From contig NC_088866.1 in the NCBI RefSeq assembly GCF_032884065.1, forward strand, positions 30,711,161-30,775,160: a stretch of DNA of 64,000 nucleotides. Reading direction: 5' to 3'. A program made the translations under genes and the position numbers. The notes under the pieces are model-generated. The model was given only the letters and a program-made list of their open reading frames with translations. It was not told the origin of the DNA and made no database searches. Each line of letters begins with the position of its first letter. Position 1 is the stretch's first letter. Origin of the DNA: Artemia franciscana. Taxonomy: Eukaryota; Arthropoda; Branchiopoda; Anostraca; Artemiidae. Positions 1 to 64,000 of the stretch are shown piece after piece.

Positions 1-299
1 TAGTAGTAAAAGTACTTGTGTAGCATTAGAAGCAGAAGTAGTTATAGTAGCAATAGCAATAGCATGCAGACATTGCCTTTTTGGTCAAATCATCGTCTTT
101 CTTATAATTTTCTAAAAATTCTAAATTAATATACTATTTTCTGAGCTACACCGTTTGACAATCCATATATACACAACATGTTTATATATAGTTCAACTCT
201 CCCCTCATTCACTGAATGACTCATGTTAGTGCCCTTCGTATTTGGGAAAGCAGAAGTCAAACAAGCATCCTTTTCTCAAATACAAATATTATATATAAA

Positions 300-2283
300 C
301 AATAAACTAATTGTATAACTTACATCCCTTGCCCTGAGGCCTCGGGGGCTGGGGGTCACATCAGCAAACGCATAATTACTGAACCTTTCAACAATGCTAA
401 AACAACTGATGTCTCAAAACTTTGTTAGATGTTTGTTCTGGGAAATGATGGGAGTGGGGGGAGGTGACTGCTCTCAAATCAATTTGACTCTTAAAAAGGG
501 CACTATAACTTCCCATTTAAAATCAAACGAAACCGATCTGAATTTAATGCGACCACCCATTCTCCTTTCGTGCCTCAGGGCAAAACTTAAAGCCCTTGTC
601 CTGGGGTTCGGGGGGGTTGTTTTAACCCGGTTTGCATTATTTTATGATCTTTGGACTATTTTAAACAAAATTGCCCTTGCACAATTTCAATCAGATGCAA
701 TTGGTGAAAAGAGAGGTAGTTTGGGGGGGGGGCTGGTATATCTCCATCACCTTTGGTTCTTAAAATGGAACTAGAGCTTCTAATTTCAACCTCATGAGTC
801 ACTTTTAAATATCATACAACCATCCCTTCGACAAGAAACTTAAATACCCCAAGGGCATAATTTACAACCATCGCTCTCAGGCTCTGGTGGTTTGTATCAG
901 CCCTAAAAGACTTATTATATGACCTTTGGGCTATTTTGAATAAAAGGACAGTCTCCAAATTTCTATTGGATGCATATTGGGATAACGTTACATATGTGTG
1001 TGTGTGGGGGGGGGGGTAACTGCGCTCTGATCATTTTGACTCTTAAAACGGCACTAGAACTTCTGATTACCAATGAAATGAGTCTACTCCAAAGCCCATA
1101 CAACCACACTTTATATAGGAGACTTATATGCCCCTAGGTTATAACTTACAACCCTTGCCCTGAGAGCTGTAGGGGGAGGGAGTCTTCCTCAAATAAATAA
1201 TTTCGGGAACCTTCAATTATGGTGAGCGAAATTGCTATATCCGAATTTTTATTGGAGATATTAATGGAATTGATGATCATGGAAGGGGGCCTGGTTACTC
1301 TCAAATCACTTTGACTCTTAATAAGGGCACAATAACTTTCAATTTCAAATCAAATGAGCCCCGTCTGAGGTTTATATGACTGTCCATTCCATAAAAACCT
1401 TATATGATCTCATGGCATAACTAAAAACCTATCTCCAGGGCAGTGGGGGGTTGTGTTAACCTTAGAGACATTATTGTATGTTCTTTGGACCATTTTGAAC
1501 AAAATTGCAATCTTATAATTTCAATCAGATGCGCATGGTGAAAAGTGGGGTTTTCGGGGAGGGGGGAACTAAATACCCTTCATCACTTTTGACTCTTAAA
1601 AAGGAACTAGAACTTCTAATTTCCAACCAAATCAGCACTTTATAAAGTTAAGCAACAATCTCTCCCATAAAAACCTTAAACACCCCATAGTATAACTTAC
1701 AATCCTCGCCCCCAGGCTCTGTTGGTTTGTATCAGCCCCGAGAACCTTGTTATATAATCTTTGGACTATTTTGAACAAAAAGACCATCTCAAAATTCTAT
1801 TGAATGTATTTTGGGAAAACACAACGCGTCTGGGGGCAGGGTATTTAGGTTAGCCTTTCAGAGAATGTTGAGCGAAATAAAAACATGATATTTGTATACG
1901 ATCACCCCTGGAAAAAAAAACACACATCCGTGATCTTCCTTTTGGTAAAAAAATACAAAATTTCACATTTTCGCACATAGGAGCTTGCAAGATGTACAGT
2001 AAGGTTTTCTGATACGCTGAATCTGATGGTTTAATTTTTGTTAAGACTCTATGACTTTTAGAGGATGTTTGTTCCTTTTTGCGAAAATCACACAAATTTT
2101 CTTGGGCTCGTAGCCTTCAATGGGTAAAACTAAACTTTACGAAACTTATACATTTGAAATCAGCGCAATAGGCCGATTGTTTCGACACGTCTATTGGCAT
2201 CAAAATTCCGTTTTTTAGAGTTTTGGTTATTATTGAGCCGGGTGGCTCCCTAATCACAGTTTGCCATCATGAACTGTTTGATA
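300..2283 (+). mobile_element. Decayed foldback-family element with about six 275-bp tandem modules
   Basis: Recurrent phrases such as AACTTACAACCCTTGCCCTGAG recur near 318, 590, 863, 1141, 1411 and 1693, giving a period of about 275 bp. Each module also has a G-run and a 'TTTGACTCTTAAAAAGGGCAC' block. The same module occurs once in each arm of the foldback family (for example 62575-62830). The stretch from about 1880 to 2283 matches that family's terminal part, ending in a degenerate hairpin before TTTGATA. The short open frames here are not genes. The first 70 bases of the window are a decayed TAG-type microsatellite. Confidence 0.6.
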
Positions 2284-2930
2284 TACTATATGTAGACAAT
2301 GAATGAATTGCCTAACATACAGCCCTTCGTCTGAGGACTTTTGATGGGGGGGGGAGTTCTCAAAGGAATGGTTACTGGACCCTTCAACAATGCTGAAGAA
2401 AATATATGTCTCAAAAATTGTACTGGGGTCTTGTTTTGGGAAATGGTGAGTGTCAGGGGGAGGGGGAGCCCTCCAATCCCTATTGAATCTTATAAAAGTC
2501 ACCACAACTTCTAATTTTTGATCAAATGAGCCCCATCCGAAATTTATACGACTACCCATTCCACAAGACTATAAATATCCCTAAAGCATAATTTAAAACC
2601 CTTGCTTCTTGGCTATGGTTGGTTTTGTTAACCTCGGAGGCATTGTTATATTGTCTTAAGACTATTTTGAAGACAATGGCTATTTCAGAATTTGTATTGC
2701 ATGAACCTGGAGAAAAGATGGTCTAGATATTGCTAGTTACCCTCTTAGAGGGTTTTCATCCCCAAAGACACAAGTGTTGAACCTTCCAACTATGCTGAAC
2801 AAAATGGCTATTTCAGAATTTTTATAGGATGAATTTGAGTAAATTATGGGCGTGGAGGGCCTAGTCAGTCTCCAATCACTATTGACTATTAAAAAGGGTG
2901 CTAGGGCTAATATGCTGCCTATGATTTCGG
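2284..2930. repeat. Further decayed modules of the same family
   Basis: Beyond the hairpin end at 2283 at least two more modules can be recognised (CTTGCTTCTTGG near 2600, TTGACTATTAAAAAGGG near 2882). They are too diverged to place exact edges. Confidence 0.4.
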
Positions 2931-3432
2931 TTTGCAGATACACTTGTATGATGATGGTTATGACTGCTATTATTATTTATTGTGCACCATATCTTCTATT
3001 GTGACAAGAACTGCCAGCGATCGGATTGACCGTATAAAGTGTTTGACAATAAAATTGTTTGAGTATGAGCTAACAATTATACTCCAGAAGAAGAAAACTA
3101 AAACTACAAGAAATTAGTGTTAAAAGGTTGCATCCACACCAAATTGTTTCCAATTATTTTTTCCGAATACTACGTTTTTCTAAATTTTGCTAGATATCCG
3201 TTACAGATAGAAAAATTACTGTTTCAAGCTTTCATTTTTCTAGTTTAAAAAGATTAGGTATTAAACATCGATTCTCATTGGTAAATCGAATATTTTAAGT
3301 TTGAAAGTCGAACAATGTTAAACTCAATAAATTATGAACGGTTCACAAAATTGGTGCTGTAGTCGTGCGTAATTTTGATTTTATCGACAGGTGTGACTAT
3401 AATCTTGCATGAACATGAGGTTGCCTTTAAAA

Positions 3433-3930
3433 ATACTACTGCTACTAACAATTCACCACAGCACTAATCCACATGAGGCCAACACAGCTACTCACGTTCC
3501 TCCTCCATCTCAATCTATTAAAAGCTTTCTTCATTATACCCTCCAAGGAAATTCCCATACACTTTAAATTTTTCTTTATGACACCCTCCCACCCCAACCA
3601 CGGACGACCTGCTTTCCGTATAACCCTAGACTGTTGGCTGAAAAGGACAATCTTCGGCATTTTGTCATCTATCATCCGCCGAACGTGCCCTAGCCGTCTC
3701 AACCTTGGCCATTAAAAACGCTACTGTTTACCTTTTTACAAAGAATAAAGATCCTTCATAGCCATCGGTGACGCACAAGGTGGTAAATCAACGCTCCAGT
3801 TGCATTTTTGTCTATTTTGTTTTACACGGTCAAATAGCAAGGCAGTCACCCAGCCTTGCGGCAGCAATGGTCAAACCCAAGCCCAGTGTTACCAAGCAAA
3901 GCATCTAATCGGCTGTGCTACCATAATTTG
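3433..3930 (-). mobile_element. tRNA-derived SINE with an RTE-LINE-like 3' tail
   Basis: Read on the minus strand, the head (about 3930-3850) has an A-box-like TAGCACAGCCGATTAG and a B-box-like GGGTTTGACC. After an unrelated body, the 3' part (about 3715-3440) matches the end of RTE-type LINE proteins in one frame (LGHVRRM, then MPKIVLF and RKAGRP, then an L-WRR block). The end runs into TAG-type triplets. A SINE that borrows the 3' end of a partner LINE is the usual arrangement. A related but 5'-truncated copy lies at 18337. Confidence 0.6.
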
Positions 3931-6223
3931 ACACTTTTTACACTTAGAAAATAACACTAAATCTTTTTTTTTGTTCTGTTTCTATATTAATCTCAATCGT
4001 GTCTTTCTGAAGGAAAGCATTCAAAAAAGATTATTCTGTTACAGACCATTCAAGAACCTTAGAAATAGTTGTTTTTTTCACCGTGTAAATAAATTCCTGC
4101 CTCTTTAAAAAGTTCTAATCTGATTTAAACTAACGGATTATAGAGCGGTCACTTTAACGTCTCTCTATTTTCTTTTTCTGTTATTCTGAACTTATTTTCA
4201 CCTTTTTAGCTTTTATGCAATGAGAGAATTTTCATATGTCTGAGGCTACCTTTTTCCTTTTGTATTCATGTCCTCTTTCCGCTTTATTCTTTTTTTAATT
4301 CCGCAATTTATGTTTTGATACCATGGGTAGTAAAAAAATAATTTAATTATAAAATTGTCATCTAAACATAAAGGGGCTCTTTTGAGAGCTCCTTTTTGAG
4401 GAGCTCTGTTTTTGAAGAGTTTTTGAGAAATTCTGCATTTACTTTTTAGCCAAAAGTAAATACAGAATCTAGAATTTGAAGCAGTCAGGTATTCCCGCAA
4501 ATGTAATCGAACAAAAGCTACATTGAGTAAAAACTAAAAACCTAAAACAAACAGAAATTATAATAGCCAATGAATTTGAACTTAAACAAATATAAATTAT
4601 AATAATTAGTTCAGTGTGGCTAAAGCCCCCAACCCCCGTTCAAGACCAAAGAACTATTTGCACTTTGAAAAAACTATAATATTTATAAGTTATTAAAAAA
4701 AAAGCCAATTGATTCTTCTGCAAATTTGGAATGTATTAAACAGTAAAGAAAACAAAGTGCTTCTAAAAAGGTAAAATACAAAGAATGGGTCACTTAATAA
4801 ATTCTAGATTTGGCCGTCTTTTTCAAGAAGTATCTTAGATTGTTGTCAAATTGAATATTTTTATTAAATCAAAGGTTGTTGAAAGAAATATAGTAATTTT
4901 TTGAACAATAGCTGTCAGGATATTGATTTAATGTGCTTGCCGGTGGTCACTATATATTTTCATATGTATCCAACATCCATACTTAAAAAAATAACCTGTC
5001 GTGCGTACTAAAGTCGGCTGTTTCGAACTTAAGGCTATAGTATGAGATGTTTTAATTCGTAATATTTATGGCCCTTGGTCAATGGAAACAGACACCAAAC
5101 GTCAGGAAAATGGAAATACAGTCGCATACAGTAAGAAACTGGAAATATATCAGACATCCAGTTAGAAGAACTGTTGAACCCAAATAAGTACTGAAACTGT
5201 AAAAAGAGTATGCTCGATATTAAACGATGAAAAGGTTGTTAATTATGAAAATGATCATGAAACGAATAATCTAACGTCACTCGATACTAATAAAAAAAGA
5301 CAATATTACATTTAAAGAAAAGGATCTTAACCTAAGTTAATCAAATATGTGCTACAAAATGAAAATATCTCATCTCTACCATGATGCACTGACGGTGAGC
5401 AGGCTATGTACGGAAAATTAGCAGTGAGGCTACGAAAATTTTTGACGAAATCCATATGCTTTGTGGACACACTACAGGAAGGATTTCTTAGTTAAGAGTA
5501 TAAATTCAGAAAAACATAAAAAAGAATTACATAAAAAGTAAGAAAAATATGAAAAAAGATCTTAAAACTTGAGGTTACTTTACAGCACTTTGTTTATGCT
5601 TCTTTTTCTCGGTAATTTTTAAGCGCTTAAAATGAACAATCAAAAGGACCCTAGCATTACATAATATATTTTCTCATCAGTAGCTGCTGAATGAGTTTCC
5701 ATCAATAAGCAGTTGCCATATTTAAAACCTTTCATATAATTATTGATTTGTTTCGGCTAGCTAACCAGCCGAAACCTTTTATGAAAACCTTTAATTGAAA
5801 ACTTTTTATGACAATCTCATCACAGTCCTCAGACTATTGATCAGAGAAGAATGAAAAAATATTTTTGAAGTAAAATATTATAATAATAAAATAGAGTTCT
5901 AAGCTTTATTTAAAACCGTTTTCTGTTAAAAGATATGGAGTATTGGATTAAAATCATTCACCCTGTCAGTAGCATTTCATGGATGTGGATCAATTTTCGA
6001 CAGCCAGTATGATTGAACAGCCTTAGTAATTTTGGAAGCTATGATTGGAAGTACAATTGAAGCAGACCTTGCTGCTGGCAGGATGACTAAGGTCAATCAA
6101 GATGAAGCTCAAGAACTTAGATTGATTTACTAAGAAAACTGGCTAGTTTGGCAGTGGCTACGAAAATCCATTTTGCAAGGCTGACAACGGGGACAATCTA
6201 AGCATCAAATTTAAATCTGCAAG
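3931..6223. other. AT-rich region upstream of TMEM223, no gene seen
   Basis: I see no convincing coding exon, RNA gene or repeat of known type here. The stretch just before the TMEM223 start (about 5900-6223) is less AT-rich and may hold the 5' UTR and promoter, but no TATA or initiator can be singled out. Confidence 0.4.
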
Positions 6224-9200
6224 ATGCTTAATTTGATAAGAAGTTTGAAATCTGCCACATTGAATAAAAACATATTTAAAACCACCCTTTTATCTCGTTT
6301 CATAGTGAATGAACCTTCCAAAACGCTTGCCAAAGATGTTCTCATCTATAAAAATGACAACACTAGGTACTTCAGGATTATGAGTTTCTTTTGTATGTCT
6401 CAATATGTTTTCTGGAATTATATGGCCGTGTGTTTTCTGAGAATGAACGAAACTAAATTAAAAGACGATGTGAAAGATACTTCATGGCTGTATAAAATTA
6501 ATTTTGGAGAATCAAAGTGGAGATATCCATTAGGAATTTTGAGTATGGTTTTGGGTAAGTTGTAGAAAATTTATAGTTAGGCTAAATATAAAACGGTAGT
6601 TTTATGTTTTTTTGCAGATTCTAGATAATGGCAGATTGAATTTAGTAAATATATACATGAATCTATTGCTGACATAAGGATAAGGTGAATACACTATGCC
6701 TTTCTAAATATCCTACTATAGCCTAATTGTTTCACTTGTAAATGCCCAACTCGCCCTGTTGCTGTGATTGTCCTATTAGTGTCCATAATTAATCTATCTC
6801 TGTTGTGCATCTGTTTAAATTTTTTTCTATGGGAACAGGTTCCTTGACCTGGCAAAACCATATGAACCAGTCTAGGCTATTTTGGATTAAAAAATATTTT
6901 TAAATATTTCAAATATTGAATGTTAATTATACAATGGCTAATTGATTTGAATAAAAATGGAAGTAAAAATGAAAATGTTATTAATACAGTTATGATAGTC
7001 TACATAGGTTATTATAGAGTAAGAATTGTGTTGTTTTGGTGTTTGTTTTGGTTTTATACAAACCTATGTTCTAGCTGGAATAATTTACATGCTACACTTG
7101 AAATACTGCAAATGAGCATATGGGTTTGAGTCCTTGTATTGCTAGTTATTTGGTTTAGAAGAACAGTCAGTCACATGACTATTAGCTCAGAGTCAACCCA
7201 GGTGTAAATAGATATATGGAGAGATATAGGGAAGGTAAACAGGAAGTGTGTACAAAGCATAGGATGGCTGGCTCCACCCCCCATTGAACTTCCTGGCTGA
7301 AGGACCATGAAACAGAAATCAGCACCACTATTGGGGACTTTAAAGTTCAGTGTTGTATTTTGTACCTTACCCTTACTCTGCCAATGCCCCCCTGATGATA
7401 AATTTATACTTAAGAATATGGTTGCAAATGGAAGAAAACATGACAGTCTAATTAATAAAAACATATGACATATTATGAAGTAAGAATTTCAGCTGAAGTG
7501 TTTTGTAGACACCACAGGGCTTGTGCCAGATAGGACAGAGCTCTAGTATATTTGCAAAACTAAAACATTATGCTAAAAAACAAAATTCTTACAACAAAAC
7601 AATTCTTACAATAAAAAACAAGATTGTTGTGTTTCTTTGCATTGTTGTCTACATTTGTCAATCATTTCAAACTGTGTTTTTTTCTGATTCTTTTGAAACC
7701 ATGAAGGCAAAACTGAACTTGAAAAGTAAGGAATAGAGCTACACATTAAGTAACTCATCATAAGATGAAAAACAGCAAAAAAAAATGCTTTATTAGGGTT
7801 ATATAGGGACCATCAAGTGGAAGGGTAGGGTGCTCTGTCAGAAACACAAATTCTATTTATGGTAAGAGCATAAAATAACAAATCCAATAGAACTATATTT
7901 TATTTTATTAAGATTTTTCCCACTGTAGAGCTGCTGGTAACAGTCTAGAGTTACAGCTCTTCTGAAAGAAATATGTTAATAAAATGAAAGTAGTACCATC
8001 AAAAGAAATCCTTAGATAACTCCTAGCTCTGTAATTTAAGGTAATTTGCTTCTTTTTTTTTATTCTATGCTATTTTGAATATCATTACCTTAAATTGCAA
8101 TTGCCAGCAATAAGGAAAAGTCCTGTGAATGCTGGTCAATAATGATGGTGACTCAACTCTTTAGGTGCATCCTATACCATGAGCCAAGGTTTTCTGTACC
8201 AGTCTTTGTTAACTGTAGACTTGAAGGCTTCAACACTGGAAGACATTACAGTATTATGGGTTAGGGAGTTCCATAGGTTGACTGTGCAATTAGAAAAAAA
8301 AAATTATATCACAGCCTTGTGTTGGCACATTTTTGGTACAGCTTCAAGGTGTTCTCTAGTACTCAACAAACTTACTATCTAGAACAGGTTGGGAATAACA
8401 CTCTGGTCATGTACTAACTTGTATGTCATTAATACATCCCCTTGCATATGTCTATATGTGAAAGATTTTAATTTGAGCTCATATAATTGGGTAGGATATG
8501 GAAGAAGATGAAATCTGTTTGTGCATTTAGTTACACATTCCTGTGCTGATTCCAGAGTTGATATCTCATCCTTATTGACTGGAGTAGCAATACCCATCCC
8601 AAGTTCTAAGTTTGGTCTGATCATGCTTTTTAAGAGCTTGGTGACCACAGCTAGAGTTCTGCTATACAATTTTCTTTTTATTAAACAAAGAATTTGGCTG
8701 GCACTCTCTACTACAAACTGTGTGTTAAAACTAAACTTAAGCTTTTTGTCAACCAAGACTCCCAGATCTTTCTTGCTAGGACTACATAGGAGTGGCTGTT
8801 TTGAACCAGTGTAGGATGCCATAGCATACTGGCACAGAGGGTTATTTGTTCCAAGGTGAATAACTTTGCATTTCAGGGTATTAAATTTAAGCTGCCTGGA
8901 TCAGTCATGATTGATTTTCCAACAATGGACTTAACCCTCCTTGATGACTCCATAAATAGACCTTAAAGCATATTTCTCCATTACTAATAATGGTCATATG
9001 TCATAGGTTCTTTGTTAAAATGGGTTATCTATTGTTGCTTTGCTTCATACAATCTAGTTCTGTCTGGGATTTTTTACAATATTTAACAAAATATTATTTG
9101 AAATGGTTTAAAAAGTGAATTATATTGGATGGAAACGTGATAATCTGATTTTTAAGAATATCCTGCATATTATAAAGTATGTATTTCATTGTTGTATGGC

Positions 9201-12200
9201 ATTTTTTTTTAGTTTTTTTTCTTCTTCATCTTAGGGCTATATTAGGGAGATGGGATCATTAGGGGGGGGGGGGGGGTAGGGTGCATTGTCAGATAAGCAA
9301 CCATGACATTTTGAAATAGTATTAAATGGCACTGCTATTATTTTAGTAATATTTTTCCTTTAAAAGAACAGTTACTCTAGACTAGCACCAAGCTGCCTAA
9401 CTAGAATGTTTAATAAGATTTTTTTTTTCTGTTGTAGATGTTAGTTAAGATAGATAGGGCTTTATTTAAAGCTTTGATGCTTCTAGTCCCAAGTATTTTT
9501 GCTGCTCTGTTTTGCAAGATTCTTAGGGAAATCCCCAAAAACTCAGTGATAGCAGAAGCCCTTAATAGAACACAACTGATAAGCTAAAAATAATGAAAGA
9601 GAGAGATGATACCAAACTTTCAGCTGCCAATCTTATGAGATATCTGACAGTTTTCAAGTGGTCATAGAATTCCTGTGTTGTTTTAAAATCACTTTTCTGT
9701 GAATAGGCTGCACAGTAGTGGAGTGCACCTGGAATTTTGAAAATAAATCACATCAGTCCAGTTTTTGTTTATAAAAACTCATTCAGTGATAATTTACTGT
9801 GCCCCTAAACCTGGGCATAGTTGGCCAATGGGTAAATCATTTGGCCTGAAGATAGGGGAATGAAAGTTTTAGGAATAAATCAAAAACCACGGTTTTGGCC
9901 ATGAAAGGTCTTTTGAAGTGCATCCCTCCTTCTCCAAAAGGCACTTGCCTTTGTTGATTTTGAACAAATTTTGGTTTATCAATCAGTCAGCATCTTTAGT
10001 GCCCAAAAATCACACAAGGTTTCAATATGTAGTAGGCAAGAAGACAAAAAAAAAAAAAAGAAAAAAAAGAAGAACACACAAAGAAAACTATGCTACCAAG
10101 AATGGATTCAAATATTTCTACTAACACATAGCAGGATAGAGGCTGCTTGTACTATCAAGCCTAGAAAAATAGCAACTGTAATGCTGCTCAGTCACAGTTA
10201 GCAGAAATCTTTGCCATGATTATCAAAGGAAAATGTTCAGAAATACACTTAATTATTGAAAAAAAAGCAAAACCGTTTGATTCCCCAATTGACACTGTTT
10301 CCAAAAATTATATTTTTTTTCACTCTGACAATAACCACTCCCTTTCATTGGCCCCATATAGCCCTTTGGTGTATACACAAACTAAAAACAAAGCACTAAC
10401 ATCAAAATCCTTACTTTATACAATGCAGTATGTTTTTATTCATCAAATTATCACATTTCCTTCCATTTTTATCCACACTTTTTAAATAATTTAACTACCC
10501 AACTGATTTGAATTCTGAAAAAATGGTGTTAGTAACTAAAATACATATACTATTTAAAGCTGTATCTGAGGCCATCAAATGAGAGAAGGCCTTGTCAGAG
10601 TTGTGAATACTATATTTAGGAAGAGTATCTGTTGGAAAATTAAACAGTTCTACTTTGTAACAGAGTTCTATTTTAAACTAAATTCAACTAAAATTAATTT
10701 TAAGAAAATTAAACAGTTCTATTTATAAAAAAAAGACCTTGATTTAGACTGTTACCCAAACTTGATTGCTTCAAGCCTTCTGGCTATTAAACTTTTGTCT
10801 TGTTGCAAGTATAAATGATAAAAAAGGGCATATAAAACAGGCCAATGGCTTGGCTATTCCTCAACTGAAGCTTGTTTCAAGCCTGCAATTTTGGAAATCT
10901 CTGATTCAAGCCTTCTGGCTGGCTATTAAACTTTTGTCTTGTTGCAAGTATGAATGATAAACCAAGGTTTGAACAGGCAATAGCTTGGCAAATCCTCGAC
11001 TAAAGTGTGTTTCAAGCCTGTAATTTTGAAAATCTCTGATTTTTAAGGTTTAAAAAAGGCATGCAAAACAGGCCAGTAGCTTGGCAAATCTTTGACTTAA
11101 GTTTGTTTCAAGCCTGAAATTTTGTAAATCTCTGATTCAAGCATATAAATCAGTAAATATACTTGAAACAAGCCAGTAGTTAGATACATCCTTGGCTCTA
11201 GCTTGTTTCAAGTCTGCAACATTGAAGATATATCTAAAACAGGTTGATTCAAGCTTGTTTTAGGCCTACAATTTTGAAAACATGCTTAAAAAAACTAATG
11301 GCAAGGTAAGTCTTTGATCCTAATACATAACTTGGTAATTGTAGTCTACCTGAACCAAGCCAATGCCTTGGCAAATCTTATATTCTGTATTCAAACATTA
11401 TATTCACCATCAAAATGCAGATTGGCAAAACAAGCCGATGGCTCAGTTTGATTCAAGCCTATTTCAAATCTACAAAATTAAAAATAGGTTTGCAAAACAA
11501 GCCAATAGAAAAAGAAATCCTTGATTCAAGCTTGTTTCAAGCCTGCAATTTATAAAACATACTTAAAGTCAATGGCAAGGCAGATTTTTTATTCAAGCCT
11601 GCAAATTGGTATATATGCTCAAAACAAGTCAATGGCTAGACAAATCTTTAATTTAAGCATGTTTCAGGTTCCTAACATTGAAAATATACATGAAACAGGC
11701 TGGCAAAAAAAACCAATGGTTCAGTAAATCTTTGACCCAAGCTTATTTCAACTCTGCAAAATTGAAAATACAATGGAAGCAGGCTTTCAAAACCAGCCAA
11801 TAGAAAAGAAATCTTTTGTTCAAAGCTGGTTTCATGCCTGCAACTTTGAAAATTATGCCAACTTGAAATAAGCTTGCACAACAAGCCAAATACGTTGGAC
11901 AGAAAATCAAAAAGTGTGTATTTATATTTAACTATTATAGGATTTTCAGATGTAATAAAAAGACTATAAACTAGATTTAAAACTTTCAAACTTGTAAAAA
12001 GCATAATGTAAACTTTAAAAGTAGTCAGTGCTTGGCATTTATTATTCATTAGAAGGAAAACTTACTAATTTTCACTTTTACCTATCAAAATGTTTATTGC
12101 GTAATTTTGCACAAACACTCTTAAAACTAGGGTCCCATAAAAAAATTAGGCATAGCAAAAAAAACTCAAATTATGCAATGCTAATGATTTGTTCTTAACC

Positions 12201-15200
12201 CTCCTCATATACAAAAATGACACTTTATGAATATAACGAAAAGTTAGAGAATACACTACATTACATACATGAAAATTTAACAACTATACAAGTGTAGAGT
12301 AAATAAAGGAAAAAAAACATTCAAGATGCAAAACATAAGAAAATGAAAGTTTTTATTAAAAATAGCAGATAAGACAGTGGAACAGACCAAGATCTTAATG
12401 GAGCATCATTAATTATTTAGAGCTTAATATTTGAACTGTTGCTGAGTATAGTGGAACTAAATTACTATTACAGAAAGATAAAGTAGTATTTTAAGATATC
12501 AATAATAGTTGATCATGATCCATTCTAAATCACTTATATTAAGAATACTACTAAGACGACCACAAAAAAGCACAGAATGGTCACAAAAGCTGGGTTATTG
12601 TCTAGATATAAATCGTCTTTGATAGTAGTTCTTGGCTACCACAATTTTCGAATAACCTAGCTTAAGTTTCTTTTTTTACATCATTAAGAACTTGAGACCA
12701 GGAAGAGCTAAGTGACCTGCAAACAGTGAGACCTAGTCATCAAAAAGAATTTACTTACGAAAAAGGGAAATGGTTGCAATCCAAAGGATTGGATTCAACA
12801 ACATCATCAAACACAAAATATTCACATTTATCAACATTAAGAAATAACATGTATTTTTAATAGAAGAGGCAACTGACTAGACAGAATGCAACAGGCAGGC
12901 ATACAAAACGATTCAAAGCTGCCAGTAATAGAACTTGACAAAATTCCAGAAGTAGCCGATACTGTAGCAGCACAACTTTTTGGCAGCTTTGCTTTGAGCA
13001 AAAAGTATTTTTACATGTACAATTTGCACAACAGTAACAAATGTAACTTAGTATAGCTTGCAGTTAGACATAGCAGTGGTTTTCTGAATATTATTAGGAT
13101 TGTAAACTAATTGAGTGGCAAGTCATATACTAGCCATATATGTCATACTTCATGATTTTAGACATGGTATTTTATCAAAAGCACTATATCATAATTACTT
13201 TAGTACTGCTAGTTGAGCATGGTATTTAAAGTCTAAAGTAAAGTCATAAGTTACCTTATGGATGGAGTTGTACAATCCGATTTTATATGTAGTTTGAAAA
13301 TAATGTATACCCAATTGCATGCTTAATACTCGTTGGTCACTATAACTGTTAAAAGCACCACTTAATGTTCTGGCAGAACAGTATTGATTGGCAGCCTGGC
13401 ACTATGTATCTGAAGCTGTGATGTTCAGAAGAACAATATTAATTGATCATCCCTAGTTGCATGTCCCTGACCTGGCCATTTTTCTTCAATTTGGGTTGAT
13501 ACCAATGCACAATTTGATTTTTAGGTGGGATTTGTGAGATGGTTGAGTTAACAATTTGGTTGACTAGGCTTTCTAACAGTTTGTTCTCAGTTTTCTAACA
13601 TATTTGTATGTTTAGTAGCATGTTATAAATACTTTTCTTACATTAGAAAGGAAAAGATAATAGCTCTAGAGTATAAAACCTTTCATTAAATGGTTTCTCA
13701 TCAATTTCAGATATATATATATTTTATCGTCTTCCTCTGTGCTTCAGTCAGTTGTATATCACATTAATAAAACGACCTGATTAATAAAAAGTCCAAGGCT
13801 GGTGTGCCAATTTCCTTGATTAGCTTTAAGTATGACTGGAAAATTCACCAAACTGGTAGTTGACTATTTTGATGTGAGGAGGGGGAGCTTGATGCCATCT
13901 TTATAATTCAGTTATTTCTTTTGCTAAAAAAAAACAAAACGTTGTTGCCAACACTTTGACCAACAAAAAAATTTTTGCAGATCATGAAATGGTTGAAGGA
14001 AATTACCAAAACAAAATGGCTGTTAAATTTTAAGCATAACTGTAAAAAGGTCCAAACATAGTTTTTTTTTAGTCTTTACATAAGAAAAAAAAATGTAAAA
14101 ATTAGAGTATATTTGATAAAAACATGACCTTTTATTATGTTGGATAGTCTATAAAGTGAGGAACAAGGGAATGCCTAGCATCATTCCCTGGTTTGAAAGT
14201 TTCCTGACCAGGAGAAAACAAGTAGTAAGAGTGAATGGCAAAAGCAATGAAACTTGAAACAATGAAGCAATCAATGTAGTCAGTGGCGTGCCGCAAGGAT
14301 CTGTACTTGGGTCTCTCCTTTTCAACATATACATAAACAACCTTATAGATGACATTGTTTCTAGAATCTTGTTTTATGCCAGCGAGATGATGCTATTTTG
14401 AGTTATTTCCACATTAGAAGCTCAAAGCATTCTACAAAAGGACCTGGAGGAAATTAAGAGGTGAGTGGCAACTTGGATGATGGAAATTGATGCCACAAAA
14501 TCTCACCTTATACAAATAGTCTCCACAGCAGTAAACACAACTTCTAAGTTCCTTGGAATTGCTCCAGCACCTAGCCTTGAAGAGCATTACTTTGGCATAA
14601 CTATTGATGCCAAGATGAGTTTTTCTAGCCGCTATGAAGCAGTCACTGGGAAGGCGTTGATTGTAGTTGGAATCCTGTGAAGACCTTTCAAGTTTCTCGA
14701 TAAGGAAATACTATTTACGCTGTACAAAACCTTGGCAAGACCAATCCTGGAGTATGAACATTGTGCTATCTGCTCTTTTTATGATAAGGACATTGACTCG
14801 GCAGAACACCTACAACGCAGATTGACAAAATCTTGGCCAACTTTATCTCACGTCTCTCATTAAGAACAGCTCCAGAAGCTCTAACCTACAACTTTGGCTT
14901 ACCATTTTTATTGTGGTGACACGAATGAAGCTACACGATTTGCAAAAGAACTTTTTACAATAGTATCTAATGACTACCAATATTGTACAGTTTAGTAGAT
15001 CAAGTTGTTGTAGCCATCAGTTGAAACTGCAAGGTGCATGCTTCTTCAAGGGCACTGGAAGATGGGCCTTTTCCAACCGGGTCATCAGAAAGTGAACCTT
15101 TTTGTTTTCAGGCACGCTTAAATATACTTCTAGTATTTAAGAAAAAATGAATAATAATAAACAGTCAAGTTATACTTCTGCCCCCTTTTTCTTCTTTTTT

Positions 15201-18200
15201 ATAGAAAGTATTAGTATTTATATACCTTTTTATTTCTAGGAACTTCAATTGCTATTGCAGGTTTCTTATACTGTGCAAGAAATGTTAAACTTTTAGTTTT
15301 GCGAAAAGATGGAAAATCAGTGTCCTTTGTTACATATGGCCCATTTGGTAGAAATATTATCTTTACTACTCCTCTTGAGAAGGTAATTTATTACTTTTAT
15401 TTTAAATCTTAGCCATCAAATTATAAACACTAAGTATATTTGATCATGTGAAATGTTTGTATGGGGCACCAGCTCACAGACGTTTAGCAAGGGGAGCAAG
15501 GATTTCTAAAGTTTTGCTTTTTAATGAAGGCACAAAATAGGGATTTTTTAATATGGGGGGGGGGTAATTATTCTTAATTTTTTATGACAATACCCAAAAT
15601 GGTATTTTTGAAAATTTAAACAGGTTAATGGAATATAGATTACAGCAGTTAGAGTTAATATCATTTCTAAATGATGAACGCTACCCAGTTTCCGTTTTAA
15701 TCGTAGCAACAACGCCAGCAATGCTTTACTTGTAAAAGCACTATTTTTTAGAGAGAAATAGAGATGCTCTTAGAAAAGTTAAGCACGTTTTTGCAGTCTA
15801 CTTGCATCATTTCCTTGTGAACAGAATCATTACCAAGGTCCCCTTCTAGATTTTGAAGTATACTTTTTTTTTCACTGAAAAGAAAATGGAAAAACACTGC
15901 ATAATTCTCCACATCCCCCCCCCATAGATTTTGAAAAAGACATTTCCCCCCTCTTGCATTTTATGAATTGACGTCACTAATTTTAGTATGTAGAGGGGTC
16001 AATTAAGGATATTTCAGGTCGTTTTTAGTCGTTACCTAACCCTTAAAAATTTATTTTTAAATAATGTTCGTTTATATTAATATTAATTACTCTTACTTAT
16101 TACTATTTGTATAGTGTTTTATATAATATTACCTGCTCGTATATCCGACCGTAAGTGAAATTCTCTTGAATTTTTTCTAGATGCTTTTCCAAAAATAAAG
16201 TGACTTATTTTAATACTTGTCTAAAAAAGAAACAACAGTGCAAAAAAATCATTAACAACAAAAGTGCATAAGTACTAAACCAACACCATGGACACAAAAA
16301 AAAACACAATAGACGAAATAACACAATAAAAAAAACAGTATCAATTTATAAACAGGAATTACATTTGACACAACTTAAGCTGGCCAGATAGAAGAATTGA
16401 ATAAACGCAAATAACTAAAAATCAACACTATAAACCTGAAAAATCAATGAACAAAACACAAAAGAATACCATGACAAAAGAAAATATTTGTCGGTGCATA
16501 AAAAGGAGCTTTCATATATCTTGGTCAACTTTTCTGGCGAGGCGCAAGAACAAAATTAACACCATGAGCACAGAATTAACACCATAAAGACCAAAAATGT
16601 TATGAACAAAAATACGTAAGAACTCCATGAAAATGTTTACCAGTACATGAAAGCAATCAACGCTATATCAAACCTTTCACTAGCAGACTGAAGAGAGTTA
16701 TGGGTAACAACTGAACCCGCCCTGCTCTGTATCTTCTGGATGGTTGCCAACAAAATTTTATTAGTACCAGCATACAGCAGGCATTCATATTACACGGTGA
16801 CCAGAGTTGCCGACAGCGGTACAATTGTACCTTTTGGTACATTTCACCTCTAAAGGTACATTCTGGTACAATCACAAATTTCCTGGTACATTTTACAAAA
16901 TGTGGTACAATATGGTACACTAAGATTTGACTGGGCGTCAGGACGCAGCGAGCGGAGGGAATTGTAGTTTTTATATATAGATGAGCAGCTATTTGGAGGA
17001 GTGACACCAAAATGGTTTCTGTAGGGGAAAGGAGGTCTCCCAAATATCTTTGAAAGAAGATATCTGATACTTCGTTCTCTTTATTGTAATGTAATTTTCC
17101 GACCGTCCACGTATTGTGCGAAGCGAAATATTTTTGTCTTGCCCGTAGCACAATACGAAAAAAAAGATATGGTACAATTTTTTGATCAGTGATACAATTT
17201 TAGGGCGTTTTGCGGTACTTTTTCTTCCGAAGCGTTGGCAACACTTGCGGTGACTCTAATAAAACACTAGTAAAGTAGCATGATTGAGCTGGGCAATAGA
17301 AGTTTTTTTCAAGAAGAGTGATCTCCAGCTTTCTTGCACAGAACGTTTTTTACCTGATTTTGGTGGGTTTTCCAAGAGAGATCTGTGGTAAAGTAGCTTT
17401 ATTTCGTGAATGAAGTAGGGGACTTTATTTCGTGAATGAAGAAAATTTCCACCAGCTTGCGATAATTATCTTTGCTCTTTCTTTTCTTCTTGTAATGATG
17501 GTATAAATTAACTTCAGTCTGACTATCTTAGAGATAACATACCACACTTTTATGATGAAGTCAGGACAAACACATTTGAAGCCTAATTTCACTTCTACAT
17601 TGTTTTTGGTGCCAAGAAAATTTGGAAACTGAATACAATTCTAGACTAGGCTAACTAGAGAGAATGGCCTTTAGACTTTTATTTCAAGAGGATTTCACTT
17701 TGGCAATGAGAAGATGTCATAATTCCTTTGTACTGTGTTTTATTTGTCATTTTAAATATGATTTTTATTGCTTGTTGTTATCTTTATATCTTCCTGTGTG
17801 TGCTTTGAAATAGTACTTCCTACTTTGAAAATTTTTAGCTCGCATTATTCCAATATTGAAATGCTCATGTTAGCTTATAGTAATAGGGCAATAAAAATGA
17901 AATCTGATCCTTTAAATCAGTTAAATAGAAACTTACACAAGCATATACGCATTTGAAAAAAATAAGAAAAACAACATGGAAATCAGTTTTTAATTCAAAA
18001 GATACTTTGTGTAAGTATGCCCTTTCAACATTTAACAAGTACCAAGTTTAAAAATAAAGGACGTGTGTTAGAAATTGACAGAAAATGAGATAAAAAAATG
18101 TATTATCACGTAGATGTAGGAACTGTTACCTTCCTGATTGTTATAGGAAAAGACAGACACTGCCATTATTGGCAGTAAAGTGGGTATAAAAGAAGTGACT

Positions 18201-19648
18201 GTATGGTTCAAACTATGCAGTAAGAACTATGTAATAAAATCCTTTTATCTTCTGATTTGTAAAACGTCATTTTTCTTTTTTAATTTTGATATATTCTACT
18301 AGTCTATATTTGTTCAATAGCAAATGGTTGTACTTACTACTACTACTACTACTACTAATAACTCACTGCAGCACCAAGCCGCCTGAGGCCAACACAGCTA
18401 CGCACGCTCCTCCTCCAACCTAATCTGTTTAAAGCCTCCCTCTTTACACCCTCCCAGGAAGTTCCCATTTCCTTTAAATCTTTATTTATGACATCCTCCC
18501 AACCCAGACAAGGACGACCTGCTTTCCGTGTAGCCCCAGACGGTTGGCCAAAAAGGACAATCTTCGGAATATTGATTATTGAAAGATTGATTCTATGATG
18601 CACGTAAATTGGCCGTACAATCGTTCTGTTTGGCTTTTTGCCTAAACAAGGAAACGCTTCGGCTTGTTTCATCTTCACGATTCGGTGTGGCAATAAAAGA
18701 AAGAATTTACGCTTAACAGAATCAGCTTAATAGTTGTATAACAAACCAAATAAAAATCGTAAAAAATCGCAGCTTTAAGGAATGAATATACATAAGATGG
18801 AGCAAGGGGGTGAAAATGTTTTCCTTGGTCCTTAGTATTTTAACGCTATTGTAGTGAATATTCTGTTCTTATTTTCTACTGTAGAAAGTAGAAGAGCAAA
18901 AGCTCAAGTGGTTTTGTCCAGAATCCGCAAACGAGAGAAAGTGAGTAACAGCCCTTTATCACTCTAATATATCTATGAGGAAAACATCATACAAAAGCAG
19001 GTGTACGAAAAACAGAGGAAGATATGCTATATACCTTCAAGGAAGATTATTTAAGGACAATTCTAGGTAGTTCCAAGTTAATTCTAACTACTTTTTCACC
19101 ATATGATTGGACCTACGTGATAAGTGTGATGGGAATATTATGATAATAAGTAATTACAAGCTATTATTAGTGTTTCATATAAATTGTAGATATTGTAATT
19201 TGTTCTTGCGTTAGTGAGCATTTTCTTTTTACAGTTATTCTTTTTACACTATAATAGGTTTCTTACATTTTTTTACACTTTTATAGTACAGTGTATATAT
19301 TAAACTTTTATTATAGAATAAGTCTAAAATATAACAAATAAAATTCTGCTATAAAAGTTTAAAATATATTAAAGTTTAAACAAAATTTATAGTTATATAA
19401 TAACTTTTATAGTAGCTTTTATAATATAAATACATACTATAATAGCTATTATAGTATATAATAGATAATAACTTTTAATATGTATGTTCTTTTTGTAGGT
19501 TAGCGCTAAAGCGAGCAGAAATTCAGCAAATTCAGCGATTCCGTTAAAAGTGAAAGGAAAAATGTTGCATTATTCAGTTGACACACGTGGGTTATTTGTA
19601 CACCCTCAAATATTTGATTCCACTGTAGGCCTTCGGAGACAATTGTAA
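6224..19648 (+). CDS. TMEM223: TMEM223 (transmembrane protein 223), three coding exons
   Basis: Coding exons are 6224-6554, 15240-15382 and 19499-19648. Donors are gtaagt and gtaatt, acceptors ttctag and ttgtag. The exons join in frame to 207 aa, close to the roughly 200 aa of animal TMEM223. Seen: a basic N-terminus like a mitochondrial presequence (about residues 1-30), a first membrane segment near 49-72, a second near 101-122, then a conserved TYGPFG motif. The last exon carries IPLKVKG and a C-terminal FDSTVGLRRQL, the family hallmark. TMEM223 is a mitochondrial inner-membrane protein linked to cytochrome oxidase biogenesis (established knowledge). The ATG at 6224 is the first in frame with the presequence-like stretch; any upstream non-coding exon is unseen. 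Introns of 8.7 and 4.1 kb are filled with LINE, SINE, MITE and tandem repeats. Identification is from remembered family motifs. Confidence 0.88.
7085..7400 (+). mobile_element. tRNA-like SINE, family 2, copy 1
   Basis: A B-box-like GGGTTTGAGTCC is followed by TTGTATTGCTAGTTATTTGGTTTAG and later by GCATAGGATGGCTGGCTCC and CCTGGCTGAAGGACCA. The same landmarks in the same order occur at 30135-30430. The A box is degenerate here. It sits in intron 1 of TMEM223. Confidence 0.5.
8172..8905 (-). pseudogene. CR1/L2-like LINE reverse transcriptase C-terminal part
   Basis: The minus strand reads from about 8905: WIRQLKFNTLKCKVIHLG, then KDLGVLVDKKLKFSFNTQ, then RPNLELGMGIATPVN and the LPYPTQLYELKL block. 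After an in-frame stop (8379) and a frame change it continues as FFSNCTVNLWNSLT and ends with AFKSTVNKDWY at 8172. This is the standard C-terminal order of CR1/L2/jockey-type LINE polymerases after the catalytic motifs. It is 5'-truncated and dead. It sits in TMEM223 intron 1 in opposite orientation. Confidence 0.8.
9215..9440 (+). repeat. Dispersed repeat related to 7790-8010
   Basis: Both places have GGGCTATATTAGGG/GGGTTATATAGGG, a G-rich run, then GTAGGGTGC and TTGTCAG followed by AT-rich sequence. The similarity covers about 200 bp and is diverged. Here the G-run is 14 bases. Confidence 0.35.
10745..11905 (+). repeat. Decayed tandem array, unit about 110-130 bp
   Basis: The phrases GCTTGTTTCAAGCCTGCAATTTTGAAAA and AAACAGGCCAATGGCTTGGCAAATC recur roughly ten times with substitutions and indels. 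The array lies in intron 1 of TMEM223. Period and copy number are by eye. Confidence 0.7.
12540..12900 (-). pseudogene. Possible LINE reverse transcriptase remnant
   Basis: On the minus strand around 12850-12780 a frame reads FLNVDKCEYFVFDD, like the segment after the YxDD motif of non-LTR polymerases. Nearby frames are broken, so this is a weak call based on one short motif. Confidence 0.25.
14138..15150 (+). pseudogene. CR1/L2-like LINE reverse transcriptase fragment
   Basis: The plus strand, in several frames, reads PWFESFLTRRKQVVRVNG, then SGVPQGSVLGSLLFNIYINN, FLDKEILFTLYKTLARPILEYEH and finally FSNRVI. This covers the palm motif before YxDD through the C-terminus; many stops and shifts intervene. 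It ends in AATAATAATAA-like tail repeats near 15150. It lies in TMEM223 intron 1, just before exon 2. Confidence 0.75.
16802..17246. mobile_element. Non-autonomous hAT-type MITE, copy 1 (in TMEM223 intron 2)
   Basis: The left end CAGAGTTGCC and the right end GGCAACACTT are slightly mismatched versions of the ends of the copy at 54574. The flanks are ACGGTGAC (16794-16801) and GCGGTGAC (17247-17254), an 8-bp target duplication with one mismatch. The internal sequence with repeated GGTACA motifs matches the other copy. It is about 445 bp, shorter because of an internal deletion. Confidence 0.82.
18337..18700 (-). mobile_element. SINE/RTE-like 3' end with (TAG)n tail
   Basis: The minus strand carries the same tail as at 3445-3715: IVLFGQPSG, RKAGRPCLGWEDVI, KDLKEMGTSWEG and NRLGWRR in one frame. 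It ends in a clean run of TAG triplets (plus strand 18337-18357, ACTACTACT). No tRNA-like head is visible upstream, so the copy is 5'-truncated or comes from the LINE itself. It lies in intron 2 of TMEM223. Confidence 0.65.
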
Positions 19649-19674
19649 ACTGTGATAAATTTGATTAATTAGTA

Positions 19675-19680
19675 AATAAA
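19675..19680 (+). promoter_or_regulatory. Polyadenylation signal AATAAA of TMEM223
   Basis: A canonical AATAAA hexamer lies 27 bases after the TMEM223 stop codon and is followed by a T-rich stretch. The implied 3' UTR is very short. Confidence 0.6.
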
Positions 19681-20093
19681 TGTTTTTATAAAAAAAACTT
19701 TTGTTTCTTTAATAGTAATGGGGGAATAAGTGAAAGGTGTGAAGCTGTAGTCACACAGAAGATGTCACTAACCTATAGGTCATATTTACCAATAGGCAAA
19801 ATCTGTTAAAGGACACAGAAATTTTCAGGGAAAAGCTAGTAAAAAAAAAATTTCAGGGAAAATCAATGTGAGCCTAAATAGGCACATATTCAAGAATGCT
19901 TTTGTAATATCTCTAATTAGGAACGGAAGCCAAGTTCTGTCACAAACCCCCCAAAAAGATATGTAAATGAGAAACCTGAGGGATCAGAAAAATAGTCAGT
20001 TATCTAATTAGTTTGAATTTGGTTTGCAGGAAGAAGAAAAAACATATGTATACTCCAAAATTTATTCAAGCATTTTTATTTAACGCCGGGCTT

Positions 20094-21365
20094 GTCGAAT
20101 GAACACGTATACAGATACAGTGGCGTCAATTAGGGGGAGGGATGCAATTCCCTCCCCTTCCTAATAGATTCCACGTAAAAATAGAAAATATAGGTGATGT
20201 CTATTTTTCATTTCCCCCATTATATTGCCTCCTAGGCTCTCAATGGCACTAACTCTTAGAGTTTCTAAACTGATGACTTTATTAATTCATTTGGAGATCT
20301 AGAATAAAATTCGGGGGGGGGGGCACCGGATAACGACTGCAAAAAATACCATGCAATTTCTCGAATGAACACTTATACAAATCCAGGGGCGCCAATTAGT
20401 TGAGTGCAGATGCAACTCCCTCCCCCCTAGATTTAGAAAAAAACCATTTGGGGTCAGCAGAGTACCTAGAGGTATCACCTCCTTCCTGAATCCAGACGAT
20501 TCCTCCTGATATTCTATTATAATAATCATATAATCTAAATGGCGTTAGCTGCTTTGACAAATTTAGGCCCTTGTCTCAAAATCCCCCCTTCTCTCTTCCT
20601 CTACCCGCTAGAAAAAATCCAGTGTATGTGCTTCTATATACTGTATGTGCCTGATTATTGTGAAAATATACCGGTTGTATATTTCTATAATTAGGTAACT
20701 AAATATTCATTTTATGAAAAATTCTATTACCTTCTTCAAGTGTAGCATTACAGTATAAATATTTTATTTTCTGTATAGTCATGCTTTGATTTTTTTTTTT
20801 TTTTTTTGTCTTTTTATCATTAACCTCATAATGGTGTTTTGTGAAACTATTTCTTTATTATTTATTACTAAGACGATTGTCTTAGTAATGCCAATAGTAA
20901 TTTTAGTGTGTTTGCAAATGGTGGGTGATATTTCATTATTTTTTCTTGAGTGAAATATTTGTATTTACTGTCATCTAGTAATTATTTAAGGTAATCAAAA
21001 TAATTAGATTGCATAAAGGTCAGTTTAGAATTCACTTTATTTAAATAAGAGTTTTCTGAAACAATATTTTACTTTTTTTTCTGGCATTTATTTTTGGCAA
21101 CGTTTAGTGACGATGCTTTTGAAGAATTTTTTTAAAATTTACCGTTTTGTTGTCGCTTTTAAATAAAAACGTCTATAGACTCCACGCGCAATAAAAGGAA
21201 ATGTAGGTCATGTTTCTTTTTCATTTGCTCAATAATACAACGTCCTACGCTCTCAAGGTTAATAACTTCTATGCTTTCTAAACGAATAACTTCATGAATT
21301 CAATGGTAGATCTAGAAGAAAATCTGCGGGGCTGCCGGATTTCGGGTGCCAAAAAAGGCCATATA
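20094..21365. repeat. Dispersed repeat copies (GGCGTCAATTAGG family)
   Basis: Segments at about 20094-20345, 20355-20560 and 21170-21365 share 'CACTTATACAAATCCAGGGG'-type starts, GGTCATGTTT or AGGTGATGTC, 'CTCTCAATGGCACTAACT' and 'GGAGATCTAGAATAAAATTC' followed by a G-run. The order is the same in each, so they are diverged copies of one element. AT-rich, gene-free sequence lies between and after them. Confidence 0.45.
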
Positions 21366-22212
21366 CGATGAAAGTTAAAAGTTAGTTATTTTTTTTTTTA
21401 CTTCCACAAGCATAGTGTTATAACTGGTAAAATTGGTTACGGTAAAATTGGGTGTTTACGTATTTTACCATAATTTCACGAACCCCCGTAAAATTGGTAT
21501 TTTAGCTATTTTACGTAATTTGCGTGTTTTACCTATTTTACCGGTATCAATACCTATTTGACGACGCCTGGCAATTTTCAGAGCACAAAAGTGCGAAGAG
21601 GCTGGCACAAAAAAAAATTGAATACGATTTTGTTTTGTGTATAGCTGTGTTACTCGGTTTAAAAAGCGGTCTTTCTGACGTAGGTGTCTTATTATCAGAA
21701 CAATTATAATTTTAAAATGATGAAATATTAGCTGAAATAAAATTACAATAGTCGTGTAAACTGTTAAAGACAGAAAGGGCTAGTGACATATGACAAATAA
21801 GAAAAAAATAACAAAACCAAATAGCCGAGAAATGAAGGTAATGTCAGCCAGCGGAGATAAAAGAAGTGAAAATGATAGAGGCAGATATTTTGTCAGGGAC
21901 TTCCGCCCAGCCGTCTTCAGTGCTCTAAAATAGAAGGAAAATTAATCTTTTGAATGAACTGTAACTGAGCAGAAGAAAGACTGAATCAAACAAACCAAAA
22001 AACCAAGCCAGAAAAAATGAAAGACTATTCACCAATTCGATTGGACAAGAATTTTCTGCTTAGTGATTGACTTAGCTTGTCTACTTACCTGCTTTTCATT
22101 ACAAATATGTTCAGGTGGTCTTAATTTAAACCGAGAAATGTTATTTGAATCCTTTAACTTTAAGTTATTGTAAATTAGGTTTATAGGAATACTTAAAGCA
22201 AGGTCTTTATTT

Positions 22213-22757
22213 ATGGATTTTTTTTCAGTTTCAATTGCTTTCCTAAAAGAATGTGGGAAGCTATTTGCTTCAAATATTAAGTTGCCTCATCAAAAAGAAC
22301 GACATGATCTGGATTTTCAACAAAGTTGAGGGCCAAAGCAGAATCACTATCCTCATTTCTACTTAAGATTTCACATCTCAGAGAAATCTTGCATTCATAC
22401 CGTCTTTCCCCTGGAACATACCCCCTATTTTACCCTTGGATAATTCCAGGATCCTCATCAGAAGGAAAATTAAAACTTAAGATCCATAAAGGTTCAATGT
22501 ATTCATATTTTTTTTCATTTTTTCCCAGGGGCACATCATGGGCCAGAGGTTTTTCAGTTTTCAATTGAAAATCGAAAGTCCGAGACTCCCAGTGTTCTTT
22601 TCTAAGATTCGTCCTGATTTTCAACGAAATGCTACTGAATGAGTTGTTACTAACTGCAGTGTTTAAAAAATTCTTGTTCTAGTTTAAAGGCCCTTCTGTT
22701 TCAGCAGTAGTTTTGAAAGAATCTTCAGATAAATACAGAGTTCTCTACGGGAGAGGC
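22213..22757 (-). pseudogene. Unrecognised broken coding-like frame
   Basis: On the minus strand one frame reads RTLYLSEDSFKTTAETEG, a stop, then NTAVSNNSFSSISLKIRTN, TFDFQLKTEKPLAHDVPLG, KYEYIEPLWILSFNFPSDED and, after another stop, RRYECKISLRCEILSRN and NPDHVVLFDEAT. Amino-acid composition looks like real protein and the frame is held across stops, which suggests a decayed gene. I do not recognise the family. Confidence 0.35.
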
Positions 22758-22829
22758 GATGAAAGGATGGAGATATAAATTGATGTAAAATCCTCAGTGT
22801 CGTATCTAGGGCGTTCTGTTGGGTAGGGG

Positions 22830-22941
22830 GACTTTGGAACGGGCATGGTCACCTGAATCAGAATCTAAGTCTGAAGGTGAGGAGGTAGATCTGCAAGCAA
22901 ATCCTGTTAAAGAAAGTCTTAATGACTGTGAAAATGACTGA
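22830..22941 (+). other. Short acidic coding-like segment
   Basis: After a TAG acceptor-like site, one frame reads ERAWSPESESKSEGEEVDL then QANPVKESLNDCEND and a stop. It could be a last exon or part of a transposon, but nothing upstream joins to it convincingly. Confidence 0.2.
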
Positions 22942-23063
22942 ATGTTCCACTCGTATTATCTAGGGCTTAGTTAATCAAAGTCATTGAAGTGTTACAAACC
23001 TCTTTTTTAATTGTATTCGGCACTTTTATAAATTAATGGAAAATAGCATGTAGGCTATATGAT

Positions 23064-23740
23064 ATGAGTATAATCCTTCATCTTCTTCATCCGGACGAAA
23101 CAGCAGCTGCATCAGAAATCATTCTACGAGAAAAGAACGAAAGTACTGCCAAAACTACACGTGGGAGACAAAAGTCTACGTGCAAGAAGGAAAAGACGGT
23201 AACTGGACCAAGGCAGAAATTGTCTCTTACAATGAGAACCCAAGATAATACATGGTCAGGACAGTGACAGGGTCCCTACTGAGAAGAAACTGTATCCACG
23301 TCTCCCAACTCTCCACAAAAGAACCGGGGCAACACCTGGACTCAACCTTACCAGAAACATCATCTACCCATCTCTGCCTAAACATCGAGGAAGAGCAACA
23401 AACTGACTATCGAGATCGCAGTGAAAGATCGGACACAGAAGCCACTCTGCCAGGAGTTGGCTCTGCATCCAGGCCCCGCTCTCCAGCTGGAGCCATGACA
23501 GCCTTAAGTTGAAGTCGCCGCAACTCAGAAGCAACCGCTTCCCATCAAACGCCACCATATCACACTACCAATACACTTCAAGCCAGTCTGCCACCGCGGT
23601 CTGACACATCTGTCACGAGCCCTCAGCGAGCGCGGTACGGTACATCTGTAAAGCCTGTCAGAAGAATGAACTTACGAGTGACTCGATCCGGGCTTAACAG
23701 ACAGCCATTACAAAAGCCAAAATGTGAAGAAGGGAGATGA
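23064..23740 (+). pseudogene. Ty3/gypsy-like LTR retrotransposon pol 3' end
   Basis: With one frameshift near 23170 the plus strand reads LPKLHVGDK, VYVQEGKDG, WTKAEIVSYNENPR, a stop, then YMVRTVTGSLLRRN and CIHVSQL. This matches the order at the integrase C-terminus of Ty3/gypsy elements (VGDKVYV, then pRSY-V---G---RRNR-HL). A proline- and arginine-rich tail with RARYGTSVKPVRRM follows, also typical. A purine-rich run near 23728 may be the polypurine tract. No LTR or upstream pol is seen, and a foldback-family fragment follows. Confidence 0.65.
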
Positions 23741-23744
23741 AGGA

Positions 23745-23960
23745 TTAGTTTGACTCTTTCTCTCAATTCTATTTTATAAAACAGTAAATAACTTTAACGT
23801 AAAGAGTGGGACGTTGAGGAGGGAACCGCCCCTTTCATATACGGAGTAATTTCTGTCCGTTTTCAATTTTAATGTTGCTCCTTACTTTCATTTAAAAAAA
23901 ACTTGTTTTTTTTTAAATTAATTTTAGTAAGGTTCAAATGACGCTTTGGCTTTTAAAAAA
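23745..23960. repeat. Fragment of the foldback family
   Basis: It contains AACTTTAACGTAAAGAGTGG, GTTGAGGAGGGAACCGCCCC, TTTCATATACGGAGTAATTTCTG and 'TTGCTCCTTACTTTCATTTAAAAAA', the same landmarks as 61735-61850. Confidence 0.6.
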
Positions 23961-24188
23961 CTTGGGAGCGTTAGCTCTATTCACGTATGTGGTATTTTCA
24001 CTTTGTTTTAGGTCGACTTGAATTTTCACAGCAATTCTTGTGTTTATCGGGTTTCTAGTTTTAATTAATAGTGGTTTCTAATTATTTTAGGTTTCAATTA
24101 TTATCTGACTTTATTTCTTCTCGTCTTTGATTTAATTTTGCTCTTTGCTTTTCAAAGAAAAATACCTGTTCTTAAATTGTTGTTTTTT

Positions 24189-26784
24189 ATGGCACTTGGT
24201 ATTAACCAAGTGACATATAGCAATCGCAAATTCTGTCGGTCTGTCTGTTGGTCCCGGTTTTGCTACTTTAGGCACTTCCAGGTAAGCTAGGACGATGAAA
24301 TTGGGCAGGCGTATCAGGAACCGGACCAGATTAAATTAGAAATAGTCGTTTTCCCGATTTGACCATCTGGGGGGGGGGGCGTTAATTCGGAAAAAATAGA
24401 AAAATTGAAGTATTTTTAACTTACGAACGGTTGATCAGATCTTAATGAAATTTGATGTTTGGAAGGATATCGTATCTCAGAGCTGTTATTTTAAATCCCG
24501 ACTGGATCTGGTAATATTGGGGGGCGGGAGTTCGGAGGGGGAAACCTAAAATCTTGGAAAACACTTAGAGTGGAGGGATCGGGATGAAACTTGGTGGGAA
24601 AAATAAGCACAAGTCCTAGATACATGATTGACATAACCGGAACGGATCCGCTCTTTTCGGGGTAGTTGGGGGGGGGGGGTAATTCTGAAAAATTAAAAAA
24701 ATGAGGTATTTTTAACTTACGAACGGGTGATCGAATCTCTATGAAATTTGATATTTAGAAGGACCTCGTAACTCAGATCTCTTATTTTAAATCTCAACCG
24801 GATCCAGCGTAATTTGGGGGGGGGACAGTTGGAGGGAACCGGAAATCTTAGAAAATACTTAAAGCGGTGAGATCAGGATGAAACTGGATGGGAAGAATAA
24901 AAACCTGTCTAAGATACATGACTGACATAACTGGACCGGATCTGCTCTCTTTTGGGTAGTGGGGGGGGTAATTCTGAAAAACTAAAAAAATGAGGTATTT
25001 TTAACTTACGAACGGGTAATCGGATCTCAATGAAATTTGATATTTAGAAGGATATCTTGTCTCAGAGCTCTTATTTTAAATCCCGACCAGATCCGGTGAC
25101 ATTGGGGTGGAGTTGGGAGGGGGAAACTTAAAATTTGGAAAACACTTAGAGTGGAGGGATCGGGATGGAACTTGATGGGAAAAATAAGCACAAGTCCTAG
25201 ATACATGATTGACATAACCAGAACGGATCCGCTCTCTTTGGGGTAGTTGTGGGGGGGGATTAATTCTGAAAAATAGAAAAAATGAGGTATATTTAGCTTA
25301 CGAACGGGTGATCAGATCTCAATGAAATTTGATATTTAGAAGGATATCGTGTCTCAGAGCTCTTATTTTAAATCCCGACCGGATCTGGTGACATTGGGAG
25401 GAGGGTTGGTAGGGGGAAACCTAAGACTTGGAAAACACTTAGAGTGGAGGGATCGGGATGAAACTTGGTGGGGAAAATAAGCACAAGTCCTAGACACATG
25501 ATTGACATAACCGGAACGGATCCGCTCTCTTTGGGGTAGTTGGCGGGGGGGGGGGGGTTAATTCTGAAAAAATAGAAAAAATGAGGTGTTTTTAACTTAC
25601 GAACGGGTGATCGGAGCTCAATGAAATTTGATATTTAGAAGGATATCATGTCTGAAAGCTCTTATTTTAAGTCGCGACTGGATCTAGTGACATTGGGGGG
25701 AGTTTGTGGTGGGCGAACCTAAAATCATGGAAAACGTTTAGATTGGAAGGATCGGGATGAAACTTGGTGGGAAAAACAAGCAGAAGTATTAGATACGTGA
25801 TTTACATAATTGGAACGGATCTGCTCTATTGGGGGGGGGGGGTAATTCTGAAAAATTAGAAAAAATGACGTATTTTCAACTTACGAAGGAGTTATCGGAT
25901 CTTAATGAAATTTCATATTTAGAAGGACCTCGTAATTCAGATCTCTTATTTGAAATCTCAACTGGATCCAGCGTAATTGGGGGGGGGGTGAGATCAGGAT
26001 GAAGCTGGATGGGAAAAATAAAAACCTGTCTAAGATACGTGACTGACATAACCGGACCGGATCTGCTCTCTTTGATGGAGTTGGGGGGCTAATTTTGAAA
26101 ATTGAGGTATTTGTAACTTACGAAAGGGGGACCAGATCTTAATGAAATTTGATATTTAGAAGGATCTTGTGCTTTAAAAGTCTAATTTTAAATTCCGACC
26201 AGATCCTGTGACATTGGGGGGATTGGAGGGGAAAACCGGAATTCTTGAAAAACGTGAAAATTGGGGTATTTTTATCTTAAGAATAGGTGATCGGATCTTA
26301 ATGAATTTGATATTTAGAAGGAATTCATGTCTCAGAGTTCTTATTTCAAATCCCGACCAGATCTTTTGACATTGGGGGGAATTGAAGGGGGAAATCTTGG
26401 AAAACACTTTGAGTGGAGGAATCGGGATGAAGCTTGGTGGATAGAATAAGCAAATGTCCTTGATACGTGATTGACCGAACCGTACTGGATTCGCTCTCTT
26501 TGGGGGGTGGGGTGGGAGGAGGGGTTCAGTGATTTGGCGAGGTTGGTGCTTCTGGACGTGCTAGGACGATGAAAATTTGTAGGCGAATTGAAGGCGAATT
26601 AAAATTTGATGAATTTTGATATATAGAAGGACATCGTGACTCAGAGCTCTTATTTTAAATCCTGACCGGCATTAAGCCTCTTATTTTCCTTCTAAATCAA
26701 TCTATTGATTCATAGAATTTTGTTAGAGCTCATACCATATGATCTCTTGGCTCTTAGCTCTTCATGCCTCGTCACAAGTGCCAT
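24189..26784 (+). mobile_element. Element of about 290-bp tandem modules, copy 1
   Basis: The left end holds ATGGCACTTG (24189-24198) in the stem-loop CACTTGGT-ATTA-ACCAAGTG, and the right end holds CAAGTGCCAT (26775-26784), a 10-bp inverted match. Between them the landmark ACTTACGAACGGGTGATC recurs near 24420, 24716, 25009, 25300 and 25595, with variants near 25881, 26116 and 26275. Each module also has a TTGGGG G-run, TTTTAAATCCCGACCGGATC and GGGATGAAACTTGGTGGG. The open frames in it are module translations, not genes. The unique header (CCCGGTTTTGCTACTTTAGG) and tail (AGCTCTTAGCTCTTG) match copy 2 at 49304. Confidence 0.75.
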
Positions 26785-26806
26785 ATGAGCTCTTAGCTCT
26801 TGTTAA

Positions 26807-28119
26807 TTAATTTTCGTTTGTTTCTAATTGACATCGGTTCTATTTTTAATTCATCGAAAGAATTTTTGTGAAGTTTTGTGCGTTTTGTATTTATTTTTCA
26901 AGAACTAAGATTTTAGCCTGCTACTTTTATTTCAGAAATAATTTTTTTACCGAATTTTAAACTGAGTTTTACTACAAATTTTTGTAGGGATAAGAAGGAG
27001 AAATATTATTTATAAAAAGGGTTTGAAAATATTCCTAATTTTTGGCCTTATGGGCAAAAAAATCATCATGATCCACATCCAGTTATAACCTTGAATACAG
27101 ACAGATATTGATTAACCATTTTATTATAAGAATTGTGTTTCATATTTAGTTGTAGCTGTTTTTTATTGGATAAATGCATTATTGGGTAATTGAACTTATT
27201 CTTTAAAAAATAGCTTAGATTTGTTATTTATAAAATGAAAATAAAAGTAGAACGGCAAAAATCAATGCAGCCAATTTTTTTCCGGTTAAAGTTCCTTTGG
27301 TTCCGAAACTTGAATTGAAGTGTCTTCATTGCCTGAAATTTGAAGCAGATCAACATGTTTCGCACTGAAAATAAAATGACCACATTTTTCTTCAGCAATT
27401 TTTCGTCCTTGATAAACCCAGCTTGGCCCCCGTAAGTTATAATTTAGAGTCCACCTGATCTCACCCCCAATATTACCTCAAAGTGTTAGTTTGGCCACCT
27501 AAGCTGTTAATTTATACCCTTGGCCATAACTGAGGTATTTTAGATAGACTCTTTTGACAATCTGAATACACATATTGTCTTTTGCTTTAGTGTGATATTT
27601 ACTAAGATTTCAGCGTGTCTGAACCTATCCTTATAAAATAGAAGGGGTGCCAATTCATGAAAAGAGTAGGTGAGATCAAAATGTATTTTAGAAATCGAGG
27701 AGGAGGATGCAATGTTCTTATTCTTGAATTTTTCCCTGAAAAATACAAATAAGGGGCTTATTTTTCAATGAAAATACCAAAAAAAAAATATTTTTTTTGA
27801 TACAGAGTGGAAATCGTTGGATGGGGATAGGAATCCGAAAATCATCCCAATTAGATCCCCTGCTCTGTATTCTCGATCAACTCTCCATATAAACAGGCGT
27901 TAATTCTTGGATATGTAAAGATTTATATTTGTCTTATTCTTGTCTGTCTTATTGTGAAAACAACTATGCTTCTAGCACAACATAAAAATTCAAAAAAAGG
28001 ATAGGGCTGTAAGAAACTATTGCTTTGGATGATGAACTTGGAGGGAAATAAAAGAACCGATATTTTCAATAGAATCAATAGAAAAACTGAGAACTTTACC
28101 TTTGCAGTATATAAAAATT
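26807..28119. other. AT-rich spacer, no gene seen
   Basis: Apart from homopolymer runs I see no coding exon, structural RNA or recognisable repeat in this stretch before the tRNA gene. Confidence 0.4.
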
Positions 28120-28191
28120 GGGGTCGTCCGGGATTCGAACCCGGGACCTCTCGCACCCTAAGCGAGAATCATACCCCTAGACCAACGACCC
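28120..28191 (-). tRNA. tRNA-Pro (anticodon AGG)
   Basis: Read on the minus strand, the 72-nt sequence folds as a full cloverleaf. The 7-bp acceptor stem is GGGTCGT/ACGACCC with discriminator C. The D arm carries the A box (TGGTCTAGGGG), the anticodon stem CTCGC/GCGAG encloses loop TTAGGGT giving anticodon AGG, and the T arm GGGTTCGAATCCC is the B box. There is no intron and CCA is not encoded, as expected for a eukaryotic nuclear tRNA gene. It lies about 80 bp from the left end of the 6.4-kb TIR element. Confidence 0.95.
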
Positions 28192-28473
28192 TTGCTGAAT
28201 TAATTTAATTAAGGCTCAGTTTTTTACGGAACAAAATATGGCGTTTTATCTGGTAAGGGCTGGATCGACTAGAGTTGCGTTCGAATCACATTCCAAGTTG
28301 ACTGAAACCAGCATTCTGACGTTTTATTTGTGATTCCGAGTTAACTTTTAGCGTTCGATTTGTAAAAGTTGACTGAAAGTTAATGAAAAGTTGACTTTTA
28401 ACAACTTTTACATTTTGTACGTTCGTCTCAAGTTAACTCGGAAAGAGGGCAAAAGTTTCAATTATAGGTAATC

Positions 28474-28531
28474 ATGGAGTATGTGTTCAGATGGATCCAG
28501 GATGAAGGCACCTCTTTTGTGTACCAGTATG
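28474..28531 (+). CDS. Possible first exon in the 6.4-kb element
   Basis: ATG at 28474 opens a frame reading MEYVFRWIQDEGTSFVYQY and then a consensus donor gtgagt at 28532. It lies 200 bp inside the left TIR, where a transposon gene could start. Against it, a related stretch near the right end (minus strand around 34300) also ends in GGTGAGTTATT, so this may be inverted subterminal similarity. No second exon was found. Confidence 0.22.
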
Positions 28532-29015
28532 GTGAGTTATTGAGCCAGATTTTTGTTGTTGGGTAGGTTGCAATAAAATAGACTTAAAAACTATGTTATT
28601 ACCCTAGTTAAAACTGGCTTTTTTCTTGTGTGGGTGGGTGGGTTATTTTCTTTTACTGGGTGGGGGGATAGGTAGATAATAAAATGGTTAAGAAAAGACT
28701 TATAAAGTTATTGCAATATTAGTTAAAGTTACTGCAAAGCTACTTGAGCAATTATTTCAGAGCTGGGTATCCTAATACAATTTGTTTGGCCAGAAGTTTA
28801 ATTGTTAGATTGCAAATTGTGATTTTCATTTGTCTTCTTTTAGTCATTCCATTCAAGATGCCTTGGATATTTTTTTTTTTATTGTGATGGATTGTCTTAA
28901 TGCTCTGAAAAGGTAAAATATTTCAATTGCATAGGATAGGTATTTTCCAGTAGGCTAATCAATTTAAAGTCCTAAATTAGCAAGGGAAGCGTTTAGTTCA
29001 CTAAAAAATCACTTA

Positions 29016-29074
29016 TATACAGTGATTTTTTAAAATCACTGTATAATTGGAGTTCTTTGAACTCCAATTATACA
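29016..29074. repeat. Two overlapping perfect or near-perfect palindromes
   Basis: TATACAGTGATTTTT pairs with the following 15 bases (29016-29045, one mismatch). Overlapping it, TGTATAATTGGAGTTC (29040-29055) pairs perfectly with 29059-29074 across a TTT loop. Confidence 0.8.
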
Positions 29075-31790
29075 GCCCTGTTTTTGGCCCCCTTTAGCCT
29101 GTATCCAGTTCCTGATTGCCATCTAGTCCAAATTGCATTTTTTCTGTTACTCATTTCTTGTCAATATTGCTAAGGGGTCATACTTAAGCACTAGAGAAGT
29201 ATGCAGCTCTGCTTTACTTTAGCACCAACCCTCCTAATATGGAAATCTAAGGCTGAAATTGCATATTTCCTATTGATTCTGCCAATGTATACCTCAACCA
29301 TAGTACCTGATAATTGAAGCAACTGTGGCAAAACAAGAACTGGAAAAATAAGTAGGCTAAAAGGTGGCAAAATACATTTAAAATATAATTTGGGCTATAT
29401 ATTAGCAAATTAGGCAGGTCAGGAGTAAATTTTTTGTTTTTTTCATATTTTGACTTAAAAATAAAGTGAATATACTACTTGATGCCTTTTTGTATGTTCT
29501 TTACAGATATAATTGATATAATTGCTTATGTATATATATATAATATAATAATATAAGATATATAATTGATATAATATATAGATATAATTGCTTATGGGTG
29601 TGTTCCAGCTGATGGTTTTTCAGTAACTGCAGCGACTGCATGGTAACTGCCCATTTTTAACTGCAGTAGAGCCAGTGGGAACGGCACAGTAACCTGACTA
29701 GCAGTAGCATCATTTTCAAATTAAGTACACATGTTCAAATTTAAGGGATAGTTTAATGCTGATTAGTATATTTTTTTTTAATTCCTGCTGTTTCAGAGCA
29801 TTTAGAGAGGTTCTAAGCCAACCATGGGCATTTGGCTGTCACAAATGATTTTGCTCAAATGAGTTGGTGAAAAATAAATAGAAAATATAAATTTTCTCTT
29901 TTTTTTATTATTTCAAGACTAGAATATCACAAAGCTGAGCATTCACATAGCTTGATTGTATTTTAAGCAAATACAATCCCTGATGGAGTTTTGTTGATAC
30001 CTGTCTTAAATTGATTTGTCTAAATAAAATGGGCCTATAGCATTTATAGGACAGTAGTGGGGCAACTATAGCAATTTTTTTTTCAATTTTCTATTTTTTT
30101 TCAAATAATTATTGTTCTCTAGTCAAATTTGTGTTCCTTGCTAAGTGGTAGGCGCTTTGGGTTGGAACGCTTTGTCCAAGGTGTATAGGTTTAATTCCTG
30201 GCATTGCCAGTTTATTTGGTTTTGGATAGGGGTTGGTGATATGACTAACCTCAGCTAGAATTGGCCAAACTTTAAATGAGTACAGATGGAAATCTAGGGA
30301 CAGTAAGGAGGAAGGGCATGCAAGAGCATAGGCTGGCTGGTCCTTAGCTTCCTATTGCACTACCTGGCTAAAGGACCACCAGGTCCTTTACTGGCCTACT
30401 GACTTAGCCATAGAAACTTTCTTTCAAACCCATTAAATATAAGTAGAAATGAAGAATACCAGTGTGATGGTCCTTCCATTTCCCTGAAATGTGGATGTAT
30501 GGACAATTTTGTGGGTCATGAGAGATAGCTTGTGAATGTAATGGGGGTGAATGTTCTGCAAGATTTAAAAATTTATGACAGTTGCTCAGGTTGGCAACTG
30601 AACACAGAAGTATAATTTTGTTATTTGTTTTTCTTTGTGACTATTATGCTTATTTAATGTCAAGTATTATAAAGTTAATCTCCTTTATTTTGTTTTTAAT
30701 TGCCATGGCCCTAGGGCTTAAATACAATAAAACCTACTTATATCCATTGATTTTCTTTAAATAGATAGGAGTTCTGTGTGTCCTAGCTTCAGTAAATTTA
30801 AATGTAATTGTGAGACCAGGGATTACAAAGTAGGTGAAAACTTGCAAATGGACCTCTGGTATCAATAAAAATTTGTAAGAAATGGATATCAATTTAAAGA
30901 TTAAAAAAAAAAAACTGTTAGAAAACAAAGAAGACTAATGAATAAACAAAAGTATCCCTTTACAACCATTTAATGAATTGTCACAAATATTGGTCACCCT
31001 TAAGATTGAAATGAACAAAGCTTCAATTATGAATCCATTTTCCTTTAAACAGACTGAAGGGGCAAACCTCCAAGCTTTGACAAATTCAATCTCACTTTTG
31101 GGCAATCTCACCTTTCCTTTTCAAAGGAAACTTTCTTTGGATGTTTCCAATCCAACTAAAAACAACAGGGACAGCATCAGGTACAAGTGATCTTCTACTT
31201 AGCCTACATACCAAAGGGAAAAGCATGCATCTCTATACTATAATTTACCTCCAACCTGCCTAATGTGCAAATATATAGCCAAAATTATGTAGTTCCAATG
31301 TATTCTGTCACCTGTTACCTTTCCTGCCATTCTTGCTTTGTTGCAATTGCTTCAATTAACAGGGAGTTAAAGGTTGAGGGATAGATTGGCAGAATCAACA
31401 GGTAACATGTAACTTCAGCTATATATTTCTATATTAGGAGGGTTGGGGGTAAAGTAGAGCAGGACTGCATGTAAAATTATGTAAGCTATAATTATTGTGC
31501 AATTATAAAAATCGGTTTTCTTAACATATTTTTCTCTAGGCCTACAGGTCCTTTCTTTGGTTTATGCCACATCAAACATTGTATTCCCAGAGAAAAATAA
31601 GTAGCAACAAGCTATATATATACAAGCACATATTATTTATCAATGAGGACTCTAGTGCTTATCTGTGACCCCTCAGTAATATTGACAAGAAATGAGCAAC
31701 AGACAAAATGAAATTTAAATGGCTATCAAAAACTGGATACAGGCTTAAGGGGGGTAAAAAAAAACAGGGCTGTATAATTGAAGTTCAAAA
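29050..31790. repeat. Diverged inverted repeat pair inside the 6.4-kb element
   Basis: The stretch after 29050 (ACAGCCCTGTTTTTGG, CCTGTATCCAGTT, CTCATTTCTTGTCAATATTG) reappears in inverted orientation up to about 31785 (GAAATGAGCAACAG, AACTGGATACAGGC, AACAGGGCTGTATAATTG). Arms are about 300-450 bp with indels. Confidence 0.6.
30131..30430 (+). mobile_element. tRNA-like SINE, family 2, copy 2
   Basis: An A-box-like GCTAAGTGGTAGGCG and a B-box-like GGTTTAATTCC are spaced as in a tRNA. The body shares GCATAGGCTGGCTGGTCC and CCTGGCTAAAGGACCACC with the copy near 7085. It is nested in the 6.4-kb TIR element. Confidence 0.55.
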
Positions 31791-32347
31791 ATAGGTGGTG
31801 AGTTTTTAGTGGAATAAATACTTCCCTAGCAAATTTCAACTATAGGTCATGAAAGGAGATTAATGTGAAGCTTGATCATTTTTAAACAATAATATGCACA
31901 TAAAGAAAGAGAGTATAGCCTAGAGGGTTGTATACTCAACCATGCAGCTTGCCAAGACAATTTTAAGCTCCCATTATAAACTATGCACTCATAGCAGCAA
32001 ATAGCAGCTACATCAGGCTAAAGGACCAATTACTACAACTTATCTTGAGGTTTTTGTGCAAGTCAACATGGGATTTGTGTTTTATTTTGGTGAGAATAGA
32101 AAAAGCATAAAAGGCATTTCTGACTTAAATTCCATACTTTACTCATTGTCAGACCTTTTGCCACTGTTGAAGAAGCAGTAAGCAAATTCAAGTGTTTTGG
32201 CTCCCTAGGTAGGCTAGTTTGCTTTATACAGGCATTTTAACTAATATCTTACCTCATAATGGCAATTTTAAAAAGCATTTTTTTTTGCTCCGGTATAATT
32301 AGAGCATATCTAAAATTTGAAGGATGTTTTTTACCAGACAGATAAAA

Positions 32348-32942
32348 GGTAAAATTCTAGTTGAGTTACTTCTTGCTATCTCAGAAAGAAGTTAGGTTAG
32401 GAAAATGAAACTTTCAGGGATGGGTCTATAGGCCAAAGTATATCCTGGGAAGGTATTTTAAAGTACCCACCTCCACTTCTTCTCCCTCTAGAGAGCCCTA
32501 AAATTTGACTCCATGACAGGTCTGTACCTATTGAAATTTTGACAAAACAACATTTTACCTTAATTTTCAGGTACCATTTGCTTTTTCTCTGCCTTTAGTT
32601 CTGAAAATTCAAGTCCTTTTATTTGAGTAGAATTCTGAGCCACATCAACATTTTTTTTTTCAAAATTTAGGAAATGTTTTTTCATATCTTTAAAACCTAT
32701 AAATTGGGATTGAGCAAAGTTGTTAAGCTGAGAACAACTTTGTTGTACTTCATTTCAGCAGAAGATTTATTTTGTAAGGTTTCACTTTTATAACACAGAT
32801 AGCCTATTTTTGAAGGTCATCAAGGGTCAGGGCCCTCTAGAGCAAGAATGAGTAGAGATATGTACTTTGAAATTCCTTCCCAGGACATACTTTAGCCTGT
32901 AGACCCATTCCTTAAAGTTAAATTTCCTAACCTATCCCCTTT
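32348..32942. mobile_element. Foldback MITE, family A, copy 1 (right end degraded)
   Basis: It starts GGTAAAATTCTAGTTGAGTT and follows the same order as the copy at 34995. The right arm stops short near CCTATCCCCTTTCAG and is followed by repeats of TTTCAGTGATATTT. A loose extra right arm lies at about 33310-33470. Confidence 0.7.
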
Positions 32943-33304
32943 CAGTGATATTTCAGAGAAAATTTCAGTGATATTTATATCACTCACATATTTCTCATAT
33001 TTTATATCACTTTATATTTCAGTGATATTTTTCAGAGAAAAATAATTCAAATTTTTTCTCAAAAGAAGCTTGATTTTTAAAAATAAATGTATGTTTAACA
33101 GAAAGCAACTGACATCATATGAAATCCAATAAAAAAAAATTCATGGAGAATAAATAATATCTGCCAAATATTTAACCTATAGTGAGGTGGCATAAAAGAT
33201 TATTTCTAAATTTAGAAAACCCAGTGTTATGGCAACAACAGTATGGCAAATCAACAGGAATTGTCTTTTCACAACTAAAGCCAGAGAAAAAGAAACTGAT
33301 AACC

Positions 33305-33470
33305 CAAAATTTCAGGACCATTTAGAGGGAAAAGAAATGGAGGTAGGTACTTCAAAATACTTTCCTGGGACATACTTCAGCCTGCAGACACATCCCTGAA
33401 AGTTTCATTTTCCTAACCTAACCTCTTTCAAAGATAGTCAAAAGTAGCCAAAGTAAAATTTTGCCCCTAC
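33305..33470. repeat. Solitary arm of the family A foldback MITE
   Basis: It contains GGAGGTAGGTACTTC, CTGGGACATACTTCAGCCTG and CCTGAAAGTTTCATTTTCC, matching the right arm of the copy at 34995, but no left arm lies near. Confidence 0.6.
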
Positions 33471-33531
33471 TTTATGTTAAAAATCCAGTTAAACAATAAT
33501 CTCAATGAATACAGACTATATAACTAGGGAA

Positions 33532-34150
33532 AAGGGTAAAATTGGTGCAAACAGTATTACTGGCTTTCATATAAAGTGAATATACCACTTGATGCCTGTT
33601 TTAATGCTGTTTACATATATAATAATTGCTTTTACTGCAAATTCAGATTTAAACATTTTTTGGCCTCTTAAAAATGACCTAAATATGGGGTATAAAAAAT
33701 CTGTAATAGATTAGAAACAAATTTGGGCTATATATTTACACATCAGGGGGGGGTGGGGGTAAAGCATAGCATATATTAAATAAGTAAACTAATCTTTGCT
33801 GTATTTTTTTATGTGTTTGTGCACATTGAATTTTAATGAGAAGAGAAATCACCAGTGCAACAGCACAAACATAAAAAAAATACACCAATGGTTAGTTTAC
33901 ATATTTAATATATGCTATGCTTTACCCCCACCCCCTGATGTACAAATATATAGCCCAAATTTGTTTCTAAGCTATTACAGATTTGTAATAACCCCACATA
34001 TAGGTCATTTTTAAGAGGTCAAAAAGTGCTTAAATCTGAATTTGTGGTAGAAGCAATTATTATATTTGTAAAGAGGATAAAAAAGGGCATGGAGTGGTAT
34101 ATTCACTTTATTTGAAAGCCAGCAATACTGTTTGCACCAATTTTACTGGG
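33532..34150. repeat. Large palindrome with arms of about 280 bp
   Basis: From 33535 (AATTGGTGCAAACAGTATT) to about 33815 the sequence recurs inverted from about 33870 to 34148 (AATACTGTTTGCACCAATT). Matching landmarks include a G-run/C-run pair at about 33750/33928 and GTTTACATAT-like pieces. The loop is about 55 bp. Related single sequence occurs at 29385-29510. Confidence 0.8.
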
Positions 34151-34206
34151 AAAAGAAGCCAATAATTTTTAGTTTTTAACTAACCTATAGGCTAATATAA
34201 AGTTAC

Positions 34207-34257
34207 AAACCAACCTATAATTTTTAGTTTTTTCAACTAAAAATTATAGGTTGGTTT
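34207..34257. repeat. Perfect 23-bp inverted repeat
   Basis: AAACCAACCTATAATTTTTA plus GTT (34207-34229) pairs perfectly with 34235-34257 across a 5-base loop. Confidence 0.85.
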
Positions 34258-34994
34258 AGAAACTAGGCCTGTTAGATTTGGTAATATTAGAATAACTCAC
34301 CAATGTGACAGCTGCCTTCCTGAGAATCAACGTTTTTAACAACATAAAAATTTTCTTCTCATTCCTTGTTAAGCTTAGCCTATGCAAGATAGGCCTAGAA
34401 CACCAAAAACCCTTTAAATCCTAAGGAATATGCATAAGATTACTTACAGGTCACTGAAAAGCTAAGATTATTTCCACTAGGCCTATTAACAATTTCCTTG
34501 TCTTTTCTTTAGACTAAACGATTTCATATTTCTAAATTTTTTGCCATTGAAGCGTTCGATTCGCAATTCTGTGTTGACTTTCTAGGTCAACTTTTTACTA
34601 AATAAAACGGCAGCAGAGAAAAAAGTCAACTTTTAAGTTGACTTTTTCGAGTCGATTCGAACGCAACTTAGGCTTGATTGGAATTTTTTGGCGTGATTGT
34701 GATTGAATAATTTAAAAGTTGTGAAAGGTGTTTTTTGACATCTCAATCGGGGTCTAAAAGTACATTTGGCCATATGAATATAGTTCAAAATCAGCTTCAG
34801 GATTCTGTGATGGGTTTGCCACTAAATTGATTTTGTGATAAATTTGTCCAGCCATGTTGAAGCTGAAAACATTGCAACTATTTTTGGTTCTATCATCGCT
34901 TATGTTGAATGAACCTAAATCAAAGCGTCAGTTCCAGTTTCGTATTTGTTTGTGGAACTTTTTAGAGAGCAAATGATGTCCTATAAAAGGCAAC

Positions 34995-35622
34995 GGTAAA
35001 ATTCTAGTTAATTGACTTCTTGCTATCTCGGAAAGGGTTTAGGTTAGGAAAATGAAACTTTCAGGGATGGGTCTACAGGGTAAAGTATGTCCCGGGAAGG
35101 TATTTTAAAGTACCCACCTCCACTCCTTCTCTCTCTAGAGGGCCCTGAAATTTGTTTACATGACAGGTCTATATCTATTGAAATTTTGACAAAACAACAT
35201 TTTACCTTAATTTTCAGTTACCAGTTGCTCTTTCCCTGCCTTTAGTTCTGAAAATGCAATTCCTGTTATTTGAGTATAATTTTGACCCATATTAATATTT
35301 TTTTTCAAAATTTAGGAAATATATTTACATATCTTTAAAACCTTATAAAATGAAATTGAGCAAAGCTATGAAGCTGAAAACAATTTTGTTGTACTTCAAT
35401 TAAGCAGAAAATCTATTTTGCAAGGTTTCACTTTTATAACACACATATTTTTAAAGGTCATCAAAGGTCAGGGCCCTCTAGAGGGAGAAGGAGTGGAGGT
35501 AGTTGCTTCAAAATACCTTCCCGGGACATACTTTAGTCTATAGACTCATCCCTGAAAATTTCATTTTTCCTAACCTAAACCCTTTCTGAGATAGCAAGAA
35601 GTCAATTAACTAGAATTTTACC
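34995..35622. mobile_element. Foldback MITE, family A, copy 2 (best preserved)
   Basis: A 628-bp element starts GGTAAAATTCTAGTTAATTG and ends with the complement. The arms match for about 170 bp with few mismatches (GGGTTTAGGTTAGG, GGGATGGGTCTA, CCCGGGAAGGTATTTTA, GGAGGTG/CACCTCC, AGAGGGCCCT). The middle is unique AT-rich sequence. There is no coding capacity. A target duplication is not evident. Confidence 0.85.
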
Positions 35623-35623
35623 A

Positions 35624-35893
35624 TCATCTTTGTTGGCTATACTTCCTGTGGGATAATGAAGGATTCCATAGTGAATACACATAGAACTGAAGGGTTCCAA
35701 TGACTTGTAAACACTTACGTAGTTTACGGCGTCTTTGTATGTATTTGCTGGGTTTTATGCAACGATTTGATGGCATTGAAGGTTGTGATGGTGCTGTTCT
35801 TCTAACATAGTATTTTCTTCCGTACTCGTGCGAATAATGGTACACACTCCGTCGTTTGGAGGGAAGGCAGTTTTCCTCCAGTAATTTGGACAA
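35624..35893 (-). other. Unrecognised open frame beside the family A MITE
   Basis: A minus-strand frame of about 89 codons is basic and reads like protein (SKLLEENCLPSKRR, YIQRRRKLRKCLQVIG). It starts with TTG rather than ATG and ends at the MITE edge, so it might be an exon or transposon remnant. No family recognised. Confidence 0.2.
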
Positions 35894-36059
35894 AATATTT
35901 TAATATAGCCCACGTCCCTTGACTATCCGCATGGGAACCCTTCTTGCCTCCACCCAATGTATCCTACGGGAGTGTAAAAACATAAAATAAAAGGAACCTA
36001 ATGTCAAATGTAAGAAAAACTATGGGATAGCGGCCCCCCCTGCCCAGGCTTAGAAACGC

Positions 36060-36540
36060 CACTGGGAAGGCTCTGATTACTTGTTTACCTGCGAGTTTAG
36101 GCGGCTTGTGGGTTAACCAATTTTAAACTAACTTTGCATTATCGTAACTGTCTGAGCTTATAAATTGGGTCACTCGCCTTAGACTCAAGGCGGGAGGGCC
36201 CTATTAGGCTTAGGTTGCTTGTTCGCCTGCGAGTCCAGGCGACTTAACGGTCATGTGTCAATCCTAAAAATTGGTCAGCCTGCCTGAGACTCTAGGTGGG
36301 TGTGCCTTCTCGAAAACTAATACACAAGTATACCCTATTAGTCAATGTTACTTCCGCCGTTTACCCGTGCCGTTTACCCCACACATTAGGAAAACAATAG
36401 GTCTCCTTATTCTCTTACGAGTCCAAGGGACTTGTCGGTCATGCGTCAATCCTAAAACTCGGTAGCCCGCCTGAGACTCTAAGTGGTTGGGCCTATTAGG
36501 CTTAGGTCGCTTGTCCTCCTTTGACTCCAGGCAAATTTGT
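36060..36540 (+). repeat. Short decayed tandem array (GAGTCCAGGCGACTT units)
   Basis: GCGAGTCCAGGCGACTTAAC, GGTCATGTGTCAATCCTAAA, GCCTGAGACTCTAGGTGG and TTAGGCTTAGGTTGCTTGTT recur in order about three to four times, with one interrupting insert near 36310-36405. The unit is about 125 bp. Confidence 0.6.
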
Positions 36541-38663
<2,123 letters not shown>

Positions 38664-38819
38664 TATATTTTCACAATGTTTTTATTTTTATCGCGATTTA
38701 GAGTCAATTAACTCTGGTCATACAGTGGTTTGTTTAACCCATAGCCGATCAATCACACGCGAATGCTAAATTGAAACTAGACATAGTACAGTAGACAAAA
38801 AAAAAACAACAGATTTCCG

Positions 38820-39645
38820 TATTTCCATCTTGTTTTGAGCAAAGATACACTTTGACGTGCACATTTGAATATTTTCAATGTATTTCGAACAACATCAACA
38901 CATTTGAAGCAGATTTTTGCATATTTTTCATCTTGTCTCGAGCAATAACAAATTTTGAAGGACATATTCACATTTTTTCGTCGTGTCTCGAACAACATTG
39001 ACATATTTTGAACCACATATTTACATATTTTCTTCTTATTTCGAACTAAAAAACACATTTTGAAGCACACATTTGCATATCATCATCACAGACAGACACA
39101 GAGACATAAATATAACGGACAAACAAAATGCACATTTTCATATTTTCTTCTTGTTTTGAGCAAAAAATATATTTTGAAGCACACATTTAAATATTTTCAT
39201 TGTTTTTGAACAACATCAACATATTTTGAAGCAGACAATTGCATATTTTTCATCTTGTCTCAAGCAATGAAAAGTTTTGAAGGACAAACTCACATTCTTT
39301 CATCGTGTTTCGAGCAAAAACAACATATTTTCAAGCACATGTTTATATATCTTCTCCTTACTTCGAACTAAAAAACCATTTTGAAATACACATTTGCATA
39401 TCTTCATCACACACAAACACAGATACAGAGACATAGATACAATGGACAAACAAAAATACACATTTTCATTTTTTTTCTTTTTTTGAGTAAAAAGATGCAG
39501 TTTGAAACTCATTTTTAAATATTTTCATTGCGTCTTGAACAAAATCAACGTATTTTGAAGCAGACATTTGCATATTGTTCATCTTGTCTCGAGCAATAAC
39601 AAATTTTGAAGGACACGCATTTTTTCATCGTGTTTCGAGTTCACG
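38820..39645. repeat. Satellite with higher-order structure (about 59 bp within about 325 bp)
   Basis: CATTTTGAAGCACACATTTGCATA-like subunits recur about every 59 bp. At a higher level, CATCTTGTCTCGAGCAATAA falls at 38929, 39251 and 39580 (spacing 322 and 329). The CACAGACAGACACAGAGACA segment at about 39087 has its partner near 39408. The frames on the minus strand are repeat translations. Confidence 0.8.
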
Positions 39646-40093
39646 TTAGGTTTTAATGTCGCTTCTTACTTTCATTTAAAAAATTTGTTTTTTTTATTTA
39701 ATTACTTAACAAAGCAAGGATGAGTCGATGCCTGACTCCTGTCAAATTCTTGTTCGATTAATTGCTCCCTATCATAATATTAAAGTTAAAAAAGGAAATA
39801 ATCAGAAAAAATTGTTGTCTAATAATCAAAGTCAACTAAGTATGAATGAGTGGGTACATTCTTTCTTCAGAATATCTAATACGATAGTTTTTTTAAGGGG
39901 AAGGGGGGTTTCTTGGAAGAACTCCACCACTTTTAAGACAAAAAAAATATGTCAATTTCAAGCAAAAGTTTTGTATCTTGGAAATATCCGAGTTCGACGT
40001 TCATTTTTTCACTTGATACCGAATCAGTGCAAAATATGAATGTTCTTCGGGCGATCAGTTTTTTTTTTATTTTAATAAATTAAATTAACGATT

Positions 40094-41480
40094 AATAAAT
40101 TAAATCGTCATTTCTGTTGTTCTATCCTTCCTGAAACCAAACTGATTTGGATGTAGAAGTTTATGACGTCCCAAATGCTCATAAATTCTAATATTAATAC
40201 ATTTTTCTAGAACTCGTGAAACAACAGGTAATAATGAAATTGGTCTTTAATTCCCCGAATCATTCTTGTTACCACGCTTAAACACAGGAGATATTCTTGC
40301 GATTTTAAGACAATTGGGGAATTTCCCTTGCTTAAAACAAGCATTAATAAGGGACGCAAATATATGTGAAATGCTTGAAAACGCGGTTTTTAAAACAAGA
40401 AAGTTAAAGGAATCACTCCCAGCCGAAGAACTGTTCATCTCAAAGATAATCTTACGAATTTCATCATGACTGACAGGTTCTTAGATACATTGATACATCG
40501 ACAGAAGTACCCATGAAAGTCTCAAGCGGAGGATCATTATCAGAAGCTACTGTAGTACGAGAAAATCGAGCTCCAACAGTTGCAAGATGTTCCGAAAGGG
40601 ATTACATATTACTTCAGGCTCATTCGATTTTAACCCATCACTTGTAGTAACTTTATCAGGCAGAACCGGATCTGTTGAAAATTCTAGTTAATTGACTTCT
40701 TGCTATCTCAGAAAGAGTTTAGGTTAGGAAAATGAAACTTTCAGGGATGGGTCTACAGGCTAAAGTATGTCCCAGGAAGGTATTTTAAAGTACCCACCTC
40801 CACTCCTTCTCCCTCTAGAAGGCTCTGAAATTTGCCTACATGACAGGTCTATCCCTATTGAAATTTTGACAAAACAACATTTTCCCTTAATTTTCAGTTT
40901 CTAGTTGCTTTTTCTCTGCCTTTAGTTCTGAAAATGCGATTCCTGTTATTTGAGTAGAATTTTGAGCCATATCGATATTTTAAAACCTTATAAAATGGAA
41001 TTGAGCAAAGTTATGAAGCTGAAAACAATTTTTATGTACTGCAATTAAGTAGAAGATCTATTTTGCAAGGTTTCACTTTTATAACACACATATTTTTAAA
41101 GGTCATCAAAGGTCAGGGCCCTTTGGAGGGAGAAGGAGTGGAGGTAGTTGCTTCAAAATATCTTCCCAGGAGATACTTTAGTCTGTAGATTCATCCCTGA
41201 AAGTTTCATTTTCCCCAACCTAAACCCTTTCTGAGATAACAAGAAGTCAATTAACTAGAATTTTACCATTCTAGTGTACACTGGATCATTTCATTCCTTA
41301 TTGAATCCCTATATAACTGGTCCTTCTTATTTATGCACCGCAGAACACTAGGTGACAACCACGGCTTTTTGGTATCTTTTTCCTTGACCTTGTCCGATTC
41401 ATTATACAAGTTTACTCAAAATAGAGATCAATGTATCATAAAATCTCTGAAAACTATTTATATCATCTAGATTTTCAACT
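40094..41480 (-). pseudogene. CR1/L2-like LINE fragment (linker plus N-terminal RT), interrupted by a MITE
   Basis: On the minus strand, right of the MITE (41480-41268): DDINSFQRFYDTL, a frameshift, KKPWLSPSVLRCINKKDQLY, the usual linker after the endonuclease. Left of the MITE (40676-40094): ATVGARFSRTTVASDN, FEMNSSSAGSDSF, KIARISPVFKRGNKND, then after a stop RPISLLPVVSRVLEKC and HPNQFGFRKDRTTEM, the first RT motifs. It stops before the catalytic YxDD. About 45 residues of linker expected between the two sides are absent, so the MITE sits in a deletion. Confidence 0.75.
40677..41267. mobile_element. Foldback MITE, family A, copy 3 (nested in a LINE)
   Basis: It has the same arms as the copy at 34995 (TTAATTGACTTCTTGCTATC at the left, its complement at the right), 591 bp in all, with a slightly shorter middle. 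It lies inside the minus-strand LINE fragment. Confidence 0.85.
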
Positions 41481-41691
41481 TTCGACTACTTATAAAATAG
41501 GCTAATTCACATTCCTTTACAAGAACTTATTTTTTACCCACGCTAGTTTACAGCGTGCAGTTTGCATTAACCGTTAAAAGGGCGTGGCTAACACCCACAT
41601 CTGGATTCCTCAGGAACTATCTCGAACGTAGAACTCACTCCTTTGTATCCAAGATTTCAATTGTAACAATTATTTCAAGCAATTATCACGA

Positions 41692-42240
41692 TATCAAACA
41701 GTTCGTGGTAACGAACTGTAGTAAGGAGCGACCCGGCTCAATAGTAAACGAAACTCTAAAAATGTGGAATTTCGTATTTTTTGCCAGAAGACAAATCACG
41801 GGTGCGTGTTTATTTGTTTGTTTGTTTAGTTTTTTTTTCTTTTCTCCAGGGTCATTGTACCGACCAAGTGGTCCTAGAATGTCGCAAGGGGCCCCTCCCA
41901 CGCTCATTTTTCTCCAAAGTCAACAGATAAAAATTTGAGATAGTCATTTTGTTCCGTATAGTCAAAAACCATAATAACTATGTCTTTGGGAGTGACTTAC
42001 CCCCCCCCCCACAGTCCCTGGGGGAGGGGCTGCAAGTTACAAACTTCGACCAGTGTTTACATATAATAATGGTTATTGAGAAGTGTACAGTCGTTTTCAG
42101 GGGATTTTTTTGGTTTTGGGGGTGGGGTTGAGGGGAGGGGGCTTTTGGGTACTTTTGGATATCCCCGATTATATGTCGATTTTTCTTAATCGTAAGATGG
42201 GCAAAAAGGTGGACTCGGATTTTACATCCAAAATAATTTT
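41692..42240. mobile_element. Foldback family left arm (hairpin terminus)
   Basis: It starts TATCAAACAGTTCGTGGTAA, a hairpin (CAGTTCG/CGAACTG), then GGAGCGACCCGGCTCAATAG. The order matches the left arm at 46363. It ends near 42240 where the LINE begins, so the LINE was inserted here or the arm is truncated. Confidence 0.7.
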
Positions 42241-45234
42241 CAGGCTGTACTAAGACATGATTTATGCATAAATAATGAAAAAATATTTGAGTCAATTTTT
42301 ATTGAAATTCCAATTAACGCTAAGAAAAGGGTAATAATTGGCGAAGTATATCGTTCTCCAAGCGGATCTGTGACTGAATTTCTTGAAACATTAGATGACG
42401 TTCTTAGGAAAGTTCTTGCTGAAAAATATGAAGTTATATTGATGGGTGACTTTAACCTTGACCTTACGAAATCGTCGTCTAGGCAGGCTTCTAATCTCTT
42501 GTCTTTACTAATTTCGTACGGATTGGCTCCTTGTATAAACATACCGACAAGGATTTCAAACCAGTCAGCAACATTAATTGACAATATTTTTTCATCGCTA
42601 CACTCCATTAGGAATGAAGTACTGCTTTCTGACATTTCCGACCATTTGCCAGTTTCAGCCGTGTTTCAAGTCCTCCAAAATCCACAAAGATTAGTCCCCC
42701 AGGATAAACCGAGATTTTGCTGCTCACCAGTGGAGCTGGATAGACTGAAAGAAGATCTTGGTACATATAAATGGGACTTTTCTCCACCAGAAAATATTAG
42801 TTTAGGCAATTATAATGACATATTTGGCTGGTTTTATGACACTGTTAAGGAAAAATTCACGTCTTATTGTCTAAAAGCTCCTTTAAAAAATCCTCACATG
42901 GTTAACATCTGGAGTCCTAAAATCAATAAAAAGGAAGCAGAACCTTTGGAAGGAGTACAAAAAAAGACCAAATAAGGCCAAGTTAGAAGCATTTAAGTTG
43001 TACCGTAATTTTCTGAAATCGATTATTCGCAGAGCTAAAACAGTATATTTTACAAAAAGATTTGTTGATTGCGGCAAAAATATAAAAAAGACGTGGGACG
43101 TGATTAAGGAAGTTAGTCGGCCGTCCATGAAACCAGAAGGTCTCCCTAAGTTTCTTATTGTAGACGATCAACTTGTAACAGAAAAAGGCCAAATTCGACA
43201 TCATATGAATAAATTCTTTGCGGAGATAGGTAAAAAAAACTGCTAATAGCGTTTCTTATTCCTCTATCTCACAGTCTTGGAAGCAGTTCTTAGGTCCCTC
43301 GTGCTTGAAATCAATGGTTCTTGGGGAGGTTACGGTGCAGGAAATTAGAAATATTGTTCTGTCTTTGAAGAATTCTTCAGCAGGTTTCGACCAAATTTCT
43401 GCTAAAGTAATTAAACATATTCTTCCATCGATTATCATCCCAATTTACCACTTGATTAATAGGTCATTTGAACTAGGAGTATTTCCCCAACGTCTTAAAC
43501 TTGCTCGTGTTATAGCTCTCTTTAAAGGAAGTGACAGAAAGGATCCTGGGAACTACAGACCGATCTCTCTTCTGTCAGTGTTCTCTAAGATATTTGAAAG
43601 AGCAATGCTCAAACGTCTGGTGAAATTTCTTGAAGCTAAATTTTTTTTTCCATCAGCATCAGTTTGGGTTTCGCGCAAAGTATTCTACAGAACATGCTTG
43701 TAATAGACTTCTTCAGTTTATACGACGATCTTTAGATTCTAATCTTATTCCTGCAGCCATTTTTCTTGATGTAAAGAAAGCTTTTGACAGCCTTACACAT
43801 AAGATTCTCATTGGTAAACTTTGTCATTTTGGTGTCCGTGGGGAAGTATTGTCTTGGTTCTCGTCATACCTAACTGACAGATCTATCGCCACAGAAGTTA
43901 CAGACGAAAATTTTCAATTGAATACGGAGTACCCCAAGGTTCTATTCTTGGACCAACCCTCTTCCTCATATATGTGAACGATCTCTACCGACTTTTTAAC
44001 ACCCTAATTAACAATGTTTGCTGTGGATTGTGTCACAAATCTTACTCTCAGAGTGCGTTGGTGTTCACACCTAATAGTCAAGAAGAATTAATAGCATTTG
44101 CAGATGACACTACTTTAGGTGCTGCAGCTCCGGATGAATCATCCCTTATTCTAAAGCTTCAAGCAATGACTGAGAAAATACTCTTTTGGTTTGACATAAA
44201 TCAACTAACTTTAAATGTAAAAAGTCCTACCTTCTTATTTTTTCTCGTAAAGGTGTGAGCTGCCCCACAATTACTGAGCTTCATACACCAAGAGGCTCCA
44301 TAAGTCTTCCCCCGAATCGATATGTGCGATTCCTGGGAGTTCTTTTGGATGAAAACTTATCATTTAAGTGGCATGTTCAAATAATAAGAGTGAAAATTTC
44401 CCGTGGACTTGGGATCATCCGAAAACTAAAGCGTTTATTCCCTTTCCCTATCCTCCGTCTTTTATACTTTTCTCTGATTTACCCTTATATATGTTACTGT
44501 TCGTCTGTGTGGATGTTCACATTTCCCTCGGTACTTGCTCCTATTCACAATCTTTATGAGAAAGCGGCAAGAATTCTCCAGTCGGCTACAAACACTCCTC
44601 TTGACCTCCTCAAAATGAAAGATATTTATGTTTTATCTCTATCTTCGTTGGCATATCAATATTTCCAGGGAGATCTCCCATGTTGTTTTTCGGGAATGCT
44701 TAAACTAGTAGGGGAAGTAAATTTATATATCGTTCGTAACCGGGAGGATGTGATGATTCCAGCTATTCCCTCGGTTCGTTCAGACTTCGGCCTGGCTGTG
44801 ACTGTTGGATGTGCTTGGAACTTGGTTCCCGCTGAGATCCGGCAGTCACGAACACTTGACTCCTTTAAGAGACAGATGAAAAGTTTCTTATTAAAGGCTT
44901 CTTATTAAATGTTTCTTATGGTTTATTTATTATTATTTTTTTTCCTTTTTTTGGGTTGTTGTTTTGTTGGTGTTGTATCCTCGATGACGCGAGAATTTTA
45001 ATTTGTATTTCATTATCGGGTAATGTGAGGGTTGCTGTTTCGTGGGGACTGCCGGTGAGTTGATTTCTTTTCCTTACATATTTATATTTAGATGTTTTTT
45101 AGTATGTTTATGACAAGTTTTTGTGATTCTTTATTTATTTTATGCCGTTTCCCAAATAACGGGCCATTGAGCCCTTTGGGATATTGTTTTTGTTATTGTT
45201 ATTTTATGAAAATAAATAGAACTTGAACTTGAAC
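42241..45234 (+). pseudogene. CR1/L2-like LINE, 5'-truncated, with at least five frameshifts
   Basis: The endonuclease part (from 42241) shows GEVYRSPSGSVTEF, LMGDFNLDL and SDISDHLPVS. It is followed by a linker, then RT: SAGFDQISAKVIKHI, DPGNYRPISLLSVFSKIFER, QFGFRAKYSTEHA, FLDVKKAFDSLTHK, YGVPQGSILGPTLFLIYVND, LIAFADDTTL (catalytic ADD) and FLGVLLDENLSFKWHV. The final frame stops at 44908. Frame changes near 42960, 43230, 43640, 43925 and 44220, several at A or T runs, kill it. The 3' UTR ends in GAACTTGAACTTGAAC (about 45219-45234), the short direct repeat typical of CR1/L2 tails. The N-terminal endonuclease is missing. Confidence 0.9.
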
Positions 45235-46100
45235 AATATATTCAAAAAAGTTAAGATTAATCCCATCTATATATTCAAAAAACACAACTACTGAAATTAT
45301 GAGATAATCGACTTTAGTTTAAAAAATATTGTGGAAATACCAAAATCAAAAACAGATTTTACAACAAAATAAAAGATTTTCAACTTGTCTGGTATTAAAA
45401 GCTATTAGCATTTTTGGTTTAACTTAAGCCTGATAATAAAACTGACCAAACTCAAAGGACACTCAAAAATGACTGACAGTAGGCTGCAACACATAGTAAA
45501 ACTGAGATTGATTTACAGAAGCTAAACTAAAGAGTGGAGTAATGCAAACACTAGCAAAACAAACATTTTTAATGATTGAATGTACAATATTTAATTAAAT
45601 CTTATACATTTTTTAGTGTTTCGTATTTATTTACAATGTACTTCTAGCACCATTATTATCATAATATCTGTGCTCGAATGTAAGAATAGAAGTAAACAAA
45701 GCAATATTGGTTAATTATATTTCTATTTTTCTCTCAAAATAACGTTTATAACAAATGGAAATCTAATACGAGGATATGTAATTTTGTTTGTGGCTCACAG
45801 AGCTATGATGTATTTTTAAAATTGCCGGCAAAATCATTTCGATTGGGCACCGCTGTTGAACACTCTTAAATTTTTAAAGGGAAGAGAAATGAGATTAACA
45901 GTGTTTTAATTGATTGTTAAGAAATTTGTTTTGTTGATTTTTACTTGTGCCGTTTTCTGAAAAACAAAACTGGTTTTAGTCAATTATACTTCTTTATTCT
46001 TGTGAGCAAACATTATTTTCTTTTTTTAGCTTAATTTTTTTCTAAAGATGAATTTTAGGACCACAGCACGGTAAATTAAAAAATATATACATAAGGCAAA
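45235..46100. other. AT-rich spacer, no gene seen
   Basis: No exon, RNA or repeat of known type is visible between the LINE tail and the Penelope-like fragment. Confidence 0.4.
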
Positions 46101-46163
46101 TACAGAAGAGAGAATAATAAGGACTTTTTTCCAAGACAGTGAACGAGCAAAACTTATTTGAAT

Positions 46164-46195
46164 ATTTCGGCCCTATATCTAAGGGCCGTCTTCAG
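46164..46195 (-). ncRNA. Hammerhead-ribozyme-like core (Penelope-type)
   Basis: Read on the minus strand: CTGAAGAC, stem GGCCC, loop TTAGATATA, stem GGGCC, then GAAAT. This is the hammerhead layout CUGANGA-stem II-GAAA, with A instead of U in the first box. Penelope-like retroelements carry such motifs in their terminal repeats, and a Penelope-like protein end on the same strand lies at 47090-47314. Stems I and III are not evident, so activity is doubtful. Confidence 0.5.
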
Positions 46196-46362
46196 CAAAG
46201 AAAATAATAAAGAATAACACACTTACAATAAAAGTTCTCGGTTAAAATCCATTTTTTAAAATAGCTTACACATCATTACTTCTTAACGAAAAGTTCAGCC
46301 AAGACTGTGTGATAAAAGCTAACATTTTACAAGCTAAAAAGGTTCATTAATTTCACTAACTT

Positions 46363-49002
46363 TATCAAACAGTTCGTGGTAGCGAACTGTAGTAACTAGC
46401 GACCCGGCGCAATAGTCACTGAAAGTCTAAAAATGGAATTTTGATACCAATAGTTACATCAAAAGACTCGCATTTTAATGCCGATTTTAAATATATAAGT
46501 TTCACCAAGATCAGTTATACCCATCGAAAGTTACGAGCCAGAGAAAATTTGCCTCATTTTAGAAAATAGGGGGGAAAACCCCCTAAAATTCATACAATCT
46601 TAACGAAAATCACACCATCAAATTCAGCGTATCTGAGAACCTTTTTGTAGAAGTTTCAAGCGCCTAACGTTTCATGCGTATTTATTTGTTTTTTTTGTTT
46701 TTTTTCCTAGGGGTGATCGTATCGACTGAGTGGTCCTGGAATGTCGCGAGAGGGCTCATTCTAATGGAAATTAAAAGTTCTAGTGCCCTTTTTAAGTGAC
46801 CAAAAAATTGGAGGGCATCCAGGCCCCCTCCCACGCTTATTTTTCCCAAAAGTCACCGGATCAAAATTCTGAGATAGCCATTTTATTCACCATAGTCAAA
46901 AAACCTAATTACTATGTCTTTAGGGACGACTTACTCCCCCGCAGTCCCCGTGGGAGGGGCTGCAAGTTACAAACTTTGACCTGTGTTTACATATAGTAGT
47001 GGTTACTGGGAAGTGTACAGATGTTTTCAGAGGGATTTTTTTATTTAGGAGGGTGAGTTGAGGGGGGGAATTTAGGGGGGAGAATTATTTCAAAAATTGG
47101 AATAATTTCTTATTGCGATATTTGCCTTCTCTGCAGCTAATCTTGTAGTTCTTTTGGGATTGGGCTTGTTTTTACTCGTTCCTATTTTTGTTCTATTTTG
47201 AATTAGATTATTTTCTATAACTAATTTTGTGTACATAGGGTTGAATGTGTATTCACGCAAGTCTCTATTTAGGGATGTATTATTATTTAAGTTTCGTTTG
47301 ATTTCGATTGCCTCTCATCTTATCTTTTCTTATCTTATCTTATTGGAAATTAAATAAATAAATAAGGTTTTTCGCCTGAATGTAAGGAGCAACATCAAAA
47401 CTTAACCCCACTCTTTACGCTAAAATTCGACTCTTTGTCACAACTGTACTTTTTAAAACAATAAAAAAAAACTTTAGCCGTAAAGAGCAAGATCTTGAGG
47501 AAGGGTCAACCTCTTTCATGTATTGCCGTATATTTTTATTGCCGTATGTTCGTTTTAAGTTTTAATGTCGCTCCTTACTTGCAGTTAAAAAAAACTTGTT
47601 TTTTTTATTTCTGAACATTTTTGAATTAACGTACTATTTGATTTTGGCTCACCGCACATGAATAATTAAAACGAAATTTGCATATTGATTTTTTTTTTTG
47701 CTAAATGGCTTTCTCATAGCTTTGATCGGACGATTTTGATAAAAAAAAGGTGGGGGAGGAGGCCTAGTTGACCTCTAATGTTTGGCTACTTAAAAATGTA
47801 ACTAGATTTTGTTTTTTTTTTACGAACGCTTTTACGAATTAACTTAAGTACCGAACTGCTATATTTGTGTATTTTTATTATGTATATGAGGGGGTTCGCC
47901 CCTTCGTCAGTACCTCGCTCTTTAGACTAAAGCTTGAATTTTGTCCCAAATCTTTAAGAATGACCCATGAATCACAAAGGCCGTAGAATAAATTGTTGAA
48001 ATTACTAAAAATACTTTAGCGCTAAGAGCAAGGTATTGTGGAGGAGACGAACCCCCTTATATGCGTAATATTTTAAGTCAGTTTTAAGTTTTAATGCTGC
48101 TCATTGCTTCCAGTTGAAATTTTTTTTTCTCATTGTGTTTTTTTTTAAATAATGCTAGAAAATCCTGCGCCCCCTTCATGGAAATTCTCTTCCTTCATGA
48201 TAAATTCCTCCATGGAAAGATTCTCCCTCGTAGCCCCCTCTCCCGACCCACCCCAATCCCAACGCGAAAAAGTCCCCCTGAAAACGTCCGTACACTTCAT
48301 AATTACCATTACTATATGTAAACAATGGTCAATTTTTGAAACCTTCAGCCCCTCCCCTGAGGACTTTGGGAGATTAAGTTGTCCCCAAAGATATAGTTGC
48401 TAGGTTTTCGACTAAGGTGAACAGAATGGCCATCTCAAAATTATGATCCGGTGACTTTGGGGAAAAAATGTGCGTGGTAGGGGGCCTAGGTGCTCTCCAA
48501 TTTTTGGTCACTTAAAAAGTGTACTAGAACTTTTAATTTCCGTTAGAATGAGCCCTCTTGTGACATTCTAGTACCATTGGATTGATACGATTACCCATGG
48601 GAAAAAAAGAAAAAAACAGACAAATAAACGCACATCTGTTAACCTTCTTCTGGCAAAAAATGCAAAATTCCACTTTTTTTGTAGATAGGAACTTGAAACT
48701 TCTACTGTATGGTTCTCTGATACGTTGAATCTGATGGTGTGATTTACCCTAGTCAAATGATGGTCAGATCGTTAAGATTCTATGACTTTTAGGGGGAATT
48801 CCCCCTATTTTCTAAAATAAGGCAAAATTTATCAGGCTCGTAACTTTTGATGGGTAAGACTAAACTTATATATTTAAAATCAGCGTAAAAATGTGAATCT
48901 TTCTATGTAACTATTGGTATCGAAAATCCATTTTATTAAGTTTTTGTTACTATTGAACCGGGTCGCTCTTTACTACAGTTCGTTACCACGAACTGTTTGA
49001 TA
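46363..49002. mobile_element. Foldback-family element with hairpin termini, full span
   Basis: The left end TATCAAACAGTTCGTGGTAG and the right end, its complement (CAGTTCG-TTACCA-CGAACTG, 48976-48995, then TTTGATA to 49002), frame about 2.6 kb. The arms match inverted for roughly 700 bp (GGGACGACTTACTC, GGAGGGCATCC, GACCCGGCGCAATAG and complements), with divergence. The middle holds the Penelope-like fragment and the palindrome around 47400-47600. No transposase is seen. Target duplication is not clear. Confidence 0.65.
47090..47330 (-). pseudogene. Penelope-like element GIY-YIG endonuclease C-terminal end
   Basis: On the minus strand one frame reads EAIEIKRNLNNNTSLNRDLR then EYTFNPMYTKLVIENN and an RTTRLAAEKA tail to a TGA at 47090-47092. 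The EAIEI...NRD pattern matches the end of the GIY-YIG domain of Penelope-like elements. A stop lies directly upstream, and only this piece remains, flanked on both sides by foldback-family sequence. Confidence 0.5.
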
Positions 49003-49303
49003 AGGAGCGACTTACTTTTAACTTACTTTTTGGACATTATTCCATGCTCCAAAAGATACATGAAATGTCAAAGCCAAGTTTGCTTGCATGCTCTATTTAT
49101 GTGTTTAAAATTAAAAAAAAAAATATCACCCCCTACAAACTATAAGATTTGACATACTTCCATAAATTTTTTATATAATTTGCCTATTTTAGGCGATATC
49201 TTTTAAGTTTTGACCCCCCTCCCATTTGGAATACATCCAATTATATACAGAAACAAATCAGTTAGACAGAGGCATAAATTGTACATGAATTTGAGTCGTT
49301 TTT

Positions 49304-52080
49304 ATGACACTTGGTATTAACCAAGTGACATATAGCAGTCGCCAATTCTGTCGGTCTGTCGGTCTGTCGGTCCCGGTTTTGCTACTTTAGGCACTTCCAG
49401 GTAAGCTTGGACGATGAAATTTGGCAAGCGTATCAGGGACCGGACCAGATTAAATTAGAAATAGTCGTTTTCCCGATTTGACCATCTGGGGGGGAGTGGG
49501 GGCCCGGTTAATTCACAAAAATAGAAAAAATGAAGTATTTTTAACTTATCAGCGGGTTATTGGATCTTAATGAAATTTGATGTTTGGAATGATACTGTGT
49601 CTCAAAGCTCTTATTTTAAATCCCGACCGGATCTGATGACATTGGGGGGAGTTGGAGGGGGGAAACCTAAAGTCCCGGTTTTGCTACTTTAGGCACTTCC
49701 AGGTAAGCTAGGACGATGAAATTTGGCAAGCGTATCAGGGACCGGACCAGATTAAATTAGAAATAGTTGTTTTCCCGATTCGACCATCGGGGGGGGGGGG
49801 GGGGAGTAGGGGTCGGTTAATTCGGAAAAATAGAAAAAATGAAGTATTTTTAACTTATGAGCGGGTTATTGGATCTTAATGAAATTTGATGTTTGGAATG
49901 ATATTGTGTTTCAGAGCTCTTATTTTAAATCCCGACTGGGTCTGATGACATTGGGGGGAGTTGGAGGGGGGAAACCTAAAATCTTGAAAAACACTTAGAG
50001 TAGAGGGATCGGGATGAAACTTGATGGAAAAAATAAGCGCAAGTCCCAGATACATGATTGACATAATCGGAACTGATTTGCTCTCTTTGGGGTAACTGGG
50101 GGGGGAGTAAGTCTTAAAAATTAGAAAAATGAGGTATTTTCAACTTACGAACGGGTGATCGGATCTCAATGAAATTTGATGTTTAGAAGGATATCGTGTC
50201 TTAGAGCTCTTATTTTAAATCCCGACCGGATCTGGTGATGGGGGCGGGGAGTTGGGAGGGGGAAACCTAAAACTTGGAAAACACTTAGAGCGGAGGGATC
50301 GGGATGAAACATGGTGGGAAAAATAAACACAAGTCCTAGATAGATGATTGACATAAATGGAACGGATCCGCTCTCTTTTGGGTAGTTGGGGGGGGGGGGG
50401 GGGGTATTTCTGAAAAAAATAGGTACTTTTAACTTACGAACGGGTGATCGGATCTCAATGAAATTTGATATTTAGAAGGATATCGTGGCTCAGAGCTCTT
50501 ATTTTAAACCCGACCGGATCTGGTGACATTTGGGGGGGGGGGGTTGGGAGGGAGAAACCTAAAAATTGGACAACACTTAGAGTGGAGGGATCGGGATGAA
50601 ACTTGGTGGAAAAAAAACGAGTCCTAGATACATGATTGACATAACCAGAACGGATCCGCTCTCTTTGGGGTAGTTGGGGAGGGGGGTTAATTCTGAAAAA
50701 TTAGAAAAAATGAGGTATTTTTAACTTACGAACGGGTGATTGGATCTCCATGAAATTTGATTTTTAGAAGGATATCGTGTCTCAAAACTCTTATTTTAAA
50801 TCCTGACCGGATCTGGTGACATTGGGGGAAGTTTGGGGTGGGGTGACCTAAAATGATGGGAAACGCTTAGATTGGAGGGATTGGGATGAAACTTGGTTGG
50901 AAAAATAAGCAGAAGTCTTGCATACGTAATTTACATAATTGGAACGGATCCGCTCAATTGCGGGGGGGGGGGGGAATTCTGAAAAATAAGAAAAATGACG
51001 TATTTTTAACTTACAAAGGAGTGATCGGATCTTCATGAAACTTCATATTTAGAAGGACCTCGTAACTCCGATATCTTATTTTAAATCATTTTAAATCTCA
51101 ACCGGATCATGCGTAATTTGGGGGGGGGGGCAGTTGGGGGGGGACCGGAAATTTTAGAAAATACTTAAAGCGGTGAGATCAGGATGAAACTGGATGGGAA
51201 GAATAGAAACCTGTCTAAGATACGTGACTGACATAACTGGACCGGATCTGCTCTCTTTGGTGGAATTGGGGGGGGGTAATTTTGAAAATTGAGGTATTTG
51301 TAACTTACGAAAGGGTGACCAGATCTTAATGAAATTTGATATTTAGAAGGATCTTGTGCTTTAAAGTTCTAATTTCAAATTCCGACCAGATCCTGTGACA
51401 TTCGGGGGAGTTGGAGGGGGGAACCGGAATTCTTGAAAACATGAAAATTGGAGTATTTATATCTTACGAATAGATGATCGGATCGTAATGAAATTTGATT
51501 TTTAGAAGGAATTCATGTCTCAGAGCTCTTATTTCAAATCCCGACCAGATCTTTTGACATTGTGGGGATTTGGAGGGGGAAATCTTGGAAAAACACTTGG
51601 AGTGTAGGAATCGGGATGAAGCTTGGTAGATAGAATAAACAAATGTCCTTGATACGTGATTGACAGAATCGTACTGGATTCGCTCTCTTTGGGGGAGTTG
51701 GGGGGAGGGGTTCAGTGATTTGGCGAGTTCGGTGCTTCTGGACGTGCTAGGGCGATGAAACTTGGTAGGCGTATCAGGGAGCTGCACAATTTGACTTGAT
51801 AAAGTCGTTTTCCCAGATTCGACCATCTGGGGGGCAAAAGGGAGAGGAAAAATTAGAAAAAATTAGGTATTTATAACTTACGAGTGGGTGATCGGATCTT
51901 AATGAATTTTGATATTTAGAAGGACTTTGTGACTCAGAGCTCTTATTTTAAATCTTGACCGGCATTAAGCCTCTCATTTTCCTTTTTAAATCAATCTATT
52001 GATTCATAGAATTTTGTTAGAGCTCATACCATATGATCTCTTGGCTCTTAGCTCTTCTCGCCTCGTCACAAGTGCCATAT
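49304..52080 (+). mobile_element. Element of about 290-bp tandem modules, copy 2
   Basis: It has the same header stem-loop, modules and tail as the copy at 24189, in the same orientation. Module landmarks occur near 49551, 49854, 50152, 50437, 50728, 51012, 51307, 51465 and 51880. Part of the header is duplicated at 49673-49790 as an extra unit, so the array changed length after spreading. Confidence 0.75.
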
Positions 52081-52097
52081 GAGCTCTTAGCTCTTGT

Positions 52098-54239
52098 TTA
52101 TTTCCGCTATTTTTTCCAAGATTTCTGGTAACATTTTCAAACTTAACAGATCAATGTTGAGCTGAGCAATATTTGGCGGTAAGCGATCATAATATTTTTT
52201 GAGAACATGAAAACAAATGTTAAAAAACTCCAATAAAGAAAACACAAGTACAAAATTAATATATGTGGTGTGTTACTCAGTACAATTGTCGATAAATGAC
52301 AAATATCAAGCGCTTCCATTTGCTCTAACCTCAGAAAAAATATTAATTTGTGCGAAAACTTGTCAAAATTCCAGAGCAGCTTTCTAAAAAAATTCAGTTG
52401 GTGCGCAAAATTCCCCCTCTATAGCCTCGGGAAAGCGATAACAGAATGTGTTATTTATTTTTGTTGGAAAAAAGCTATAAAAACGACATTTAACTACAAA
52501 AAAATTAGTCATCCATGGATTTATAGAAATAGGGAACACAACTACACAAAATTAGTACACAAAAATTAGTCCTGCATGGATTTATATAAATAGGAATTAT
52601 CACAAACACATAAAAAGAGCAAAGAGGCGAAGTTGGCTTGGATATTTAGTGTATCTTGTGGGGTATGGAACAATGTCCAAAAAGTGTAAGTTAAGGGAAA
52701 CATGAGCTGGGGAAAATGTTGATTGCATATCAAACTATCTAAATCATCTAGTAAAATCCTATTTACTAAATTAAGTGTTTGGAAGAAATTAGATCCAAGC
52801 AGAACGGTTTCTAGCAAGTATGCACTTAGGACTCTCTAAAACTGCCAAGATTGTGCTTATGTTTTACACATTTTTTGCATTACTAATTTTTTTGGGAAGG
52901 GAGAGTAAAAGGATCGAATTTTGGGGGTTCAATTCTGAAAAGAAAGTTCAATAGAAAGGACTGGAAAGTCCATGGGAAGGAGCAAAGAGTGAATAACGGA
53001 TTAGAGCGTGGATGATGAGAGACAAGTGTAATTGAGTTACATGCGCTGCCGGACCTCCTCAAGTTTAGTAAAGAGAGGTTGTACGGTAGTTTAAAGGAAG
53101 TGGGAACCTCATGGAGGGTAGCAAAGAGTGAAGGCCTAGATTTCATGGGACGGGAGCAGGGTGTGCCCAGTATTACTGTCCTCACGCAGCCTGTACTGCG
53201 TTTAGTTGCTTTTCTGGGCAAAAAACACACAACTTCCTCAATATTAACACCTTTCCTCATAACATCGTTACGGATATTTTAATGCAATATGATTTACAGA
53301 GCTTAATGAGAAGAAACAGAGAGTGGAGATCTGAATGTACTGAGGTGGATGAGGAATGCACGCAGTATTTTTGGCCCCATGCTGCTCTTTGTTGTGATGA
53401 GTTGGAGGGCGAAAAAAATTGTGTATTGTTAAATAGGATGGAGAGAGGTCATATGAACGATTTGCAGTAAATGTGAACTTAATGAAAGGGAGCAAAGAGT
53501 GGAACTCGAAGTAATAATATTTACGCAGTATTATTGCCTGAAAGCAGTTTTTGCTACGATGAGTTGCTTATATTAAGAAAGTAATTTTTTCAACAGCGAT
53601 ATTTAGTTAGAAATTTTCTAGCTTTCAAAACAGTGCTCTGTTTCAGTATAACCCTGTTTTGTTGAGATAGAAGCAAATAAATTTTGAAGATATTCATAAA
53701 TATTTTTTTTTATTTCTAATATATTTGTTTCATATAAAGGTAGGGCAAAAAACAGGTTTCATGAGAAAAAAGGTCATAAGAATAACTTAAAGTTAATGTA
53801 AGCTTAATGTGAAAGATCAAAAAATAGAGCTCTAAATAGAGGGGAGGTTTACGGAGGAATTTAATAGTGGGGATTATTGCCTAAGGGCATTTTATACCAC
53901 GCTAGAGGTGCTTGTTATAGGAATAGTAACTCTATCGAGCTGCAATATTTAGATAGAAATTCACTGCTCTTTTTCGATCTAACCCTGTTTTCTTCAAGTA
54001 AGAATAAACAAAAAATAATAATAAATAAATAATGTATCCCAAGATATTCATCAATCGTAAATTAGGTAAAACTTCTATGTTTTTCGCATAAAAAGTGGGC
54101 AAAGGCCAAAAAAGTGGCAAAGGGGCAAATATGTCGTTAAATAGGATGGAAATTGCTAATGAGAATAATTTGAAGAAAATATCAGCGTAATGGATGGGAG
54201 CAAAGAGTGGAGTTGAAAATAAAGAAAGGGTGACGCAAT
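52098..54239. other. AT-rich region with a dispersed GGGAGCAAAGAGTGGA repeat
   Basis: The phrase GGGAGCAAAGAGTG with related flanks recurs near 52978, 53113, 53484 and 54196. Near 53070-53130 a frame reads SLKEVGTSWRVAKSEGL, reminiscent of the SINE/RTE tail at 18400, so these may be old decayed copies. A 32-bp segment near 52505 is repeated 60 bases on. No intact gene is seen. Confidence 0.4.
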
Positions 54240-55782
54240 ATTATTGCTGATCTCTTTCAGTCATGATCCTGTTTTGTCGTGGTAAAATTAAAGAAATTCT
54301 TTGAAGATATTCAAAAAATAACATTTTTGTAAATCTTCTAATAACTTTGTCGCATGAAATATACAGCACTGATGGCATAAGTAACATGTACATTTGTATG
54401 AAAAAAGATGATATATTTACCATTATTATAAGTAGACGAAAGTCTGATGTTTTTACTAATCTTAATGGAATTTCAAAAAAGGTAGAAATACTATAACCAT
54501 TAATATTGGAAATAGAGCTTGTGCTTTAGCTGTTTTTACTAAATATGTTTCTTCTGTGAATGAATGTCTTTCCCAGTGTTGCCAACAGCGGTACAATTGT
54601 ACGATTTTGGTACATTTCACCTCTAAAGGTACATTCTGGTACAATTAAAAATTTCCTGGTACATTTTACAAAATGTGGTACAATATGGTACAATAAGATT
54701 TGACTGGGCGTCAGGACGCCCAGTCAATTGTAGTTTTTATTTGTTTTCTCTTCTAGAGTTTTAAGTTTTCCTTTACACATTTATTTAAGTGCCTGTTTTT
54801 GGCCTCTTGCGGTCATAATATAGCGTGAAGCAGTACAGCCATCTGTAGGGTAAGCACAAAATAGGTGAGGAGATAAAATAGGTATTTGGAGGAGTGACAC
54901 CAAAATGGTCTCTGCAGGAGAAAGGAGGTCTCCCAAATATCTTTGAAAGAAGATATGTGATACTTTGTTCTCTTTATTCTAATGTAATTTTCCGATCGTC
55001 CACGTTTTGTGCGTAGCGCAAAAAAAAAAATTCGTCTTGCCCATAGCACGACACGCAAAAAAAAGATATGTTACAATTTTTTAATCAGTGGTACAATTTT
55101 GGAGCGTTTTGTGGTACTTTTTCTTCCGAAGCGTTGGCAACACTGGTCTTGCCCCATCTATAATTGCACCTGAGATATAAGTTGTGTCTATTGGCTCCTG
55201 AGGGTTCAAAAGAATTGAGATTTTTTGCTTTCTAAAAACAAAAACTATATTTATGATCACCTGAGAGCTCATTGGGACAATTCTTACAATCCTATCTACG
55301 ACAATACTATCAATTTTCATGGTGAATTCATTGCAGTATTTATAAGGGGACTGTCCTTCTGGTGCAAGGATAAAAATTAGTAGAGATGGCGATACTGTAA
55401 TAAAAGCAATTATTGATGCAACTCCGAATATTCTGGATTCAGGTCAATTCTGAATTTGCTTTCTAAAACAAGAATTTAAAAGCTTTATATTAGAGACAGT
55501 GTTGCCACAGAAAAATGAAAAAATGAATGAAATGGCAAAAACTCTTGACAAAAACATACAATACCATAGGGGTATGCCGTTCAGTGACAATTTTATAGTC
55601 ATCAATACTGTAATTACGAAAGAAATGAATCTTGAGTAAATACTTTGGTATTTTATAGTTTTATTAGCGAGGTTTGGATTTACTAAATTATCTAAATAAC
55701 TGATTAATAACTTATTAGATAATAGTGTAAGACGGAGTGTTGTAAGCACTATACCAGTGGTGCCGAAATATTGTAGATGTTA
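54240..55782 (-). pseudogene. GPCR-like seven-helix receptor pseudogene split by a hAT MITE
   Basis: On the minus strand an open frame runs from 55779 to a TGA at 55444-55446. It continues in the same frame to the MITE edge near 55146, resumes at 54573 with no frame change once the MITE and one target duplication are discounted, and shifts near 54462 to end at 54241. The pieces total about 316 residues. Seen: a hydrophobic first segment (YFGTTGIVLTTLRLTLL), a helix ending in WYC, a segment with TVSPSLLIF, a YKYCNEF stretch like a second extracellular loop, a hydrophobic stretch ending RKQK, a TAKAQALFPILMVIV block like helix 6, and LLMPSVLYISCDKVIRR like helix 7. Order, length and loop cysteine fit a rhodopsin-like, perhaps peptide-type, receptor. 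The NPxxY and DRY motifs are not intact. The stop, frameshift and insertion argue for a pseudogene. Confidence 0.5.
54574..55145. mobile_element. Non-autonomous hAT-type MITE, copy 2
   Basis: The termini are perfect 13-bp inverted repeats, CAGTGTTGCCAAC at the left and its complement at the right. Flanking 8-bp direct repeats are GTCTTTCC (54566-54573) and GTCTTGCC (55146-55153), with one mismatch. An 8-bp target duplication with CAG-type ends is the hAT hallmark. The interior is rich in GGTAC motifs and has no convincing transposase. It shares most of its length with the copy at 16802. It interrupts the GPCR-like frame. Confidence 0.85.
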
Positions 55783-56464
55783 ACCTGTGACTCTTGTAAA
55801 CCAGTGCCTGAATTAAGCATCTTTGAAAGCTTGAAAACCAAAATCAAGCCTAAGTTTAACAGTAAAAACTTTTAAAAGAGTACTTCAAATAATTCCGAAT
55901 AGTTCAAAACTAATTTTATTATTGGCTTTATTGTTGTCCTCTGAATCACCTCTATGATTTCTAAATTCTTAAAACTAATGTATAAGCAGATATAAGGTTC
56001 AAACTAGAATGGTATAAAAAAGGTAAAAAAATGTATTAAAAACTAATGTGTAAGTGGATGTAAGGTTCAAATTAGAAAGGTATATCCAACAAAAAAATAT
56101 TTTCTATAAAAGTGTTTGAAAGCATAAAACAGTTCAGTAGCTCTAAGATAACTACTAAAAATCGAAAAACATCAGTAAGACAAATGAGGTAAAATTAATT
56201 TTGAATGGTTTCCCAATATCTTTTGAAACCATTTTTTACATCACTTTAATCTACTTTGTTTTGTTTGACTGCGCTATTAGTGGCAACGTTTCCAACACTC
56301 CGCTTTAAACGATTTTCTAGATAAAAATTGCCCTGTGAATCAATTCAGTGTCATTTATTACTAACGAGGGCTCGTTTCAGGATTAATCCTGAAGCTGTTT
56401 GAAAATTGTTTCGGCTGTACTTGAATACGGAGCTATGGTAGCAAAGACCATATTCTTTGATAGA

Positions 56465-57330
56465 CCATATTCTTGGTAGTATTCGCGAAATTCTTTGCGA
56501 AACCTCTATTTAAAACCTACGTTCTAATTAAATTCTGTTTGCACCTATGGTTTAATCTTTTGAGGCTTATTGAAGGTTCTGGCCATACGATATCTAAAGA
56601 GCTTATAAACTTCCAGTTCAGGAAACTGCACAATGGCTTAGAAATGCTACACAGAGCTTAGGCTGCACGAAACTCAGCAAATTTTTAGGAAAACCTTTAT
56701 TTAAAACTTCTGGTCTATTTTAATCCTCTCTAGAACTCTTTTAAGCTTTTCAGGCTTAGTAAAGTGTCTAAGAAGGGTCTTTAACTATTTGAACTTTTTT
56801 ATTTAAAAATTATAAACTTTTATGTTTCCTCTCTTTAAAACCTCTTTTTGCTTTTCTTTGAGGCTTATTAAAGTATCCAAGCTGTATTTCTGACCATTAG
56901 AATATCAAACTTTGATCAGATTATAAACTGTCAAATGTACCAGCCTGCACAATTTCTGTGTATTAGAACTTCTGTCAACAGCTTAGGTTGCACAGAGCTC
57001 ATCAAATTCTCAGTAAAAGCTCTAGTTAATAAGCTTGCTCTATTTAGCTGGGTTTCTGATTATTGGTACACGAATCTTTAATTAGCTTGTGAACTATAAA
57101 TTCAAGAATCCATGCAATTTCTGGGTATTACCAATTCGTTCCGGAGCTAAAGTAGCAGAGAGCACAGACAATTCTCAGTTAAACCTCTAGTTAATTCATA
57201 TGTTGCAATTTAAACCTCGTTGCACCTCTATTTAAAGTTGAATTTCTGATAATTGGAACGTCAAATAGCCTATAAACTTCAAATTCACAAACTGGCATAA
57301 TTTACTTGTTATTAAATTTTGCGAAACAAT
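56465..57330. repeat. Very decayed tandem array
   Basis: Segments like GCTTAGGCTGCACGAAACTC, CTCAGTTAAACCTCTAGTTA and TATAAACTTCAAATTCACAA recur about four times between 56465 and 57330, with spacing of about 180-300 bp. Period is uncertain. Confidence 0.45.
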
Positions 57331-57611
57331 CACTCTTTTATATCGTTGTGCAGATGCTTGTAGCCCTGTTCCATCTTTTGCACTGCTAGAGAGATGGTAC
57401 TATCAGGTCATTAATGAATGATTTCTATAATGGGTTTCTTACCTTTGTGAATCGATTTTAGTTTAGCATTCGTTATTCTTGCTGAAGAAAGGTAGATCCA
57501 ATCAACGAAGGGTAATCAAAGCGATAGCGTTTGTAATTTTTTCATCTTACAATTTAGACGATTTTTATATGATCTATATTTTATATCTGACCAATATCTT
57601 AGGAGTGCTAC

Positions 57612-59084
57612 ATTAAAACTTAAAACGAACAGAAATTACTTTGTATGTAAAAAGGGGCTGCTCCCACATCAACGCCCTGTTCTTTACGCTAAGGTTTGAC
57701 TCTTTCTCTCACCTCTACTTTTTAAAAAAGTAAAAAACTTTAGCGTAAAGAGCGGGGCGTTGATAAGGGACCAGCCCCTTTCATATACAAGGTAATTTCT
57801 GTTCGTTTTAAGTTTTAATGTCGCTCCTTACTTTTTGATTTTGGCTCGCCACAGATGAATAATTAAAGCGAAATTAGTATATTTATCTTATTGGCTAAAT
57901 GACTTTCTCATAGTTTTGATCGAATGATTTTGAAAAAAAGGAGGGGGGAGGAGACCTAGTTGCCCTCCAATTTTTTGGTTACTTGAAAAGTTAACTCGTA
58001 CTTTTAATTTCTTACCAACATTATTATTAGTAAAAGATATGAGTAACTTACAAATTAGCTTATGTAACGTACTTCTGTATTCGCATGTTTTTATTACGTA
58101 TATGAGGGAGTTTACCCCCTCTTCAGTACCTCGCTCTTTACACTAAAGCTTAAATTTTGTCCCAATTCCTTAAGAATGACCCCTGAATCACAAATGCCAT
58201 AGAATAAATAGTTGAAATTACTAAAAATACTTTAGCGTAAAGACCGAGGTATTAGGAGGAGGGGATCCCCTCATATGCGTAATAATTTCTGTTTGTTTTA
58301 AGTTTTAATGCTACTCCTTACTTTCGGTTGAAAAGATTTTTTCGTATTTATTTTCATTGTTTTTTTCTTCAAATAATGCTAGAAAATCCTGCTCTCCCTT
58401 CATGAAAATTTTCTTCTCCCCATGACAAATTCCTCCATGGACAATTCCCCAATATATTACCCTCCTCTCAACCCCTCCCCCCAACCAAAAAATCTCCTTG
58501 AAAATGTCTGTACACTTCCCAATAACCATTAATATATGTAAGCACTGGTCACAGTTTGTAACTTTTAGCCCCTCCCACGGGGACTGTGGGGGAGTAAGTC
58601 GTCCCCAAAGACATAATTATAAGGTTTTTAGACTATGATGAATAAAATGGCAATTTAAGAATTTTGATCCGGTGAATTTGGGGGAAAATGAGCGTGGGAG
58701 GGGGGCTAGGTGCCCTCTGATTTTTTCGGTCACTTAAAAAGGGCACTAGAACTGTTAATTTCTGTTAGAATGAGCCCTCTTGCAACATTCTAGGACCACT
58801 AAGTCGATATGATCACCCCTGGGAAAAAAACGAAACAAAAGAAACAAACAATTAAATGAACACGCATCCGCTATCTGATTTCGGGCAAAAAATACAAAAC
58901 TCCACACTTTTGTAGATAGGAGCTTGAAAATTCTACAGCAGTGTTCTCTGATATGCTGAATCTGATGGTGTGATTTTCGTTGCGATTCGTTTGATGTAGC
59001 TATTGGTATCAAAATTCCGTCCTTTTGGTTACTATTGCGCCGGGTCGCTACTTACTACAGTTCGTTACCACGAACTGTTTGATA
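57612..59084. mobile_element. Foldback-family right arm
   Basis: It contains the palindrome CTTTACGCTAAGG...CTTTAGCGTAAAG (57690-57755), a second palindrome (58130-58250), the module with GGGGGAGTAAGTCGTCCCC, and the hairpin terminus ending TTTGATA at 59084. No transposase. Confidence 0.7.
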
Positions 59085-59559
59085 AAATAATTGTCTTTGA
59101 AAGGTAATGATTACTTTAAAAACGATTGGGTGTCAGTTATAATTCAGAATAGTATTTTAAGCGGATTCGATACCATAAGAAATTTGAGAGTCTCACAGTC
59201 AGCTGACAATCCCAAAGACAAAGAGTCCATTAATTAATTTTCCCTGCAAGGAACTTCCAGAGCAATTTCGGTAAAAGTTGATTGGGGATTTTAAATGTCA
59301 CTAGTTTGAAAAGCTAGGGAGGGGCTAGTTTAGAACAAAGAAAAATATATAGTCTCTTACTAATTGTTAAGAAAAACGTTGTCTATTCAATGTACATACA
59401 GCATAAATAATGTGCAACCTGTTATAATAAACCCTAACAAGTCTTATAATGAATTTTTCCTGCAGGGAACTTCCAGAGCAATTTCGGTTCCTAGTTTGTT
59501 TTGAAAGAGGCAATTTCGGCAAGGACAATTTTATCATGAGGGAAGAGAATTTCCGTGAA

Positions 59560-60430
59560 AGGGGGAAGAATTTTCTAGCATTATTTAAAAGGAACAATAG
59601 GAAAATAAATAAATAAAAGTTTTTTCAACTGGAAGTAAAGAGCAGCATTAAAACTTAAAACGAATAGAAATTATTACGTATATAAGGGAATCCGTCCCCT
59701 CCTCAATACCTCGCTCTTTACGCTAAAGTATTTTTAGTAAATTCAACTATTTATACTTCGGCCTTTGTGATTCAGGGGTCATTCTTAAAGATTTGGGACA
59801 AAATTCAAGCCTTAGTGTAAAGACCGAGCTATTGACGAGGGGGCAAACCCCCTCATATACGTCATAAAATATACAATTGTACAGGTTCGTTACGTAAGTT
59901 AAGTGTACTTACTACTTGTAAAAGCATTCGTAAAAAATAAAAAAGTTCTAGTTGCTTTTTTAAGTAACCAAAAATTGAAGGGCAGCTAGGCCTCCTCCCT
60001 CAACCCTGTTTTTATCAAAATTTTCTGATCAAAACTATGAGAAAGCCATTTAGTCAAAAAAAAGTAAGATGCAAATTTCGTTTTAATTATTCATTTTCGG
60101 TGAGCCAAAATCAAAACATGCTTTAATTCAAAAACGTTCAGAAATTAAATAAAAAAACAAGTTTTTTTTTAGCTCCAAGTGCGGAGAGACATTAAAACTT
60201 AAAATGAACAGAAATTATTCCAAATATGAAAGGGTTGTCCCCTCCTCAACGCCTCGCCCTTTACGCTAAAGTCTTTTATTTTTTTAAAAAGTATAGTTGT
60301 GAGAAAGAGTCAAACTTTAGCGTAAAGAGCGAGGCGTTGAGGATGGGACAATCCCTTTCGTGTGCTTAATAATTTCTGTTCGTTTTAAGTTTTAATGTCG
60401 CTTCTTACTTGCAGTTAAAAAAACTTGTTT
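59560..60430. mobile_element. Foldback-family internal part, inverted relative to 57612-58400
   Basis: The order of landmarks is reversed from 57612-58400 (GGGGGCAAACCCCCTCATAT, CTTTACGCTAAAG, GTCGCTTCTTACTTGCAG). With that copy it makes a long imperfect inverted repeat around a spacer at about 59085-59560. Confidence 0.65.
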
Positions 60431-60458
60431 TTTTATTTAATTACTTGAAGAAATCAAA

Positions 60459-61478
<1,020 letters not shown>

Positions 61479-64000
61479 ATGAGGAAGAAAATTATCAACA
61501 AAAGGTGGCTGAATTTAAAATACCGGTAAGTAAAAATTACATATACAAGTTTCATTCCCTCTTGTCCATTAAATAAAAAAAAACAAGTTTTTTTTAACTG
61601 CATGTAAGGAGCGACATTAAAACGAACAAAAATTATTCCGTTTATGAAAGGGGGTAGTCCCTCAATGTCCCGCTCTCTACGCTAAAGTTTGACTCTTTCT
61701 CACAACTATACTTTTTAAAACAATAAGAAACTTTAGCGTAAAGAGCGAGGCGTTGAGGAGGGGACTACCCCTTTCATATACGGAATAATTTCTGTTCGTT
61801 TTAAGTTTTAATGACGCTCCTTACTTGAAGTTAAAAAAAACTGTTTTTTTTATGTAATTTCTGAACGTTTTTAAATTAATGCATGTTTTGATTTGGCTAA
61901 CCGCACAACGAAATTTGCATATCTTTTTTTGTCTAAATGGCTTTCTCATATTTTCGTTCTGACGATTTTGAAGAAAATGGGGTGGGGGAGGAGGTCTAGT
62001 TGCCCTCCAATTTTTGGTAACTTATAAAAGCACCTAGAACTTTGTATATTTGTATTACATATATGAGGGGGTTTGCCCTTTCGTCAATACCTCGCTCTTT
62101 ACACTAAAGCTTAAATTTTTTCCCGGTTCTTTAAGAATGACCCTAGAATCACCAAGTCCGTAGAATATATAGTTGAAATTACTTTAACGGAAAGAGCGAG
62201 GTATTTAGGAGGAGATGAACCCCTCATATGCGTAATAATTTCTGTTCGTTTTATGTTTTAATGCTGCTCCTTACTTTCAGTTGAAAAACTTCTTCATTAT
62301 TATTTTTTCAGTGTTTTTTTTAATAATGCTAGAAAATCCTATGCCCCTTCATTGAATTTCTTTTCCCCCGTGACAAATTCCTCTAAGTAAAGATCCTTCA
62401 ACGTAGCTCCCTCCCCTCTACCCCCCCCCCTCAGCCAAAACCCCTCAACCGTTGACTTTTAATTAAAAGGAATAGTTGTGGGAAAAGTCAAGTCATGGCC
62501 AATTGTAGAAAAAGCCAAGACAGATTGTCCAATTAAGTGGGCATCAGGTCAAGGTAAACACTGATCAAAGTTTATAACTTGTAGCCCCTCCCCCGGGAAC
62601 TATGGGGGAGTAAGTCGTCCCCAAAGACATCTTATTATGTTTTTTGACTATGCTTAAGAAAATGGCTATCTCAAAATTTTGATCTGTTGACTTTGAGAAA
62701 AAAAATGAAAGTGGGAGGGGGCCTAGGTGCCCTCCAATTTTTGGTCGCTTAAAAAGGGCACTGGAACTTTTCATTTTCATTAAAATGAGCCCTCTTGCGA
62801 CACCCTAGGACCAATGGGTCGATACAATCACCCCTGGGAAAAAGAAAACAAAAAACAAATAAACACGCACCCTTGATCAGCCTTCTGGCAAAACAATTCT
62901 ATGACTTTTAGGGCGTGTTTCCCCCTTTTTTCCAAAATAAGACAAATTTTCTCAGGCTCTTATCTTTTGATGGGTAGGACTAAATTTAATTAAAATCCGA
63001 TTCTTTTGACGTATTTATTAGTATCAAAATTTTGTTTTTTAGACTTTCGTTTACTATTGAGCCGGGTCCCTGTTTTGTTTTTCTATGGTTCTTTTCATTT
63101 TTTTTAGAAAGGTGCTGCTTGGAGAACAAGATAAAGATAATTTGTCAAATGGATCGAAAATTTCAGAAGAATTTTCAGCAAATCCTCTCATAGACGATTC
63201 AAATAAATTGGGAAACGGTAGTGGTTCTTACGGTGTTGATTGCCCCGATACGAATACTGAGATAGACTTATCTGGAATTCCAGATGGAAACTGCATTGTG
63301 AATCTAAGGTATTTCCTTGCTGAAGTAATTTCAGCATTCAGACACAAAATCAGTTGCGATCACGGAAAATTGATTATAAAGCAATTAGAAAAGAAAGGCC
63401 TGAAAACTGAACTGAAAGTTAAGTGTAATAAGTGTAACTGGGAAAAGAGGATTAAAGGTGAACCAGAATGTCCAGCAACAAGCGTAAAAGAATATCTTTC
63501 AAGTTTTACGGACCAGACACAGGTTGCTTTTTCCGAAAAAAAATCAAGTCTTAAAGGCTGCTTGAATTCGAAGGCTGTTTGGGGAGCCATGGGTAGTGGA
63601 GGAGGGTATTCTACACTGTGTGAATTCTTCGGGGTGCTTGGAGTGAAACCAATGTCACGAATAGTTTATTCCCGTATTGAAAGGCAGCTTGGTAATGCTT
63701 GGATGAATAGTTTATCGGAAATTTTGCTAGAAAATGGACGAGAGGCCTTAAAATCAGCCATTCATGATGATAGGTATAAGGAGGACTCATACTGGACAAA
63801 AGTGATATGTGATGGAGGCTGGAATAAGCGTAGCAAAGGACACGATTATTCGGCCAAAGGATGTGTTGCAGTTATCATGGATGCATTTACGAAAAAACTG
63901 TTATATGTTGGCATAAAAAATAAATACTGTTATATATGTTTTTCTTCTGCAAACGCCAAAGTAATTCCCAAAGATCATTTCTGCTTTCTGAATTATAACG
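61479..64000 (+). CDS. Mutator-like transposase domain protein, 5' part (runs off the window)
   Basis: Exon 1 is 61479-61525: ATG plus 15 codons and two bases, then donor gtaagt. Exon 2 starts at 63108 after a pyrimidine-rich tract and AG. The two join in phase (2+1) and stay open to the window end, about 313 residues so far. Exon 2 holds a CxxC pair (C122, C125), a DGGWNKRSKGHDY block (D251, a candidate catalytic Asp) followed by a VAVIMDAFTKKLLYVGIKNK-like stretch, and a second CxxC (C290, C293). This order recalls the Mutator-like transposase domain common in arthropod genomes; I place it from memory. The 1.6-kb intron holds a foldback repeat copy ending at 63069. An alternative start at ATG 63085, in the same frame, would make a single-exon reading. 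Whether it is a host gene or a transposon cannot be told without the 3' end. Confidence 0.68.
61576..63069. mobile_element. Foldback-family right arm, truncated, inside an intron
   Basis: It begins with a 270-bp palindrome (arms about 125 bp, 61576-61846: AAGGAGCGACATTAAAAC and complement; central TACGCTAAAGTTT/AAACTTTAGCGTA). It continues through the usual modules and stops in GAGCCGGGTCCC at 63069, just before the hairpin would appear. It fills most of the intron 61526-63107. Confidence 0.7.

What the first reader, a model, noticed from the sequence alone, without database searches (positions are those of the whole stretch)
54240..55782. A GPCR-like reading frame cut by a hAT MITE, with the pre-insertion frame still readable
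The 572-bp MITE has 13-bp perfect TIRs and an 8-bp target duplication, and sits in a minus-strand frame that looks like helices 1-5 of a receptor on one side and helices 6-7 on the other. Ignoring the MITE and one duplication copy, the codons run on without shift (...GAIIDGAR to HSFTEETYLV...). Besides this there is one stop and one frameshift, so the insertion may be an early or late step in the loss. The receptor class is from motif impression only.
Basis: partly seen in the sequence, partly recalled or inferred. Interest (0 to 1): 0.72.

Follow-up and report, generated by a model that had tools for sequence, protein, structure and literature searches.

The report
Brine-shrimp receptor pseudogene with transposon insert
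A recently dead receptor gene, apparently of the brine shrimp, carries a small jumping element, and an intact sister copy 20 million bases away shows the empty site; the dead gene belongs to a family of single-exon surface receptors that standard domain searches miss and that could include chemical sensors.

Summary
The 572-bp element (54574-55145) has perfect 13-bp terminal repeats and an 8-bp target duplication (7 of 8 bases alike). It sits in a minus-strand seven-helix frame (54241-55820). An intact relative 20 Mb away on the same contig (335 codons) holds the site empty, with one 8-bp copy, and reads across it in frame. Corrections: the gene starts at 55820; it has two frameshifts, not one, plus one stop and two in-frame indels.

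Assembly statistics point to Artemia franciscana (brine shrimp). The gene belongs to a single-exon family (51 places found, about 28 with open frames of at least 280 codons) in which no Pfam 7tm model was found. A nine-member profile matches the NPY Y2 receptor at E=1.7e-7 over all seven helices; the reversed profile matches nothing. So it is a divergent class A-like GPCR family.

The element probably came late: it has 3 private substitutions against about 10% neutral divergence between the gene copies, and five other lesions exceed expectation since its arrival (P 0.002-0.13). dN/dS tests do not settle this.

The pseudogene is ordinary. The receptor family, a candidate chemoreceptor set of untested function, is the interesting part.

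The parts
54241..55820 (-). Pseudogene of a class A-like GPCR (single exon; start ATG 55818-55820, stop TAA 54241-54243), interrupted by the element
   Evidence: Alignment to intact relative L010
55154..55820 (-). 5' part of the gene: N terminus and helices 1-5
54241..54565 (-). 3' part of the gene: helices 6-7 and C-terminal tail
54574..55145 (.). Non-autonomous hAT-like MITE, 572 bp; longest stop-free frame 85 codons
54574..54586 (.). Left 13-bp terminal inverted repeat
55133..55145 (.). Right 13-bp terminal inverted repeat
54566..54573 (.). Target-site duplication, left copy (GTCTTTCC)
   Evidence: a single copy in the empty site of the relative
55146..55153 (.). Target-site duplication, right copy (GTCTTGCC), one mismatch to the left copy
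55747..55763 (-).
55444..55446 (-). In-frame TGA stop (codon 126), before helix 4
55368..55385 (-). Stretch with a 3-bp in-frame gain relative to the intact relatives
55268..55283 (-). Stretch with a 9-bp in-frame loss (helix 5)
54469..54488 (-). Stretch with a 1-bp frameshift in a T run (helix 6)

Best explanation
The locus is a pseudogene of a single-exon, divergent class A (rhodopsin-like) GPCR, most likely of Artemia franciscana. Most simply, a stretch carrying two neighbouring receptor genes was duplicated within contig C4 (now at 30.77 and 50.89 Mb; about 10% neutral divergence). The two genes at 50.89 Mb and the neighbour at 30.78 Mb kept open frames. The window copy was under coding constraint for a good part of its history (shown: its coding part diverged less than its flanks). 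It then lost function and collected a stop, two frameshifts and two in-frame indels, and late in that decay took a hAT-type MITE into the loop between helices 5 and 6 (order inferred). The element would have used a cut-and-paste transposase made elsewhere, with 8-bp staggered target duplication (inferred from the duplication and the empty site). The working family members most likely sit N-terminus-out in the membrane and signal through G proteins (inferred from similarity and topology). Ligand and tissue are unknown, and a chemosensory role is a guess from the birth-and-death pattern.
For: Family and intact relatives. Empty site with one 8-bp copy in the relative. Coding divergence 58 of 987 compared bases against 280 of 2970 in the flanks; pairwise dN/dS 0.45, like three pairs of intact neighbour genes, 0.41-0.57. 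Element young: 3 private substitutions and one 1-bp gap against four of its closest copies; the two nearest differ at 8 of 571 and 9 of 570. Five lesions seen where 0.91 would be expected since the element's arrival (P 0.0024; 0.008 with half the distance to the nearest copy; 0.13 at the upper 95% bound on its age). Class A: 17-member profile, all 7 PDB sequences at E<=10 are class A GPCRs, best E 0.0026; 9-member profile, NPY Y2 receptor E=1.7e-7 over profile positions 7-289; the nine proteins reversed, 0 hits at E<=10. Landmarks in 25 aligned members: TM1 Asn 25, TM3 Cys 25, ECL2 Cys 25, Arg in the column 25 after the TM3 Cys 21, TM7 Tyr 24. Seven helices in 3 of 3 proteins examined, with basic residues on the loops that place the N terminus outside.
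Against: The branch codon model does not resolve when constraint was lost: omega on the window branch 0.54 (0.79 when the sister branch, at 0.055, is also free); equal omega not rejected (p 0.44), neutral omega=1 not rejected (p 0.12). Polarised counts 7 syn/19 nonsyn against 6/6, with 20 unassigned; Fisher p 0.27. Profiles of two narrower sets (A1, A4) had no PDB hit. Single-sequence phmmer with the intact relative gave 32 hits, 31 PCNA and one antitoxin, no GPCR; its best, E=1.1e-7, is a chain matched in three stretches, the other PCNA sequences score E 0.036-0.51; I judge it chance. The window gene's own clade lacks the TM3 Arg and the TM7 Pro. The AlphaFold model of the 5' part was uninformative (mean pLDDT 39). 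The frameshift in a T run could be a sequencing error. Species: contig C1 reaches past 70.5 Mb, whereas the paper gives 67.3 Mb for its longest scaffold and 6486, not 6468, scaffolds. No expression data.
Confidence: 0.82

Rival explanations
1. The MITE insertion was the inactivating event; the stop, frameshifts and in-frame indels accumulated afterwards in a dead gene.
For: The element breaks the frame by itself (572 + 8 bp is not a multiple of three). Coding constraint is visible over a good part of the history (dN/dS 0.45 overall), so loss was not ancient. With the upper 95% bound on the element's age, five later lesions have P=0.13.
Against: With the point estimate of the element's age, five lesions in the time since insertion have P=0.0024. 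The window branch has an excess of nonsynonymous changes in point estimate, though not significantly.
Confidence: 0.17
2. The family is not GPCR but the insect-type 7TM ion-channel chemoreceptors (Gr/Or), a known arthropod chemoreceptor class.
For: Seven helices, tandem clusters and many pseudogenes are also typical of Grs (recalled).
Against: Topology by basic loops is N-out, whereas insect-type chemoreceptors have the opposite topology to GPCRs (passage in PMC2680840). Frames are single-exon and, by eye, lack the TYhhhhhQF motif; almost all Daphnia Grs have that motif's preceding phase-0 intron (same passages). Landmarks and PDB hits are class A. Pfam (which holds 7tm_7 and 7tm_6, recalled) gave no such match at E<=10 for 17 members, though its filters drop most weak matches. 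A genome search with 7tm_7 did not complete.
Confidence: 0.03
3. Assembly artefact: the frameshifts are polishing errors, or the 30.77- and 50.89-Mb copies are haplotypes of one locus.
For: One frameshift lies in a T homopolymer. The genome holds contigs that look like haplotype duplicates (C107 and C6464).
Against: The published assembly reports QV 47.6. The stop, the 9-bp loss and the element are not typical errors. Flanks differ by 9.4% and the copies lie 20 Mb apart on one contig.
Confidence: 0.05

Closest known systems
Class A (rhodopsin-like) GPCRs, nearest by profile: neuropeptide Y receptor Y2 and prolactin-releasing peptide receptor
   Same: Whole 7TM part aligns (profile 7-289, E=1.7e-7); TM1 Asn, TM3 Cys, Arg 25 residues on, ECL2 Cys, PxxY-like TM7, N-out topology
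   Different: About 290-350 aa, single exon, partly in clusters; no acidic residue before the Arg in the 21 members that have it (by eye); PP or AP instead of NP in TM7; not found by Pfam 7tm_1; the window's clade has Asp/Glu in place of the Arg and Ser in place of the TM7 Pro
Nematode serpentine chemoreceptors and other lineage-specific chemosensory GPCR families (nematodes, gastropods)
   Same: Large lineage-specific 7TM families with tandem copies and many pseudogenes (general pattern, recalled)
   Different: No Pfam chemoreceptor model matched at E<=10 (17 members); those families are in other phyla; no function known here
Crustacean Grs/GRLs and IRs
   Same: Chemoreceptor classes of crustaceans; birth-and-death evolution (recalled)
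   Different: Different topology, gene structure and fold class
hAT-superfamily MITEs (hallmarks recalled)
   Same: 8-bp target duplications, short TIRs starting CAG, several hundred bp, many copies, no long frame
   Different: Autonomous partner not identified

Membership tests
Class A (rhodopsin-like) GPCR | Seven helices with extracellular N terminus | tested here: met
   Hydropathy gives 7 helices in 3 of 3 proteins examined. In L010 the odd-numbered (putatively inside) loops 1,3,5,7 carry 20 K+R and loops 0,2,4,6 carry 6; L013 21 and 6; L015 15 and 6. A prediction, not a measurement
Class A (rhodopsin-like) GPCR | Sequence homology over the whole 7TM domain to proven class A receptors | tested here: met
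   A3 profile to NPY2R E=1.7e-7; L010 to A3 E=2.2e-21; reversed control 0 hits; profiles A1 and A4 had no hit; indirect for the window gene itself
Class A (rhodopsin-like) GPCR | TM3-ECL2 cysteine pair | tested here: met
   25 of 25 aligned members
Class A (rhodopsin-like) GPCR | (D/E)R(Y) at the end of TM3 | tested here: inconclusive
   Arg at the class A spacing of 25 in 21 of 25; Asp/Glu instead in the four members of the window gene's clade; no acidic residue before it
Class A (rhodopsin-like) GPCR | NPxxY in TM7 | tested here: inconclusive
   No Asn at the first place (Pro 23 of 25, Ala 2); Pro at the second in 20 of 25, Ser in the window gene's clade; Tyr 24 of 25
Class A (rhodopsin-like) GPCR | G-protein coupling | not testable with these tools
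   -
Pfam 7tm_1 (PF00001) | Match to the curated model | tested here: not met
   No 7tm family in 17 members; none of the 148 listed genome matches of PF00001 lies at a family place, compared by eye (147 of 293 candidates scored)
Insect-type Gr/Or (7TM channels) | N-in topology, TYhhhhhQF, typical phase-0 intron | tested here: not met
   (by eye)
hAT MITE | 8-bp target duplication | tested here: met
   8 of 8 copies read, of 41 matches (4 perfect, 4 with one mismatch), and an empty site in the relative
hAT MITE | Short TIRs; small; no transposase; multicopy | tested here: met
   (longest frame in the element 85 codons; no domain search of it was run)
hAT MITE | Mobilised by a hAT transposase with matching ends | not tested
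   Autonomous partner not sought
Candidate chemoreceptor family | Expression in chemosensory cells, ligand response | not testable with these tools
   -

The most novel reading that the evidence does not exclude
Artemia carries an unrecognised, single-exon, lineage-specific class A-like GPCR repertoire (about 28 open and 23 partial or broken places found, some of them probably haplotype duplicates) that works as chemoreceptors. It would be a GPCR-based chemical sense in a crustacean, next to the channel-type receptors, with one clade that has lost the TM3 Arg and the TM7 Pro yet keeps open, constrained genes.
Probability: 0.3. Interest if true: 0.75.

Novelty: new variant of a known kind. Interest (0 to 1): 0.45.

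Why it matters
The pseudogene with its empty-site relative is a clean but ordinary case of gene death with a late transposon. What may matter is the family it revealed. Rump et al. [quoted passage not shown] The Artemia genome paper (PMC11492255, term counts in the main text) has no occurrence of 'receptor', 'sensory' or 'G protein'. A single-exon receptor set in which Pfam models find nothing would be skipped by domain-based surveys of arthropod chemoreceptors, and is directly testable in a cheap laboratory animal.

Tried and rejected
Pfam searches with the pieces or the family gave nothing usable: US10 at E 0.03-0.07, below its cut-off, so a viral origin was rejected; the other weak Pfam matches (best E 0.0011, a citrate transporter) differ from member to member and look like chance. 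Single-protein PDB search: PCNA, judged chance. AlphaFold on the window's 5' part gave pLDDT 39 and was not used for a fold search. My first MITE alignment had four copies in the wrong orientation and is void; one search replaces it (the flanks printed were still used for the duplications). A retrocopy origin was rejected: the family is single-exon anyway and the flanks are shared with the intact relative. dN/dS tests of the time of loss were indecisive.

Not achieved: genome searches with the C10-type receptor (L034), 7tm_7 (PF08395), LEA_5 (PF00477), hemocyanin (PF00372), L013, P0003 and the first piece did not complete, so the census is a lower bound and the Gr repertoire was not counted. 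Relatives in other animals could not be searched.

Full report
Genome. The window is C4:30711161-30775160 of a 1,270,528,402-base assembly in 6468 contigs. Contig C17 is 45,252,357 bp long, which is exactly the scaffold N50 given for the Artemia franciscana assembly of PMC11492255 (1,270,721,445 bases, 6486 scaffolds, 21 chromosomes, GC 34.7%; passages). Not everything agrees: the held genome has 18 fewer contigs and 0.19 Mb less, and its C1 reaches past 70.5 Mb where the paper's longest scaffold is 67.3 Mb. I take it for a revised version of that assembly, so the window is most likely brine shrimp.

The element. 54574-55145, 572 bp, perfect 13-bp terminal repeats, flanked by GTCTTTCC and GTCTTGCC. 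The genome search returned 41 matches; 40 of 382 candidates were scored, so this is a lower bound. In the eight copies whose flanks I read (of 41 matches), all have an 8-bp duplication, four perfect and four with one mismatch. Compared with four of the closest copies (L002-L005), the window element has 3 private substitutions and one 1-bp gap; the two nearest differ from it at 8 of 571 and 9 of 570 bases.

The broken gene. The best match to piece 55147-55443 elsewhere in the genome is L010 (C4:50.886 Mb), 85% identical, in an uninterrupted frame of 352 codons, 335 from the first ATG. DNA alignment shows the window's gene running from an ATG at 55818-55820 to a TAA at 54241-54243, with the element after codon 227, a TGA at codon 126, 1-bp frameshifts at codons 23 and 256, a 9-bp in-frame loss at codons 182-184, and a 3-bp in-frame gain. 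The intact relative holds the site empty with a single 8-bp copy. Both loci have a second, open receptor gene nearby (L013, about 6 kb beyond the window; L012), so most simply a stretch with two genes was duplicated. An unplaced contig (C3942) has one open and one broken copy of the neighbour gene.

Order of events. Flanks differ at 280 of 2970 bases (JC 0.10), the coding part at 58 of 987. Window gene against relative: dS 0.1075, dN 0.0486, ratio 0.45; three pairs of intact neighbour genes give 0.41-0.57. So the pair was under coding constraint for a good part of its history. Changes polarised with the three neighbour genes: window 7 syn/19 nonsyn, relative 6/6, 20 unassigned; Fisher p 0.27. 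A branch codon model gives omega 0.54 on the window branch (0.79 with the sister branch free too), neither equal omega (p 0.44) nor omega 1 (p 0.12) rejected. With 0.121 indels per substitution from the flanks, the element's 3 private substitutions predict 0.91 other lesions since its arrival; five are seen (P 0.0024; 0.008 with half the nearest-copy distance; 0.13 with the upper 95% bound). The element was therefore probably a late arrival in a gene already failing, but this is not settled.

The family. Proteins L015 and L048 as queries brought 41 and 62 matches. After merging there are 51 places, 29 with an open frame of at least 280 codons at the match. I discount C5116, whose match is split over frames, leaving 28; 25 of these were fetched and translated, three were not. 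Dropped before the count: the C47 row, two repeat rows, and 13 repeat rows and four rows with E>0.1. C107 and C6464 carry three gene pairs in mirrored order: one pair 99% alike, one pair close neighbours in the tree, the third not compared directly. They are probably two haplotypes, so the number of genes is lower. The other 23 places are partial or broken, a birth-and-death pattern.

Class. No 7tm family of Pfam matched any of 17 members at E<=10, with the caveat that the filters drop most weak matches. By eye, none of the 148 listed PF00001 matches in the genome is at a family place (147 of 293 candidates scored). But a profile of 17 members finds seven PDB sequences at E<=10, all class A GPCRs (best E 0.0026). 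A profile of nine members outside the window gene's clade finds two, the NPY Y2 receptor at E 1.7e-7 over profile 7-289 and its fusion construct. The same nine proteins reversed find nothing. Two narrower profiles find nothing, and the intact relative alone finds only PCNA and an antitoxin. L010 matches the nine-member profile over 282 columns at E 2.2e-21. In 25 aligned full-length members the TM1 Asn, TM3 Cys and ECL2 Cys are invariant, an Arg stands 25 columns after the TM3 Cys in 21, and TM7 shows P at the first motif place in 23, P at the second in 20 and Tyr in 24. The 25-residue spacing is that of C3.25-R3.50 in class A (numbering recalled). Seven helices and basic loops give an N-out topology. 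In a tree of 25 members plus the window's 5' part, the window groups with the L010 gene (support 0.999) on a branch twice as long; it and the four members lacking the Arg (Asp/Glu) and the TM7 Pro (Ser) form one group (support 1.000).

Literature. Ten searches of open-access full text, with capped lists, showed no paper whose title or printed start of abstract describes such a family in Artemia. PMC8177520 was seen by passages, PMC11492255 by passages and term counts, PMC2680840, PMC7510291, PMC6497305 and PMC10827361 by passages; no paper was read whole. Subscription papers and sequence-database annotation were not searched, so I claim only that I did not find it described.

What is shown and what is inferred. 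Shown: the element and its duplication, the lesions, the empty site in an intact relative, a single-exon 7TM family, and profile similarity to class A receptors. Inferred: the species, transposition by a hAT transposase, late arrival of the element, G-protein signalling. Guessed: chemoreception.

Noticed in passing
16802-17245: A second, shortened copy of the same MITE family (about 89% alike, middle shortened) in the window.
   Followed up: partly
L028, L029, L030, L032 (C4 and C3942): Four open receptor genes of the window gene's clade have Asp or Glu where the other 21 aligned members have the TM3 Arg, and Ser instead of the TM7 Pro, while pairwise dN/dS of the neighbour genes is 0.41-0.57.
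   Followed up: partly
42196-44908: Broken non-LTR retrotransposon: endonuclease match and a reverse-transcriptase match below its cut-off.
   Followed up: partly
24368-25990 and 49826-51425: Two arrays of one satellite with a unit of about 290-300 bp, about 24 kb apart, roughly 78-84% alike in the alignments shown.
   Followed up: no
6215-6565: An open frame matching the TMEM70/TMEM186/TMEM223 family (E 1.6e-12), probably an exon of a mitochondrial protein gene (location recalled).
   Followed up: no
38377-38655 and 60461-60621: Long pure or nearly pure TA repeats (139.5 and 80.5 copies).
   Followed up: no
28120-28191: tRNA-Pro (agg), minus strand.
   Followed up: no
C107:1100092-1127303 and C6464:83747-135744 of the own genome: Three receptor gene pairs in mirrored order on two contigs, at least one pair 99% alike, probably uncollapsed haplotypes in the assembly.
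   Followed up: no
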